A DNA stretch of 64,000 bases from Comamonadaceae bacterium (lineage in GTDB: Bacteria; Pseudomonadota; Gammaproteobacteria; Burkholderiales; Burkholderiaceae_C): contig CANGEE010000001.1 in the NCBI GenBank assembly GCA_947452635.1, forward strand, positions 1-64,000, read 5' to 3'. Shown here piece by piece: positions 1-64,000 of the stretch. The first letter of the stretch is position 1. Each line of letters opens with the position of its first letter. Under the pieces are notes generated by a model. The model was not told the origin of the DNA and made no database searches. It saw only the letters and a program-made list of their open reading frames with translations. A program made the translations under genes and the position numbers.

Positions 1-94
1 AACAGCCCGGGTACAAACCGCCGCGGCCATGAAAAATGCGCTGCGCATCGGTGGGCTTGTCCATGGCGGCAATGGCGTTGAGCAGTGCTTGCAT
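1..94 (-). CDS. Partial CDS (N-terminus only), possibly a SAM-dependent methyltransferase
   Basis: Minus-strand reading from ATG at 94 gives MQALLNAIAAMDKPTDAQRIFHGRGGLYPGC..., open to the window edge; the FHGRGG-YPG motif resembles a methyltransferase family from memory. Confidence 0.4.
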   Translation of the reverse strand, partial: MQALLNAIAAMDKPTDAQRIFHGRGGLYPGC

Positions 95-120
95 GGTGGG
101 GCTGAAAAATGAGGGAGAAA

Positions 121-197
121 TGGTCTGCCCGGAGGGGCTCGAACCCCCGACCTGTTGCTTAGAAGGCAACTGCTCTATCCAGTTGAGCTACGGGCAG
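121..197 (-). tRNA. tRNA-Arg (anticodon TCT), CCA encoded
   Basis: Cloverleaf on minus strand: CTGCCCG acceptor pairs with CGGGCAG, anticodon loop CTTCTAA, T-arm GGTTCGAGCC, 3' ACCA. Confidence 0.95.
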
Positions 198-243
198 ATG
201 GTGATGAGGATACGTGAAAACGGCGACACACGACACCCCAAGA

Positions 244-270
244 AAAAAAGCCCAACGAATGGGCTTTTTT
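244..270 (-). terminator. Intrinsic terminator downstream of tRNA-Pro
   Basis: AAAAAAGCCC-AACGAAT-GGGCTTTTTT inverted repeat with A/T tracts on both sides. Confidence 0.75.
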
Positions 271-275
271 AAGGG

Positions 276-352
276 TGGTCGGAGCGGCGGGATTCGAACT
301 CGCGACCCTCTGCTCCCAAAGCAGATGCGCTACCAGGCTGCGCTACGCTCCG
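276..352 (-). tRNA. tRNA-Pro (anticodon TGG), CCA encoded
   Basis: Cloverleaf on minus strand: CGGAGCG acceptor pairs with CGCTCCG, anticodon loop TTTGGGA, T-arm GAGTTCGAATC, 3' ACCA. Confidence 0.95.
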
Positions 353-460
353 ACAAGCAGTTATTGTAACGCTGGAATGGTCCGTTCTCTGGCAGGGTGC
401 TGATTTTTTTGCACGCGCGAGCAGTTTCACAGCGCCCCTTCCAGCGCCCCCTGTGCAGGA

Positions 461-1720
461 TCAGCTGCCGCGGGTGATGGGCATTTCCACGTTGCCGGGC
501 ATCAGCAGGTGCTTGGCCAATTCCAATTTGGCCAGCGAGTTGCGGTGCACCTCGTCTGGGCCATCGGCCAAGCGCAGGGTGCGCTGGTGGGCATAGGCAT
601 AGGCCAGCGGGAAGTCTTGCGACACACCGCCACCGCCGTGGGCCTGAATCGCCCAGTCAATGATTTGGCAGGCCATGTTCGGCGCGACGATCTTGATCAT
701 GGCGATTTCGGCTTTGGCCACTTTGTTGCCCACGGTGTCCATCATGTGGGCCGCTTTGAGGGTCAGCAAACGGGCTTGCTCGATCATGCACCGGGCTTCG
801 GCCACGCGCTCTTGCCAGACAGTTTGTTTGGACACTTCACGGCCAAAGGCGACACGGGTGTTCAGGCGTTTGCACATCAGCTCCAGCGCGCGCTCGGCAA
901 TGCCGATGCTGCGCATGCAGTGGTGAATACGGCCAGGACCAAGGCGACCTTGGGCGATCTCGAAGCCACGGCCTTCGCCGAGCAGCAGGTTGCCCACGGG
1001 CACGCGCACGTTTTCCAGCAAGACTTCCATGTGGCCGTGGGGCGCGTCGTCGTAGCCAAACACGCTCAAAGCGCGCAGCACGGTAATGCCTTTGGCATTG
1101 GCGGGCACCACAATCATCGATTGCTGCTCGTGGCGACCGGCTTCGGGGTTGGTTTTGCCCATGACGATGTACACCGCGCAGCGTGGGTCACCGGCACCGG
1201 AGGACCACCATTTGCGACCATTGATCACGTACTCGTTGCCTTCGCGGCGAATCTCGCACTGGATGTTGGTCGCGTCTGACGAAGCGACTTCAGGTTCTGT
1301 CATCAAGAAGGCCGAGCGGATTTCGCCTTTCAGCAGGGGTTCGAGCCATTCGTCTTTGATGGCTTCGCTGGCATAACGCTCCAGGGTTTCCATATTGCCG
1401 GTGTCGGGGGCCGAGCAGTTGAAGACTTCAGCGGCGAAGGGCACACGGCCCATGATTTCGCACATTGGCGCGTATTCCAGGTTGGACAAGCCTTGGGGCG
1501 CGCGGTTGGATTTGGGCAAGAACAAATTCCACAGACCCGCAGCCAAGGCTTTGGGCTTGAGTTCTTCGACGATTTGGGTGGGTACCCAGGCATTGCCTTT
1601 GGCGCGGTTCTCGGCGATCTCAGCGAAAAAGCGGGCTTCGTTGGGGTAAATGTGCTCGTCCATAAATGACAGCAGGCGGGCCTGCATGTCTTTTATTTTG
1701 GGGGTGTAGTCGAAGTCCAT
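461..1720 (-). CDS. Acyl-CoA dehydrogenase family protein
   Basis: 419 aa; [29 protein letters not shown] and [17 protein letters not shown] motifs of acyl-CoA dehydrogenases. Confidence 0.93.
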
Positions 1721-1759
1721 GGAGTCTCTCCTGTTGAGTAACTGGTGTTGATAAAAGGG

Positions 1760-2845
1760 TTAGGCTTTGCAGGCAAATTGCCAAGCCAATTCGGCCATCG
1801 GTTTGGCGCCCGCGCCGGATGTGCGTGCTTGGTCGCTCGATGCCGTGCCGTCTTCGACGCGTTTGGCAATGCCTTGCAAAATCGCGGCGATGCGGAACAT
1901 GTTGTAGGCCAGATAGAAGTTCCAGTCTTTGGCCAGCACCTCGGGGGTGGTGAAGCCGGTGCGTTCGCAGTAGCGGCGGATGTATTCGGCTTCCACCGGA
2001 ATACCCAGCGCGGCGTGGTCCAGCCCGCCAATGCCGCGGAATGCACCGGGGGAAATATGCCAAGCCATGCAGTGGTAGCTGAAGTCGGCCAGAGGGTGGC
2101 CAAGTGTGGACAGTTCCCAGTCAAGCACCGCGATCACGCGGGGCTCGGTGGCGTGGAACATGAGGTTGTCCAAGCGGTAGTCACCATGGACCACGCTGAC
2201 CAAACCGCTGTCTTTGGCGCTGGCCGGAATATGCGCGGGCAACCAGGCCATGAGCTGGTCCATCTGCGGAATCGATTGCGTGACAGAGGCCACGTACTGC
2301 TTGCTCCAGCGGCCAATCTGGCGCTCGATGTAGTTGCCGGGCTTGCCATAAGCCGACAGCCCTTGTTTTTCGACGTTGACCGAATGCAAGGCTGCAATCA
2401 CGCGGTTCATTTCGTCGTAAATCTCGCCGCGCTGGGTGGTGGTCATGCCGGGCAATGACTGGTCCCATAAGACACGGCCTTGCATGCACTCCATGACATA
2501 AAAAGCGCGGCCGATCACCGACTCGTCTTCGCACAGCACATGCATGTGGGGCACGGGCACATCGGTGCCTGCCAAACCTTTCATGACGGTGAACTCGCGT
2601 TCAATCGCATGTGCCGAAGGCAGCAGCTTGGCAACCGGGCCGGGTTTGGCCCGCATCACGTAGTGCTGATTTGGCGTGAGCAGCTTGTAGGTGGGATTGG
2701 ATTGCCCGCCTTTGAACATCTCCACGCTCAAAGGGCCTGCAAAACCGGGCAGGTGTTGGCTCAGCCAGGTCTGCAAGGCGGACACGTCAAAGGCGTGCTG
2801 CCCGGACACAGGGCGGGTGCCCACAAAATGATCAAACTGGCTCAT
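1760..2845 (-). CDS. Phosphotransferase (APH-like) family protein
   Basis: VVHGDYRLDNLMF and VLDWELSTLGHPLADF motifs; start chosen at MSQFDHF. Confidence 0.9.
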   Translation of the reverse strand: MSQFDHFVGTRPVSGQHAFDVSALQTWLSQHLPGFAGPLSVEMFKGGQSNPTYKLLTPNQHYVMRAKPGPVAKLLPSAHAIEREFTVMKGLAGTDVPVPHMHVLCEDESVIGRAFYVMECMQGRVLWDQSLPGMTTTQRGEIYDEMNRVIAALHSVNVEKQGLSAYGKPGNYIERQIGRWSKQYVASVTQSIPQMDQLMAWLPAHIPASAKDSGLVSVVHGDYRLDNLMFHATEPRVIAVLDWELSTLGHPLADFSYHCMAWHISPGAFRGIGGLDHAALGIPVEAEYIRRYCERTGFTTPEVLAKDWNFYLAYNMFRIAAILQGIAKRVEDGTASSDQARTSGAGAKPMAELAWQFACKA

Positions 2846-2879
2846 GGGTGGGTACCGCCGTGAAAGAAAAGAAAAGGGG

Positions 2880-3599
2880 CTAGTGGTCGGCGTCCACAAT
2901 TCTCAGAAGTTCCGCGCGGTCCAGAATCAGCAAACCGCCGGGTTCGATTTTGATGACCTGTTCGCGTTCCATTTGCTTGAGCTCTTGGTTCACCCGTTGC
3001 CGCGATGCACCGAGCAATTGGGCCAATTCTTCTTGCGCCAATTGCAAACTGATGCGGATCGCTTTGGCGTCCGACAAACTCGGCACGCCATAGCTGCGCA
3101 GCAAGTGGTTGAGTTGCTTGGCCAGTCGGGCGCGCAGGGGCAGGGTATTGAGGTCCTCGACCAAGCCGTAGAGCTGGCGAATGCGCCGTGCATGCAGGCG
3201 CAGCATGGCTTCGTAAAACTCCACGTGTTGGGCCAAAATTTTCTTGAAGTCGGCTTTGGCCACATTCAAGGTGGTGGTCTCGCCATGCGCGTAGGCATCG
3301 TGCGTGCGCCGATCCCCGTCGAAAATCGACACGTCGCCAAACCAAATGCCTGGCTCCACATAGGTCAAGGTGATCAGCTTGCCCGACACCGAAGTCGAGC
3401 TCACCCGCACCGCGCCCTTGGCACAGGCGATCCATTGCTCGGGCGGTTCGCCCCGGGCACAGATCAGTTCGCCGTCTTTGTATCGTTTGACGTAAGCACA
3501 TCGAAGAATGTCGTGTCGCAGTGAAGGTGAAAGGGTAGAAAACCAGCGACCTTGATTGATCGCTTCTCTTTCTTCCATTGTCAGAATGGGTTCGTCCAT
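2880..3599 (-). CDS. Crp/Fnr family transcriptional regulator
   Basis: Cyclic-nucleotide-binding-like N-terminus and C-terminal HTH (QEELAQLLGASRQRVNQELKQME). Confidence 0.9.
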   Translation of the reverse strand: MDEPILTMEEREAINQGRWFSTLSPSLRHDILRCAYVKRYKDGELICARGEPPEQWIACAKGAVRVSSTSVSGKLITLTYVEPGIWFGDVSIFDGDRRTHDAYAHGETTTLNVAKADFKKILAQHVEFYEAMLRLHARRIRQLYGLVEDLNTLPLRARLAKQLNHLLRSYGVPSLSDAKAIRISLQLAQEELAQLLGASRQRVNQELKQMEREQVIKIEPGGLLILDRAELLRIVDADH

Positions 3600-3656
3600 G
3601 GTCTGTCTTTTGAGTGACTGTCGAAGGGGAATTTGTCGCCTGGGGGACCAGGCAGT

Positions 3657-4436
3657 TTATTCGTAGGTGGGTTTTTGTTTGTTCAAAAAAGCACTGATCC
3701 CTATGCCTGCATTGGGATGGTGCAAATTCTTCACGAAATGATCGCGTTCGCGAGCGAGTTGCAGGTTCAGGTTGCTGCCATCGGTCTCGCTGAGTAACTC
3801 CTTGATACTGGCTATGGCGTTGGGTGCGCGGGCATTGATGTTATCAGCCATGGCCAATGCCACGGCCAGGGCTTGGCCCGATTCTGCCAATCGGTTGACC
3901 ACGCCCAGTGCATGCAGTCTTTCAGCGCCCATGCGCTCGCCGCACATCAGCAACTCACTGGCCAATTGGCGCGGCACTGCGCGCGACAAGCTCCAGCTGG
4001 CGCCGCCATCGGGTGACAGGGCAATGTTGCTGTAAGCCATGACAAACAGGCTGTCGCGCGCTGCCACGATCAAGTCGCAGGCCAAGGCCAATGAAAAACC
4101 AGCGCCAGCGGCCGCGCCTTCCACCGCCGCCATCACGGGCTTGGGAAAAGCGCGAATCGCTTCAATCCAGTTGTGCAAGCCCTCAATGCTCTGCGCTTGG
4201 TGTTCAGGTGACTTTTGCCGATTGGCTTGCAAGCGCTGCAAGTTACCACCGGCGCTGAAGACCCCGTCCGCGCCGGTGATGATGACGCTGCGCACGTCGG
4301 GGCTGGATTCGGCCGCATTCAAGGCTTCAACGCCGGCGGCATACATCTCGGGGCCCAAAGCGTTTCGAAATTCAGGATTACTCACCGTGAGAATCAAGGT
4401 GGATCCCACGGAAGAACCAATCAGTTGCGCGGTCAT
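3657..4436 (-). CDS. Enoyl-CoA hydratase/isomerase family protein
   Basis: Crotonase signature AAVEGAAAGAGFSLALACDLIVAA. Confidence 0.93.
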   Translation of the reverse strand: MTAQLIGSSVGSTLILTVSNPEFRNALGPEMYAAGVEALNAAESSPDVRSVIITGADGVFSAGGNLQRLQANRQKSPEHQAQSIEGLHNWIEAIRAFPKPVMAAVEGAAAGAGFSLALACDLIVAARDSLFVMAYSNIALSPDGGASWSLSRAVPRQLASELLMCGERMGAERLHALGVVNRLAESGQALAVALAMADNINARAPNAIASIKELLSETDGSNLNLQLARERDHFVKNLHHPNAGIGISAFLNKQKPTYE

Positions 4437-4439
4437 GGC

Positions 4440-5966
4440 TCAGGCCTCTTCATGCATCAAAGACAAACCGATGGCCCCGCGCCGACGCAGCCAGGGGCTG
4501 GGTCGGTAACGGGTGTCGCCATACACGGTTTGCATATTGAACAACACCTCCAACACATTCGTTGGGCCTAACTGATTGCCCAAGGCCAAGGGGCCTGCGG
4601 GGTAACCCAGGCCGAGTGTGACGGCCGTCTCCAGATCCTGCGGGCTGCACACCCCTTGTTGGCACATGTCGGCAGCGATGTTGACGATGTTGCCCACCAC
4701 GCGCTGGCTGACAAAACCACCGCTGTCGCGGATCACGCTGACGGCTTTGCCGTCGCGTGCAAACAAGGCGTGGGCTGCATCGCGCATGTCACTGCGCGTG
4801 GCCGGATTGGTGGCCAGCACACGGCGCTTGGTGGCCACGTCGTCAAACAGCATGTCAATGCCCACGGTGCGGGCGGGGTCCAAGCGCTCCACCACGGCCA
4901 CGGTGGTCACATCAAAGCCCAGCGGCGCCACCAGGGTCAGCGCGGTGGGCGAGGGTGAGGCACCGGTTTCAATTTGCGCGCCCAGGTCTTTGAGCAATTG
5001 CAGCAGTTCCATTCGGCGGCTGGCGCGCGGCGAGACCCACACGGGCGGCATCTCGCCCACTTGCGGCACTGGCGGTTCAGGCGGCACTTGGGCTTTGCCA
5101 TCCACGTACTTGTAAAAGCCTTCGCCGACTTTTTTACCCACCACACCACCGGCCATGCGCTGTGCGGTGATCACGCTGGGGCGGTAGCGCGGCTCTTGGT
5201 AATACTGGTTGTAAATCGACTCCATGACGGGGTGAGATACGTCCAGCGCCGTCAAGTCAAACAACTCGAAGGGGCCGAGTTTGAAGCCCACTTGGTCGCG
5301 CAAGATGCGGTCGATGGTGGCGAAATCGGCCACGCCCTCGTTCACGATGCGCAGCGCCTCGGTGCCGTAACCCCGACCGGCATGGTTGACGATGAAACCC
5401 GGTGTATCTTGCGCCTGCACCGCGGTGTGACCCATGGCTTTGGCATAGGCGGTGAGCTTGACACAGACGGCAGGGTCGGTTTTCAAGCCAGCGATGACTT
5501 CCACCACCTTCATCAGCGGCACAGGATTGAAGAAGTGGTAACCGGCAAATTGCGCCGGCCGTTTGAGCGCAGCCGCAATCGCCGTGACCGACAGCGAGGA
5601 GGTGTTGGTCACCAGCACGCAGTCGGGACGGACCACGCCTTCGAGTTCGGCAAACAGCTTTTGTTTGATGTCCAGGCGCTCCACAATGGCTTCGATCACC
5701 AAATCGCAAGAGACCAAATCAGTCAAACTGCTGGCCGCCAGCAGGCGACTTTTGTGGCCCGCCACCACCTCGGCCGTCAAGCGGCCTTTTTCTTGCAGCT
5801 TGTCCCATTGCGTGAACACGGCTTCGCGCGCTTTGCGCACCGCTTCTTCTTGCGTGTCGTACAACCACACTTGGCTGCCGGCTTGCGCCGCAATTTGGGC
5901 GATGCCGCGGCCCATGGCGCCGGCGCCGATGATGGCCACTTGTTCAAAAGCAAGGTTCATAGTCAT
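4440..5966 (-). CDS. 3-hydroxyacyl-CoA dehydrogenase
   Basis: Rossmann GAGAMGRGIAQIAA, YHFFNPVPLMKVVEVI, TPGFIVNHAGRGY; duplicated C-terminal domain (508 aa). Confidence 0.93.
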   Translation of the reverse strand: MTMNLAFEQVAIIGAGAMGRGIAQIAAQAGSQVWLYDTQEEAVRKAREAVFTQWDKLQEKGRLTAEVVAGHKSRLLAASSLTDLVSCDLVIEAIVERLDIKQKLFAELEGVVRPDCVLVTNTSSLSVTAIAAALKRPAQFAGYHFFNPVPLMKVVEVIAGLKTDPAVCVKLTAYAKAMGHTAVQAQDTPGFIVNHAGRGYGTEALRIVNEGVADFATIDRILRDQVGFKLGPFELFDLTALDVSHPVMESIYNQYYQEPRYRPSVITAQRMAGGVVGKKVGEGFYKYVDGKAQVPPEPPVPQVGEMPPVWVSPRASRRMELLQLLKDLGAQIETGASPSPTALTLVAPLGFDVTTVAVVERLDPARTVGIDMLFDDVATKRRVLATNPATRSDMRDAAHALFARDGKAVSVIRDSGGFVSQRVVGNIVNIAADMCQQGVCSPQDLETAVTLGLGYPAGPLALGNQLGPTNVLEVLFNMQTVYGDTRYRPSPWLRRRGAIGLSLMHEEA

Positions 5967-6003
5967 TCAATAGAAAAATAAACAAAGTTCAAAATAGCGC
6001 CCA

Positions 6004-7188
6004 TTATCGGTGCTCTGTGCCGGGCTGAGGCACGGGGTGGCTCAGGGCATAACGGCTGGCTTGCCAACTCACGGCCATGGCCAAAACCATGACCAACACG
6101 GCATGCCCAGGCAAAGCGCGCAAGCCTTGGTGCAGCACCAACCAGCCGCCCAAGGCAGCGCCGATGGCTTGACCGCCGTAAATGGCTGAGGAGTTCATTG
6201 CCACAGAAGCGGACGCCAAGTCAGGTGCCAATTGCACCAACCGGGCTTGTTGGGCTGAATTGGCAGAGAACACCCCCAGGCCCCAAGGTATAAAAGCCAA
6301 GACCAAGCCCATGGGTGTTTCCGCCTGTGGCCACAGCGCCATTCCACAGACCATGCATGACAGCGACACCATGACGCTGCGCGAGGGACTGATGCGGTCA
6401 ATGTAACGGGCAATGAAGGCGTTGCCGATAAAGCCACAGATGCCATAGAGCAACAACAACATGCTCAAGGCACTGGTGCTGGCACCGATGATGTTTTTCA
6501 GATAAGGCGCCATATAGCTGAGCAGCACAAATTGGCCAGCCCCAGAAACCATGGTGACGCTGACGGTGAGCATGATGGTGCGTGAACTCAGTGTGGTGGC
6601 CCAGGCAGCGCGTGACAAGGCTGCAGGCACAATTTTCGTTGGCAAGGTGCGCCAAAGCCAGGCCGCACTCCAGAGCGACAGTGCGCTGATCAAGCCAAAA
6701 GCGTAGCGCCAGCCCAAAGTGCCGCTCAACCACGCGCCCAAAGGTGTGCCGATCACAGAGGCCACCGACCACCCTAAAAATATGAAGGTGATGGCGCGAC
6801 CGCGTTGCGCCGCTGGCACCAGCAGGCCAATGCATGAGGCGGCTTGGGGTGTAAATATCGCGGCACCCACCATGGCCATGGCGCGCCAGCCGAGCAGTGC
6901 ATAAAACTCAGCCGACCATGCAGCCATTGCGTGCAACACGCTGTACCAAAGCAAACTGGCTGTGAGCAGTTTTTGACGGTCCCACCCGGCAACCCATGCG
7001 GCACACAAGGGCGCACCGATGCAGGTGCACAGTGCGGAGCTTGAAATGAGCTGGCCTGCGGTGGCAATCGACACGTTCAAAGACGTGCTGACTTCGTTCA
7101 AGATACCCGTGACCATCATCACGCCGGTGCCGATCACGAAGTTGCCAAACATCAATGGCCACAAAACGCGGGGCATAGGAGGTGTCAA
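6004..7188 (-). CDS. MFS transporter
   Basis: 394 aa, about 12 hydrophobic segments, MFS-like loops. Confidence 0.85.
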   Translation of the reverse strand: MTPPMPRVLWPLMFGNFVIGTGVMMVTGILNEVSTSLNVSIATAGQLISSSALCTCIGAPLCAAWVAGWDRQKLLTASLLWYSVLHAMAAWSAEFYALLGWRAMAMVGAAIFTPQAASCIGLLVPAAQRGRAITFIFLGWSVASVIGTPLGAWLSGTLGWRYAFGLISALSLWSAAWLWRTLPTKIVPAALSRAAWATTLSSRTIMLTVSVTMVSGAGQFVLLSYMAPYLKNIIGASTSALSMLLLLYGICGFIGNAFIARYIDRISPSRSVMVSLSCMVCGMALWPQAETPMGLVLAFIPWGLGVFSANSAQQARLVQLAPDLASASVAMNSSAIYGGQAIGAALGGWLVLHQGLRALPGHAVLVMVLAMAVSWQASRYALSHPVPQPGTEHR

Positions 7189-7231
7189 CGCGGGCCCCTG
7201 TGCAAACCTGGGGTGCTATGGGTGCACGCGT

Positions 7232-8248
7232 TCAACGGCGCACTTGCAAGGCACCTGGATTGACGATGTTGGTCGGCGTGCCTTTGATGAAGTTGACCAC
7301 ATTGTCAAAGGCGGCTCCAAAGTACAGCTCGTAATTGTCTTTTTCCACATAGCCGATGTGGGGCGTGCAGATGCAGTTTTCCAGACGCAGCAGCGCATGC
7401 CCTTGCAAAATAGGCTCAACCTCAAACACATCCACCGCGGCCAAACCTGGGCGTCCGCGGTTGAGGGCGCTGATCAGGGCGTCTTGTTCAATCAGTTCAG
7501 CGCGAGAGGTGTTGACAATCAAGGCCGTCTGTTTCATGCGCGACAGATCTTCCAATTTGACGATCCCGCGGGTGGCCTCGTTCAGTCGCAAATGCAGTGA
7601 CAAGACATCGCATTCTTCAAAAAAGGCCTGCTGGGTACTGGCGGGAATAAAGCCATCTTGTGCAGCGCGAGCGCGGGATTCGGCGCTGCCCCAGACCAAT
7701 ACACGCATGCCAAAAGCCTTGCCGTAGCCGGCGACCAATTGACCGATTTTGCCGTAGCCCCAAATGCCCAGCGTTTTGCCCCGCAAAACCGTACCCAGGC
7801 TGAAATTCACAGGCATGGAGGCGGCTTTGAGTCCCGATTGTTGCCAAGCGCCGTGTTTGAGATTGCCAATGTACTGAGGCAATCGTTTGGCTGCAGCCAT
7901 GATCAAAGCCCAGGTCAACTCGGCAGGGGCGTAGGGCGAACCTGTTCCTTGGGCTACGGCAATGCCGCGCTCGGTGCAGGCGGTCAGATCAATGTGGCTG
8001 CCGGCGTGCCCGGTTTGCGAGATCAGCTTGAGTCGCGGTAATTTTTCCAGCAACTGCCGATTCAAAGGCGTACGTTCGCGAATCAGCACGATCACATCAG
8101 CGTCTTTGAGTCGAACGGAGAGTTGGCCAATGCCCTTGACCGTGTTGGTGTATACCTTCGCTGGAAATGCGTCGAGTTTGGATGCGCAGTCGAGTTTTCT
8201 CACCACGTCTTGGTAGTCATCAAGGATCACAATGTTCATAAGTGCCAT
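7232..8248 (-). CDS. D-2-hydroxyacid dehydrogenase family protein
   Basis: LGIWGYGKIGQLVAGYGKAFGM NAD-binding motif; CTPHIGYVEKDNYE; start may be MNIVILDDY at 8239. Confidence 0.9.
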   Translation of the reverse strand: MALMNIVILDDYQDVVRKLDCASKLDAFPAKVYTNTVKGIGQLSVRLKDADVIVLIRERTPLNRQLLEKLPRLKLISQTGHAGSHIDLTACTERGIAVAQGTGSPYAPAELTWALIMAAAKRLPQYIGNLKHGAWQQSGLKAASMPVNFSLGTVLRGKTLGIWGYGKIGQLVAGYGKAFGMRVLVWGSAESRARAAQDGFIPASTQQAFFEECDVLSLHLRLNEATRGIVKLEDLSRMKQTALIVNTSRAELIEQDALISALNRGRPGLAAVDVFEVEPILQGHALLRLENCICTPHIGYVEKDNYELYFGAAFDNVVNFIKGTPTNIVNPGALQVRR

Positions 8249-8287
8249 TGTGCCTTGACGACAGGCCCTGCCCGGGCCTGGGCGCTG

Positions 8288-8641
8288 TTAATGGGCCAAG
8301 TTTTGTGCCTCTTTGGCGACCAATCGATCCAGTTCAGCGCAGACATCGGCCATGCGACCTGAAATTCGCATCCGGCCTGCACACTCCGGGGTGGAACCGG
8401 CTTCGCTCAGGCGCACCACCCGCAGTGGCGTGGCTGGGCGCGTGGGTTTTGTCAAGCGCAAGCCCGAGGATTTGCCATTGACGGTGTTGATGGCCCATTG
8501 CTGGGGGGTGATGCGACTGCGTGCGCGCAATCCGTTGCCCAGTCCAGCCTTGGGAGGATACATCTTGGCGCGGGGCGGGTTGAGCCAGTCACTCAATGAA
8601 TGGGCCAGAGAAACCAAAAAAGAAAAGAGAGCGATTCCCAT
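8288..8641 (-). CDS. Conserved hypothetical protein
   Basis: 117 aa ORF, hydrophobic N-terminus, codirectional with neighbours. Confidence 0.6.
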   Translation of the reverse strand: MGIALFSFLVSLAHSLSDWLNPPRAKMYPPKAGLGNGLRARSRITPQQWAINTVNGKSSGLRLTKPTRPATPLRVVRLSEAGSTPECAGRMRISGRMADVCAELDRLVAKEAQNLAH

Positions 8642-8710
8642 GTGAAACCTTTCAAAATATCAGGAGGTCGAACACAGGCAGGATTGAAAAAAGGACGCAC
8701 TTCTCCAGGG

Positions 8711-8733
8711 TTGACAAAGCAGCGCTTTGTCAA
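8711..8733. repeat. Perfect 10-bp inverted repeat with 3-nt loop, downstream of lexA
   Basis: TTGACAAAGC-AGC-GCTTTGTCAA. Confidence 0.8.
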
Positions 8734-8777
8734 CGCCCGCCACCCGAAGCAGCGCGTGGTGAAAAAAGGGGGCTGAG

Positions 8778-9479
8778 CTACATCAGCAAGGTGTTGCGGA
8801 TCAAACCGACCGCCAGGCCTTCAATGTCAAAAGGCTCTTCGGGGTGGACCACAATGATGTTGTAGTCCGGGTTCTCGGGGAGTAATTCGATCATGCCGGC
8901 GCTGCGGCGCAAGCGCTTCACGGTAACTTCATCGCCCAAGCGGGCGACAACGATTTGGCCATTGCGCACGTCTTTGGTGGCTTTGACAGCCAACAAGTCG
9001 CCGTCCATGATGCCAGCGTCGCGCATGGACATGCCGCGCACCCGCAAGAGGTAATCAGGCCGTTCCTGAAACAGGTTGTTCTCCACGTGGTAGGTGGTGT
9101 CCACATGCTCTTGCGCCAGAATCGGTGAGCCGGCCGCCACGCGACCAACCAAAGGCAAGGCCCATTGCGTCAAGCTGGCGATCAGGCTGCTGCCCGACGC
9201 TGCGTCGCTGCGCATGCGCGAGCCGCCTTTCAATCGGATACCCCGCGAGGTGCCGCTGACCAAATCGATCACGCCTTTGCGGGCCAGCGCTTGCAGATGC
9301 TCTTCAGCGGCGTTGGCCGACTTGAAGCCCAGAGTGCGTGCGATTTCAGCCCGAGTGGGAGGTGCGCCGGTTTCGGCTATGCTGCTCTGGATGAGTTCCA
9401 GAATTTGCTGCTGCCGGGCCGTCAGCTTGGGATGGTCTGTCTGCGTCATGATCATCGGAGGTTCCTCGTGGGCTTTCAT
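8778..9479 (-). CDS. lexA: LexA repressor
   Basis: [13 protein letters not shown]... N-terminal w[11 protein letters not shown] cleavage region ([14 protein letters not shown]), S24 catalytic region ([20 protein letters not shown]); true start may be 9455 or 9449. Confidence 0.96.
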
Positions 9480-9504
9480 CGAAAGCAGGTTGGGAGTCGA
9501 AACA

Positions 9505-9520
9505 CTGTTTTCTTATCCAG
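9505..9520. promoter_or_regulatory. SOS (LexA) box-like site 1
   Basis: CTGTTTTCTTATCCAG, one mismatch to CTGT-N8-ACAG. Confidence 0.7.
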
Positions 9521-9523
9521 TAA

Positions 9524-9539
9524 CTGTATTTTTAACCAG
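9524..9539. promoter_or_regulatory. SOS (LexA) box-like site 2
   Basis: CTGTATTTTTAACCAG, one mismatch to CTGT-N8-ACAG. Confidence 0.75.
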
Positions 9540-9550
9540 TTTTTGAGGTT

Positions 9551-10525
9551 GTGCAAGTGCTTGAGCCACATTCATCGAAAAAAATTGTGATTTTGGGCAC
9601 CGGTGGCACGATCGCCGGTCTATCTGCGTTGCGCAACGACAACATTGCCTACCAGGCTGCCCAGCTTGGGGTCGCGGCCTTGACTGCGCAAATTCCAGAC
9701 TTGGCGGCGCATGTGGCTGGGTTTGAGTTGGTGTGCGAGCAAGTGGCCCAGGTCGACAGCAAGGACATGGACACGCAGGTATGGCTTGCCTTGGCCCAGA
9801 GAACCCTGCAGGCCTTGGCGCAGCCCGACGTGCAGTCGGTGGTGATCACGCACGGCACCGACACCATCGAAGAAACCGCTTTTTTCTTGCAATCGGTGCT
9901 GCCTGCAGGCAAACCGGTGGTCTTGACCTGCGCCATGCGCCCGGCGTCAGCCTTGAGTCCGGACGGCCCCGCCAATTTGCGCGATGCCTTGTCCGTGGCC
10001 ATGGATGTACACGCTGTAGGGGTGCTCGTCGTGTGCGCGGGGGTGGTCCATGCGGCTGAACATGTGCAAAAAGTGCACCCCTATCGCCTGGATGCTTTCA
10101 GTTCGGGCGAGGCTGGACCGTTGGGCTGGGTCGAGGAAGCTCGGGTGCGTTGGGTCGGTTTGCCCCTCAGGCGGGTGCTTCCTGCTTGGGATGGAAAAAG
10201 CTTACCCGCCTCAGGGCCATGGCCACAGGTGGAAATTGTGATGAACCATGCAGGTGCCACCGGCGCTGTGGTGCAGGCCTTGGTGCAAGCGGGGGTGAAG
10301 GGTTTGGTGGCTGCAGGCACGGGCAATGGCAGCTTGTCTGCGCCCTTGGCGCAAGCCTTGTTGCAGGCTAAAGCGGCTGGGGTTTCGGTGGTGCGTAGCA
10401 CCCGCTGTCCGTTGGGGCAGTTGATTGCTGGTGCCGAGTCTGCGATTCCCCTGGCGTCAGTCGCGGGTCCTGTCAAAGCCCGCGTGGCCTTGCAGTTAGC
10501 GCTCATGGGGTTAGCGCCCGCCTGA
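9551..10525 (+). CDS. Asparaginase (L-asparaginase/glutaminase family)
   Basis: ILGTGGTIAG and VVITHGTDTIEETAFFL signatures; GTG start. Confidence 0.93.
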   Translation: MQVLEPHSSKKIVILGTGGTIAGLSALRNDNIAYQAAQLGVAALTAQIPDLAAHVAGFELVCEQVAQVDSKDMDTQVWLALAQRTLQALAQPDVQSVVITHGTDTIEETAFFLQSVLPAGKPVVLTCAMRPASALSPDGPANLRDALSVAMDVHAVGVLVVCAGVVHAAEHVQKVHPYRLDAFSSGEAGPLGWVEEARVRWVGLPLRRVLPAWDGKSLPASGPWPQVEIVMNHAGATGAVVQALVQAGVKGLVAAGTGNGSLSAPLAQALLQAKAAGVSVVRSTRCPLGQLIAGAESAIPLASVAGPVKARVALQLALMGLAPA

Positions 10526-10556
10526 GCATGACCTGCTTGGTTTGCGCCGCGCATGA

Positions 10557-10580
10557 AAAAACCCCGCAGCGCGGGGTTTC
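10557..10580 (-). terminator. Intrinsic terminator (adk side)
   Basis: AACCCCGC-AGC-GCGGGGTT hairpin; U-tract on minus-strand transcript. Confidence 0.75.
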
Positions 10581-10598
10581 AAGGCGTTCGGTCGGGGC

Positions 10599-11273
<675 letters not shown>

Positions 11274-11394
11274 TTATGGGTTCAGGGTTTGTGTGGGGCT
11301 ACGGCATCAGTCCCATCGCAAGTACAACGGGGCAAGAATATCACGCGTTTCTCTCAATGAACTTACGTTGAAAAATGACATCGCTGCGCGTGGG

Positions 11395-12201
11395 TCATGC
11401 CCCTGCGGTCGTCGCCCATAAAGCGCGCGCGTGTTGTAAATCTTCGGCGGTGTCGACGCCGGGGCCTGGGGCTTGTGGCGTGATGTGCACGGCAATTTTG
11501 TGGCCATGCCACAGGGCCCGCATTTGCTCGAGGGCTTCGACGATTTCAATCGGTGCGACAGCCAGGGAGGGGAACAACTTTAGAAATCCGGCGCGGTAGC
11601 CGTAAATGCCAATGTGACGCAGTGGGCGCGGTTCGGGCAGGGCGCTGATACCTTGTGCATTGCCATCACGCCACCAGGGTATCGGCGCGCGGCTGAACAC
11701 CATGGCCAATTGGCTGGCGTCCACAACGACTTTGACGACATTGGGATTGGTGAACTCCGCCAAGGTGTCAATGGCATGCGCGGCTGTGCTCATGCTGGCT
11801 TGCGGCCGGGCTGCCAGCAAAGCGGCCACATGGTTGATCAAAGCGGGGTCCATCAAGGGCTCGTCGCCTTGCACATTCACTACCAAGGCCTCATCCGGCA
11901 AACCCAGCAGTTGGCAGGCTTCGGCCAATCGGTCACTGCCACTGGGATGGTCTTGGCGCGTCAAAATCGCTTGCACCCCATGCGCTTGGCAGGCTTGCAC
12001 GATGCTGGGGTGATCGGCTGCCACCACCACATGGCTGGCGGTTGACTGCAGCGCGCGCTGCGCCACCCGCACCACCATGGGGGCGCCGCCAATGTCGGCC
12101 AGGGGTTTGTTTGGCAAACGACTGGAGGCCAGGCGGGCCGGAATGACCACGGTGAACACCGGCATGTCTTGGGCTTGAGCGCGCATCAACGGGGCGCTCA
12201 A
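11395..12201 (-). CDS. kdsB: 3-deoxy-manno-octulosonate cytidylyltransferase
   Basis: [38 protein letters not shown]. Confidence 0.96.
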
Positions 12202-12404
12202 GCCAGAGGGGTGCGTGGGGGCAGTGCTTCCAACTCTTCGTCGCTCAGCGCGCGGGCTTCGTTTTCGAGCAGGATCGGTATGCCATTGCGCACTGGGTAT
12301 GCCAATCGGGCGCTGCGCGACAGCAGTTCCTGCCGCTCAGGGTTCCAGTCCAAATGGCCTTTGGTGACCGGGCAAACGAGCAGTTCTGATAATTTGGAGT
12401 CCAT
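12198..12404 (-). CDS. Trm112 family protein (YcaR-like)
   Basis: [18 protein letters not shown]...[18 protein letters not shown]; 4-bp overlap with kdsB. Confidence 0.92.
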
Positions 12405-12418
12405 GAGGGGATGATAAA

Positions 12419-13420
12419 TCAGCCAACGGGGTTTCGCTGTGAAAGTCTGGCCTGAACCAACGCATCCAGCGCCACCATGAAAGCGGGCTCCGGGGTGCAT
12501 TGCAAAGGCACGGCCAAAACCTCAGGCAAGCGCGGCCACAGTTTGACAGCGTCTTTTTCGGTGCAAAGCAAGGGGGCCTCGCCCAGGGGCGGCGTCCACG
12601 CTTCAAAACTCGCGTGGTCTTGCAGGGCAAAGGTCTGGCCCAGCCTCAGGCCTTGGGCTTGGAGCATGTCAAAGAAGGCTTGAGGTTGGGCAATTGCCGC
12701 CACGGCATTGACGCTTTGGGATTGCAAAGCGCTCAAGGCGGTGGTTTGCCCAAATGCATCCAACGCATGGCTGTCCAAGACGCGCGTCGAACTGTAGCCT
12801 TCGGCCAAGGTGCGTTGGCCGGTGTGAATCAGCAAATCCACAGCGCGAGGCCAGGGTTCGCGCAAGGGGCCAGCGGGCAGCAGGCGGCCGTTGCCTAACC
12901 CGCGGGCGTCCATGGCGCAAATTTCGATGTCACGGGCCAGAGCGTGGTGTTGCAAACCATCGTCACAGACCACGATTTGCGTAGCCGGATAGGCGGCTAA
13001 CAGGGCTTTGGCCGCCTCGGTACGGCGTTGGGCCACAAACACCGGCACATTGCAGCGGCGTTTCATCAGGAGGGGTTCATCACCGACCTCGGCCACCGGC
13101 GATTGGGCCGCGACTTCACGCACATCTTGCAAATGGCGACCGTGACCCCGAGAAACAATGCCAACGCGGTAGCCCGCTTGCAGCAGGTGCGACACGATGG
13201 CCATGGTCAATGGGGTTTTACCGCCGCCGCCCGCGACGATGTTGCCGACCACGATCACGATCGCGTCAACCGATTCAGCCTTGAAAACGCCAGCCCGGTA
13301 AAGCAACTGCCGACAAGCCACCAAAGCCCAATAGACCCATGCCAGGGGTAAAAGGACTGTGGAGCGCCAACCCCGGGTGAGCCAGATGCGGGTTAGCCAA
13401 GTTTCAATGCCAAGGTTCAT
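12419..13420 (-). CDS. lpxK: Tetraacyldisaccharide 4'-kinase
   Basis: [40 protein letters not shown]. Confidence 0.95.
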
Positions 13421-13553
13421 TCGGTGCTTGGTGCCAGGGTGAGGGTGCGTAGCAACTTGTATGATGACAAGGGCAGGCCGGATTCGACAGAATTGGCCAT
13501 ATCACCCTTGTGGCGTATCGCGTTCCATTGGGTTTTGATTATGTCTGAAGCCC

Positions 13554-13784
13554 TGTGGAAGTCAGCACACAATCCCAGATCACTTACCCACATTTTCTGT
13601 GGATAACTTTGTTAAGAACCTTTGTTTTTTCATGTAAATGAGGACTTTTTTATCTTAATTTGTTTTTGAGTGCTGTCCATTGAATATAAATTAACCTAAT
13701 GAAATCAATAGTTTGCGGTTTTATTGTCAGCAAGTGGAAGGCCTTTTGGCGGTCACATGGCGCAGTTCCTCAGTTTGTGGATGA
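13554..13784. promoter_or_regulatory. Cluster of DnaA-box-like 9-mers flanking an AT-rich tract
   Basis: TGTGGATAA (13598-13606, perfect), TTACCCACA (13584-13592, one mismatch, inverted), TGTGGATGA (13776-13784, one mismatch), TGTGGAAGT (13554-13562, weak); AT-rich stretch about 13606-13725. Confidence 0.45.
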
Positions 13785-13802
13785 CTTGCTTCTGCAAGCC
13801 GC

Positions 13803-15125
13803 ATGGATGACAGCATGAGCCCCGAAAACCCCATGATTTCAAGCCGTATTTGGGCGGTCGGTGCGCTGTGCCGCGCTGTGGCGGATGCTTTGGATGCCCG
13901 CTTCAACCCGGTGGCGGTGCGCGGCGAGATTTCGGGTTTTTCGCGCGCCGTCAGCGGCCATTGTTATTTTTCGATCAAAGATGCCACCGGTCAGATACGC
14001 TGTGCCATGTTCAAACGTGCCGCCAGCATGCTCGACTTTTCGCCCAAAGACGGTGAGTTGGTCGAACTGCGCGGTCGGCTGGGGGTGTATGAAGCCCGCG
14101 GCGATTTGCAACTGGTGGTGGAGTCCATGCGCCGCGCCGGTCAAGGCGCTTTGTTTGAGCAGTTTTTAAGGCTCAAAGCCCAGTTGGAAGGCGAGGGTTT
14201 GTTCGACCCCACCAGCAAACGCGCGTTGCCCTGGATGCCGCGGGCCATTGGTGTGGTGACGTCCTTGGGCGCTGCCGCCTGGCACGATGTGGTCACGGCC
14301 TTGCAGCGGCGGGTGCCGCACATCCCGGTCATTTTGGCTCCCGCTGCCGTGCAAGGGGCGGGGTCCGCGCCGGCTTTGGTGCAGGCCTTGCAGCAGTTGT
14401 ACGCCCGAACCGCTTTGCACGATCCTCAGGCCGCGCAGCCGGTGGACGTGATTTTGCTGGTGCGCGGCGGTGGCGCCATCGAGGACTTGTGGTCCTTCAA
14501 TGATGAACAATTGGCGCGCACCCTCGCCGCCAGCCCCGTGCCCATCATCAGCGGCGTGGGCCATGAGACCGATTTCACCATCGCCGATTTTGTCGCCGAT
14601 GTCCGCGCCCCCACGCCGACGGCTGCGGCCGAGATGGCTTCGCAGCCCTTGCAAGTGTGGCGCGACGCTCTGGACTTGCTGCGCGAGCGACTGGACAGCG
14701 CCGTGCACCGCCATTTGGACCGGCAAGCGCAGCGGCTTGACGTCTTGTCTTCTCGGTTGGGTCGTCCCTCTGCCCGCATGGCGAGTCATCGTTTGCGGCT
14801 GGAGCGATTGGCCCAGCAACTTCAATTTGGCCGCACCCAGACGGTGCGGGCGCACCGGCAAAGCCTGCTGCACATGGCAGAGCGCCTGCCGCAAGCCGCC
14901 CAGCACGATCTGCAACAGCGCCGTGAACGGCTGGCACGTGCGCAGCTGCGTTTGCAATTGCTGGATCCGCGCTGGGTGCTGGAGCGCGGTTACGCCTGGT
15001 TGACCGATGAAAACGGGCAAGCCATCACCACCGTTGCGCATTTGCAACCGGGGCAGGCCTTGGTGGCGACTTTGTCTGACGGTGAAGCGCCATTGATCGT
15101 TTCGGGTCAACCCCGCAGTCTCTAA
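13803..15125 (+). CDS. xseA: Exodeoxyribonuclease VII large subunit
   Basis: VRGEISGFSRAVSGHCYFSIKD, GVVTSLGAAAWHDV, RGGGAIEDLWSFND, GVGHETDFTIADFVAD. Confidence 0.96.
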   Translation: MDDSMSPENPMISSRIWAVGALCRAVADALDARFNPVAVRGEISGFSRAVSGHCYFSIKDATGQIRCAMFKRAASMLDFSPKDGELVELRGRLGVYEARGDLQLVVESMRRAGQGALFEQFLRLKAQLEGEGLFDPTSKRALPWMPRAIGVVTSLGAAAWHDVVTALQRRVPHIPVILAPAAVQGAGSAPALVQALQQLYARTALHDPQAAQPVDVILLVRGGGAIEDLWSFNDEQLARTLAASPVPIISGVGHETDFTIADFVADVRAPTPTAAAEMASQPLQVWRDALDLLRERLDSAVHRHLDRQAQRLDVLSSRLGRPSARMASHRLRLERLAQQLQFGRTQTVRAHRQSLLHMAERLPQAAQHDLQQRRERLARAQLRLQLLDPRWVLERGYAWLTDENGQAITTVAHLQPGQALVATLSDGEAPLIVSGQPRSL

Positions 15126-15144
15126 GACCATTCTCGGCTCGCCG

Positions 15145-15173
15145 CCGACAATGCCCTCGGCTCGACCTACAAT
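15145..15173 (+). promoter_or_regulatory. Putative sigma70-type promoter for sodB
   Basis: CCGACA-17 nt-TACAAT upstream of the sodB start. Confidence 0.45.
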
Positions 15174-15209
15174 GCACAGGTCTTTTTTCACATCTCAAGA
15201 GGATTCTCG

Positions 15210-15791
15210 ATGGAACACACACTGCCTGCTTTGCCTTACGCGATTGATGCGCTGGCCCCTCACTACAGCCAGGAAACCTTGGAGTTTCACCACGGCAAGC
15301 ACCACAACGCCTATGTGGTGAACCTGAACAACCTGCAAAAAGGCACTGAGTTCGAGGGCATGTCGCTCGAAGAGATCATCAAAAAGTCCAGCGGCGGCAT
15401 CTACAACAACTCGGCCCAAATCTGGAACCACACTTTCTTTTGGAACTGCATGAAGCCCCATGGCGGTGGCGAGCCCACAGGTGCTTTGGCGGCAGCCATC
15501 AACGCCAAATTTGGCAGCTACGCGGCTTTTAAAGAAGCGTTTGTCAAAAGCGCGGTCGGCAACTTCGGTTCTGGCTGGACTTGGTTGGTGAAAAAAGCCG
15601 ACGGCTCGGTGGACATCGTCAACATGGGCGCAGCAGGCACCCCCTTGACCACAGGCGACAAAGCCTTGTTGACCGTGGACGTGTGGGAACACGCTTACTA
15701 CATCGACTACCGCAATATGCGCCCCAAGTTTGTCGAGACCTTCCTCGACAAATTGGTGAACTGGTCGTTTGCCGAAGCCAACTTCGCTTAA
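15210..15791 (+). CDS. sodB: Superoxide dismutase (Fe type likely)
   Basis: [43 protein letters not shown]. Confidence 0.96.
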
Positions 15792-15817
15792 ATTCAAGCG
15801 ACATTGCTTTGGTTCTG

Positions 15818-15842
15818 AAAACCCGGCTTGGCCGGGTTTTTT
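15818..15842 (+). terminator. Intrinsic terminator after sodB
   Basis: AAAACCCGGC-TTG-GCCGGGTTTTTT. Confidence 0.85.
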
Positions 15843-15869
15843 CATTCGCAAACACGCTTCGGAGTAGCT

Positions 15870-16997
15870 ATGGATACGGTGGATGCAGTCGTGATCGGTG
15901 CCGGTGTGGTGGGCCTGGCGGTCGCTCGCGGTCTGGCTTTGGCCGGGCAAGAGGTGCTGCTGTTGGAGGCTGAAAACGCCTTTGGCACCGGCACCAGTTC
16001 GCGCAACAGCGAGGTCATCCACGCCGGTATTTATTACCCCGCAGGCTCCTTGAAAGCGCAGCTTTGCGTGCAGGGCAAAAAGCGGCTCTATGCCTATTGC
16101 GAAGAGCGTGGGGTGGGCTACCGGCGCTGCGGCAAATTGATTGTGGCCACCTCACCCGAGCAGGTGGCCCAATTGACCCAAATCCAAGCCAAAGCCCATG
16201 CCAATGGCGTGGATGATTTGGTCCTGCTCAGCCAGGCGCAGGCGGTGGCCATGGAGCCTGCGCTCCAGTGCGAAGCCGCTTTGCATTCGCCCAGCACCGG
16301 CATTGTGGACAGCCACGCGCTGATGCTGTCGTATTTGGGCGATATGGAAAACGCCGATGGTCTGTTGGCGCTGAACGCCCCTGTGCAAGCCGTGCATTTG
16401 CGTCAAGGCCCGGACTCGCACCCGCATGTGATCGTCATGCAAGACGGTACCGAGTTGGCTTGTCAAACCCTGGTCAACTCAGCCGGTTTGTCGGCACCGA
16501 ATCTGGCCCACAGCATGACCGGTTTACCCGCGTCCTGCCTCTACACCGCCTACTATGCCAAGGGCAATTACTTCACCCTGGCAGGCCGCTCGCCATTTGG
16601 CCGCTTAATTTATCCGGTGCCCGAAAGCGCGGGTCTGGGCGTGCATTTGACACTGGACTTGGGCGGTCAAGCCAAGTTCGGCCCGGATGTGCAGTGGGTC
16701 GCGTCCAAGGACGATCTGCAAGTCGATCCGGCGCGGGGCAATGCCTTTTACGCTGAGGTGCGCAAATACTGGCCAGCTTTGCCCGATGGCGCCTTGCAAG
16801 CCGGTTACGCGGGCATCCGACCCAAAATCAGCGGCCCGCAAGAAGTTGCAGCCGACTTTGTGATTCAAGGCCCGAGCACCCATGGCGTGCCCGGCCTGGT
16901 GAACCTGCTGGGCATCGAGTCGCCGGGCTTGACGAGTTCGCTGGCCATCGCGCAGGGTGTCCAGACTGCACTGGCTCAAGCTGCTTGCATCGCTTGA
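15870..16997 (+). CDS. FAD-dependent oxidoreductase (L-2-hydroxyglutarate oxidase-like)
   Basis: [48 protein letters not shown]. Confidence 0.88.
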
Positions 16998-17007
16998 GTG
17001 GTCGCGC

Positions 17008-17469
17008 ATGACTTCTGTCACAACCACCGCCCTGGCTTTTTTGAACGTCCCACGCAGTCCGCGTCAAGCCCTGGGTAGATTTTGCGGTTTGCTGTTCTTT
17101 TTTGGGGCTGCGGCGGCATCTGCGCAAGCCTCGCCGTTATTGCGCTGCGAAGTCACCTACGCAGGCCATACCCATGTGTTGACGGCGCGACCGGTCCGAG
17201 ATCCTTACCACGTTGAAGCGGTCGATGTCGGTGGTCGGTTTTTCTTCAAGACGGTGATGGTGGGGCGTGCAGACCGCATCGATCACATCCTCATCTATGC
17301 GTATTTGGACCAGGAGCCGCGGCCGGTGATCGTGCAACAGGGCAAGTACCTGCCGCCCTTTCGCGTCACGGCACAGCCTTATATGCTCACCGGCGAGCAG
17401 CATGTGTATGCCGGCCCGGTTGAGCGGGAGTTGATTTACACATGCTGGCTGGGCGGGGTACGGCCATGA
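17008..17469 (+). CDS. Hypothetical exported protein
   Basis: N-terminal hydrophobic segment (LLFFFGAAAASAQA); stop overlaps next start (ATGA). Confidence 0.65.
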   Translation: MTSVTTTALAFLNVPRSPRQALGRFCGLLFFFGAAAASAQASPLLRCEVTYAGHTHVLTARPVRDPYHVEAVDVGGRFFFKTVMVGRADRIDHILIYAYLDQEPRPVIVQQGKYLPPFRVTAQPYMLTGEQHVYAGPVERELIYTCWLGGVRP

Positions 17470-18515
17470 AGATATGGGCGACCCTCTCCACAGCCGTTAC
17501 CGCAGCTGTTGCTGCAGTCTTGAGCCTGTTTTTTTTCAGCGCCCCGGTAGGGGCCGCTCCCAAACACAGTGTGCGTTTGGTCTTCGCCGGAGACAGCGTG
17601 CTCGACGATGCGGCGGGTAACTTGATCGCGCAGGGGGGTGACCCTTACGCGCATTTCGCCGCCACCTTTGCCAACGCCGACATCCGCATCACCAACCTCG
17701 AATGCGTGATTGCCACGACTGGCGGTGCCAGCGACAAGATGTACACCTTTCGCGCCCACCCGCGCGTGATCCCGGTGCTGCAGCGCCACTTTGATGCCTT
17801 GGCCCTGGCCAACAACCACTCTGGCGACTATGGGCCTGAGGCCTTTGCGCAAATGTTGATGCTGCTCGATCAGGCGGGCTTGCCCCAAGTTGGCGGTGGC
17901 ATGAACCTGACACAAGCCCACGCGCCCTTGATTTTCAAACGCCAAGGGCTGCGCATTGCGGTTTTGAGTTACAACGAATTTCACCCGCGCAGCTTTGAGG
18001 CAGGCCCCCATTTGCCGGGCGTGGCTTGGAGTGAAGACGAACAGGTGGTGGCCGACATCGTGGCGGCGCGGCGCGTGCACCGGGCCGATGTGGTGATTCC
18101 CATCATGCATTGGGGTTGGGAAAATGAGCCCCGCGCCAATGCGCGTCAGCGGCAACTGGCGCGCCGCATGATCGACGCAGGCGCTGACGCGGTGATTGGT
18201 GGGCATCCGCATGTGACGCAAGACATTGATCTCTATCGCGGTAAGCCGATTGTCTACAGCGTGGGCAATTTTGTGATGAAAGAAACCGACAACGACCATC
18301 AGCGCAAAGCCTGGGTGCTCAAACTGAATATCGACCGCAGAGGGGTCCAAGGTCTGGACACCGAAGGCGTGCAGATTGATGGCGACGGCATTCCCAGCCC
18401 CGCTTGGCAAATGGTCACGCCCTGCTGGCGGCGAGGTGATGCCCGCATCCGCAACGTGGGCGGCTGCACCCACACGGTCAGCGCAAAGCCTGCAGCGCCC
18501 GTGCGACTTCGGTAA
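17466..18515 (+). CDS. CapA family protein (poly-gamma-glutamate synthesis/metallophosphatase-like)
   Basis: [52 protein letters not shown]. Confidence 0.9.
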
Positions 18516-19515
18516 CCAGGGCCGGGCCTTTGTAGATCAGGCCGGTGTAAATCTGCACCACATCGGCACCGGCTTTGATTTTGGCGACCGCATCTGGCCC
18601 GCTCAAAATGCCGCCCACACCGACGATGGGAAACGCCGAGCCCAAAGCGGCACGCAATTGGGCAATCACCCGGTTGCTGGCCTCGAACGCGGGTGTGCCC
18701 GACAAGCCGCCGGCCTCTTGCGCATGCGCCATGCCTTGCACGGCGTCACGCGCCAGGGTGGTGTTGGTGGCGATCACGCCGTCCATGCCGTGCTTGCGCA
18801 AGGTGGCAGCGATCACGCCGACTTGGGTCTCGTCCAGATCGGGGGCGATTTTCAAAAACATCGGCACATGGCGGCCATGCTGGGAACTCAGCAAGGCGCG
18901 GCGCTCGACCAAAGCGCCGAGCAAGCCGTCCAAGGCCTCGTCGCTTTGCAAAGCGCGCAGGCTCTTGGTGTTGGGGCTGGAGATGTTCACCGTCACATAG
19001 TCGGCATGGGGATACACCCCACTCAGGGCGATCAGGTAGTCGTCGGTGGCGTTTTCGATCGGGGTGGCCGCATTTTTACCAATGTTCAAACCCAGCAAAC
19101 GCCCTTGCTGGCGAAAGCGCGCCTGCTGCACATGGGCGACAAAGGCGTCCAGCCCCTCGTTGTTGAAGCCCAGGCGGTTGATCAAGGCCTGCGCCTGGGG
19201 CAGGCGGAACATGCGCGGCTTGTCGTTGCCGGGTTGGGCTTTGGGCGTGACGGTGCCGACCTCGACAAAGCCAAAGCCCATGGCCCCCAGACCGTCGATG
19301 CAGCGCGCGTTTTTGTCCAAGCCTGCCGCCAGACCCACCCGGTTGGGAAAAGCCAAACCGGCCAAGGTCAGGGGGTCCGGCACAAAGGGTTGGCGGTACA
19401 AGGCCTCCAGCAACGTGTTTTGGGTTTTCGCCAGGGTGTCCAGCGTCAGGTCGTGGGCGGCCTCGGGGTCCATGCCAAATAAAACGGGGCGGGCCAGGGG
19501 ATACAGGTTAATCAT
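18478..19515 (-). CDS. pyrD: Dihydroorotate dehydrogenase (quinone)
   Basis: [66 protein letters not shown]. Confidence 0.97.
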
Positions 19516-19624
19516 TGGATAATTTGCGCTTGCAGGTGGTGTGCTTTGGCCTCGATTGTCGCAAACCGCCACCACGCGGCCAGTCCCTCGCATAGCCGCC
19601 TCATTTTTTACCCTTGAATTTCAC

Positions 19625-20296
19625 ATGACACAAGACGAACTCAAAGCTTTGGTGGGCCAAGCAGCCCTGCATTACGTGGTCCCCGGCGAGATCGTGGGGG
19701 TGGGCACCGGCTCCACGGTGAATAAATTCATTGACGCGCTGGCCAGCATGAAAGACCAGATTCAGGGCGCAGTCTCCAGCTCCGAAGCCTCCACCCAACG
19801 CTTGAAAGCCCTGGGCATTGCCGTCTTCGACTGCAACGAAGTGGGGGAGCTGTCGGTGTACATCGACGGTGCGGACGAAATTGACGGACACGGTCACATG
19901 GTCAAAGGCGGCGGCGCGGCGCTGACGCGCGAGAAAATTGTGGCCGCGCAGTCGCGCCAATTTGTCTGCATTGCTGATGAAAGCAAATTGGTGAACACCT
20001 TGGGCGCTTTTCCGTTACCGGTCGAAGTCATTCCCATGGCCACCGCCCGTGTGATGCGCCAATTTGCAGCGATGGGCGGCGTGGCGCAGATTCGCCAAAA
20101 AGAGGGCCAGCCGCTGGTCACCGACAACGGCCAACACATTGTGGATGTGACGGGCTTGCACATCACCGATCCCTTGGCGTTTGAAACCCAGGTCAGTCAA
20201 TGGCCTGGCGTGGTGACGGTGGGCGTGTTTGCGCATCAAAAAGCGCATGTGTGTCTGCTGGGGACCGCCAGCGGCGTGAAGACTTTGACGTTTTGA
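19625..20296 (+). CDS. rpiA: Ribose-5-phosphate isomerase A
   Basis: [43 protein letters not shown]. Confidence 0.96.
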
Positions 20297-20337
20297 GCCC
20301 GCAAAGAGCCTGACCAAACCAGCGCACAGACTTTCGG

Positions 20338-22371
20338 CTATGCGCGCATCCCCTGATGCCTGAGCAGCGCATCCAAATTCGGTTCGCGGCCTCTGAAGGC
20401 CTTGAACGACTCCAGCGCGCTGCGGCTGCCACCGGCTTCCAAAATTGCTTTGCGGTAGCGGCGGCCGGTTTCGATGTCATGGCTGCCGTCGCTGTGCACG
20501 GTTTCTTCAAACGCGGCGTAGGCATCGGCGCTGAGCACCTCGGCCCATTTGTAGCTGTAGTAGCCCGCGGCATAGCCGCCCGCAAAAATGTGGCTGAAGG
20601 TGTGGGCTGAACGGTTGAAGGCCGGCGCAGGCAACACCGCCACTTCGGCGCGCACCGCATTGAGCAAGGGCATGAAATCTTGCGCGGGGTCGTGGCTTGA
20701 ATGCAGCAGCATGTCAAACAAGGCGAACTCGATTTGGCGCAGGGTTTGCAGGCCACTTTGGTAGTTTTTGGCGGCCACCATTTTGTCAAACAAGGCGCGA
20801 GGCAGGGGCTCGCCGGTGTCCACGTGGGCGGTCATGTGGCGCAGCACCGGCCACTCCCAGCAAAAGTTCTCCATGAACTGGCTGGGCAGCTCCACCGCAT
20901 CCCACTCCACGCCGCTGATGCCAGAGACGTCATGCTCGTTCACCTGGGTCAGCATATGGTGCAGGCCGTGACCAAATTCATGGAACAGGGTGGTCACATC
21001 GTCATGGGTGAGCAGAGCGGGTTTGCCGTCCACCCCTTCGGCAAAGTTACACACCAAATGCGCCACCGGCGTTTGCAACTGGCCGGTGTCTGGGCGCAGC
21101 CAACGGGTGCGCACATCGTCCATCCAAGCGCCACCGCGCTTGCCGTTGCGCGCTGGTTGGTCCAGGTAAAACTGGCCGACCAACGTACCTTCGCGCTCGA
21201 TGCGGTAAAACTGCACCGCAGGGTGCCAGACCGGCGCGGTGTCGGGGCGGATGCGGACTTCAAACAAGGTCTCGATGATTTTGAACAAGCCGGCCAACAC
21301 CTTGGGGGCAGTGAAATACTGTTTCACCTCTTGCTCGCTGAAGCTGTAGCGCGCTTCTTTGAGCTTTTCGCCAATGTACGGCCAGTCCCAGGCCTGGGGC
21401 TCTGACAGACCCAAGTGTTCAGCGGCGAAAGCTTTCAAATCGGCCACGTCTTTGAGCGCAAAAGGACGCGCACGTGCGGCCAGGTCGCGCAAGAACGCAA
21501 TCACCTTGGCCGGCGACTCGGCCATTTTCGGCACCAAGGACACTTCAGCAAAATTGGTATAGCCCAGCAGCTGCGCTTCTTCGCGGCGCAGGGCCAGGAT
21601 GTCTTGAATCAAGGGCGTGTTGTCAAAACGCGCTGCATCGCCCATGGCTTGGTCGGAGGCGCGGGTGACGTAGGCGCGGTAGAGTTTTTCACGCAAGGTG
21701 CTGCTTTGCGCAAACTGCATCACCGGCAGGTAGCACGGCATTTTCAGGGTCAGTTTGTAGCCGGGCTGGCCGTCTTTTTCAGCCGCAGCGCGTGCCGACT
21801 GTTGCACGTCGTCGGGCACACCGGCTAATTCTTCGGCACTGACAAACAAGGCGTAGCTGTCGGTGGCGTCCAAGGTGTTTTCGCTGAACTTTTGCCCCAC
21901 CTCGGCTTGGCGTTCTTGAATTTGCGCAAAGCGTGCTTTGGCCGCACCGGTCAAATCGGCGCCGCCCAAGACAAAATTGCGCATCGCATTGGCGTGTGCC
22001 TTTTGCTGCGAGGGGTTCAAGACGGTGGTGTCAATGGCTTTGTATTTGGCATACAGCCGCTCGTCCGCACCCAAGCGGGTCCAAAACTCGGTGACCTTGG
22101 GCAGCGCGGCGTTGTAGGCGGCACGCAGCTCGGGGCTGTCAGCCACGCTGTTCAAGTGACTCACCGCGCCCCAAGCGCGGCCCAGGCGTTCGGTGGCCAC
22201 GTCCAGCACCTTGGCAATGGCTTGCCACTCGGCGGGAAAGCCGTCTTGCGCGACCTGTTCCAAAGCGTTCTCGGCTTGCCCCAGCAAGGTATCGACTGCG
22301 CCTTCCACGTTTTCAGGTTTGATCGCATCAAACAAGGGCAAATCGGCAAAGTTGAGCAAGGGATTGGACAT
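20338..22371 (-). CDS. prlC: Oligopeptidase A (M3 metallopeptidase)
   Basis: HEFGHGLHHML zinc motif; GGYAAGYYSYKWAEVLSADAYAAFEE. Confidence 0.93.
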   Translation of the reverse strand: MSNPLLNFADLPLFDAIKPENVEGAVDTLLGQAENALEQVAQDGFPAEWQAIAKVLDVATERLGRAWGAVSHLNSVADSPELRAAYNAALPKVTEFWTRLGADERLYAKYKAIDTTVLNPSQQKAHANAMRNFVLGGADLTGAAKARFAQIQERQAEVGQKFSENTLDATDSYALFVSAEELAGVPDDVQQSARAAAEKDGQPGYKLTLKMPCYLPVMQFAQSSTLREKLYRAYVTRASDQAMGDAARFDNTPLIQDILALRREEAQLLGYTNFAEVSLVPKMAESPAKVIAFLRDLAARARPFALKDVADLKAFAAEHLGLSEPQAWDWPYIGEKLKEARYSFSEQEVKQYFTAPKVLAGLFKIIETLFEVRIRPDTAPVWHPAVQFYRIEREGTLVGQFYLDQPARNGKRGGAWMDDVRTRWLRPDTGQLQTPVAHLVCNFAEGVDGKPALLTHDDVTTLFHEFGHGLHHMLTQVNEHDVSGISGVEWDAVELPSQFMENFCWEWPVLRHMTAHVDTGEPLPRALFDKMVAAKNYQSGLQTLRQIEFALFDMLLHSSHDPAQDFMPLLNAVRAEVAVLPAPAFNRSAHTFSHIFAGGYAAGYYSYKWAEVLSADAYAAFEETVHSDGSHDIETGRRYRKAILEAGGSRSALESFKAFRGREPNLDALLRHQGMRA

Positions 22372-22426
22372 GGTTTTCAAGGGCTTTGGGGCCAGTGGGC
22401 AGCAAATGGATGGGAGGGTACAGTCT

Positions 22427-23278
22427 TCAGTTGGCGGCAGTTTCAGCCGCTTCAAGGGTGTTGACCAGCAGCATGGTGATGGTCATCGGCCCCACACCGC
22501 CGGGCACCGGGGTGATGTAGCTGGCGACTTCTTTCACACCGTCGAAGTCCACGTCACCGCACAGCTTACCTTCATCGTTGCGGTTCATGCCCACGTCCAG
22601 CACCACCGCGCCGGGTTTGACCATGTCGGCGGTCAGCACATTGCGTTTGCCCACAGCGACCACAATCACATCCGCTTGCAGGGTCATGGCTTTCAGATCG
22701 GGGGTGGCGCTGTGGCAAATCGTCACGGTGGCGTTCTTTTGCAAAAGCATCAGTGCCATGGGTTTGCCCACAATGTTGCTGCGGCCAATCACCACCGCGT
22801 GTTTGCCCTTGAGGTCATAGCCAATGCTCTCCAGCATCTTCATGCAGCCATAAGGCGTGCAAGGCCAAAAGCCGGGCATGCCGGTCATCAAGGCACCGGC
22901 ACTGGCGATGTGAAAGCCGTCCACGTCTTTGGCCGGGCTGATGGCTTCGATCACCTTTTGCGCATCCATGTGCGCAGGCAGGGGCAGTTGCACCAAGATG
23001 CCGTGGATGCCGGGGTCTTGGTTCAGGCCTTCGACGCGGGCCAGCAAGTCAGCCTCGGTCATGTTGGCCTCGTATTTTTCCAGCACCGAGTGCAAGCCCG
23101 CGTCTTCGCAGGCTTTGACCTTGTTGCGCACATAGACCTGGCTGGCGGGGTTGTCTCCCACCAGCACCACCGCCAGACCGGGGGTGACGCCTTTGGCCTT
23201 GAGGGCCAGGGTGCGCGCAGCGACTTGGATGCGCAGTTGTTTGGACAGGGCGTTGCCGTCGATCAGTTGGGCGGTCAT
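22427..23278 (-). CDS. folD: Methylenetetrahydrofolate dehydrogenase/cyclohydrolase
   Basis: [46 protein letters not shown]. Confidence 0.97.
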
Positions 23279-23316
23279 GGTGGTGGCTTGAAATGAGGGG
23301 GGGAGGGGTCAAAAGC

Positions 23317-23344
23317 AAAACGCCCGGCACAGGCACGGGCGTTT
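23317..23344. terminator. Terminator-like hairpin between the two-component operon and folD
   Basis: AAACGCCCG...CGGGCGTTT. Confidence 0.6.
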
Positions 23345-23361
23345 CAGTCAGGGCGGGGCGC

Positions 23362-23988
23362 TCAGGCCTTGGGTGCGTTTTGCCTCAAGGCAATTTTGAG
23401 CAGGTCGGCCACGGTGTTGGCGTTGAGCTTTTCCATGATGTTGGCGCGGTGCGCTTCCACGGTTTTGATGCTGATGCCCAAATCGTCGGCGATCTGCTTG
23501 TTCAAGCGACCGGCGACGATGCGCTCCAGCACTTGCGCTTCACGTCCGGTCAGCTTGGACATCAAGGCATCTCGGCTGGCGGCTTGTTGGTGGTCAGCAA
23601 ACGATTCGCGCGCGTTGTCCAACATGCGTTCGACCAAGTTCACCAAGTCGTCTTCTTTGAACGGCTTTTGAATGAAATCCATGGCCCCTTTTTTCATGGT
23701 GTTGACCGCCATCGGCACATCACCGTGACCGGTGATGAAGACGATGGGCAAAGGCGATTTGCGTTCGATCAAGCGGTCTTGCAGCTCCAAGCCGGTCATG
23801 CCGCCCATGCGAATGTCAGCGATCAGGCAGGCCACTTCACGCGGGTCGTAGCGACTGATGAAGGTTTCGGCCGAGTCGAAACAACGCACCCGGTAGTCTT
23901 TGCCTTCGAGCAACCATTGCAAAGAATCGCGCACCGCTTCGTCATCGTCCACGACGTAAACAGTGCCTTTTTTCGGAATCAAACTCAT
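23362..23988 (-). CDS. FixJ/NarL-family response regulator
   Basis: VYVVDDDEAVRDSLQWLLE receiver; LTGREAQVLERIVAGRLNKQIADDLGISIKTVEAHRANIMEKL HTH. Confidence 0.93.
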   Translation of the reverse strand: MSLIPKKGTVYVVDDDEAVRDSLQWLLEGKDYRVRCFDSAETFISRYDPREVACLIADIRMGGMTGLELQDRLIERKSPLPIVFITGHGDVPMAVNTMKKGAMDFIQKPFKEDDLVNLVERMLDNARESFADHQQAASRDALMSKLTGREAQVLERIVAGRLNKQIADDLGISIKTVEAHRANIMEKLNANTVADLLKIALRQNAPKA

Positions 23989-26537
23989 GCGGTTACCCCG
24001 GGTGAAATTTCATTTTGTGAGACGGGCGTGCTGGAAACGGGTATCCAGAACGTGAAGCAACATCCTTCGACCTGCCCGGCATTGTAGAGGTTCTCCGCAG
24101 CAATGCGGCCTTGATGCGACTCCACGATACTTCGGCATAAATTCAGGCCAATGCCCATGCCTTCGGCCTTGGTAGAGAAAAAGGCCTCATATAAATGTTC
24201 GAGCACTTCAGGGGGCAGGCCTTGGCCGGTGTCGGTGACAGAGAAGTGCACCACGTTTTGGCCCTCCATGACCTTGGGGCCGACCTGCAATTCAACCTGT
24301 CTTTTGCCCAGTGGGCGGTTGGCATGGTCAATCGATTCGGCGGCGTTCTTCATCAAGTTGACCAAGACCTGTTCGATCAAAATCGGGTCCACCCACAAAG
24401 CCGGTAAGCGCGCGGCCACGTAGTGAGACAAGCGTACGTTGCGCCTGCGCAATTCGATTTCGGCCAACTCCACCGCTTCGTGCACCATGGGCAACACCTC
24501 AGACGAGGTGCGATTGGGCTCACTGCGCTTCACAAAAGAGCGAATGCGCTGGATGATTTGTCCGGCGCGCTGGGCTTGGTGGGCGGTTTTCTCCAAGGCC
24601 CAGAGCATGTCTTTTTCGTCGATGTTCTGATTGCGAATGCGGCTGACCAGGCCGTTGCAATAGTTGCTGATGGCGGTGAGCGGTTGGTTCAGTTCGTGGG
24701 CCACGCTGGACGCCATTTCGCCCATGGTGATGAGGCGGCTGGCGTTTTGGGCGCGTTCGGCTTGTTGTGCAGCAATTTCTTCGGCTTGACGCCGGGCGGT
24801 GATGTCAGTGGCGATCACCATTTGGGCCAAGCGACCATCGGCCCAGTTGATGTAACGCGACCGCACCTCCAGCCATTTGCCCAGCACCGGAATGAACAAC
24901 TCAGCCCGTTCAGACGGCGCCACCGTCAGGCTCTCAGTGGGCATGCCGGCGAAGGCGTCGACGTCTTCCTCGTTGCTGGAGACTTGGTTCATTTGAATCA
25001 CCCCGGCCTCAGCCACCAGGCTCAAATGGCCCACGGTGTCCGCACCAAACCATTGCCGGTACAACTTGTTGGCAAAGAGCAACTCGGAGCGGCCCAGGGG
25101 TGCCACCGATACGGCGGCATCCAAGGCTTCGAGCACGATGGTGAAGCGCTCGTGAGCGGCGGCCAATTGCTCGCGAATCCGATTCGGCTCGGTGATGTCG
25201 GTCATCGACGTCATCCAACCCGTCTGCACGCCCACCGCATCGATCAGAGGGCTGACGTACAAACGCGCATCGAAAATGCTGTTGTCTTTGCGTTTGACGC
25301 GCACCTGAAAGCCGCCCGGCATGCTGTGGCCGCTGATTTCTTCGTTCAAGCGTGACATCAGCTGGTCACGGTCGGCCTCGGGCCAGTAAGCAAAAGGCGC
25401 CGTGGTGCCGACCAATTCTCCCTCGCTCCAGCCGGTCATTTGGCAAAAAGCCGCATTCACATAACTGATACGGCCATGCATATCCAGTGCGCGCATGCCG
25501 GTGAGCATGGAGTTTTCCATGGCACGTCGAAAATTGGTTTCAGCGACCAAAGCTTGCTGGGTTTGCATGCGCCTGCGGGTGTGGCGCCAGTTGCCAATCA
25601 GCATCCATGCGGTCATGACACTCAGCGTACAGACCAGCCAAAACAAACCACTGCCCACCACACCTTGGGAGGTGCGCCAGGCTTGCGCCCGCAAGACCAG
25701 GCCATTGCCGACCGGTGAAACCGGCACTTCATACTCGTTTTCTTCGCGCCCCGTCCAAGTTTGCAAGCTCCAAATTTGCGTGCGTTTGGGCACCGATTGG
25801 CCTGCAATCACCTGGCCTTCACTGTCCAGCAATGCCACAGCGTATTTGGCCAATATTTCAGTGGGTACGCCATAACGCAACAAGCTCTCAATGCTGTACT
25901 CGCCCATCAGCACGCCGCCAAAACGCCCGTTGTCATCGGTCAAAGGCGTGTGCAATTGCAGCACCGGTTGGCTGGTGGTGCCGTCCTTGTTTTTATTCAG
26001 ATCGGTTTGGGCGTAGACCGGTTGCATCAAATCGCGTGCCAAACCGTAGGTGTTTTCGGTCTCACCGATGGGCAACACCTCGCCCATCGACCAGCGGTGG
26101 CCGATCATCAAGCGGGGGGCTGTTTGGCTGGCCATGATGCGGCGCTTGCTGTCGATCCAGGTGAGAGCCTGCAGTTCTGGGTTTTGCATGACCAAGGACT
26201 CGGCTCTGGAGATGAAATGTTCTTTGTCCAGTTCTTTGTTCGACATGTCCCGGGCCAGGCGCATGATTTGTTCTTGGCGCTCGAGCAGGCGCAGGCGCAG
26301 TCGCTGTTGGCCATATTCCACATCCCGCTTGACGGCTTCTTGTTCACGGTCGATTTCTTCGACCCGCAAATACCAGAATGCCGAAACAATGGCGGCCAAA
26401 AACAGCAACACGGCAGCCACTGGGGCCAATGTCGCAAAACGGTCTTGGCGATGCGGTGCTTGGCGTTTCCACCAGCGTCGCCATACATCCACGGGTAAGA
26501 GCTGAAATTTTCGGCCTGAGGACCAACGTAAAGTCAT
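23985..26537 (-). CDS. PAS-domain sensor histidine kinase (FixL-like)
   Basis: TM helix, extracytoplasmic region, second TM, PAS (FCQMTGWSEGELVG), H-box SSVAHELNQPLTAISNYCNG, N/G boxes NLMKNAAESI, GMGIGLNLCRSIVE; 4-bp overlap with the regulator. Confidence 0.93.
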   Translation of the reverse strand: MTLRWSSGRKFQLLPVDVWRRWWKRQAPHRQDRFATLAPVAAVLLFLAAIVSAFWYLRVEEIDREQEAVKRDVEYGQQRLRLRLLERQEQIMRLARDMSNKELDKEHFISRAESLVMQNPELQALTWIDSKRRIMASQTAPRLMIGHRWSMGEVLPIGETENTYGLARDLMQPVYAQTDLNKNKDGTTSQPVLQLHTPLTDDNGRFGGVLMGEYSIESLLRYGVPTEILAKYAVALLDSEGQVIAGQSVPKRTQIWSLQTWTGREENEYEVPVSPVGNGLVLRAQAWRTSQGVVGSGLFWLVCTLSVMTAWMLIGNWRHTRRRMQTQQALVAETNFRRAMENSMLTGMRALDMHGRISYVNAAFCQMTGWSEGELVGTTAPFAYWPEADRDQLMSRLNEEISGHSMPGGFQVRVKRKDNSIFDARLYVSPLIDAVGVQTGWMTSMTDITEPNRIREQLAAAHERFTIVLEALDAAVSVAPLGRSELLFANKLYRQWFGADTVGHLSLVAEAGVIQMNQVSSNEEDVDAFAGMPTESLTVAPSERAELFIPVLGKWLEVRSRYINWADGRLAQMVIATDITARRQAEEIAAQQAERAQNASRLITMGEMASSVAHELNQPLTAISNYCNGLVSRIRNQNIDEKDMLWALEKTAHQAQRAGQIIQRIRSFVKRSEPNRTSSEVLPMVHEAVELAEIELRRRNVRLSHYVAARLPALWVDPILIEQVLVNLMKNAAESIDHANRPLGKRQVELQVGPKVMEGQNVVHFSVTDTGQGLPPEVLEHLYEAFFSTKAEGMGIGLNLCRSIVESHQGRIAAENLYNAGQVEGCCFTFWIPVSSTPVSQNEISPGVTA

Positions 26538-26704
26538 TGGCAGAGTGTAGGGGAGAGCGATTCCTTGAAGCCAACAGGTCGTTGGCAGGATTGGATTTTT
26601 TTAATTTCACATTATAAAAAGATAAAGCACAATTTGAAATTTTTAAAAAAGTATGAGAAACTCGGCGCACAAATTTTCAACGGCCCCAACACAAGGAGAC
26701 AACC

Positions 26705-29425
26705 ATGTCCGCCGTACCCTCGAATCAACCGGGATTGGATCTCGACGTTCAAGAAACTCGCGAATGGATGGATGCGCTGTCCGCTGTAATTGAAAAGGAG
26801 GGCGGCGAACGCGCGCACTTCTTGTTAGAGCAGTTGCTCGAACATGCCCGTGAAAACAGCATCGACATGCCGTTCTCGGCCACCACCGGCTACGTCAACA
26901 CGATTGAACCCCAAGAAGAAGAGCGCGCGCCCGGCAATCTGGAAATCGAAGAGCGTTTGCGCGCCTACATGCGCTGGAACGCCATGGCGATGGTGGTCAA
27001 GGCCAACCGCCACAACCCCGAAGATGGTGGCGACTTGGGTGGCCACATTGGCTCCTTCGCTTCTTTGGCCAGTCTGTTTGGGGCAGGCTTTAACCATTTC
27101 TGGCACGCAGAAAGTGAAAACCATGGCGGCGATTGCCTCTACATCCAGGGCCATGTGTCGCCCGGCGTCTACGCCCGCGCCTACCTTGAAGGCCGCTTGA
27201 CCGAAGAGCAGTTGCTCAACTTCCGCCAAGAGGTCGACGGCAAAGGCTTGTCCAGTTACCCGCACCCCAAGCTGATGCCTGAGTTCTGGCAGTTCCCCAC
27301 CGTGTCCATGGGCCTGGGCCCTTTGATGGCGATTTACCAAGCGCGCTTTTTAAAGTACCTGCACGCACGCGGCATTGCCAATACCGAAAACCGCAAGGTC
27401 TGGGTGTTCTGCGGTGATGGCGAAATGGACGAGGTCGAGTCCTTGGGCGCGATTGGTTTGGCAGCGCGTGAGAACCTGGACAACTTGGTGTTCGTGGTCA
27501 ACTGCAATTTGCAGCGCTTGGACGGCCCGGTGCGTGGCAACGGCAAGATCGTTCAAGAGTTGGAAGGCGAGTTCCGTGGTTCGGGTTGGAACGTGATCAA
27601 ACTGTTGTGGGGTTCGGGCTGGGACCCTTTGCTGGCCCGCGACAAAGACGGCGCGCTGAAAAAGATCATGATGGAAACGCTGGACGGCGACTACCAAGCC
27701 ATGAAAGCCAACGACGGCGCTTATGTGCGCAAGCACTTCTTTGGGCGTGATCCACGCACCTTGGAGATGGTCTCCAAGATGTCGGACGAAGAAATTTTTG
27801 ACCTGCGCCGCGGCGGTCACGACTCCAAAAAAGTCTATGCCGCTTTCCACAAAGCCGTGCACCACAAGGGCCAGCCCACCGTGCTCTTGATCAAAACCGT
27901 CAAGGGTTTTGGCATGGGCAAATCGGGCGAAGGCAAGAACAATGTGCACCAAACCAAGAAGCTGTCGGACGAGGACATCAAAGCCTTCCGTGACCGCTTC
28001 AACATCCCGGTGCCGGACAGCGAGTTGCCCAAAATCCCGTTCTACAAGCCAGCTGACGACACCCCCGAAATGAAGTACCTGCACGAGCGCCGCAAGGCCT
28101 TGGGCGGCTATTTGCCCCACCGCCGCACCCAAGCCGACGAAAGCTTCACGGTGCCAGGCTTGGACATCTTCAAGTCGGTGATGGAGCCCACCGCCGAAGG
28201 CCGTGAAATCTCCACCACCCAAGCTTATGTGCGCTTTTTGACGCAGTTGTTGCGCGACCAGGCACTGGGCCCCCGTGTGGTGCCCATTTTGGTGGACGAA
28301 GCCCGCACTTTTGGCATGGAAGGTTTGTTCCGCCAGATCGGTATTTACAACCCTGCAGGTCAGCAGTACACCCCGGTCGACAAAGACCAGGTCATGTACT
28401 ACAAGGAAGACAAAGCCGGTCAAATCTTGCAAGAGGGCATCAACGAAGCGGGCGGCATGTCCAGCTGGATTGCGGCCGCCACCAGCTACTCCACCAGCAA
28501 CCGCATCATGGTGCCGTTCTACGTGTATTACTCGATGTTCGGCTTCCAGCGCGTGGGCGATTTGGCTTGGGCGGCCGGCGATATGCAAGCGCGTGGCTTC
28601 TTGCTCGGCGGCACCTCGGGCCGCACCACCCTGAACGGCGAAGGCCTGCAGCACGAAGACGGTCACAGCCACCTCATGGCCAACACCATCCCCAACTGCG
28701 TGTCCTACGACCCCACCTTCGCCCACGAAGTGGGCGTCATCTTGCACCATGGCTTAAAGCGCATGGTGGAAAAACAAGACAACGTCTTTTACTACCTGAC
28801 GCTGCTGAACGAAAACTACGCCATGCCCGGCCTCACACCTGGCACCGAAGCGCAGATCATCAAAGGCATGTATTTGTGCAAGCCCGGCGCCGAGACTGAC
28901 AAACGCGCCGCCGGATCTGGCAAGAACCGCGTGCAACTGCTTGGCTCGGGCACCATCTTGCGCGAATCCATTTGGGCGCAAGTCCTGCTGGCCAACGACT
29001 GGGGCATCCAAGCCGATGTCTGGAGCTGCCCCAGCTTCAACGAGTTGACCCGTGACGGTCAGGACGTTGATCGCTTCAACTTGCTGCACCCCCTGGAGAC
29101 TCCCCGTGTGTCGTTTGTGGCGCAACAACTGGCCCCGCACAGCGGCCCGGTCGTCGCCTCCACCGACTACATGAAGGCCTATGCCGAGCAGATCCGTCCT
29201 TACATTCCCAAAGGCCGTACCTACAAAGTACTGGGCACCGATGGCTTTGGCCGCAGCGACTTCCGCAGCAAACTGCGTGAGCACTTTGAGATCAACCGCC
29301 ACTACATCGTGATCGCGGCGCTCAAGGCGCTGAGCGAAGACGGTGTGTTGCCCGCGACCAAGGTGGCTGAGGCCATCACCAAGTACGGCATCAAAGTCGA
29401 CAAGATCAATCCGCTGTACGCTTAA
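26705..29425 (+). CDS. aceE: Pyruvate dehydrogenase E1 component (homodimeric)
   Basis: GDGEMDEVESLGAIGLAARENLDNLVFVVNCNLQRLDGPVRGNGKIVQELEG. Confidence 0.98.
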   Translation: MSAVPSNQPGLDLDVQETREWMDALSAVIEKEGGERAHFLLEQLLEHARENSIDMPFSATTGYVNTIEPQEEERAPGNLEIEERLRAYMRWNAMAMVVKANRHNPEDGGDLGGHIGSFASLASLFGAGFNHFWHAESENHGGDCLYIQGHVSPGVYARAYLEGRLTEEQLLNFRQEVDGKGLSSYPHPKLMPEFWQFPTVSMGLGPLMAIYQARFLKYLHARGIANTENRKVWVFCGDGEMDEVESLGAIGLAARENLDNLVFVVNCNLQRLDGPVRGNGKIVQELEGEFRGSGWNVIKLLWGSGWDPLLARDKDGALKKIMMETLDGDYQAMKANDGAYVRKHFFGRDPRTLEMVSKMSDEEIFDLRRGGHDSKKVYAAFHKAVHHKGQPTVLLIKTVKGFGMGKSGEGKNNVHQTKKLSDEDIKAFRDRFNIPVPDSELPKIPFYKPADDTPEMKYLHERRKALGGYLPHRRTQADESFTVPGLDIFKSVMEPTAEGREISTTQAYVRFLTQLLRDQALGPRVVPILVDEARTFGMEGLFRQIGIYNPAGQQYTPVDKDQVMYYKEDKAGQILQEGINEAGGMSSWIAAATSYSTSNRIMVPFYVYYSMFGFQRVGDLAWAAGDMQARGFLLGGTSGRTTLNGEGLQHEDGHSHLMANTIPNCVSYDPTFAHEVGVILHHGLKRMVEKQDNVFYYLTLLNENYAMPGLTPGTEAQIIKGMYLCKPGAETDKRAAGSGKNRVQLLGSGTILRESIWAQVLLANDWGIQADVWSCPSFNELTRDGQDVDRFNLLHPLETPRVSFVAQQLAPHSGPVVASTDYMKAYAEQIRPYIPKGRTYKVLGTDGFGRSDFRSKLREHFEINRHYIVIAALKALSEDGVLPATKVAEAITKYGIKVDKINPLYA

Positions 29426-29470
29426 ATCTCGGGAGTAAGCAATGAACCCCCACACGCATATTCATTTGTT

Positions 29471-29520
29471 GCCCCCCAAGGGGGCGTATGCCTCCTTTGA
29501 GGCGGCTCAGCAGGAGGCAT
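29471..29520. repeat. Compound inverted-repeat element between aceE and aceF
   Basis: GCCCCC-CAA-GGGGGC (29471-29485) followed by ATGCCTCC...GGAGGCAT (29488-29495 / 29513-29520). Confidence 0.75.
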
Positions 29521-29524
29521 TCCC

Positions 29525-31174
29525 ATGGCACTGATAGAAGTACAAGTCCCGGACATCGGGGATTTCGACGAAGTGACCGTCATCGAGTTGATGGTCAAAG
29601 TCGGTGACACCGTGAAAGCCGAGCAGTCGCTGATCACGGTGGAGTCGGACAAAGCCTCGATGGAAATCCCATCGAGCACAGCCGGTGTGGTCAAAGAAAT
29701 GCGCGTCGCGTTGGGCGACAAGGTCAAGCAAGGCTCGATCGTCTTGGTGGTCGAAGCCGCTGGTACCGCCGCAGCACCCGTGACCGCTCTAGCCGCCGTG
29801 GCTGCGCCTGTTGCTGCACCCGTGGCGGCGACTGCCACTCCCGCACCTTCAATGTCCGCTGGCCTGGTTGAGGTGCACGTGCCTGACATTGGCGACTTCA
29901 AAGACGTGGCCGTCATCGAAGTCTTTGTCAAACCCGGCGACAGCATCAAGGTCGAGCAGTCCTTGATCACGGTGGAGTCTGACAAAGCGTCGATGGAAAT
30001 CCCATCCTCGCACGCCGGTGTGCTCAAAGAGCTCAAAGTCAAAGTCGGCGACACGGTCAACATCGGTGACTTGCTGGCCATTTTGGAAGGGGCAGTTTCT
30101 GTCGCTGCTGCACCTGTGGCTGCGGCCTCTGCTGCGGTCGTGGCCGCTGTGCCTGCCGCCGTGGCTGCGCCGACGTCGCTTGCCTCCGCCGTGGCTGGCG
30201 TCACCGCACCGGCGCACGTACCCGGCGCGCCGACTGTGGGCTTGCCGCATGCGTCCCCTTCGGTGCGCAAGTTCGCCCGCGAACTCGGCGTGCCCTTGGA
30301 AGAAATCAAAGGCAGCGGTCACAAAGGCCGTATCACCCAAGACGATGTGCAAGCCTTCACCAAGGCGGTCATGTCAGGCGCCACCCGAACCCAAGCGCAA
30401 GCGGCCAAAGCCCCAGCGGCTGCGGGCGGCGACGGCGCGGCTTTGGGCCTGATCCCCTGGCCCAAGGTCGACTTTGCCAAGTTCGGTCCCATTGAGCGCA
30501 AAGAAATGGGCCGCATCAAGAAGATCAGCGGTGCCAACCTGTTGCGCAATGCCATCATGATTCCGGCCGTCACCAACCACGACGACGCCGACATCACCGA
30601 CCTCGAAACCTTCCGCGTCTCGACCAACAAAGAGAACGAAAAATCCGGTGTCAAAGTCACCATGCTGGCGTTCTTGATCAAGGCCTGCGTGGCCGCGCTC
30701 AAGAAGTACCCCGAGTTCAACAGCTCATTGGATGGCGATGCGCTGGTCTACAAAAATTACTGGCACATCGGTTTTGCGGCCGATACGCCCAATGGTTTGA
30801 TGGTGCCGGTGATTCGCGATTGCGACAAAAAAGGCGTGCTGCAAATCAGCCAGGAAATGGGTGAGTTGGCCAAGAAAGCCCGTGACGGCAAACTCGGCCC
30901 CGCCGAAATGACGGGCGCGACCTTCACCATCTCCAGCCTGGGTGGCATTGGCGGCAAGTACTTCACGCCCATCATCAATGCGCCCGAAGTGGCCATCTTG
31001 GGTGTGTGCAAAAGCACCATGGAGCCGGTGTGGGATGGCAAGCAGTTTGTGCCGCGTCTGATGCTGCCCTTGAGCCTGACTTGGGACCACCGCGTGATCG
31101 ATGGCGCTGCAGCGGCCCGCTTCAATGCCTTCTTGGGGCAAATCCTCAGCGACTTCCGCCGCGTTTTGCTCTAA
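29525..31174 (+). CDS. aceF: Pyruvate dehydrogenase E2 (dihydrolipoamide acetyltransferase), two lipoyl domains
   Basis: Two [11 protein letters not shown] lipoyl motifs, Ala/Pro linkers, E3-binding region ([32 protein letters not shown]), catalytic [13 protein letters not shown]. Confidence 0.97.
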
Positions 31175-31190
31175 GCCAAAAGGAACTGAT

Positions 31191-33035
31191 ATGGCATTGA
31201 TTGATATCCAAGTTCCCGACATCGGTGACTTCGACGAAGTGGCAGTGATCGAGTTGCTGGTCCAACCGGGCGACAGCGTCAAGGCTGAGCAGTCGCTCAT
31301 CACCGTCGAGTCCGACAAGGCTTCGATGGAAATTCCATCGTCTCATGCGGGCGTGGTCAAGGAACTCAAAGTCCAGCTCGGCGACAAAGTCAAGCAAGGC
31401 TCGGTGGTCTTGGTGCTGGAAGGCGAGGGCGCTGCTACACCAGCGGCTTCGGCTTCTTCGACCAACGCGGCACCAGTGGCCATCGCGTCAGCCTCCGCCG
31501 CGCCTCCTGTTGTGGCTGCGTCACCTGTGCCTGCCCCTGCGGCCGCCAGCTTTGCGGGCTTGGCCGATATCGAGTGCGACGTGCTGGTGCTGGGCTCTGG
31601 CCCCGGCGGTTACAGCGCCGCTTTCCGCGCTGCTGACCTGGGCCTCAAAGTGGTCATGGTCGAACGCTACGCCGACTTGGGCGGTGTGTGCCTGAACGTG
31701 GGTTGCATTCCTTCCAAAGCCTTGCTGCATGTGGCGGCGGTGATGGACGAGGTCAGCCACATGGCCGACCTGGGCGTAAGCTTTGGTGAACCCCAACTGA
31801 ACATCGACAAGCTGCGCGCCCACAAAGACAAAGTGGTGGGCAAGCTGGTGGGCGGCGTGGGCAGCATGGCCAAAATGCGCAAAGTCACTGTACTGCGTGG
31901 CTATGGCAGCTTTGTGGGCAGCCACCTTTTGCAAGTGGAAGAAACCACGGGCACGGCGCAAGAAAAAACCGGCGCCAAAAAAGTGGTGGCCTTTAAAAAC
32001 GCCATCATCGCTGCCGGTAGCCAAGCGGTGCGATTGCCCTTCATGCCCAATGACCCGCGCGTGGTGGACTCCACCGGGGCGTTGCTGCTCAAAGAAGTGC
32101 CCAAGAAGATGCTGATCGTGGGCGGCGGCATCATTGGTTTGGAAATGGGCACGGTCTACAGCACCCTGGGCGCTCGCCTGGACGTGGTGGAAATGATGGA
32201 CGGCCTGATGCAAGGCGCAGACCGCGACCTGGTCAAGGTTTGGCAAAAGATGAACGCGCCGCGCTTTGACAATATCTGGCTCAAAACCAAAACCGTGGGC
32301 GCGCAAGCCACGCCGGGCGGCATCAAGGTGCAGTTTGAAGGGCTGGACGGCACCAAGAGCGAAGGCGTGTACGACCTTGTTTTGCAAGCCGTGGGCCGCA
32401 CGCCCAATGGTAAAAAAATCGCCGCCGACCAAGCCGGTGTGGCCGTGACGGACCGGGGCTTCATCAACGTGGACATCCAGATGCGCACCAACGTGCCGCA
32501 CATTTTTGCGATTGGCGACATCGTAGGCCAGCCCATGCTGGCGCATAAAGCCGTGCACGAAGCGCATGTGGCCGCCGAAGTCATTGCCGGTGAACTGCAA
32601 GGCAACAAAGAACTGGCCGCCAGCGCCTTCAACGCCCGCGTCATCCCGAGCGTGGCCTATACCGACCCCGAGGTGGCATGGGTCGGCTTGACCGAAGACC
32701 AGGCCAAGGCGCAAGGCTTCAAGATCAAAAAAGGCTTGTTCCCTTGGGCCGCCTCAGGCCGAGCCACTGCTAACGGCCGCAACGAGGGCTTCACCAAACT
32801 CTTGTTCGACGACAGCCCTGAAGCGCATGGCCACGGCAAGATCCTGGGCGGCGGCATCGTCGGCCCCAATGCGGGCGACATGTTGGGCGAAATCGCGCTG
32901 GCCATCGAGATGGGCGCTGACGCGGTGGACATTGGCAAGACGATTCACCCGCACCCTACGCTGGGGGAGAGCATCGGTTTGGCGGCCGAAGTGGCGCACG
33001 GCAGTTGCACCGATTTGCCGCCGGCGCGCAAGTAG
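31191..33035 (+). CDS. lpdA: Dihydrolipoyl dehydrogenase with N-terminal lipoyl domain (PDH E3)
   Basis: N-terminal [11 protein letters not shown] lipoyl domain then [17 protein letters not shown] redox motif and HPHPTLGE. Confidence 0.96.
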
Positions 33036-33056
33036 CACTGCCTCACAGCCATCACG

Positions 33057-33090
33057 ACAAAGCCCGGACTGGCCACGGTTCGGGCTTTGT
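33057..33090. terminator. Hairpin between convergent lpdA and the NnrU-like gene
   Basis: ACAAAGCCCG-14 nt-CGGGCTTTGT, perfect 10-bp arms. Confidence 0.65.
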
Positions 33091-33095
33091 GCTTT

Positions 33096-33716
33096 TCAAC
33101 CCAATGGCGAAACGCCCACCACCTGCGCATGCAAAACCAACGTGATCAGTGCCCAAAGACCGGCCCCCAAGACTACGGCGGTGAGCGTGGCCGATATTTT
33201 GGGTGCGCTGGCTTGCGCAGTTTCATCAGATGCCAGCACGTGCATTTCAGCACTGGCACGGTCGCGTGCACGCGCTGATTTGAAGTTCAGGACTGACCAC
33301 ATCAAAAACGATCCGAATAAAATGATGTCGGCCAAGTTACCGTTTGACAACAAATGGGCCAAGGCCCACACCTTGACCGACAACACCATCGGGTGACCCA
33401 GTCGCGCTTTGAAGTGATTCGCTGGAATGTGGGCTGCAACCAGCAAGATACTCGCAAACAACATCAGCAACACACTGATGTGGCGTGTCGCGATGGGGGG
33501 CTGCCAGATGACAAGGGGCTGCAATCGCACTTCTGCATAGCCCACAATCAGCCCATAAAAGCCCAGCAAGGACAATGCGGCGATGACCCCTTTGAAAGGT
33601 TTCTCACCCCAAGCCGCCATGGTTCGGGTGCGCCAGGGGTCAGCCAAAATTCGGATGGAATGTGCGCCTAAAAATAAAACCAAGCCCAAGATCAACCAAG
33701 TCATGAAAACGCCCAT
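33096..33716 (-). CDS. NnrU family membrane protein
   Basis: Multi-TM; GAHSIRILADPWRT, RLGHPMVLSVKVWALAHLLSNGNLADIILFGSFLMWSV. Confidence 0.88.
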   Translation of the reverse strand: MGVFMTWLILGLVLFLGAHSIRILADPWRTRTMAAWGEKPFKGVIAALSLLGFYGLIVGYAEVRLQPLVIWQPPIATRHISVLLMLFASILLVAAHIPANHFKARLGHPMVLSVKVWALAHLLSNGNLADIILFGSFLMWSVLNFKSARARDRASAEMHVLASDETAQASAPKISATLTAVVLGAGLWALITLVLHAQVVGVSPLG

Positions 33717-33905
33717 TCAATTACAGATGGTGCATTGTCTAAGAAATTGAGGCGCTCGGCTGTGGTTGCAAAACGGGGGGCGCAAACACCATCGTGGAAT
33801 TACCCACCATCACCCGAACTGCCAGGTCGGACAGCTGAAACCTCGCTAAATTCAGCCTAACGTTGCCGCTTTAAAAGCCTGAAGGCTTCGTCACTCGGTT
33901 TTTTC

Positions 33906-34811
33906 TCAGTGCGGGCCCAAGTAGCATGCGGGATCGTGCCCACCCTGCGGCCCCTCATCACCCTCTTCGCTGCACAGCGCCGCCAGCAAGGCGGGGTCAA
34001 GCACCTGACCGGGCAGCAACAATTCTTCATGGGGCCAGCGCTTGACCAAGTGGCCGTTGGCCACACCGCCCGCGTGCAGGCTTTGGTAGGCGCGGCGATG
34101 CTGCATGGTCATGCCGCTGTTGGCGTTGGCAATGATTCGGCTCTCGCCCAAAGCCCAGGGTTCAAAGTAGGCATTGGCCGCTGCATCCACTTGGCGAAAG
34201 TAGGCGCGAGCACCTTCGGCGTTGCGCTTTTTACGCACGGTGCGGGTGATCAGGCCTTGTAAGTGGTCGAGCGCCGCGTCGTCCATTTGATCGAGGGCTT
34301 CAGGCTGCAAATTGAGGCTGGCCAGAGCGACGTTGGCGGCCAAGTCGGCGGGCAGCACGTGGACCATGGCTTTGACCACGTCACGGTGCGGCGCCACAGC
34401 GGTGGCCACGCCACGCGTTTGCGGCTGAATCGGGCAGCGGATTTCGACAAAGCGGGGTTTCACCGGGCCGGTGCAGCCGTCGTGATGGTAGTACTCGCCT
34501 TGGCTCAGTCGCCCCTTGCTGGAGCGCCCGCGCACATCGCGGTACGTCGGGTGCACTGTGTGCAAGTTCAGACAGACCACCAAGCCGGTGGCATCGACCA
34601 ATTGGTAAAAGGCTTCGCGCCATTTGGGCATCAGCAGGTTGTCGTGCAAATAGTCGCTGGGCTGAGGCTTGCCCTCATCGCTGAGCTCGCCTTCAAATAC
34701 CAAGACATAGGGCTTGGGCCGGCGCACGCGCCATTCCCGGTCGGCGAAGTCCAGCACCCCAGCGCAGGGGTCGGTGAGCGTGTCTGTGCAGGGCGCGGTC
34801 AATTCGGACAT
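33906..34811 (-). CDS. Conserved hypothetical protein, possible Fe(II)/2-oxoglutarate-type oxygenase fold
   Basis: 301 aa; HHDG followed far downstream by MQHRRAYQSLHAG; family not identified with certainty. Confidence 0.6.
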   Translation of the reverse strand: MSELTAPCTDTLTDPCAGVLDFADREWRVRRPKPYVLVFEGELSDEGKPQPSDYLHDNLLMPKWREAFYQLVDATGLVVCLNLHTVHPTYRDVRGRSSKGRLSQGEYYHHDGCTGPVKPRFVEIRCPIQPQTRGVATAVAPHRDVVKAMVHVLPADLAANVALASLNLQPEALDQMDDAALDHLQGLITRTVRKKRNAEGARAYFRQVDAAANAYFEPWALGESRIIANANSGMTMQHRRAYQSLHAGGVANGHLVKRWPHEELLLPGQVLDPALLAALCSEEGDEGPQGGHDPACYLGPH

Positions 34812-35014
34812 GGTGGCGTGTTGGTTGCGGTCAAAGGCAAACAGTGGGCGGCAAGGGTGTTGATTTTAGGGCTTCGACCTGTGAGCCCCTCATGGGGTCA
34901 ATTGGGCTGTGGGTGCCTGATGGCCTCGCGGCATGACCGGCTACTCAATCGCCTTGGCGACTGAACAAAGAGGTCCTTGCGTTTGTAATCCATTTCCCAA
35001 CTACGGAGTCAAAC

Positions 35015-36250
35015 TTGAAATTCAATTTTTTAAACCCGTCTATCCGGCAATCCACATCGGCACTTTGCCTGGTTTTTTCCGGCTTGGCTTTGGCCCAAGC
35101 CCCTGCTGCCCCTCCCGCCTCGGCCATTCCGCCCACTTGGGCGCAAGGGCGCACCCCTGAACAAGTGGCTTTGAACTTGGTGCCTCATCCGCCTGGCATG
35201 ACCGCCTTGCCGGTGAGTGACATCCCGACCGACAAGCTCAAAGTGCCTGCCGGTTTCAAAGTGGAGTTGTGGGCCTCGGGCATGCCCAATGCACGCTCCA
35301 TGGTGCAAACGCCATCGGGCACTTTGTTTGTCGGCACCCGTTTCCCAGGCAATGTGTATGCCGTGGTGGACAAAGACGGCAAGCGTGAAGTCAAGACCAT
35401 TGCCAAAGGGCTGCACCGCCCCAACGGCGTCGCCTTCAAGGATGGTTCTTTGTATGTGGCCGAGTTGTCGCGCATCATCCGTTACGACAATATCGAAGCC
35501 AATTTGGACAACCCACCGGCACCCGTTGTGGTGTTTGATGCCCTGCCCAAGGACGAAGCACACGGCTGGAAGTTCATGAAGCTCAGCCCAGACGGCAACC
35601 ACCTGTACTTCCAAATTGGCACACCGGCCAACATCACGGTCCAGCCCGTCACGCACGCCGTGATCGTGCGCCTGAACCTCAAAACCAACATCTTGGAAAC
35701 CGTGGCCCAGGGCGTGCGCAACAGCGTGGGCATGGACTTTCATCCGCTCACCAAGGAGCTCTGGTTCACCAACAATGCCCGCGATTGGGTCAACGACGAT
35801 TTGCCTAATGACACCCTGAACCGGATCACCGCCAAACGCATGAACTTTGGCTACCCCTTCTGCCACCAAGGCGATCTGCTGGACCTCGAATTTGGCAAAG
35901 GCCGTTCTTGCGATGAGTTCGATAAACCGGTCTTCAAGATTGGCCCTCACGTGGCCGCTTTGGGCATGCGCTTTTACACCGGCAAGCAGTTCCCGGCCGA
36001 GTACACAAACAATATCTTCATCGCCGAACACGGTTCTTGGAACCGCACCAAGAAAAGCGGCTTTGATGTGGTGCGTGTTGCCCTCGATGCCAAAGGCAAT
36101 GTGACCAAAAAAGAAGTGTTCGTCTCCGGCTGGATTCAGGGCGATGACTTCTGGGGTCGGCCAGCCGATGTGCATGTCATGAAGGACGGCTCGATGCTGG
36201 TGTCTGACGATGTGGCCGGGGCCATCTTCCGCATCTCGCACAGCAAATGA
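35015..36250 (+). CDS. PQQ-dependent sugar (sorbosone-type) dehydrogenase
   Basis: Signal peptide; RFPGNVYAVVDKDGKREV, GLHRPNGVAFKDGSLYVAELSRI, EHGSWNRTKKSGFDVV; TTG start with upstream GGAG. Confidence 0.9.
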   Translation: MKFNFLNPSIRQSTSALCLVFSGLALAQAPAAPPASAIPPTWAQGRTPEQVALNLVPHPPGMTALPVSDIPTDKLKVPAGFKVELWASGMPNARSMVQTPSGTLFVGTRFPGNVYAVVDKDGKREVKTIAKGLHRPNGVAFKDGSLYVAELSRIIRYDNIEANLDNPPAPVVVFDALPKDEAHGWKFMKLSPDGNHLYFQIGTPANITVQPVTHAVIVRLNLKTNILETVAQGVRNSVGMDFHPLTKELWFTNNARDWVNDDLPNDTLNRITAKRMNFGYPFCHQGDLLDLEFGKGRSCDEFDKPVFKIGPHVAALGMRFYTGKQFPAEYTNNIFIAEHGSWNRTKKSGFDVVRVALDAKGNVTKKEVFVSGWIQGDDFWGRPADVHVMKDGSMLVSDDVAGAIFRISHSK

Positions 36251-36846
36251 AGTCCCTGTTCAGTTCAAAGGCCATTCAGGGAGTGGCCTTTTTTTTCATG
36301 CTTTGGAGTTGCACGCCCAGTTGGGCTGCACCTGATGCGGTCGCGGGCAAGGCCAAAGCGCAAGTCTGCGCCGCCTGTCATGGTGACAGCGGTGTGTCCA
36401 GCGTGCCAGGCTTTCCCCATTTGGCGGCGCAACCGCCCTTGTCCATCTTCTATCAGCTGTTGCAGTTTCGCGATCAACGCCGAAAAGGCGGTGGCATGGA
36501 GGCGATGGCCGCCACCTTGAGTGAGCAAGACATGCGTGACATTGCGGCTTATTACGCCGGCTTGCCAGCGCCAGCGCCAGTGGCGGGTGGCAGCGTGGAA
36601 AAAATCGCACACGGCCAAAACATTGCACAGCAGCAGTACTGTTCCTCATGCCATGGCGCGCAACTCCAAGGGCAAAAACACGTACCGCGTTTGGCGGGCC
36701 AAGCGAGCGATTATTTTGTGACGCAATTGCGCAACTTACGCAGCGGTGCACGGGCTGACATGGATGGCACCATGGCCAGTGCGGCGCGCAGTTTGACCGA
36801 TGAAGAGATCGAAGCCATGGCGGTCTACGCCCGCAGCCTGCCCTGA
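36247..36846 (+). CDS. Di-heme c-type cytochrome
   Basis: Signal peptide (AIQGVAFFFMLWSCTPSWA) and two CXXCH motifs (CAACHG, CSSCHG); ATGA overlap with upstream gene. Confidence 0.93.
   Translation: MKSLFSSKAIQGVAFFFMLWSCTPSWAAPDAVAGKAKAQVCAACHGDSGVSSVPGFPHLAAQPPLSIFYQLLQFRDQRRKGGGMEAMAATLSEQDMRDIAAYYAGLPAPAPVAGGSVEKIAHGQNIAQQQYCSSCHGAQLQGQKHVPRLAGQASDYFVTQLRNLRSGARADMDGTMASAARSLTDEEIEAMAVYARSLP
36267..36296 (+). terminator. Terminator-like hairpin inside the cytochrome signal-peptide coding region
   Basis: AAAGGCCA-TTCAGGGAG-TGGCCTTT, downstream arm running into an 8-T tract (36289-36296). Confidence 0.55.
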
Positions 36847-36883
36847 GCGCTGATGGAGACTTGGCGGACGAATCGCGCAGGGC

Positions 36884-37483
36884 TCAATCCGAGGGCTGGA
36901 GGGCTTGCCAAACCCGAATCGCTGCATATGCATCATTGGCGGCATAGACCAATTGCGACTCACTTAATTTGGCGTTGGCCCAGTTGCTGGTTGCGGCTTT
37001 TTTAGACTTTTGAAATCGCTGATTGAACAGCACCGCCACAGCGCCTTTGACGCCCATGTCTTTGCGGTGACCGCGGGCATGGAACACGGTATTGAGCTCC
37101 AAAATACCCTGCGGTTCGATGCCCAGTTTGTGGACGATGCGCCGGCGGTCGTCTCCCAAACCAAAACCGGCTTTGGTGATGCCCCCGTGGGCCAGCAGCT
37201 CGGCGGCCACGGCGCGGCAATCGGGCTCATGCAACTGGAACACCCAGGCACGCTCACGGGTTGCTAACTGCAAGACGTGCGGCCCGTCTGAGGCTTCACC
37301 CACCTTGAAGGTCGGTTTGGATTCGGTATCAAAACCCCAAGCCTGGGCTGACATGAGTTGGGCAAAAGCCTCCCGCGCTTGATGGCCTGTTTGGACCAGC
37401 GTGATGCGGTCCAGACCCAGCCGCTCAAACGGTGGCAGCAGGGCGATGGCTTCTTTGTCGGGCAGGGGGCGTTGGGGGGTCAT
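36884..37483 (-). CDS. 3'-5' exonuclease (DnaQ/RNase D-like) domain protein
   Basis: WGFDTESKP exo I motif, VYAANDAYAAIRVW exo III-like motif. Confidence 0.88.
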   Translation of the reverse strand: MTPQRPLPDKEAIALLPPFERLGLDRITLVQTGHQAREAFAQLMSAQAWGFDTESKPTFKVGEASDGPHVLQLATRERAWVFQLHEPDCRAVAAELLAHGGITKAGFGLGDDRRRIVHKLGIEPQGILELNTVFHARGHRKDMGVKGAVAVLFNQRFQKSKKAATSNWANAKLSESQLVYAANDAYAAIRVWQALQPSD

Positions 37484-37544
37484 GGGGCGGGCTGAAACGA
37501 GGCAGTCCCAATGATCTCATGCCCGCAAGCCCTGCCGCATCGGC

Positions 37545-38339
37545 CTACACCACGATCGGGTTGAGCGCGCCGTCCATGCTCATGCTGATACCGGTGATGT
37601 AGCTGGCTTTGTCCGAGGCCAAAAAAACCACCGCGTTGGCCACTTCTTGCGGTGAGGCCATGCGCCCCAGCGGGATACGCGCCACCGCATTGTGCAAAAC
37701 CTGTTCGGGGCTGATGCCTTGTGCACGGGCGTCGGCCGCAAAGCCTTCTTGCAAGCGGTCGGTGTAGGTCAGTCCAGGATTGACCGCATTCACGCGGATG
37801 CCTTGGGGGGCATAGGCCGTGGCCAAACCGGCGCTGGCCAACATCAGCGCCGCGTTGGCCGCGCCGCCGGGAATATGGATGGCGCTGGCCACCTTGCCGC
37901 CGTTGCCCACCACATTGACGATATTGCCTTGGCCGCGCGCCGCCATGCGCTTGATCACCGGGTCGATCATGTGGATGTAGCTGAAGTACTTGGCCTGCAT
38001 GGCGTCTAGCCAGGCTTGCGGTGTGAGCTCGGCGGCCGGGGTGCGCTTGGCCGCGCCGGCGGAGTTGACCAGCACATCCACATCGCCCGAGTGGGCTTGT
38101 GCGGCATCGAGGGCCGCTACGGCGAAGGCGGCGTCGCGCAGATCTGCGGCCTGGGTGAAGATGCGCGTGGCTTCAAAGTCTTTTTCCAGGGTCAAGCGGG
38201 CTGCCGCCAGATTGGCCGGATCGCGGGACACCAAACTGACCTTGGCCCCCTCTGCCAAAAACGCGTGGGCACAGGCCAAGCCAATGCCTTTGCTGCCGCC
38301 GGTGATCAGAATGTGTTTGTCGTGCAGGTGCAAGTCCAT
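37545..38339 (-). CDS. SDR family oxidoreductase
   Basis: ILITGGSKGIGLACAHAF, VNSAGAA, IRVNAVNPGLTYTD. Confidence 0.93.
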   Translation of the reverse strand: MDLHLHDKHILITGGSKGIGLACAHAFLAEGAKVSLVSRDPANLAAARLTLEKDFEATRIFTQAADLRDAAFAVAALDAAQAHSGDVDVLVNSAGAAKRTPAAELTPQAWLDAMQAKYFSYIHMIDPVIKRMAARGQGNIVNVVGNGGKVASAIHIPGGAANAALMLASAGLATAYAPQGIRVNAVNPGLTYTDRLQEGFAADARAQGISPEQVLHNAVARIPLGRMASPQEVANAVVFLASDKASYITGISMSMDGALNPIVV

Positions 38340-38501
38340 AGGGTTCTCAAAGCGTGGGTTGGGGAAAGAGCATGTCCGATTTAACCATTGCACAGCCTGT
38401 CGGGCTGTCACGGTCGTGGCTGGGCTGGGTTGGCGCATGGGCGACTGCGCTGCGAGCGCCGTGCGGTGAAGATCGCCAACTTCACTTTAGAGAGAGCTGT
38501 C

Positions 38502-39374
38502 ATGCGTTTTGTGAGTTTTGAAGAAAATGGCCGCCAAGGCATCGGTTGGGTCAAAGACATTCACGCCACCACTTTTGTCGACGTGGCCCAGCTCGCCCCT
38601 GATTTGCCGAGGGATTTGATGGCGCTCATCAACACCCCAGGTGGCATGGCGCGGGCTCACGCAGCAGGCGCTCAAGCGCCAGCCACTGCGCACAAGCCCT
38701 TGAAAAGCGCGCATTTATTGCCTTTGATTCCGCACCCCGGCAAGATCGTGTGCATGGGTTTGAACTATGCCGATCACGCCAAAGAAGGTGGCAATGCCCG
38801 GCCTGACTACCCCAGTTTCTTTTTGCGTGGCAACACCTCCACCGTGGGTCACCAACAAGCCATCATCCGGCCCCAAGTGTCTGACAAGCTGGACTACGAA
38901 GCCGAATTGGCGGTGGTCATTGGCCAACGGGCACGTCATTTGACAGCGGCCAATGCGCTTGAATGCGTCGCTGGTTACAGCTGCTTCAACGACGCCAGCC
39001 TGCGCGACTACCAGCGTAAATCGTCGCAGTGGACGATTGGCAAGAACTTTGATGGCACTGGCCCCTTTGGCCCCTGTTTGGTCACGCCTGACGAATTACC
39101 GCCTGGCGCTGCGGGGCTGCGTATCCAGTCGCGCTTGAATGGCCAAGTCATGCAAGACGCCAACACCCGCGATTTTTTGTGGAACGTGGTGGAGTCTTTG
39201 GTCTTGATCACCGAATGCATGACGCTGGAACCCGGCGACGTGATCATTACCGGCACGCCCGCCGGCGTGGGGTATGCCCGCACGCCACCGGTGTGGATGC
39301 AGCCGGGCGATGTGTGCGAGATTGAGATCGAGGGCATCGGCATTTTGTCGAACCCGATCGCCGACGAGGCGTGA
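38502..39374 (+). CDS. Fumarylacetoacetate hydrolase family protein
   Basis: GKIVCMGLNYADHAKEGG, DYEAELAVVIG, GDVIITGTPAGVGYAR. Confidence 0.94.
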   Translation: MRFVSFEENGRQGIGWVKDIHATTFVDVAQLAPDLPRDLMALINTPGGMARAHAAGAQAPATAHKPLKSAHLLPLIPHPGKIVCMGLNYADHAKEGGNARPDYPSFFLRGNTSTVGHQQAIIRPQVSDKLDYEAELAVVIGQRARHLTAANALECVAGYSCFNDASLRDYQRKSSQWTIGKNFDGTGPFGPCLVTPDELPPGAAGLRIQSRLNGQVMQDANTRDFLWNVVESLVLITECMTLEPGDVIITGTPAGVGYARTPPVWMQPGDVCEIEIEGIGILSNPIADEA

Positions 39375-39429
39375 AGCGTGCCCGGGCGGTCAAAGGCCCG
39401 GGTCACAGCGCAGATGGAAAGCCCAGGGC

Positions 39430-40422
39430 TCAATCGGCCTTGGCCCCCGAGCTTTTCACCACCGCTGACCATTTGGGCACTTCAGCCCGCAAGAAGTTGC
39501 CGAAATCGGCGGTGCTGTTTCGCGTGCTGGCCATGCCCAGCAGGGCAAATTTTTCCACCACTTCGGGCGACTCCATGGCGCGGTTCAGCGCCGCATTGAG
39601 TTTTTCCACGACGGCAGGCGGTGTACCTGCCGGGGCAAAGAAGCCAAACCAGGTGTAGTCGTCAAACTCCTTGTAGCCGTATTCAGTGATGGACGGTACA
39701 TCGGGCAGCAGCGGCGAGCGCGTAGCACTGGTCACCGCCAAGGCTTTGATTTTGCCGGCCTTGATCATCGGAACGGCGGGTGGCATGGAGGTGGAGGCGA
39801 TGGGCGTGTGGCCTGCCACCACGGCATTGATGGCGGCAGCGGGTTGGTAGGGCACATGCACGATGTCCACCTTGGCGGCGGTTTTGAGCCGCTCCATCGA
39901 CAAATGGGTGGTGGTGCCAATCCCCGAGGAGGCATAGCTCAGTGGTGATTTTTTGGCGGCTTCCACCAACTCAGGCAAGGTTTTGGCGCTTACACTGGGG
40001 TTCACCGTGAAAATATTGGGTGTTTTGGGGCCCAAGGCCACCGGCACAAAATCTTTCAAGGCGTCATAACCCGCGTCGGCATACAAAGACGGATTCACCG
40101 CAAAGGCCACGCTGTGCACCAACAAGGTGTAACCATCGGGGGCTGCGCGCTTGACTTGGGCTGAGGCGATATTGCCACCGGCACCGCCCTTGTTTTCCAC
40201 CACGAAGTTGCCGCCGGTGAGTTCAGACAGTTTTTGCGTCAAGTTGCGCGCCACGATGTCGGTGGACGCGCCCGGCGCAAAAGCCACCAGCAAGGTGACG
40301 GGTTTGGCCTTGGGCCAATCAGTTTGTGCTGGTGCCTGGGCCTGGGCGCTCAGGCCAGTCAGACCAATAAGGCCGCCGCAAAGTCCCCACAGCAGCGAAG
40401 AAGGGCGTGCAAAGTTCAGCAT
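39430..40422 (-). CDS. Tripartite tricarboxylate transporter (Bug-type) substrate-binding protein
   Basis: Signal peptide; VTLLVAFAPGASTDIVARNLTQKLSE, VVENKGGAGGNIA. Confidence 0.94.
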   Translation of the reverse strand: MLNFARPSSLLWGLCGGLIGLTGLSAQAQAPAQTDWPKAKPVTLLVAFAPGASTDIVARNLTQKLSELTGGNFVVENKGGAGGNIASAQVKRAAPDGYTLLVHSVAFAVNPSLYADAGYDALKDFVPVALGPKTPNIFTVNPSVSAKTLPELVEAAKKSPLSYASSGIGTTTHLSMERLKTAAKVDIVHVPYQPAAAINAVVAGHTPIASTSMPPAVPMIKAGKIKALAVTSATRSPLLPDVPSITEYGYKEFDDYTWFGFFAPAGTPPAVVEKLNAALNRAMESPEVVEKFALLGMASTRNSTADFGNFLRAEVPKWSAVVKSSGAKAD

Positions 40423-40458
40423 GGGTATGGCTCCAGTGGGTTTGTGTGAAGCAGGCTC

Positions 40459-41307
40459 TCAAGCCTGAGGGACCAAATGAAATTCGAAATTCACTTCTGA
40501 AAATGGCGTCGTGATGCCATAGCGCTGGGCCACTTCAGGGTTCTCGCAGGGCACCAAAGGCACGATCAAGCCTTCGCGCACGCCAAACACCGTGTCGTTG
40601 TCCAGGTAGTCAGAGTCGGCCGGGAACAACTCGGTCACCAGACCCACGAAACTGGGCGCGCTGACAATCACATGAAAGTGCGCCGGACGCCAGATGCTGC
40701 GCTGGCTCGCCGCCAGCAGCGCGCCCACAGGCCCGTCGGTGGGCACGGTGTAGGGGTGAGGGCGCAGGGTGAGCAGGTTGAAGCTGCCGTCGGCATCGCA
40801 GCGGATTTTGCAGCGCAGGTTGTGCGGGTCTTGCGTGGGGTCTTGCGCCGGGTACAAGCCGTTGTCGGCGTTTTGCCAAAAGTCGAGTTCGGCATGCGCA
40901 ATGGCTTGGCCCTGCACATCCAAAACACGGCCATGCAACCATGTTTTCTGCCCGGGCTGATCGCCGGTCAAATCCACGCCATTCGGGTGCAACACAGAGT
41001 CATGGTTGTGAAAAGGCCCCAAGACGCTGCTGGCAGTGCCGCCTTCGGGCTGGGAGACCACATCCACCATGGATGAAATACCCAAAATATCGGACAACAA
41101 GCTGAACTCGTTGCGTTCGGCATCGGTGATCGCCGCGCTTTGCGTGAGGAACTCTAGACCACGCAACCACTCCTCTTTGGTCAGTTGGGATTCGGCGACA
41201 AAAGCATGCAGGTGCTTGACCAACAGGGCCATGACCTGACCCAGCCGGGGGTCGGTGGCCTGTGAGAAGCTACGCATGGCCGCTTGAGTGACTAAAGGCA
41301 GGGGCAT
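40459..41307 (-). CDS. Intradiol ring-cleavage dioxygenase (hydroxyquinol/catechol 1,2-dioxygenase-like)
   Basis: GPFHNHDSV, LHGRVLDVQGQAIAHAELDFWQNADNGLY, RPAHFHVIVSAPSF. Confidence 0.93.
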   Translation of the reverse strand: MPLPLVTQAAMRSFSQATDPRLGQVMALLVKHLHAFVAESQLTKEEWLRGLEFLTQSAAITDAERNEFSLLSDILGISSMVDVVSQPEGGTASSVLGPFHNHDSVLHPNGVDLTGDQPGQKTWLHGRVLDVQGQAIAHAELDFWQNADNGLYPAQDPTQDPHNLRCKIRCDADGSFNLLTLRPHPYTVPTDGPVGALLAASQRSIWRPAHFHVIVSAPSFVGLVTELFPADSDYLDNDTVFGVREGLIVPLVPCENPEVAQRYGITTPFSEVNFEFHLVPQA

Positions 41308-41397
41308 CGAATAACTCTGAAAAAAACGATGTCCCTATCGTAGGTCAATCAGCGTCTTCAGCGTATAGGGATAAGACCTGTAGCCATTGGTTCATAG

Positions 41398-42627
41398 TCA
41401 CTCGCTGACATTGCAGTCCCGGCGCAGCAAAGCCAGCGCATCGTGCAATTTGTAGTCGCGGTCACTGACCAGGGTGTCTTGTGCGTCTTCCACAAAATGC
41501 TGCCACACCTGCACATAGTCGCTTTGGTGTTGCACGGGCGCATGGTCGTGGATGAAGGCAGTGGCCAAATCCGTTTGCCAACCTGATTTGCGGATTTTGC
41601 GCACCAAGGCGGCCGCCGATTTTTCGGTCAACAAAGTTTTGGGGGCGCTGCCTGCGGCGATGCACAAAAACAAGGTGAGCAAGGAGCCGTCGTCGCTGTG
41701 GCCTTGGGTGAGTTTGTTCCAGGCGGCGGAAGCCTCGCGGTCAAAATGGTCAATCTCGGCCAGGCTGTCTTCGATCCAAAAGTAGCGGCCCACAAAGGCG
41801 GGTGTTTGCTGAAACAGCTTGGCCACGGGAATGGCCGGGTCTTGGATTTTGGGTAAATCCAGGATCAGGCTTTGGCGTACTTCTTCAACCGCAGCGTTGA
41901 ACGGTGGGGGCAGGTTTTGGGGCAGCGACAACTTCAGGGCTTGCTTGGAGGGCTTGCGCAAGGCGGCAATCAGGCTCTGGAACTTCACCCAATCGGGCAT
42001 GCCTTGCTGTTTGCCATGCAGCACCAGCAAGGCGGTGCGTATCACCGCGTCGGCGTCGGGGCCGGCGTCTTCCAAATCGTCTGCGTCCATGCCCATGGCG
42101 TCGGCCAACCACAGCGCAGCGTCGATGCGCTGCGCCACCTGCTGGCGCTTGGCCAGTTCGGTCTGGTAATCGCCCAAGCTGCACAACGACCATTTGGCCA
42201 ACTGCGCAATGTGTTTGTCGCTGAAGCCGCCGTGCTCGTTCATGCCAAAGTGGCTGTTTTGCGGCATGACGATCAAGGCCTTGAGCATGTCAGAGGCGGC
42301 TTTGGAGCGCGACATGAAGCTGTGGTCGCGCAGCAGCAAGGCGGCGCGGTGCAGATCGCCTGCGCTTTCAAGTTCCAGGTTCAGGCTCACCAGGTTGACG
42401 ATGCGGTCTTTGGCTTTTTCCAACTCGGGGCGCAAAAACTCGCTGCCAAAGTAGCGCGCGATTTGCACCATGCCTTTGGGCGCGTCGGTTTGAATCGCGT
42501 CCAGTTTTTCGGTCGAAATCAGGTTCTGCGCCAAACCGTAAGCCAGCGCTTTTTCGAAAAAAGCGCTGCGGTCAAACAGCGAGACGCTGTGCGTGTTGGG
42601 GCCTGAAGCGGCAGGAGTCGCAGTCAT
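41398..42627 (-). CDS. Conserved protein of unknown function (409 aa), last gene of J-domain operon
   Basis: Long ORF codirectional with and 12 nt from its upstream neighbour; no motif recognised. Confidence 0.8.
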   Translation of the reverse strand: MTATPAASGPNTHSVSLFDRSAFFEKALAYGLAQNLISTEKLDAIQTDAPKGMVQIARYFGSEFLRPELEKAKDRIVNLVSLNLELESAGDLHRAALLLRDHSFMSRSKAASDMLKALIVMPQNSHFGMNEHGGFSDKHIAQLAKWSLCSLGDYQTELAKRQQVAQRIDAALWLADAMGMDADDLEDAGPDADAVIRTALLVLHGKQQGMPDWVKFQSLIAALRKPSKQALKLSLPQNLPPPFNAAVEEVRQSLILDLPKIQDPAIPVAKLFQQTPAFVGRYFWIEDSLAEIDHFDREASAAWNKLTQGHSDDGSLLTLFLCIAAGSAPKTLLTEKSAAALVRKIRKSGWQTDLATAFIHDHAPVQHQSDYVQVWQHFVEDAQDTLVSDRDYKLHDALALLRRDCNVSE

Positions 42628-42639
42628 GAATCGGGTGTC

Positions 42640-43404
42640 TTAAATGGCCGACTCTTCATCCGGGTCCAGTGCGGCCTGGGTGATTTGGCCGCGGTCGGTG
42701 GCGCTGGTTTCGACTTTGCCATCGTCCTCGGCCGACTCTTCTTCTTCAGACAGGCCCAGGTCGTGGGCGCGCGCCTTGGCGCGCAGCACCAACAGCATTT
42801 CCACAAACAAGTCGGGGCACTGGTAGCGCAGGGTCCAGGCCATTTGCATCCAGTCCTGGTCGGCCACTTCGTCTGCGTCCAGCTTGGGTTTGACATAGGC
42901 CGAAGCCAGCAGGGCGGTTTCAGACAGCATGCGGCCATCGTCTTCCACCGCGTCAAACACGCCGGTCCAGGCAAAAGCTTCAATGCGGCTCCACTTTTCG
43001 GTGAAGTAATCGGCCAATGCCTCGGCCCCGCCTTCCAAGTCGCCAATCGCGGTCAAAAATTCCACCGGGTCCGCATCGTCACGGAAGATGATGGCGTTCA
43101 TCATGCCGCGCAAATGGGTGCGCGACAGGTCTTTGTACTGTTTCTCGATCACCACGGCGCGGGCAAACTGCTCGGGTGTGACCAAGAGGTTGATGACCGA
43201 TTCTTTGGAGTTGTCGTATTCGCGGATCACGGCCAGCATGTCTTTGGGCGGCAACTGCTCCAACACCACCATCAAGGCCTTGTCGCCTTGCTCGTCGGCC
43301 AACTCGACCAAAGCGGCCTCGGCCGCCACGATGTCGCCCGACGCGATCAGGCTTTGGGTTTTGGCAATCAGGGCCAGGGCGCTGCTGTGGTTGTCTTGTG
43401 TCAT
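42640..43404 (-). CDS. Conserved protein of unknown function (254 aa)
   Basis: ATG at 43404 two nt after upstream stop (alternative TTG at 43410); no motif recognised. Confidence 0.8.
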   Translation of the reverse strand: MTQDNHSSALALIAKTQSLIASGDIVAAEAALVELADEQGDKALMVVLEQLPPKDMLAVIREYDNSKESVINLLVTPEQFARAVVIEKQYKDLSRTHLRGMMNAIIFRDDADPVEFLTAIGDLEGGAEALADYFTEKWSRIEAFAWTGVFDAVEDDGRMLSETALLASAYVKPKLDADEVADQDWMQMAWTLRYQCPDLFVEMLLVLRAKARAHDLGLSEEEESAEDDGKVETSATDRGQITQAALDPDEESAI

Positions 43405-43406
43405 TT

Positions 43407-43982
43407 TCAATCTTTACGGTCAAAACCTTGTTCGGCCAGCCAGTCGTTGCCGGCCTCTTCGCGGCTGCGTGCGTCTTGGTCGTCGTCGTCTTCGATGCGC
43501 GCGCCGCCGTCTTCGTCTGTGGGCCGGTGCGCAGCTTCATCGTTTTCGGCCTCGTTGTCTTTCTCGGCTTCGGGTGGGCGGTTGGCGGCGCTCAGGGGCT
43601 TGGTGTGCATGTACTCCAAGGCGGCGGCTACGCTCATGAACCAATCACCCATAGGCTCTTGCAGGATTTGGTCGACGATGGGTTGCGCCCACGGTTCTAT
43701 TTTCAGCGAGTGCTTCAGCACGTTCCAACCCAGCAACTCGTCTTCGTGGCGGGTCAAAAACTGGTCCATCACGGCAGGGACTGTGAACTGGAAGGCTTGA
43801 TGCAAAACCACCGCCACCATCTCTGGGTTCAGGTCCATGATTTGCAGCAAAAACCCCAGCTCTTGACGCTTGTCGGCCAGCCGTTTGCGCAGCACATGGT
43901 GGCCATCTGAGTCAAAGCTCAGGTCGTCAAGTTCGGCTTGGTAAGCGCTGCGCAGGTCGAGGAAAAAAGTGGAAATATGCAT
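43407..43982 (-). CDS. Conserved protein of unknown function (191 aa) with acidic, probably disordered C-terminus
   Basis: C-terminal EAEKDNEAENDEAAHRPTDEDGGARIEDDDDQDA; tight spacing with neighbours. Confidence 0.8.
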   Translation of the reverse strand: MHISTFFLDLRSAYQAELDDLSFDSDGHHVLRKRLADKRQELGFLLQIMDLNPEMVAVVLHQAFQFTVPAVMDQFLTRHEDELLGWNVLKHSLKIEPWAQPIVDQILQEPMGDWFMSVAAALEYMHTKPLSAANRPPEAEKDNEAENDEAAHRPTDEDGGARIEDDDDQDARSREEAGNDWLAEQGFDRKD

Positions 43983-43993
43983 CAGTTCATTTC

Positions 43994-44350
43994 TCAGTGG
44001 GCTTGCGCGCGCAGCGGGGCAAAGTAGCTGGTCCAGATCTCGCGTGCGGTGTGCTGAGGGTCGTCCAGCAGGTTGCGACGCCGGTTGTCGTCATAGGCCT
44101 GGCGTTGGGTAGCGTCGGACAGAACTTCATAAGCCTCTTGCACTTGCCTAAAGCGGGCCGGGGCGTCCGGGGCGGTATTGCGGTCGGGGTGGTACTGGGA
44201 CGCTTTTTGGCGAAACGCTTTTTTGATGTCCGCCAAGCTGGCGTCACTGTGAAGCCCGAGGGCTGCGTAGTGTTCAGTGGGGTGTTCTGGCAAGCGCTGT
44301 GTGGGCTGCGCGTTTTGTCGCTCGGTCATTCGCGGTCTTTCAATCCGCAC
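43994..44350 (-). CDS. J-domain (DnaJ-like) protein
   Basis: HYAALGLHSDASLADIKKAFRQKASQYHPDRNT...FRQVQEAYEVLSDATQRQAYD with HPD motif. Confidence 0.93.
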   Translation of the reverse strand: MRIERPRMTERQNAQPTQRLPEHPTEHYAALGLHSDASLADIKKAFRQKASQYHPDRNTAPDAPARFRQVQEAYEVLSDATQRQAYDDNRRRNLLDDPQHTAREIWTSYFAPLRAQAH

Positions 44351-44354
44351 TATT

Positions 44355-45899
44355 TTAGTCGGCTTCGCCCCGCGAGACGGGGCGGCCCGAGCGAGCAGCC
44401 TTATCAGAGCCGGTCAATTGCAATACCCCGTCCTCCAGGCGACTCCAGCACAGGCTGAGCATGTCGGCCAGGTAGTTTTGATACACCCGCCAAGGTTTGC
44501 GATCGCCTTGCTGGGGCAGCAAGCCTGCGGCGCGCTGCACATAGCCGGATGAAAAATCAAAATAGGGCTGGGTTTGCACCTGCGGGTCTTTGCGCGGAAC
44601 GGCCTGTTGGTAGCCATGGGCTTGCATGTGTTTCAGCAAGCGACAAACATAATTGGCCGTTAAATCGGCTTTGAGCGTCCAGGAGGCATTGGTGTAGCCC
44701 ATGGCCATGAACACATTGGGCAGGTCGGACAACATCATGCCTTTGTAGGCCATGGCTTGGGCGGGGTTGAAGGCTTGGCCATCCAAGGTGAAGACAATGT
44801 CACCCAAGGCATTGAGCTGCAAGCCCGTGGCGCTGACGATGACGTCCGCATCCAGGTGTTGCCCGCTGCTCAGTTCCATGCCGGTGGGGGTGATGCGCGC
44901 GATGGTGTCGGTGACCACCGAGGCGCTTTGCTTGCGCAAGGCTTCAAACAAGTCCCCATTGGGCAACAAGCACACGCGCTGGTCCCAAGGGTTGTAGCGC
45001 GGCGTGAAGTGTTTGGCGGTGTCAAATTCAGGGCCCAGCTGCTGGGCCGCCAAGCCAATCATGTGGTGTTTGACTTTGTGCGGGTAACGCCGCGCCAGCC
45101 GGAAAAAATACATGCCCAGCCCGATGTTTTTCCAGCGCGTCAGGTGGTGGGCCCAGCGCTCTGGCAAAAAGCGCTGGAGTTTCAAGGCCAGCGCGTCTTC
45201 GGCGGGGCGCGTCACCATGTAAGTGGGTGAGCGTTGCAGCAGCGTCACGTGCGCCGCCGTGGCGGCCATGGCCGGCACCAGCGTGGCGGCTGTGGCACCG
45301 CTGCCAATCACCACCACCCGCTTGCCGCTGTAGTCAAGGTCTTGCGGCCAAAACTGGGGGTGCACCCAGGTGCCCTGAAAGGTGGACTGTCCTTCAAACG
45401 CGGGCTGGTGCGCCTGGGTGTAGCTGTAATAGCCGCTGCACAGGTACAAGAACCGGGTGCGCACGTGCTCTAGAGATCCATTGTCCAGCGACAAGGTGAC
45501 TTGCCAGCAGCATTGCGCCGATGACCAGTCGGCACGTTGCACTTTGCGGCCAAATTGAATCTGCGGTGTGATGCCAGTTTCATCTGCCGTGTTTTGGATG
45601 TAGCGCAGGATGGCCGGGCCGTCGGCAATCGCTTTGCGCTCAGTCCAGGGTTTGAACGCATAGCCCAAGGTGTGCATGTCGGAGTCTGAGCGCACACCGG
45701 GGTAACGAAACAGATCCCAGGTGCCGCCCAGCCGAGCCCGGGCTTCCACCAGCGTCCACCGTGTGTGCGGGCTTTGGGCTTGCAGATGCCGCGCCGCGCC
45801 GATGCCCGACAGGCCCGCGCCGACGATCAGCATCTCCGTGTCCAGGGTGTTTGTCGCTGGGCTGGTGCGTGGTGTGGCTGTGATGGGGGGGTGGGTCAT
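44355..45899 (-). CDS. Flavin-containing monooxygenase (NAD(P)/FAD-dependent)
   Basis: MLIVGAGLSGIGAARHL, VVVIGSGATAATLVPAMA, FxGxxxHxxxW-like FQGTWVHPQFW region. Confidence 0.92.
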   Translation of the reverse strand: MTHPPITATPRTSPATNTLDTEMLIVGAGLSGIGAARHLQAQSPHTRWTLVEARARLGGTWDLFRYPGVRSDSDMHTLGYAFKPWTERKAIADGPAILRYIQNTADETGITPQIQFGRKVQRADWSSAQCCWQVTLSLDNGSLEHVRTRFLYLCSGYYSYTQAHQPAFEGQSTFQGTWVHPQFWPQDLDYSGKRVVVIGSGATAATLVPAMAATAAHVTLLQRSPTYMVTRPAEDALALKLQRFLPERWAHHLTRWKNIGLGMYFFRLARRYPHKVKHHMIGLAAQQLGPEFDTAKHFTPRYNPWDQRVCLLPNGDLFEALRKQSASVVTDTIARITPTGMELSSGQHLDADVIVSATGLQLNALGDIVFTLDGQAFNPAQAMAYKGMMLSDLPNVFMAMGYTNASWTLKADLTANYVCRLLKHMQAHGYQQAVPRKDPQVQTQPYFDFSSGYVQRAAGLLPQQGDRKPWRVYQNYLADMLSLCWSRLEDGVLQLTGSDKAARSGRPVSRGEAD

Positions 45900-45969
45900 G
45901 GCAGTTCCTGAGGGGCATTGAACTTTACAGGACTTGGTGAGCCGGTGTCCGTTCTTGTGGCATCGCAAG

Positions 45970-46503
45970 ATGAGTCAAAATACCCAGGCCCTCCCATTCA
46001 CAGAAAAGACCGCTTTGACCGACGACGCCCCTTTGACTCAAGAAGCCCGCGTGTGGCAAGACGAGATCTGGACCGCCCGCATCGTGAAAAACGAAGATGA
46101 CGATGGCTGGGCGGTGGCCATGTTCAAAATCGGGCAGGTTGAGCCCGCCTTGGTGGGACCCTGGACCATGGGGCGCGACAAAAAGAACCCCAAACCGCTG
46201 GACGGTAACTCCTTCATTACCCTGGTGAAAACCGCCAGCGAGTTTGTGCGCCGCTCTGAACAACAGTTGCACGCCAGCTTGCACCAGAGCCTGTCGGTGC
46301 AAGGGCCTTTGGGACGGGTCACCGTGCTGCTGGACATTGAACCGGACGACGAAAACCCCACCGCCAGCCTGAGCGCCCAGAATGAAGCGGGGGAGGTGTT
46401 GGTGCAGTGGAAAGTCGATGCCGCATTCAAATTCAACCGGCAGACGGTGCAAGCTTGGGTGGACGCGGGCATGAAGCAGCCCGCGCGCGCTGGGCAGTTC
46501 TGA
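45970..46503 (+). CDS. Conserved hypothetical protein
   Basis: 178 aa ORF after choosing MSQNTQ start; codirectional with next gene. Confidence 0.7.
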   Translation: MSQNTQALPFTEKTALTDDAPLTQEARVWQDEIWTARIVKNEDDDGWAVAMFKIGQVEPALVGPWTMGRDKKNPKPLDGNSFITLVKTASEFVRRSEQQLHASLHQSLSVQGPLGRVTVLLDIEPDDENPTASLSAQNEAGEVLVQWKVDAAFKFNRQTVQAWVDAGMKQPARAGQF

Positions 46504-46516
46504 CGCAAGGCTGCTT

Positions 46517-47680
46517 TTGTCTCAGTCTCAGCCTGCATTGCAACCTTGGCAAGTCTTGACGGGCGGCATTTGCGGCCTGGTGTTGACCATTGGTTTGGCG
46601 CGTTTTGCCTACACCCCCTTGCTGCCCAGTTTGCAAGCGCAAACCGGCTTGAGCGACGCCGCTGCGGGTGGCTTGGCCGCCATCAATTACGCCGGTTACA
46701 TCACCGGGGCCTTGGCCACGGCCTGGATCGACGACGTGCGCTGGCGCCACCGCCTCTACAGCATGGGCTTGTGGCTGGCGATCGCCACCACCGCGGCCAT
46801 GGCTTTGAGCGACTGGATGCCCGCCTGGGCCCTGTGGCGCTACCTGGGCGGCTTGTGTGGCGCGGCCGGTATGTTGCTGGGTTCGGGTTTGGTCTTGGGC
46901 TGGTTGATGCGGCAAGGCCGACGCCCTGAGTTGGGGGTATTTTTCATGGGCATTGGCCTGTCCATCATCGTCACCGCCGTGGGTTCCTGGGGTTTGGCGC
47001 AATGGTGGCCGGTTTGGTCTGACCAGTGGTTGGCTTTGTCCTTGGTGGGCGTGGTCTTTTTCATTCCCGCCTGGCGATGGCGCCCACCGGTGCCGCCACA
47101 GGTGGCGGCGGCATCCTCAGCCACGGCAGCCGTGTCGCGCCGTTGGTTGCTGACCATGGCGGGCAGCTATTTCGCGGCGGGCTGGGGTTTTGTCATCAGC
47201 GCCACCTTCACGGTGGCCATGGTTGAGCGAGAACCGGCTTTGGCCGGGCAGGGCGCTTGGGCCTGGGCATTGGTGGGTTTGGCGGCCATGCCCGCCGTGT
47301 TTGTCTGGGACCGCGTGGCGCGCCGCATCGGCGATACGCGCGCTTTGCTGTTGGCGTTTGGCTTGCAAACCGTCGCCATTGTGCTGCCGGCACTTTCGGG
47401 CTCTTTGGCCGCCGCATTGGCCGGGGCCTTGGGCTATGGCGCGACTTTCATTGGCATTGTCAGCCTGACGCTGGCCTTGGTCGGGCGTCGCTCGCCCAAT
47501 AACCCGGGCAAAGCCATGGCGCGTTTGACCCTCAGCTATGGCGCAGCGCAAATCATCGCCCCGGTGGTGGCCGGGGCCATGGCGCAGGCCACAGGCACTT
47601 TTCACGGGGCTTTATGGGTCACCGCCGCCGTGATGGCCGGGGGCATGGGCTTGCTGGCGACCTTGCCTGAAGAGGTCTGA
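46517..47680 (+). CDS. YbfB/YjiJ-type MFS transporter
   Basis: GLARFAYTPLLPSLQAQTGLSDAAAGGLAAINYAGYITGAL; multi-TM; TTG start. Confidence 0.9.
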   Translation: MSQSQPALQPWQVLTGGICGLVLTIGLARFAYTPLLPSLQAQTGLSDAAAGGLAAINYAGYITGALATAWIDDVRWRHRLYSMGLWLAIATTAAMALSDWMPAWALWRYLGGLCGAAGMLLGSGLVLGWLMRQGRRPELGVFFMGIGLSIIVTAVGSWGLAQWWPVWSDQWLALSLVGVVFFIPAWRWRPPVPPQVAAASSATAAVSRRWLLTMAGSYFAAGWGFVISATFTVAMVEREPALAGQGAWAWALVGLAAMPAVFVWDRVARRIGDTRALLLAFGLQTVAIVLPALSGSLAAALAGALGYGATFIGIVSLTLALVGRRSPNNPGKAMARLTLSYGAAQIIAPVVAGAMAQATGTFHGALWVTAAVMAGGMGLLATLPEEV

Positions 47681-47771
47681 GTTTCACCTCTCCATGCACA
47701 CAGATGCGTGTGCGGCGAAAAGCCCTTGAATCGCACTTCGCATGGATCACGCATCAAACCCCCATGAATCC

Positions 47772-48479
47772 TTAAATGCCGTTGCTGTGCAACTGCACCA
47801 AGCCCTTGGGTGTGTTCAGTGTGGCAATGATGTCCGGCGTGCCTTCTGTGATCGCCACGCTGCTCAAACCTATGGCAGCAAATGCCGCTTGCAACTTGTC
47901 GGCACTCGGGTGTTGCACAGCCAAACTGTGCAGCGTGACGCCTGAGCGCGGCAGGCTGTTGCGTGGGTGCAGGCGTAGCGGATCCGTGGCCACCGGTTTG
48001 CCCCATTGAATCAGGCTGGGCAAGGTGCCGTTGAACAGGCGTTGACCATCTGCACGCACCGAAATTTGCCAATTCAAAACGCCCTTGGAGGTGCGGCGAC
48101 TGGCGTGCACCGCAGGCCCCCGGTCGATGGCGACCATGCGCAGCGCCATGCGCGCGGCCAACAAATCAGGGGTGCTGGCGACAAAATGCAGCAAGCGCGG
48201 CGCTTTCGCCACTTCAGCGCGGACAGTCTCGTCATCCATGTCGAACCAACGCGTGGGCTGCTTCTTTTTGGGCCGCACCGCATGCGGGTTGATGGCGATG
48301 ATTTCCAAATACGCCAAGGGGTTTTCGGGGGTGGCGATTTTGAACAAACGGTTGTGCGTGCCGTACAACTCGTGTTCGCCGCCAGGTCCGGGCGTGATGC
48401 CCAGGGTGGCTTCGCACCACTGAACGCCGGCCTGCAAATCGGCCGCAACCACCACCAAATGATCGATTTCTGTTTTCAT
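47772..48479 (-). CDS. VOC (glyoxalase-like) family protein
   Basis: IDHLVVVAADLQAGVQWCEATLGITPGPGGEHELYGTHNRL. Confidence 0.88.
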   Translation of the reverse strand: MKTEIDHLVVVAADLQAGVQWCEATLGITPGPGGEHELYGTHNRLFKIATPENPLAYLEIIAINPHAVRPKKKQPTRWFDMDDETVRAEVAKAPRLLHFVASTPDLLAARMALRMVAIDRGPAVHASRRTSKGVLNWQISVRADGQRLFNGTLPSLIQWGKPVATDPLRLHPRNSLPRSGVTLHSLAVQHPSADKLQAAFAAIGLSSVAITEGTPDIIATLNTPKGLVQLHSNGI

Positions 48480-48647
48480 GGCCCCGACCTTACCACCGTG
48501 GCGCTGGGGGCTGTGCGGCGAAAACAGATGCAGCCATGGCCTTGCCAGCTATGCCCGGGGTGACAGCCGACGGGCTTGTTTTCGGTTGAAATTATCGGCA
48601 GGGCCTTGAACACGGTTGTTCAGCTTATGAACTGAAGGAGACTCCCC

Positions 48648-49412
48648 ATGAATTTGTTTGACCTGAGTGGCCAAGTGGCCATCATCACAGGATCGTCCCG
48701 TGGCATTGGCCGTGCGATTGCCGAGCGCATGGCCCAGCATGGGGCCAAAGTGGTGATTTCGTCGCGCAAAAAAGAAGCGTGTGAAGAGGTGGCTCACGCT
48801 ATTCAAGCGCAATACGGCGCGGACAGCGCCATCGCGGTGCCTGCCAACATCTCGTCCAAAGACGAGTTGCAAGCGCTGGTGGATCAGACCATGGCGCATT
48901 GGGGCAAGGTCGATGTGCTGGTGTGCAATGCGGCCAGCAACCCCTATTACGGCCCGCAAGCAGGGATCGCAGACGCCCAGTTCCGCAAAATTTTGGACAA
49001 CAACATCATTGCCAACCATTGGTTGATCAGCATGGCTGCGCCGCAAATGGTGGCGCGCAAGGCGGGCTCGATCATCATTGTGTCGTCGATCGGTGGCTTG
49101 CGTGGCTCCTCGGTGATCGGTGCTTACTGCATCAGCAAAGCAGCGGACATGCAACTGGCGCGCAACTTGGCGGTGGAATACGGGCCGCACAACATCCGGG
49201 TCAATTGCATTGCGCCGGGTTTGATCAAAACAGACTTCGCCCGTGCGCTGTGGGAGGATGAGACCATGTTGGCACAGCGCACCGCCACCACGCCCCTGCG
49301 CAGAATCGGGGAGCCCGACGAAATTGCAGGTGCTGCCGTGTTCCTGGCCTCGGCGGCCGGTTCGTTCATGACGGGCCAGAGTTTGGTGGTGGATGGGGGC
49401 GTGACCATCTGA
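48648..49412 (+). CDS. SDR family oxidoreductase
   Basis: AIITGSSRGIGRAIAERM, VCNAASNPYYG, YCISKAADMQLARNLAVEYGPHNIRVNCIAPGLIKTDFA. Confidence 0.94.
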   Translation: MNLFDLSGQVAIITGSSRGIGRAIAERMAQHGAKVVISSRKKEACEEVAHAIQAQYGADSAIAVPANISSKDELQALVDQTMAHWGKVDVLVCNAASNPYYGPQAGIADAQFRKILDNNIIANHWLISMAAPQMVARKAGSIIIVSSIGGLRGSSVIGAYCISKAADMQLARNLAVEYGPHNIRVNCIAPGLIKTDFARALWEDETMLAQRTATTPLRRIGEPDEIAGAAVFLASAAGSFMTGQSLVVDGGVTI

Positions 49413-49430
49413 TCCGGGGCAGGATCCGAT

Positions 49431-49976
49431 TCAGCGCGTGGGATCGCTGTCGGCGCGATCCACTCGTCTGGCCCCGGTGAACCGTTTGTTCCAATAGGCT
49501 TCACGCATATCGTCCACCCGCACCGAGGAGCCGGTGTGCGGAGAGTGGATGAATTTGCCATCGCCCACGTAAATGCCCACGTGGCTGAAGGTGCGTTTCA
49601 TGGTGTTGAAAAACACCAGGTCGCCGGGTTTGAGTTCGTTGCGTTCAATGGATTGGGTGGCTTTGGCCTGTTCATCGGCGCGTCGTGGCAGCACCAAACC
49701 GATGGATTGCTCATACATGTGGCGCACAAAGCCGCTGCAGTCAAAACCTGTGTTTTCATTGGCGCCGCCGCGTCGATAAGGTACGCCCAGCAAGCCCATG
49801 GCCTGGACCACCAAATCGGTGGCTTTACCGCTCATGGTCTGGCGCGCTTGGGTGAAGTGGTCTCCCAGTTGCGCCACCAAGCCTTTTTCTAAGGCTTGGC
49901 GGTCCAGCTCGTCATCGGTGGGGGCAGCCCCCACAGAAAAGCTCGCCCAGATCAGCAGTAAAAACAAAAAACGCAT
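49431..49976 (-). CDS. NlpC/P60 (C40) family peptidase
   Basis: Signal peptide; GVPYRRGGANENTGFDCSGFVRHMYEQ, FSHVGIYVGDGKFIHSP. Confidence 0.94.
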   Translation of the reverse strand: MRFLFLLLIWASFSVGAAPTDDELDRQALEKGLVAQLGDHFTQARQTMSGKATDLVVQAMGLLGVPYRRGGANENTGFDCSGFVRHMYEQSIGLVLPRRADEQAKATQSIERNELKPGDLVFFNTMKRTFSHVGIYVGDGKFIHSPHTGSSVRVDDMREAYWNKRFTGARRVDRADSDPTR

Positions 49977-50145
49977 AGTTTTTGATCATAACCATAAGAT
50001 CTTGCGGCGTCAATTAACTTCAAGTTAAATATAAGTTGATGTCCCTAAGGCATTGAAATATATTGAATTTGTCAATTTAATCAGTTTGATGGGGCGTCCT
50101 CGCAAGCCTGCGACAATAGGGCGTCATCATTCATTGGAATTCAAA

Positions 50146-50748
50146 ATGCTTTTGGAATTGTCTGATTCCCAGTTGGTGTTGGTGGATTACCAAACCCGTT
50201 TATTTCCCGCCATGTTCGAAGCTGACAAGGCCTGGCATAACGCGACCGTGCTGGCGCAATTGGCTCAGCGGCTGGAAGTGCCTACTTGGGGGACGGCGCA
50301 AAATCCCTCGGGTTTGGGCGAGCTGGCGCCCGCCATCAGCGCCCATTGCCAACGGGTTTTGGCCAAAATGCAATTCAGCGCCATGGAGGAGGGCTTGGGC
50401 GAGTGGCTCCAACCCGAACCCCAAGCCCCCAAAGGGAATGCGCGCAGTTTGCCCAAACACTTGCAAAAAAACATCCCTGGCGCGGCTGAACGCAAGACGA
50501 TCGTGATTGCCGGTTGCGAAGCCCATGTGTGTTTGCTGCAAACCGCTTTGGATTTGCTTGAAGATGAATATGAGGTTTGGGTGGTGACCGATGCCTGTAC
50601 CTCACGCACCGAACGCAACCGGGATGCTGCTTTTGACCGTTTGGCTGGTGCGGGCGCTGAATTGTTGACCACTGAAATGGTGGGGTTTGAGTGGTTGCGC
50701 AGCGCTGAACATCCCGAATTCAAATTTTGGCAAGGCTTGATCACCTGA
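50146..50748 (+). CDS. Isochorismatase (cysteine hydrolase) family protein
   Basis: SQLVLVDYQTRLF, TIVIAGCEAHVCLLQTALDLL, VVTDACTSRTERNRDAAFDRL. Confidence 0.9.
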   Translation: MLLELSDSQLVLVDYQTRLFPAMFEADKAWHNATVLAQLAQRLEVPTWGTAQNPSGLGELAPAISAHCQRVLAKMQFSAMEEGLGEWLQPEPQAPKGNARSLPKHLQKNIPGAAERKTIVIAGCEAHVCLLQTALDLLEDEYEVWVVTDACTSRTERNRDAAFDRLAGAGAELLTTEMVGFEWLRSAEHPEFKFWQGLIT

Positions 50749-50867
50749 GCTCCTTTCCTTTGAAAGTCAGTTTGTAGCAAGTCCCTCATGAATAATTATG
50801 AATTCAGAAGACGTCTGGGCCCAGCGGTACCGGACCAGTCACTGATTCATATTTTGAGGAGATCTCC

Positions 50868-52766
50868 ATGACCCGCTTTGCTGACTTTCACGCTCGCTCG
50901 ATCCATGATCGGGATGCTTTTTGGGCAGAGCAAGCGCAAAGAGTGGACTGGAAAGTGCCGCCGCAGCAAATTTGCGACTACAGCCACCCGCCATTTGCCA
51001 AGTGGTTCGTGGGCGGCGAGACCAATTTGTGCCACAACGCGGTCGATCGCCATCTCCAAGACCGTGCTGAGCAGGCTGCTTTGATCTTTGTGTCGACCGA
51101 GACCGACCAAGAAAAAACCTACACCTATCGCGAGTTGCATGCAGAAGTGCAGCGCATGGCCGCCATCTTGCAAGACTTGGGCGTGGTCAAAGGCGACCGG
51201 GTGCTGATTTACATGCCCATGATTGCCGAGGCGGCTTTTGCCATGTTGGCTTGCGTGCGTTTGGGCGCGATTCACTCGGTGGTGTTTGGCGGTTTTGCCT
51301 CGCACTCGCTGGCCAGCCGGATTGAAGACGCTTCACCCAAAGTCATCATCAGCGCCGATGCCGGTTCGCGCGGCGGCAAGGCCGTGGCTTACAAGCCGCT
51401 GCTCGATGAGGGGATTCGCCTGTCGGCGCACAAGCCTGATAAGGTCTTGATGGTGGACCGTCATTTGGTGGCTTTCACGCCTGTGGCGGGTCGTGACGTG
51501 GACTACGCCAGCGCGCGCGCCCAACACATGGACACCATCGTGCCCTGTGTCTGGGTCGAGTCCACGCATCCCAGCTACACCTTGTACACCTCGGGCACCA
51601 CCGGCAAGCCCAAAGGCGTGCAGCGCGACACGGGGGGGTACACCGTGGCCCTGGCGTCGAGCATTCCTCTGATTTACCAAAGCCAACCCGGCGACACCTT
51701 TTTTTGCACCAGCGACATCGGCTGGGTGGTGGGCCACAGCTACATCATTTACGCCCCATTGATTGGCGGCATGGCCACCATCATGTACGAGGGCTTGCCG
51801 ACCCGGCCGGATGGCGGCATTTGGTGGAGCTTGGTTGAAAAGTACAAGGTCAACGTCATGTTCAGCGCGCCCACCGCCATCCGGGTGTTGAAAAAGCAAG
51901 ACCCTGCGCTGCTCTCCAAATACGACTTGTCCAGCCTCAAAGCCCTGTTTTTAGCCGGCGAGCCGCTGGATGAGCCCACGGCCAAATGGATTTCTGAGGG
52001 TTTGAACGGTAAAGCCATCATTGACAACTACTGGCAGACCGAAACCGGCTGGCCGATTTTGACCATTTGCAATGGCGTGGAAAAAGCACCCAGTAAGTTC
52101 GGTTCGCCAGGTAAAGCGGTGTACGGCTACAACGTCAAATTGGTGGACGACCAAACCGGCGAAGAGTTGACCGGCGCGAACCAAAAAGGCGTGTTGACCA
52201 TCGAAGGCCCCTTGCCACCCGGTAATTTGCAGACCATTTGGAGGGACGACCAGCGCTTTGTGAACACTTACTGGAAAACCGTGCCGGGCAAGCTGGTCTA
52301 CAGCACCTTTGACTGGGCGGTGCGCGATGAAGATGGTTATTTCTTCATCTTGGGTCGCACCGATGATGTGATCAACGTCGCCGGTCATCGTTTGGGGACG
52401 CGTGAAATTGAAGAGAGCATTTCCAGTCACCCCAATATCGCGGAAGTGGCTGTGGTCGGCGTCGCCGATCAGCTCAAGGGCCAGGTGGCCATGGCTTTTG
52501 CCATCGTCAAAGACAGCTCGGGCCTGCTAGATGCCGCTTCCCGCCTCAAGCTCGAAGGCGAAGTGATGAAGGTGGTGGACTCGCAACTGGGCGCGGTGGC
52601 GCGTCCATCACGGGTGCTGTTTGTCAGTGCTTTGCCCAAGACGCGCAGTGGCAAGTTGTTACGCCGTGCCATTCAGGCGGTGGCTGAGGGCCGTGATCCG
52701 GGTGACCTGACCACCATGGACGATCCCGCCGCCTTGCAGCAGATTGTCGATTTGATCCAGATTTAA
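50868..52766 (+). CDS. prpE: Propionyl-CoA synthetase (propionate--CoA ligase)
   Basis: YTSGTTGKPKGVQRDTGGY, DNYWQTETGWPI, GRTDDVINVAGHRLGTREIEE. Confidence 0.92.
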   Translation: MTRFADFHARSIHDRDAFWAEQAQRVDWKVPPQQICDYSHPPFAKWFVGGETNLCHNAVDRHLQDRAEQAALIFVSTETDQEKTYTYRELHAEVQRMAAILQDLGVVKGDRVLIYMPMIAEAAFAMLACVRLGAIHSVVFGGFASHSLASRIEDASPKVIISADAGSRGGKAVAYKPLLDEGIRLSAHKPDKVLMVDRHLVAFTPVAGRDVDYASARAQHMDTIVPCVWVESTHPSYTLYTSGTTGKPKGVQRDTGGYTVALASSIPLIYQSQPGDTFFCTSDIGWVVGHSYIIYAPLIGGMATIMYEGLPTRPDGGIWWSLVEKYKVNVMFSAPTAIRVLKKQDPALLSKYDLSSLKALFLAGEPLDEPTAKWISEGLNGKAIIDNYWQTETGWPILTICNGVEKAPSKFGSPGKAVYGYNVKLVDDQTGEELTGANQKGVLTIEGPLPPGNLQTIWRDDQRFVNTYWKTVPGKLVYSTFDWAVRDEDGYFFILGRTDDVINVAGHRLGTREIEESISSHPNIAEVAVVGVADQLKGQVAMAFAIVKDSSGLLDAASRLKLEGEVMKVVDSQLGAVARPSRVLFVSALPKTRSGKLLRRAIQAVAEGRDPGDLTTMDDPAALQQIVDLIQI

Positions 52767-52773
52767 CCGCCAT

Positions 52774-52796
52774 GGCCCCAGGAATGGGGCCTTTTT
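52774..52796 (+). terminator. Intrinsic terminator after prpE
   Basis: GGCCCC-AGGAAT-GGGGCCTTTTT. Confidence 0.75.
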
Positions 52797-52974
52797 CATG
52801 ACAGTTTCTTTTCAGGGCTTGTAAGTTAGATCGCGGTCAAGCCATGGCACAATCGAGGATGTACTCAGGCCCTTCCCATGCCACAGTCGCATCCGCCAAC
52901 CGGTCAAGCCGTGTCGCGGAAGGTAAATATCAACCAACTCATGTTTCCTTCAGGGAGACAAAGGTCAGCGAAAA

Positions 52975-55842
52975 ATGAGCGAGACAAATTCGGTCTACTC
53001 TGCCTACCAAGGCAACACCTATCTGTTCGGCGGCAATGCCCCGTACGTCGAAGAGATGTACGAAAACTATTTGGCCAATCCGGGCAGCGTGCCTGATTCT
53101 TGGCGCGAATACTTTGATGCCCTGCAGCACGTCCCTGCAGTCGACGGCACCAACGCCAAAGACGTGCCTCACCTGCCGGTGATCAATGCCTTTGCGGAGC
53201 GCGCCAAATCGGGCGGCACCAAGGTCGTCATGGCCAGCGAAACGCTGGAAATGGGCCGCAAGCGCACTGCGGCCCAACAACTCATCGCGGCCTATCGCAA
53301 CGTGGGCCAACGCTGGGCCGATCTGGACCCCTTGAAGCGCACAGAACGCCCCAAGATTCCTGATTTGGAGCCCGCTTTTTACGGTTTCACCGACGCCGAT
53401 CAAGAAACCGTCTTCGATACCAGCAACACCTTCTTTGGCAAGAACAACATGTCCTTGCGCGAGTTGCTCAATGCCTTGCGCGAGACCTACTGCGGCACCT
53501 TGGGCGCGGAATACATGTACGCCACCGATCAAGCTGAAAAGCGCTGGTGGCAAGAAAAATTGGAAAGCATCCGCAGCAAGCCCAACTTCAATGCCGAAAA
53601 GAAAAAAGCCATCTTGGAGCGCTTGACCGCAGCCGAAGGCTTGGAGCGTTATCTGCACACCAAGTACGTTGGCCAAAAGCGTTTTTCGCTCGAAGGTGGC
53701 GAAAGCTTCATTGCCGCCATGGACGAGTTGATCCATTGTGCGGGGCTTCAAGGCGTGCAAGAAGTGGTGATTGGCATGGCCCACCGCGGCCGTTTGAACG
53801 TCTTGGTCAATACCATGCGCAAATTGCCGGCCGATTTGTTTGCTGAGTTCGACCATACCGCGCCCGAAGAATTGCCCGCAGGCGACGTGAAATACCATCA
53901 AGGCTTCAGCTCGGATGTGTCAACCGCCGGTGGTCCGGTCCACCTGTCTTTGGCCTTCAACCCTTCTCACTTGGAAATCGTCAACCCGGTGGTAGAAGGC
54001 TCTGTGCGCGCTCGCATGGACCGCCGCGCCGACCCGCATGGCAAGCAAGTACTGCCTGTTTTGGTGCACGGCGACGCCGCTTTTGGCGGCCAGGGTGTGA
54101 ACCAAGAAACCTTTGCCTTGGCGCAAACCCGGGGTTATTCCACCGGTGGTACGGTGCACATCATCATCAACAACCAAATCGGTTTCACCACCTCGGATCC
54201 GCGCGACATGCGCTCCAGCGTGTTCTGTACCGACATTGTGAAGATGGTGGAAGCGCCTGTGCTGCATGTCAACGGCGACGATCCCGAAGCCGTGGTGTTG
54301 GCCACGCAAATGGCCCTCGACTACCGTATGCGGTTCCAAAAAGATGTCGTGATTGACATCGTGTGTTTCCGCAAGCTCGGACACAACGAGCAAGACACGC
54401 CGGCGCTGACCCAGCCGCTGATGTACAAAAAAATCGCCGCCCATCCGGGCACCCGCAAGTTGTTTGCCGACAAGTTGACTACTCAAGGGCTGGGCGACAG
54501 CTTGGGCGACGACATGGTCAAGGCCTACCGTGCCGCTTTGGACGCGGGCAAGCACACCGATGATCCGGCGCTCACCAACTTCAAAACCAAGTTCACGGTG
54601 GACTGGTCGCCCTTCATGGGCAAGAAGTGGACCGATGCGGGCGACACCGCCATTCCTTTGGCCGAGTGGAAACGCCTGGCGGCCAAAATCACCACCATCC
54701 CAGAGTCTGTGACGCCACACCAATTGGTGAAAAAAGTCTATGACGACCGCGCGGCCATGGGCCGAGGCGAGACCCCGGTGGATTGGGGTATGGGCGAACA
54801 CATGGCGTTTGCCTCCTTGGTGGCCAGCGGTTACCCGGTGCGTTTGTCCGGTGAAGATTGTGGCCGTGGCACCTTCACCCACCGCCATGCGGTGATTCAT
54901 GACCAAAAGCGTGAAAAGTGGGATACCGGTACCTATGTCGCTTTGCAAAACGTGGCTGAGAACCAAGCCCCCTTCGTCGTCATCGATTCGATTTTGTCGG
55001 AAGAAGCGGTGCTCGGTTTTGAATACGGTTACGCCTCCAACGACCCCAACACCATGGTGATTTGGGAAGCGCAGTTCGGCGATTTTGCCAACGGTGCGCA
55101 GGTGGTGATTGACCAGTTCATCGCCTCAGGTGAGGTCAAGTGGGGCCGTGTCAATGGCTTGACTTTGATGCTCCCTCACGGCTACGAAGGCCAAGGCCCT
55201 GAGCACAGCTCGGCGCGTCTGGAGCGCTTCATGCAGTTGGCGGCCGACACCAATATGCAAATCGTGCAGCCCACCACGGCCAGCCAGATCTTCCACGTCT
55301 TGCGGCGTCAAATGGTGCGTGATTTGCGCAAGCCTTTGATCATCTTCACGCCCAAATCGCTGTTGCGTAACAAAGACGCCACCTCACCGGTGTCGGAGTT
55401 CACCAAAGGCGCTTTCCAGACTGTGGTCCCCGAAAACAAAGCGCTCAAGGCCGACAAAGTCAAACGCGTGGTGGTGTGTTCGGGCAAGGTCTACTACGAC
55501 CTGGTGAAAAAACGCGAAGAGTTGGGCGCTGACGACGTGGCCATTTTGCGTGCGGAGCAGCTGTACCCCTTCCCCCACAAAGCGTTCGCCACAGAGTTGA
55601 AAAAGTTCCCTAACGCTACGGAATTGGTGTGGACACAAGACGAGCCGCAAAACCAAGGGGCTTGGTTCTTTGTGCAGCACTACATCCACGAAAACATGCT
55701 GCCGGGTCAAAAGCTGGGTTACTCGGGTCGCGCCGCATCGGCTTCGCCGGCGGTCGGTTATTCCCACCTGCACCAAGAGCAGCAAAAAGCACTGGTGGAC
55801 GGCGCTTTTGGCAAGGTCAAGGGTTTTGTCCTGACCAAATAA
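52975..55842 (+). CDS. sucA: 2-oxoglutarate dehydrogenase E1
   Basis: NAPYVEEMYENYLANPGSVPDSWREYFD, GMAHRGRLNVLVN, INNQIGFTTSDPRDMRS, GYEGQGPEHSSARLERFMQL. Confidence 0.98.
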   Translation: MSETNSVYSAYQGNTYLFGGNAPYVEEMYENYLANPGSVPDSWREYFDALQHVPAVDGTNAKDVPHLPVINAFAERAKSGGTKVVMASETLEMGRKRTAAQQLIAAYRNVGQRWADLDPLKRTERPKIPDLEPAFYGFTDADQETVFDTSNTFFGKNNMSLRELLNALRETYCGTLGAEYMYATDQAEKRWWQEKLESIRSKPNFNAEKKKAILERLTAAEGLERYLHTKYVGQKRFSLEGGESFIAAMDELIHCAGLQGVQEVVIGMAHRGRLNVLVNTMRKLPADLFAEFDHTAPEELPAGDVKYHQGFSSDVSTAGGPVHLSLAFNPSHLEIVNPVVEGSVRARMDRRADPHGKQVLPVLVHGDAAFGGQGVNQETFALAQTRGYSTGGTVHIIINNQIGFTTSDPRDMRSSVFCTDIVKMVEAPVLHVNGDDPEAVVLATQMALDYRMRFQKDVVIDIVCFRKLGHNEQDTPALTQPLMYKKIAAHPGTRKLFADKLTTQGLGDSLGDDMVKAYRAALDAGKHTDDPALTNFKTKFTVDWSPFMGKKWTDAGDTAIPLAEWKRLAAKITTIPESVTPHQLVKKVYDDRAAMGRGETPVDWGMGEHMAFASLVASGYPVRLSGEDCGRGTFTHRHAVIHDQKREKWDTGTYVALQNVAENQAPFVVIDSILSEEAVLGFEYGYASNDPNTMVIWEAQFGDFANGAQVVIDQFIASGEVKWGRVNGLTLMLPHGYEGQGPEHSSARLERFMQLAADTNMQIVQPTTASQIFHVLRRQMVRDLRKPLIIFTPKSLLRNKDATSPVSEFTKGAFQTVVPENKALKADKVKRVVVCSGKVYYDLVKKREELGADDVAILRAEQLYPFPHKAFATELKKFPNATELVWTQDEPQNQGAWFFVQHYIHENMLPGQKLGYSGRAASASPAVGYSHLHQEQQKALVDGAFGKVKGFVLTK

Positions 55843-55881
55843 GTCGGCGCACTCCACACTCACATACAAGAAAGAATTGAA

Positions 55882-57129
55882 ATGGCCATCGTAGAAGTTA
55901 AAGTTCCGCAGCTGTCTGAATCCGTGGCCGAAGCCACCCTGCTGCAATGGAAGAAAAAAGTGGGCGACTCTGTCGCTGCAGACGAAATTCTGATCGACAT
56001 CGAAACCGACAAAGTGGTGCTCGAGGTACCAGCGCCTGCAGCCGGTGTGCTGTTCGAAATCGTGGTCGCTGACGGCGGCACTGTGGCGGCTGAGCAATTG
56101 ATTGCCCGCATCGACACCGACGGCAAAGTGGCGGCGTCAGCGCCTGCTGCGGCGCCAGCGGCCGCATCTGCACCCGCTGCTGCGGCCCCCGTGGCGGCAG
56201 CTTCCAACAGCAAAGCCGGCGTCGCCATGCCGGCGGCCTCTAAACTGATGGCCGACAACCACTTGGCTGCAGGTTCCGTCTCTGGTACGGGCAAAGACGG
56301 TCGTGTGACCAAAGGTGACGTGCTCTCAGCGGTTGCCGGCGGCGTGCAGTCCACCGCCGCAGTCATTCCCACGGGCGTGCCCACCAAGACCTTGCCTCAA
56401 GTGTCTGGCCCGGCTGTGAATTTGGGCGATCGCCCCGAGCAACGCGTGCCCATGACGCGCTTGCGTGCCCGTGTGGCTGAGCGTTTGCTGCAATCGCAGT
56501 CGACCAACGCCATTTTGACCACGTTCAATGAAATCAACATGGCCCCGGTCATGGACATGCGCAAGCGCATGCAAGAGCGTTTCGAAAAAGAACACGGCTG
56601 TAAGCTGGGTTTCATGAGCTTCTTCGTGAAAGCAGCGGTGCATGCCTTGAAGAAATTCCCGGTGCTCAATGCCTCGGTGGACGGCAACGACATCGTCTAC
56701 CACGGCTACTTTGACATCGGTATCGCGGTGGGTTCGCCACGCGGTTTGGTGGTGCCGATTTTGCGCAACGCCGACCAAATGAGTTTTGCCGACATCGAGA
56801 AGAAAATTGCCGAGTTCGGCGTCAAAGCACGTGACGGCAAGTTGGGCATGGAAGAGATGACCGGCGGTACTTTCTCCATCTCCAACGGCGGCACCTTTGG
56901 CTCCATGATGTCCACCCCCATCATCAACCCACCCCAGTCGGCGATTTTGGGCGTGCACGCGACCAAAGACCGCGCCATGGTGGAAAACGGCCAAGTGGTG
57001 GTGCGTCCGATGAACTACTTTGCCATGTCCTATGACCACCGCATCATTGACGGCCGCGAAGCGGTGTTGGGCTTGGTGGCGATGAAAGAAGCGCTGGAAG
57101 ATCCGGCCCGCTTGCTTTTCGACATCTGA
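55882..57129 (+). CDS. sucB: 2-oxoglutarate dehydrogenase E2 (dihydrolipoamide succinyltransferase)
   Basis: Lipoyl [13 protein letters not shown]3-binding region, [34 protein letters not shown]. Confidence 0.97.
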
Positions 57130-57142
57130 CCTCCATGTTCTA

Positions 57143-57169
57143 AACGCCCCCTCATGAGGGGGCGTTTTT
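57143..57169. terminator. Perfect palindromic terminator between sucB and lpdA
   Basis: AAACGCCCCCTCA/TGAGGGGGCGTTT followed by T tract. Confidence 0.8.
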
Positions 57170-57188
57170 CACCCAGAAGATACACACC

Positions 57189-58616
57189 ATGAGCAAACAA
57201 TTCGACGTCGTTGTCATCGGCGGTGGCCCCGGCGGCTACATCGCGGCCATCCGTGCGGCCCAACTCGGTTTCCAAGTCGCCTGTATCGACGAGTGGAAGA
57301 ACGCAGCCGGTGGCCCTGCACCCGGTGGCACTTGCACCAATGTGGGCTGCATTCCGTCCAAGGCTTTGTTGCAGTCCTCAGAGCATTTCGACCATGCCAA
57401 CCACCACTTTGCAGAGCATGGCATCAGCGCCAAGGATGTGAAGATGGACGTGGCCAAGATGCTGTCCCGCAAAGATAACGTTGTAAAACAAAACAACGAC
57501 GGCATCTTGTACCTGTTCAAGAAAAACAAGGTGACCTTTTTCCACGGTCGCGGCAGCTTTGCCGGTCAGGCCGAAGGCGCATACCAAATCAAGGTCGCTG
57601 GCAAAACCGAAGAGTCCATCACGGCCAAGCAAGTCATCATCGCCACCGGCTCCAATGCCCGTGCTTTGCCCGGCACGCCGTTTGACGAAATCAATGTCTT
57701 GTCCAATGACGGCGCTTTGCGTTTGGGCGCTGTACCTAAAAAGCTGGCCCTGATCGGCTCGGGTGTCATCGGTCTGGAGATGGGTTCCGTCTGGCGTCGC
57801 TTGGGCGCTGAAGTCACCATCCTCGAAGGTCTGCCCACTTTCCTGGGTGCGGTGGACGAGCAAATCGCCAAAGAAGCCAAGAAGGCTTTTGACAAGCAAG
57901 GCCTGAAGATCGAACTCGGCGTCAAAGTCGGCGAGATCGTCAACGGCAAAAAAGGCGTCACCGTCCACTACACCAATGCCAAGGGCGAAGCGGTGGTGCT
58001 GGACGCTGACAAGCTCATCATCTCCATTGGCCGCGTACCCAATACCATCGGACTGAACAGCGAAACCGTGGGCCTGCAACTCGACGAGCGCGGTGCGATC
58101 GTGGTGGACGCCGACTGCAAAACCAACTTGCCAGGCGTTTGGGCAGTGGGCGACGTGGTGCGTGGCCCGATGCTCGCGCACAAGGCCGAAGAAGAGGGCG
58201 TTGCTGTCGCCGAGCGCATCGCCGGCCAACACGGTCATGTCAACTTCAACACCATCCCTTGGGTCATTTACACCAGCCCGGAGATCGCTTGGGTGGGCCG
58301 CACCGAGCAACAACTCAAGGCCGACGGTGTGGCTTACAAGGCGGGCACCTTCCCGTTTCTGGCCAATGGCCGGGCCCGCGCCTTGGGTGACACCACAGGC
58401 ATGGTGAAGTTCTTGGCCGATGCCGCGACCGACGAAATTTTGGGCGTGCACATGGTGGGGCCGCAGGTGTCGGAGTTGATCTCTGAAGCGGTGGTGGCCA
58501 TGGAATTCAAGGCTTCGGCCGAAGACATTGCGCGCATTTGCCATGCGCATCCCTCACTCTCTGAAGCCACCAAAGAAGCGGCTTTGGCCGTGGACAAACG
58601 CACGCTGAACTTCTAA
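57189..58616 (+). CDS. lpdA: Dihydrolipoyl dehydrogenase (OGDH E3)
   Basis: [53 protein letters not shown]. Confidence 0.97.
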
Positions 58617-58647
58617 GTTCTTTCCCGCTTTGCCCTTTGGGGCATTC

Positions 58648-58680
58648 AAAAGCCCGCTGCATTCGGCGGGCTTTTTCTTT
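58648..58680 (+). terminator. Intrinsic terminator after lpdA
   Basis: AAAAGCCCGC-8 nt-GCGGGCTTTTTCTTT. Confidence 0.85.
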
Positions 58681-58707
58681 TGAAATTTCAGAGACAATAC
58701 CCGCTGT

Positions 58708-59805
58708 ATGTCCGTTCTCCAGAATTACCAACAAGAGCTCGCTGCCCGGGGCTACCAAAGCGATCCCGCCCAGTTGCGCGCGGTGCAAGCCCTGCAGCGG
58801 TGTGCCGATGAATGGGCTGCCTACAAAGCCAAGCGCTCCAACCCGCTGAAAAAACTGCTGAACCGGCCTGAAATCCCGAAGGGCGTGTACATGTACGGCG
58901 GCGTGGGGCGGGGCAAAAGCTTCTTGATGGACTGCTTTTTCAATGCGGTGCCAATTGAGAAAAAAACCCGCTTGCATTTTCATGAGTTCATGCGCGAGGT
59001 GCACCGCGAACTCGCCCTGATGCAAGGCACGGTCAACCCCTTGGATGTGCTGGGCAAGCGCATGGCCAAGCGTTACCGCTTGATCTGTTTTGACGAGTTC
59101 CATGTCGCCGACATCACCGATGCGATGATTCTGTACCGCTTGTTGGCGGCATTGCTTGAACATGGCGTGGGTTTTGTCACCACTTCCAATTTCATGCCCG
59201 ATGGCCTGTACCCGGGCGGTATGCACCGTGACCGGGTCTTGCCCGCGATCGACTTGCTCAATGCGCGCATGGAGGTGGTGAATGTGGACAACGGCACCGA
59301 CTACCGCCAACGCACTTTGGAAATGTTGCGTCTGTACCTCACGCCCCTGAGCCCACAGGTGGAGGTGGAAATGACCCAGGCCTTTGAAAAGTTGGTCAGC
59401 GGTCCAGATGAATCGCCTGTCTTGCATATCGAAGCCCGAGAGATTCAGGCCCGGCGCCGCGCTGGCGGGGTGGTGTGGTTCGACTTCAAGGCCTTGTGTG
59501 GGGGCGCGCGCTCGCAAAACGATTATTTGGAAATTGCCAGTCAATTCCACACCCTGCTACTGAGCAACGTGCCCAGCATGCCTGTTCGCCTGGCCTCCGA
59601 GGCGCGGCGCTTCACGTGGCTGATTGATGTGCTGTACGACCGCCGGGTGAAATTGATCATGTCGGCCGAAGTGGTGCCTGAGCAGTTGTATGTGGCCGGC
59701 CCCTTGGCGCATGAATTTCCGCGCACCGTCTCGCGCTTGAGCGAAATGCAATCGGCCGAATTCTTGGCTTTAGAGCACCGCATGGTGGACACCCAGATCA
59801 CATGA
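58708..59805 (+). CDS. zapE: Cell division protein ZapE (AFG1-like ATPase)
   Basis: GVYMYGGVGRGKSFLMDCFF P-loop, RLICFDEFHVADITDAMIL, TSNFMPDGLYPGGMHRDRVLPAI. Confidence 0.95.
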   Translation: MSVLQNYQQELAARGYQSDPAQLRAVQALQRCADEWAAYKAKRSNPLKKLLNRPEIPKGVYMYGGVGRGKSFLMDCFFNAVPIEKKTRLHFHEFMREVHRELALMQGTVNPLDVLGKRMAKRYRLICFDEFHVADITDAMILYRLLAALLEHGVGFVTTSNFMPDGLYPGGMHRDRVLPAIDLLNARMEVVNVDNGTDYRQRTLEMLRLYLTPLSPQVEVEMTQAFEKLVSGPDESPVLHIEAREIQARRRAGGVVWFDFKALCGGARSQNDYLEIASQFHTLLLSNVPSMPVRLASEARRFTWLIDVLYDRRVKLIMSAEVVPEQLYVAGPLAHEFPRTVSRLSEMQSAEFLALEHRMVDTQIT

Positions 59806-60164
59806 GCGCACGTGGTTTTTGGCTTCCCTTGATCTGTGGCGTGTCGCTGTCGTTGGCCTGCAGCAGCCATGCGTCTGAACCCTTGGACCGGGCACAGATT
59901 CAAGCTCAAAAAGAGGCTTTGCAACTTGAACGAGAGGCCATTGCAGCCAACTATGCCCTCGCAGCTCGGCAGTGCTGGCAGCAGTTCATGGTCAACGATT
60001 GTCTATCTTCAGCGCGTTTGCAACGCCGCCAGTCACTGGCCCCCGTTGAAAAACAGGAGCAAGCCTTGCGAGCCGTCCAAAGGGCCATGAGCGTGATCGA
60101 ACGCCAAGAACGCTTGGACGCCAAACAGCCTCAGACGCAAGGGTTCAATGACAGCCGACCTTGA
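59802..60164 (+). CDS. Hypothetical exported protein
   Basis: Signal-peptide-like N-terminus, helical body; ATGA overlap with zapE. Confidence 0.65.
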   Translation: MSARGFWLPLICGVSLSLACSSHASEPLDRAQIQAQKEALQLEREAIAANYALAARQCWQQFMVNDCLSSARLQRRQSLAPVEKQEQALRAVQRAMSVIERQERLDAKQPQTQGFNDSRP

Positions 60165-60357
60165 TTTGCGCTCCCCTCAGCGCCAATGCATTGAATTGCA
60201 AATCGAACATGCGGATTTGAACGCCCTCATTGATTTGTTGAACCAGCAACCCTCTCTGGACGAGTTACGCATTCGCCGTTTGAAAAAACGCAAATTGGCG
60301 TTACGCGATGAAATCACCCGGCTTCAATGGCTGCTGGAACCCAAGGAGCCTGCTTGA
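60148..60357 (+). CDS. YdcH family (DUF465) protein
   Basis: LQIEHADLNALIDLLN...LRIRRLKKRKLALRDEITRL; overlaps neighbours. Confidence 0.85.
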   Translation: MTADLDLRSPQRQCIELQIEHADLNALIDLLNQQPSLDELRIRRLKKRKLALRDEITRLQWLLEPKEPA

Positions 60358-62417
60358 GCGATTTGACGCAGGCGGTGGCGCAGGCTTTTGATTGGGAAGG
60401 CCCCTTGGCGGCGGGTGCTGCGCATTTCCAGCCGCGCGAGGGGCAAACCCAGATGGCCGTGGCCATCGCCGAAGTGGTGGAGCAAGGGGGGGAACTGGTG
60501 GTTGAAGCCGGCACCGGTGTGGGCAAAACCTACGCGTATTTGGTCCCGGTGCTGCTCAGCGGACAGCGGGCCTTGGTGTCCACTGCCACCAAAGCGCTGC
60601 AAGACCAATTGTTTTCACGTGACATCCCGAAGCTGACGCAAATTTTGAATTTGCCAATCAAGGTGGCGCTGCTCAAGGGGCGCGGCAGCTACTTGTGTGT
60701 GCAGCGCCTGGAGCAGTCACGCCAAGGCCATGAAGCCACGGACCGCGTCTATGCCCATGTCTTGGCCAAAATTGAATCCTGGTCTCACGCCACGGTGACC
60801 GGGGATTTGTCCGAGCTTTCGGGCTTGGATGACCGCTCGCCGGTAATTCCCTTGGTGACCTCGACCCGCGACAACTGCCTGGGCTCGCAATGCCCCAAGT
60901 TCCGCGCTTGCCATGTGAATTTGGCGCGCAAAGAGGCGCTGGCCGCCGATGTGGTGGTGATCAACCACCATTTGTTTTTTGCCGATCTGAGCGTGCGTGA
61001 GTCGGGCATGGCCGAGTTACTGCCCACGGTGCGAGTGACGGTGTTTGACGAAGCGCACCAACTCAATGAAATTGGCGTCAATTTCTTGGGCCATAACATC
61101 ACCACGGGTCAGTTGATCGATTTGGCGCGCGATGTCTTGGCTGCAGGTTTGCAACTGGCGCGGGGTTTGGTGGACTGGTCGGCGATGGCCAGTCTGCTGG
61201 AGAAATCCGCCCGTGATTTGCGCCTCACGGCGTCTGAGTTTCGCGCGGGCGCGCGCCTGCGTTGGACGGAGGTCGAACCGACCGGCCTGGATGTGAGCGC
61301 TTGGCAACAGGGCTTGGCTGGCGTGCGAAGCGCCTGCCAGCGCAATATGGAGGCTTTGGAAACAGTGGCCGAATTGGCACCTGATTTTGTGCGTTTGTAT
61401 GAACGCTGCGCCACCGTGCTGAACACCTTGAGCCGTTTTGAAAAGCCTTGCGCGCCTGAATCGGTGCGTTGGTTGGAGGTCAGCCAGCAATTGCGCCTGG
61501 TCGAGTCGCCTTTGGACATTGCCGATGCAGTGCAAAGCCAGCTGCTGGGCATGAAGCCCATCCTTGAAGAAGGAGAAGGTGCGGCATTGCTGCCCCCACC
61601 TCGGGATGCACCGCAAGCGGCTTTGCCGGTGCGCAAGGCCTTCATTTTCACCTCTGCCACCTTGGGCGACGATGCGCAAATGCGCTGGTTCACAGAGCCC
61701 TGTGGCCTGACGCAAGCCCGGTTGTTGCAGGTTTCAAGTCCTTTCAATTACGCCGTGCAAGCGGGTATTTATGTGCCGCGGCACATGCCACGCCCCAATG
61801 ATGCGCAGCACAGCCGGCATGTGGCGCAGCTGGTCGCAACTGCGGCCTTGACTTTGCGTGGCCGCACCTTGGTGCTCACCACCACCTTGGCCGCCATGCG
61901 CAGCATTGGTCAGCTTTTGAGTGAAGACCCGGCCTTGAGTGGTGCGGTGGAAGTCTTGGTACAAGGCCAAGGCCCGAAACGCCGTTTGATGGAGCGTTTT
62001 CGCCAAGGCGCGACTGACGGTGAGCCCGGTTGTGTTTTGGTGGCATCGGCCTCGTTTTGGGAGGGCTTTGATGTGCCGGGTGATGCTTTGCAGCTGGTGG
62101 TGATTGACAAGCTGCCGTTTCCCCCGCCCAACGATCCCTTGGTTGAAGCACGTTCCTCACGACTGGAGCGTCAAGGGCGCAGCGCGTTTGCCGCGTATTC
62201 TTTGCCTGAAGCGGCGGTGGCTTTGAAGCAGGGGGCAGGGCGGCTGATCCGCAGTGAAACCGATCATGGCATTTTGGTGGTGTGCGATCCGCGTCTGAGC
62301 TCCATGGGCTACGGCAAACGCCTGCTGGGCAGTTTACCCGTGATGCGGGTGTTGCAAGATCCGGCCGAATTCGAGGCGGCGCTGGATCAACTCACCAGAC
62401 TTTCCACCAAGCTTTAG
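60354..62417 (+). CDS. DinG/XPD-family ATP-dependent DNA helicase
   Basis: EAGTGVGKTYAYLVP Walker A, VFDEAHQLNE DEAH box, Cys residues consistent with FeS cluster, ASASFWEGFDVPGDALQLVVIDKLPF; TTG start at 60354 preceded by AAGGAG (track start 60327 is the alternative). Confidence 0.93.
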   Translation: MSDLTQAVAQAFDWEGPLAAGAAHFQPREGQTQMAVAIAEVVEQGGELVVEAGTGVGKTYAYLVPVLLSGQRALVSTATKALQDQLFSRDIPKLTQILNLPIKVALLKGRGSYLCVQRLEQSRQGHEATDRVYAHVLAKIESWSHATVTGDLSELSGLDDRSPVIPLVTSTRDNCLGSQCPKFRACHVNLARKEALAADVVVINHHLFFADLSVRESGMAELLPTVRVTVFDEAHQLNEIGVNFLGHNITTGQLIDLARDVLAAGLQLARGLVDWSAMASLLEKSARDLRLTASEFRAGARLRWTEVEPTGLDVSAWQQGLAGVRSACQRNMEALETVAELAPDFVRLYERCATVLNTLSRFEKPCAPESVRWLEVSQQLRLVESPLDIADAVQSQLLGMKPILEEGEGAALLPPPRDAPQAALPVRKAFIFTSATLGDDAQMRWFTEPCGLTQARLLQVSSPFNYAVQAGIYVPRHMPRPNDAQHSRHVAQLVATAALTLRGRTLVLTTTLAAMRSIGQLLSEDPALSGAVEVLVQGQGPKRRLMERFRQGATDGEPGCVLVASASFWEGFDVPGDALQLVVIDKLPFPPPNDPLVEARSSRLERQGRSAFAAYSLPEAAVALKQGAGRLIRSETDHGILVVCDPRLSSMGYGKRLLGSLPVMRVLQDPAEFEAALDQLTRLSTKL

Positions 62418-63192
62418 GTTCGCTTGCATTTTGGGTCGCAGCGCTGGGTGGAAAACTCTTCTCCAGCACGCGCCGCGTGTCGTCACGCAACTCGGTCATG
62501 CCCAAGGCTTCATAGCAGCTGATCAAAATGGTCAGTGCCTCTTCAACTGCAGGCACGCCCTGGAAATCAGCGATGGCCAGTTGCGCCCGGTTGATGGCGG
62601 CCACATACGCACCGCGGTTGAAATAGTAACGCGCCACATGCACCTCGTAAGAGGCCAAGGAGTTCACAATGTAGGTCATGCGTTGGCGTGCATCGGAGGC
62701 ATATTTGGAGTCTGGAAAGCGGGCACTCAGCTCCTTGAACGCTTCGTATGAGTCTTTGGCTGCTTTTTGATCGCGCTCAGACAAGTCTTGTCGTGTCAGG
62801 AACGAAAACAGGCCCAGGTTTTCATTGAAGTTGACCAAGCCTTTCAAATAAAGTGCATAGTCGATGGCTGGGCTAGCGGGTTGCAATTTCAAAAACCGGT
62901 CCAAAGTGGCCAGAGCCTGGATCTTGTCGCCGGTTTTGAATTGTGCGTAAGCCTTTTCCAGTTGGGCTTGCTGGGCCAAGGTGGTCCCCGCAGCGCGACC
63001 TTCGAGCTTGTCAAACATGCCGATGGCTTTGTCCCAGGCGCCCGATTTCGCTTCATCCCGGGCTTCGTTGTAGAGCTTGTCGTTAGACCAGCCGATGGTG
63101 TTGTCGATGTTTGTTGAACAGGCCGACAGGATCAGGGAGGCCAACACAGCCAACCCCAGCGGGAACATCGATAATCTGAAACCACGCATCAC
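62392..63192 (-). CDS. bamD: Outer membrane protein assembly factor BamD
   Basis: Lipobox LILSACSTN; LYNEARDEAKSGAWDKAIGMFDKLEGR, LSARFPDSKYASDARQRMTYI. Confidence 0.94.
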   Translation of the reverse strand: MMRGFRLSMFPLGLAVLASLILSACSTNIDNTIGWSNDKLYNEARDEAKSGAWDKAIGMFDKLEGRAAGTTLAQQAQLEKAYAQFKTGDKIQALATLDRFLKLQPASPAIDYALYLKGLVNFNENLGLFSFLTRQDLSERDQKAAKDSYEAFKELSARFPDSKYASDARQRMTYIVNSLASYEVHVARYYFNRGAYVAAINRAQLAIADFQGVPAVEEALTILISCYEALGMTELRDDTRRVLEKSFPPSAATQNASEPKAWWKVW

Positions 63193-63241
63193 GCAACCTT
63201 GTAGAAATTCAAGCCAATTGATTATATCGACCCCCCCCGAG

Positions 63242-64000
63242 ATGGACCCGTCGCAAGACCTTTTGGACGCAGGCTTAAGCGAAGGCGAGGCCGCAGAGTC
63301 TTGCGAGTGGCGTCAATTTACCGTCCCAGCGCAAATGCATGGCGAGCGACTCGACCGTATCCTGGCGCAATGCGTACCGGAGTTCTCGCGCAGTTACTTA
63401 CAACAGTTGATTGAACAGGGCGCTGTGTTGCTCGCCGGGGTCCCCGCCTGCAAATCGTCCGCCAAAGTGAAAGCCGGCCTTTTTTTGGCTGTGGAGTTGC
63501 GAGCCACGCCCCAGTCGCAGGCATTCAAGCCCGAAGCGATGGCGCTGGACGTGGTCTATGAAGATGCGCATCTGTGCATTTTGAACAAGCCCGCGGGTTT
63601 GGTGGTGCATCCTGCACCTGGCAACTGGAGCGGTACTTTGCTCAATGGCCTGTTGGCCAGAGACCCGCAAGCCAGCACCTTGCCGCGTGCCGGCATCGTG
63701 CACCGATTAGACAAAGACACCAGTGGTTTGATGGTGGTGGCCCGCACCCGCCAAGCCATGGATGCCTTGGTTCACAGCATTGCTGCGCGCGAAGTCAAGC
63801 GCCAGTATTGGGCCTTGGCCACGGGCGTTTGGGACAGGCAGGAGGGCTTCACCTTGGACCAAGCCGTGGGCCGCGACCCCGCCAATCGTTTGCGCATGGC
63901 GGCAGTCGATTTGACGCGCCAGGCGGGTAAAACAGCCGCCACCACCTTCGATTTGGTGGCGCAATCGGCGCAAGGCTGCTGGGTCCAATGCACTTTGCAC
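63242..64000 (+). CDS. rluD: 23S rRNA pseudouridine synthase RluD-like (3' truncated by window edge)
   Basis: Open from ATG 63242 to the edge; S4-like domain, LNKPAGLVVHPAPGNWSGTLLNGLL and GIVHRLDKDTSGLMVVARTRQA motifs. Confidence 0.93.
   Translation, partial: MDPSQDLLDAGLSEGEAAESCEWRQFTVPAQMHGERLDRILAQCVPEFSRSYLQQLIEQGAVLLAGVPACKSSAKVKAGLFLAVELRATPQSQAFKPEAMALDVVYEDAHLCILNKPAGLVVHPAPGNWSGTLLNGLLARDPQASTLPRAGIVHRLDKDTSGLMVVARTRQAMDALVHSIAAREVKRQYWALATGVWDRQEGFTLDQAVGRDPANRLRMAAVDLTRQAGKTAATTFDLVAQSAQGCWVQCTLH

Follow-up and report, generated by a model that had tools for sequence, protein, structure and literature searches.

Organization of the locus

The window (the whole stretch of 64,000 nucleotides that was analysed) carries on its minus strand a block of four codirectional genes in the order J-A-B-C, with intergenic gaps of 11, 2 and 12 nt (J-A, A-B and B-C, respectively). 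The genes are listed here under the names to which the comparisons described below point.

atcJ-like gene, 43994..44329, minus strand: class C J-domain protein of 111 aa from the ATG at 44329, assigned by Pfam, NCBIfam and alignment
atcA-like gene, 43407..43982, minus strand: protein of 191 aa, assigned by profile-profile comparison with gammaproteobacterial AtcA and an alignment of 40 relatives
atcB-like gene, 42640..43404, minus strand: protein of 254 aa, tentatively assigned by profile-profile comparison with gammaproteobacterial AtcB, and also studied by alignment and AlphaFold2 modelling
atcC-like gene, 41398..42627, minus strand: protein of 409 aa, assigned by the NCBIfam model NF047890 and profile-profile comparison, and also studied by AlphaFold2 modelling

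A preliminary description of this DNA had reported four tightly spaced minus-strand genes for proteins of 118, 191, 254 and 409 aa with the same gaps of 11, 2 and 12 nt, and its coordinates could be reproduced. The J reading frame as first listed (43994-44350, 118 aa) begins with a GTG at 44350. In four close relatives (L010, L012, L014 and L079), a TGA is found in frame immediately 5' of the ATG equivalent to 44329. Because of this stop codon, the GTG start is probably wrong, and a J protein of 111 aa is likelier than one of 118 aa. In most relatives the J protein has a length of 91-100 aa. The Pfam scan gave no match for the 191-, 254- and 409-aa proteins, in which no recognisable motif had been seen before either. 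About 70 genomes keep the four reading frames in this order, which excludes chance open reading frames.

The J-domain protein

The first protein of the block matched the Pfam DnaJ family with 82 bits (E 3e-23) and carries an intact HPD motif, which was present in all 72 Burkholderiales J proteins compared. It stops about 30 residues past the J-domain, too early to include Gly/Phe or zinc-finger regions, exactly as the preliminary description of a short J-domain protein with HPD and without these regions had it. The NCBIfam model for AtcJ, NF050028, in which the name is spelled 'ActJ', aligned over positions 3-93 of its 93 positions with a score of 59.3 bits, against a curated equivalog cut-off of 150 bits. 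Judged by the equivalog rule of this model, the J protein is a divergent homologue of AtcJ.

In an alignment with canonical AtcJ, the C-terminal extension of the protein contains NLLDDPQHTAREIWTSYF, where the gammaproteobacterial proteins read VIVTDPAAAMRELWDQFY. The extension includes a P-x7-W motif (PQHTAREIW, residues 91-99 of the 111-aa form), which we take to be the one named PX7W in the literature on AtcJ. It was found in 72 out of 72 Burkholderiales J proteins as well as in all six gammaproteobacterial AtcJ proteins checked. The proline and the tryptophan are invariant in the alignment across the Burkholderiales, the Shewanella/Moritella/Aeromonas-type genomes and a third, divergent group of gammaproteobacteria. 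A short insert that follows the HPD motif in the canonical AtcJ of Shewanella-type genomes is absent from the J protein described here.

Homology to the atcJABC operon

The operon atcJABC is known from Shewanella, Moritella and Aeromonas (Maillot 2019, PMC6715715). Canonical operons for comparison came from a draw of 296 genomes of the order to which a SeqA-bearing genome belongs; 38 of them had a match to the AtcC family, and 34 scored over its cut-off. On account of these scores the set was taken as Shewanella, Moritella or Aeromonas. The gammaproteobacterial genomes showed the same J-A-B-C order with similar gene sizes, and their AtcA also ends in an acidic tail. Using profile-profile comparison, the second gene matched gammaproteobacterial AtcA with a score of 93.4% (E 2.4e-7) and the fourth gene matched AtcC with 93.3% (E 2.6e-7, covering residues 20-173 of 409), while the third gave a weak score of 39% against AtcB (E 3.2e-4, 96 columns). 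Mismatched control pairs scored 0.39%, 0.07% and 0.18%. The NCBIfam family 'cold adaptation protein AtcC' (NF047890) matched residues 19-103 of the 409-aa protein with an E value of 5.4e-4 and 19.6 bits, against a curated cut-off of 370 bits. A search with the AtcC family in a class-wide draw of 369 genomes returned the window's own genome as the sole match. Genes 1, 2 and 4 are clearly homologous by sequence comparison; the homology of gene 3 is judged from the weak profile score together with its position.

Taken together, the four genes very probably form a betaproteobacterial atcJABC operon homologous to the Shewanella system. With the atcJABC operon of S. oneidensis (SO_1850, SO_1849, SO_1848 and SO_1846; Maillot 2019, PMC6715715) they share the gene order and the tight spacing, a short class C J protein with a P-x7-W extension, an acidic-tailed AtcA, an AtcB of about 250 aa, and AtcC. 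The operon is thus judged to be a divergent representative of a described system. In gene order and size class the genes agree with atcJABC. The preliminary description had proposed a dedicated co-chaperone module, which fits, and an undescribed system, which finds no support in view of the NCBIfam leads, the J-protein alignment and the profile-profile matches to atcJABC.

A 2023 study by Weber et al. is said to have named the PX7W motif and to have reported both beta- and gammaproteobacterial members of Atc. Given this report, and since PMC10939069 (ref. 43) cites Weber et al. 2023 (doi 10.1111/1462-2920.16478) for the conservation of Atc in several environmental proteobacteria, the occurrence of Atc in betaproteobacteria as such is probably already known. 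What is new in detail is the greater length of AtcC, together with terminal peptides on AtcA and AtcB that are strictly conserved and specific to the lineage.

Features of AtcA, AtcB and AtcC

The 191-aa AtcA consists of an N-terminal part of about 128 aa, an acidic linker and a conserved terminal peptide, WLAEQGFDRKD, where AtcA of Shewanella-type genomes ends in an acidic, tyrosine-rich tail. The C-terminal motif W-[LM]-x2-Q-G-F-[DE]-x-K-[DE] was present in all 72 relatives, preceded by a linker that measures 24-52 residues and has a median Asp/Glu content of 43%. An acidic, low-complexity tail had been noted on this protein earlier; the acidic linker stands, and mere low complexity does not, given the terminal motif conserved in 72 out of 72 relatives. 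The terminal peptide is encoded within positions 43407-43475 of the window, and the gammaproteobacterial operons carry other peptides.

AtcB is the best conserved of the four proteins, with 71-94% identity over the loci found. Its acidic tail ends in DEESAI (DEExAI in 73 out of 73 relatives), as compared with DDMFSFLD or a close variant in the gammaproteobacterial, Shewanella-type AtcB. This end, at 42640-42700 of the window, also lies behind an acidic, variable linker and differs from the gammaproteobacterial ones. The conserved ends of AtcA and AtcB behind variable acidic linkers resemble short linear docking motifs, which may point to a role in binding.

AtcC is about 110 residues longer here than in Shewanella (409 against 297 aa). 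Its length was 401-445 aa in complete relatives and 296-300 aa in canonical gammaproteobacterial operons, the former range leaving out one reading frame of 740 aa (L075). This frame results either from fusion to the following gene or from an error of assembly; a near twin, L076, has an AtcC of 422 aa.

Structure prediction had been suggested in the preliminary description for the three uncharacterised proteins, and the AlphaFold2 models made for AtcB and AtcC led to no convincing PDB match. The AtcB model is helical and moderately confident (pLDDT 74.8), with residues 222-251 below 50, corresponding to a disordered tail. The AtcC model is all-alpha and confident (pLDDT 88.7). Foldseek searches against PDB gave no match at E <= 0.001 for either model, the best E values being 0.44 for AtcB and 1.1 for AtcC, both with low TM-scores; therefore no function could be assigned to AtcB or AtcC on the basis of fold. 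Weak matches of AtcB and AtcC profiles from both lineages to PDB sequences concerned unrelated proteins and were judged to be due to chance.

Distribution and genomic context

Scanning bacterial genomes with the 254-aa protein revealed 73 loci. Where a genus was named, it was betaproteobacterial (among others Limnohabitans, Rhodoferax, Polaromonas, Curvibacter, Simplicispira, Giesbergeria, Hydrogenophaga and Aquabacterium), and the carriers include Polaromonas glacialis and many genomes from lakes and groundwater. In every locus with enough contig, the four genes occurred in the same order and on the same strand. Synteny beyond close relatives had been set beforehand as a test of the module, and the block was found across Comamonadaceae genera and in gammaproteobacteria. 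A divergent Atc operon is thereby documented in freshwater and groundwater betaproteobacteria (Limnohabitans-like bacteria, Rhodoferax, Polaromonas, Simplicispira and Curvibacter), providing a distant comparison set for the Shewanella system. Such a comparison indicates the constrained parts: P-x7-W is kept in every lineage, and AtcA and AtcB have terminal peptides that are specific to the lineage and are candidates for target binding.

Judged by AtcB, 4 of the 60 genomes sampled from the genus carry the operon, the window's own being one of them; for the family the figure is 48 of 301, representing 26 of the 141 genera sampled. As the operon is missing from most of the genus-mates sampled, the genus as a whole can do without it.

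The operon is flanked by a flavin-binding monooxygenase upstream (44355-45968) and an intradiol (catechol-type) dioxygenase downstream (40459-41307), an arrangement common to the seven closest relatives only. When a fifth conserved gene was sought in 39 diverse neighbourhoods, no other family was found nearby in more than six of them. Because the flanking genes vary and no other family recurs, the conserved unit consists of these four genes. The stop codon of the monooxygenase precedes the GTG at 44350 by only 4 nt and the likelier ATG by 25 nt. In this clade, atcJ may be co-transcribed with the upstream monooxygenase gene.

The genome encodes DnaK beside DnaJ. A second Hsp70 adjoins a 177-aa protein with a J-domain match, and this pair is probably HscA-HscB. 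The HscB-HscA-IscU system, a dedicated set of J protein, Hsp70 and client, resembles the operon described here in that an operon-encoded class C J protein serves a specific partner (general knowledge and PMC6715715). However, the present operon contains neither an Hsp70 nor Fe-S proteins, and the sequence relation is restricted to the J-domain.

Proposed function

In Shewanella, the atc genes have been demonstrated to form an operon transcript, and growth at 7 °C requires J, B and C, whereas A is dispensable. AtcJ is a functional co-chaperone that interacts with DnaK; its C-terminal 21 residues mediate binding to AtcC (peptide Kd, 80 nM), and AtcC in turn binds AtcB (all PMC6715715). According to a meeting report, AtcB contacts RNA polymerase (PMC7871303).

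Carried over to the present organism by analogy, the J-domain of AtcJ would engage DnaK through its HPD motif and the C-terminal P-x7-W peptide would dock on AtcC. AtcC would bind AtcB, and DnaK would most likely be brought by AtcJ to an assembly of AtcC and AtcB. Assisted by AtcA, AtcB would mark a client or site needing DnaK for growth at low temperature, and this might be RNA polymerase. These interactions and the role in the cold are inferred from Shewanella. That the operon supports growth in the cold in this lineage as well seems likely, and RNA polymerase can be named as the target of Atc only tentatively.

It is less probable that the operon, although homologous to atcJABC, employs the DnaK-AtcJ-AtcC axis in Burkholderiales for a client or stress other than growth in the cold. 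Such a change of task would fit the ends of AtcA and AtcB, which as candidate docking peptides are strictly conserved in Burkholderiales and differ from those of gammaproteobacteria, the roughly 110 extra residues of AtcC and the patchy distribution. It would also fit the expression of the Shewanella operon, which is alike from 7 to 37 °C and may mean another role according to the authors (PMC6715715). On the other hand, the docking motif of AtcJ is retained, and carriers such as P. glacialis and the lake and groundwater genomes are what would be expected of bacteria of cold water. Somewhat more doubtful again is the idea that in Burkholderiales this co-chaperone axis acts on another cellular machine than in Shewanella, the module retaining its DnaK recruiter along with the peptide by which AtcJ docks on AtcC, and carrying other AtcA and AtcB ends and a larger AtcC.

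A defence operon or the cargo of a mobile element employing a J-domain protein could also be patchy within the genus (4 of 60 genomes) and have varying neighbours. This explanation is very improbable, as no gene of any kind recurs alongside in more than 6 of the 39 loci and the operon occurs in 26 of the family's 141 sampled genera. That an unrelated four-gene operon with a J-domain protein came to resemble Atc by convergence, which would suit the NCBIfam scores below the curated cut-offs and the three proteins without Pfam match, is hardly credible, given that three profile matches follow the Atc gene order while mismatched controls came out close to zero, and that the C-terminal P-x7-W extension is shared with AtcJ.

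Further Atc-like operons

Five members of the family (G733, G760, G789, G880 and G960) have a clearly more divergent AtcB, with scores of 335-353 bits as compared with 420-500 bits for the others, which suggests that the family holds two Atc clades.

The third, more divergent Atc-like operon of gammaproteobacteria was seen in L123 (1744-4309), L124 (1810-4322), L125 (1473-3962) and L126. It encodes a J protein of 86-88 aa with P-x7-W, an AtcA of 137-153 aa, an AtcB of 177-179 aa (from the first ATG) that still ends in DTDDMFAPL, and an AtcC of 306 aa, which is 17-18% identical to a canonical AtcC.
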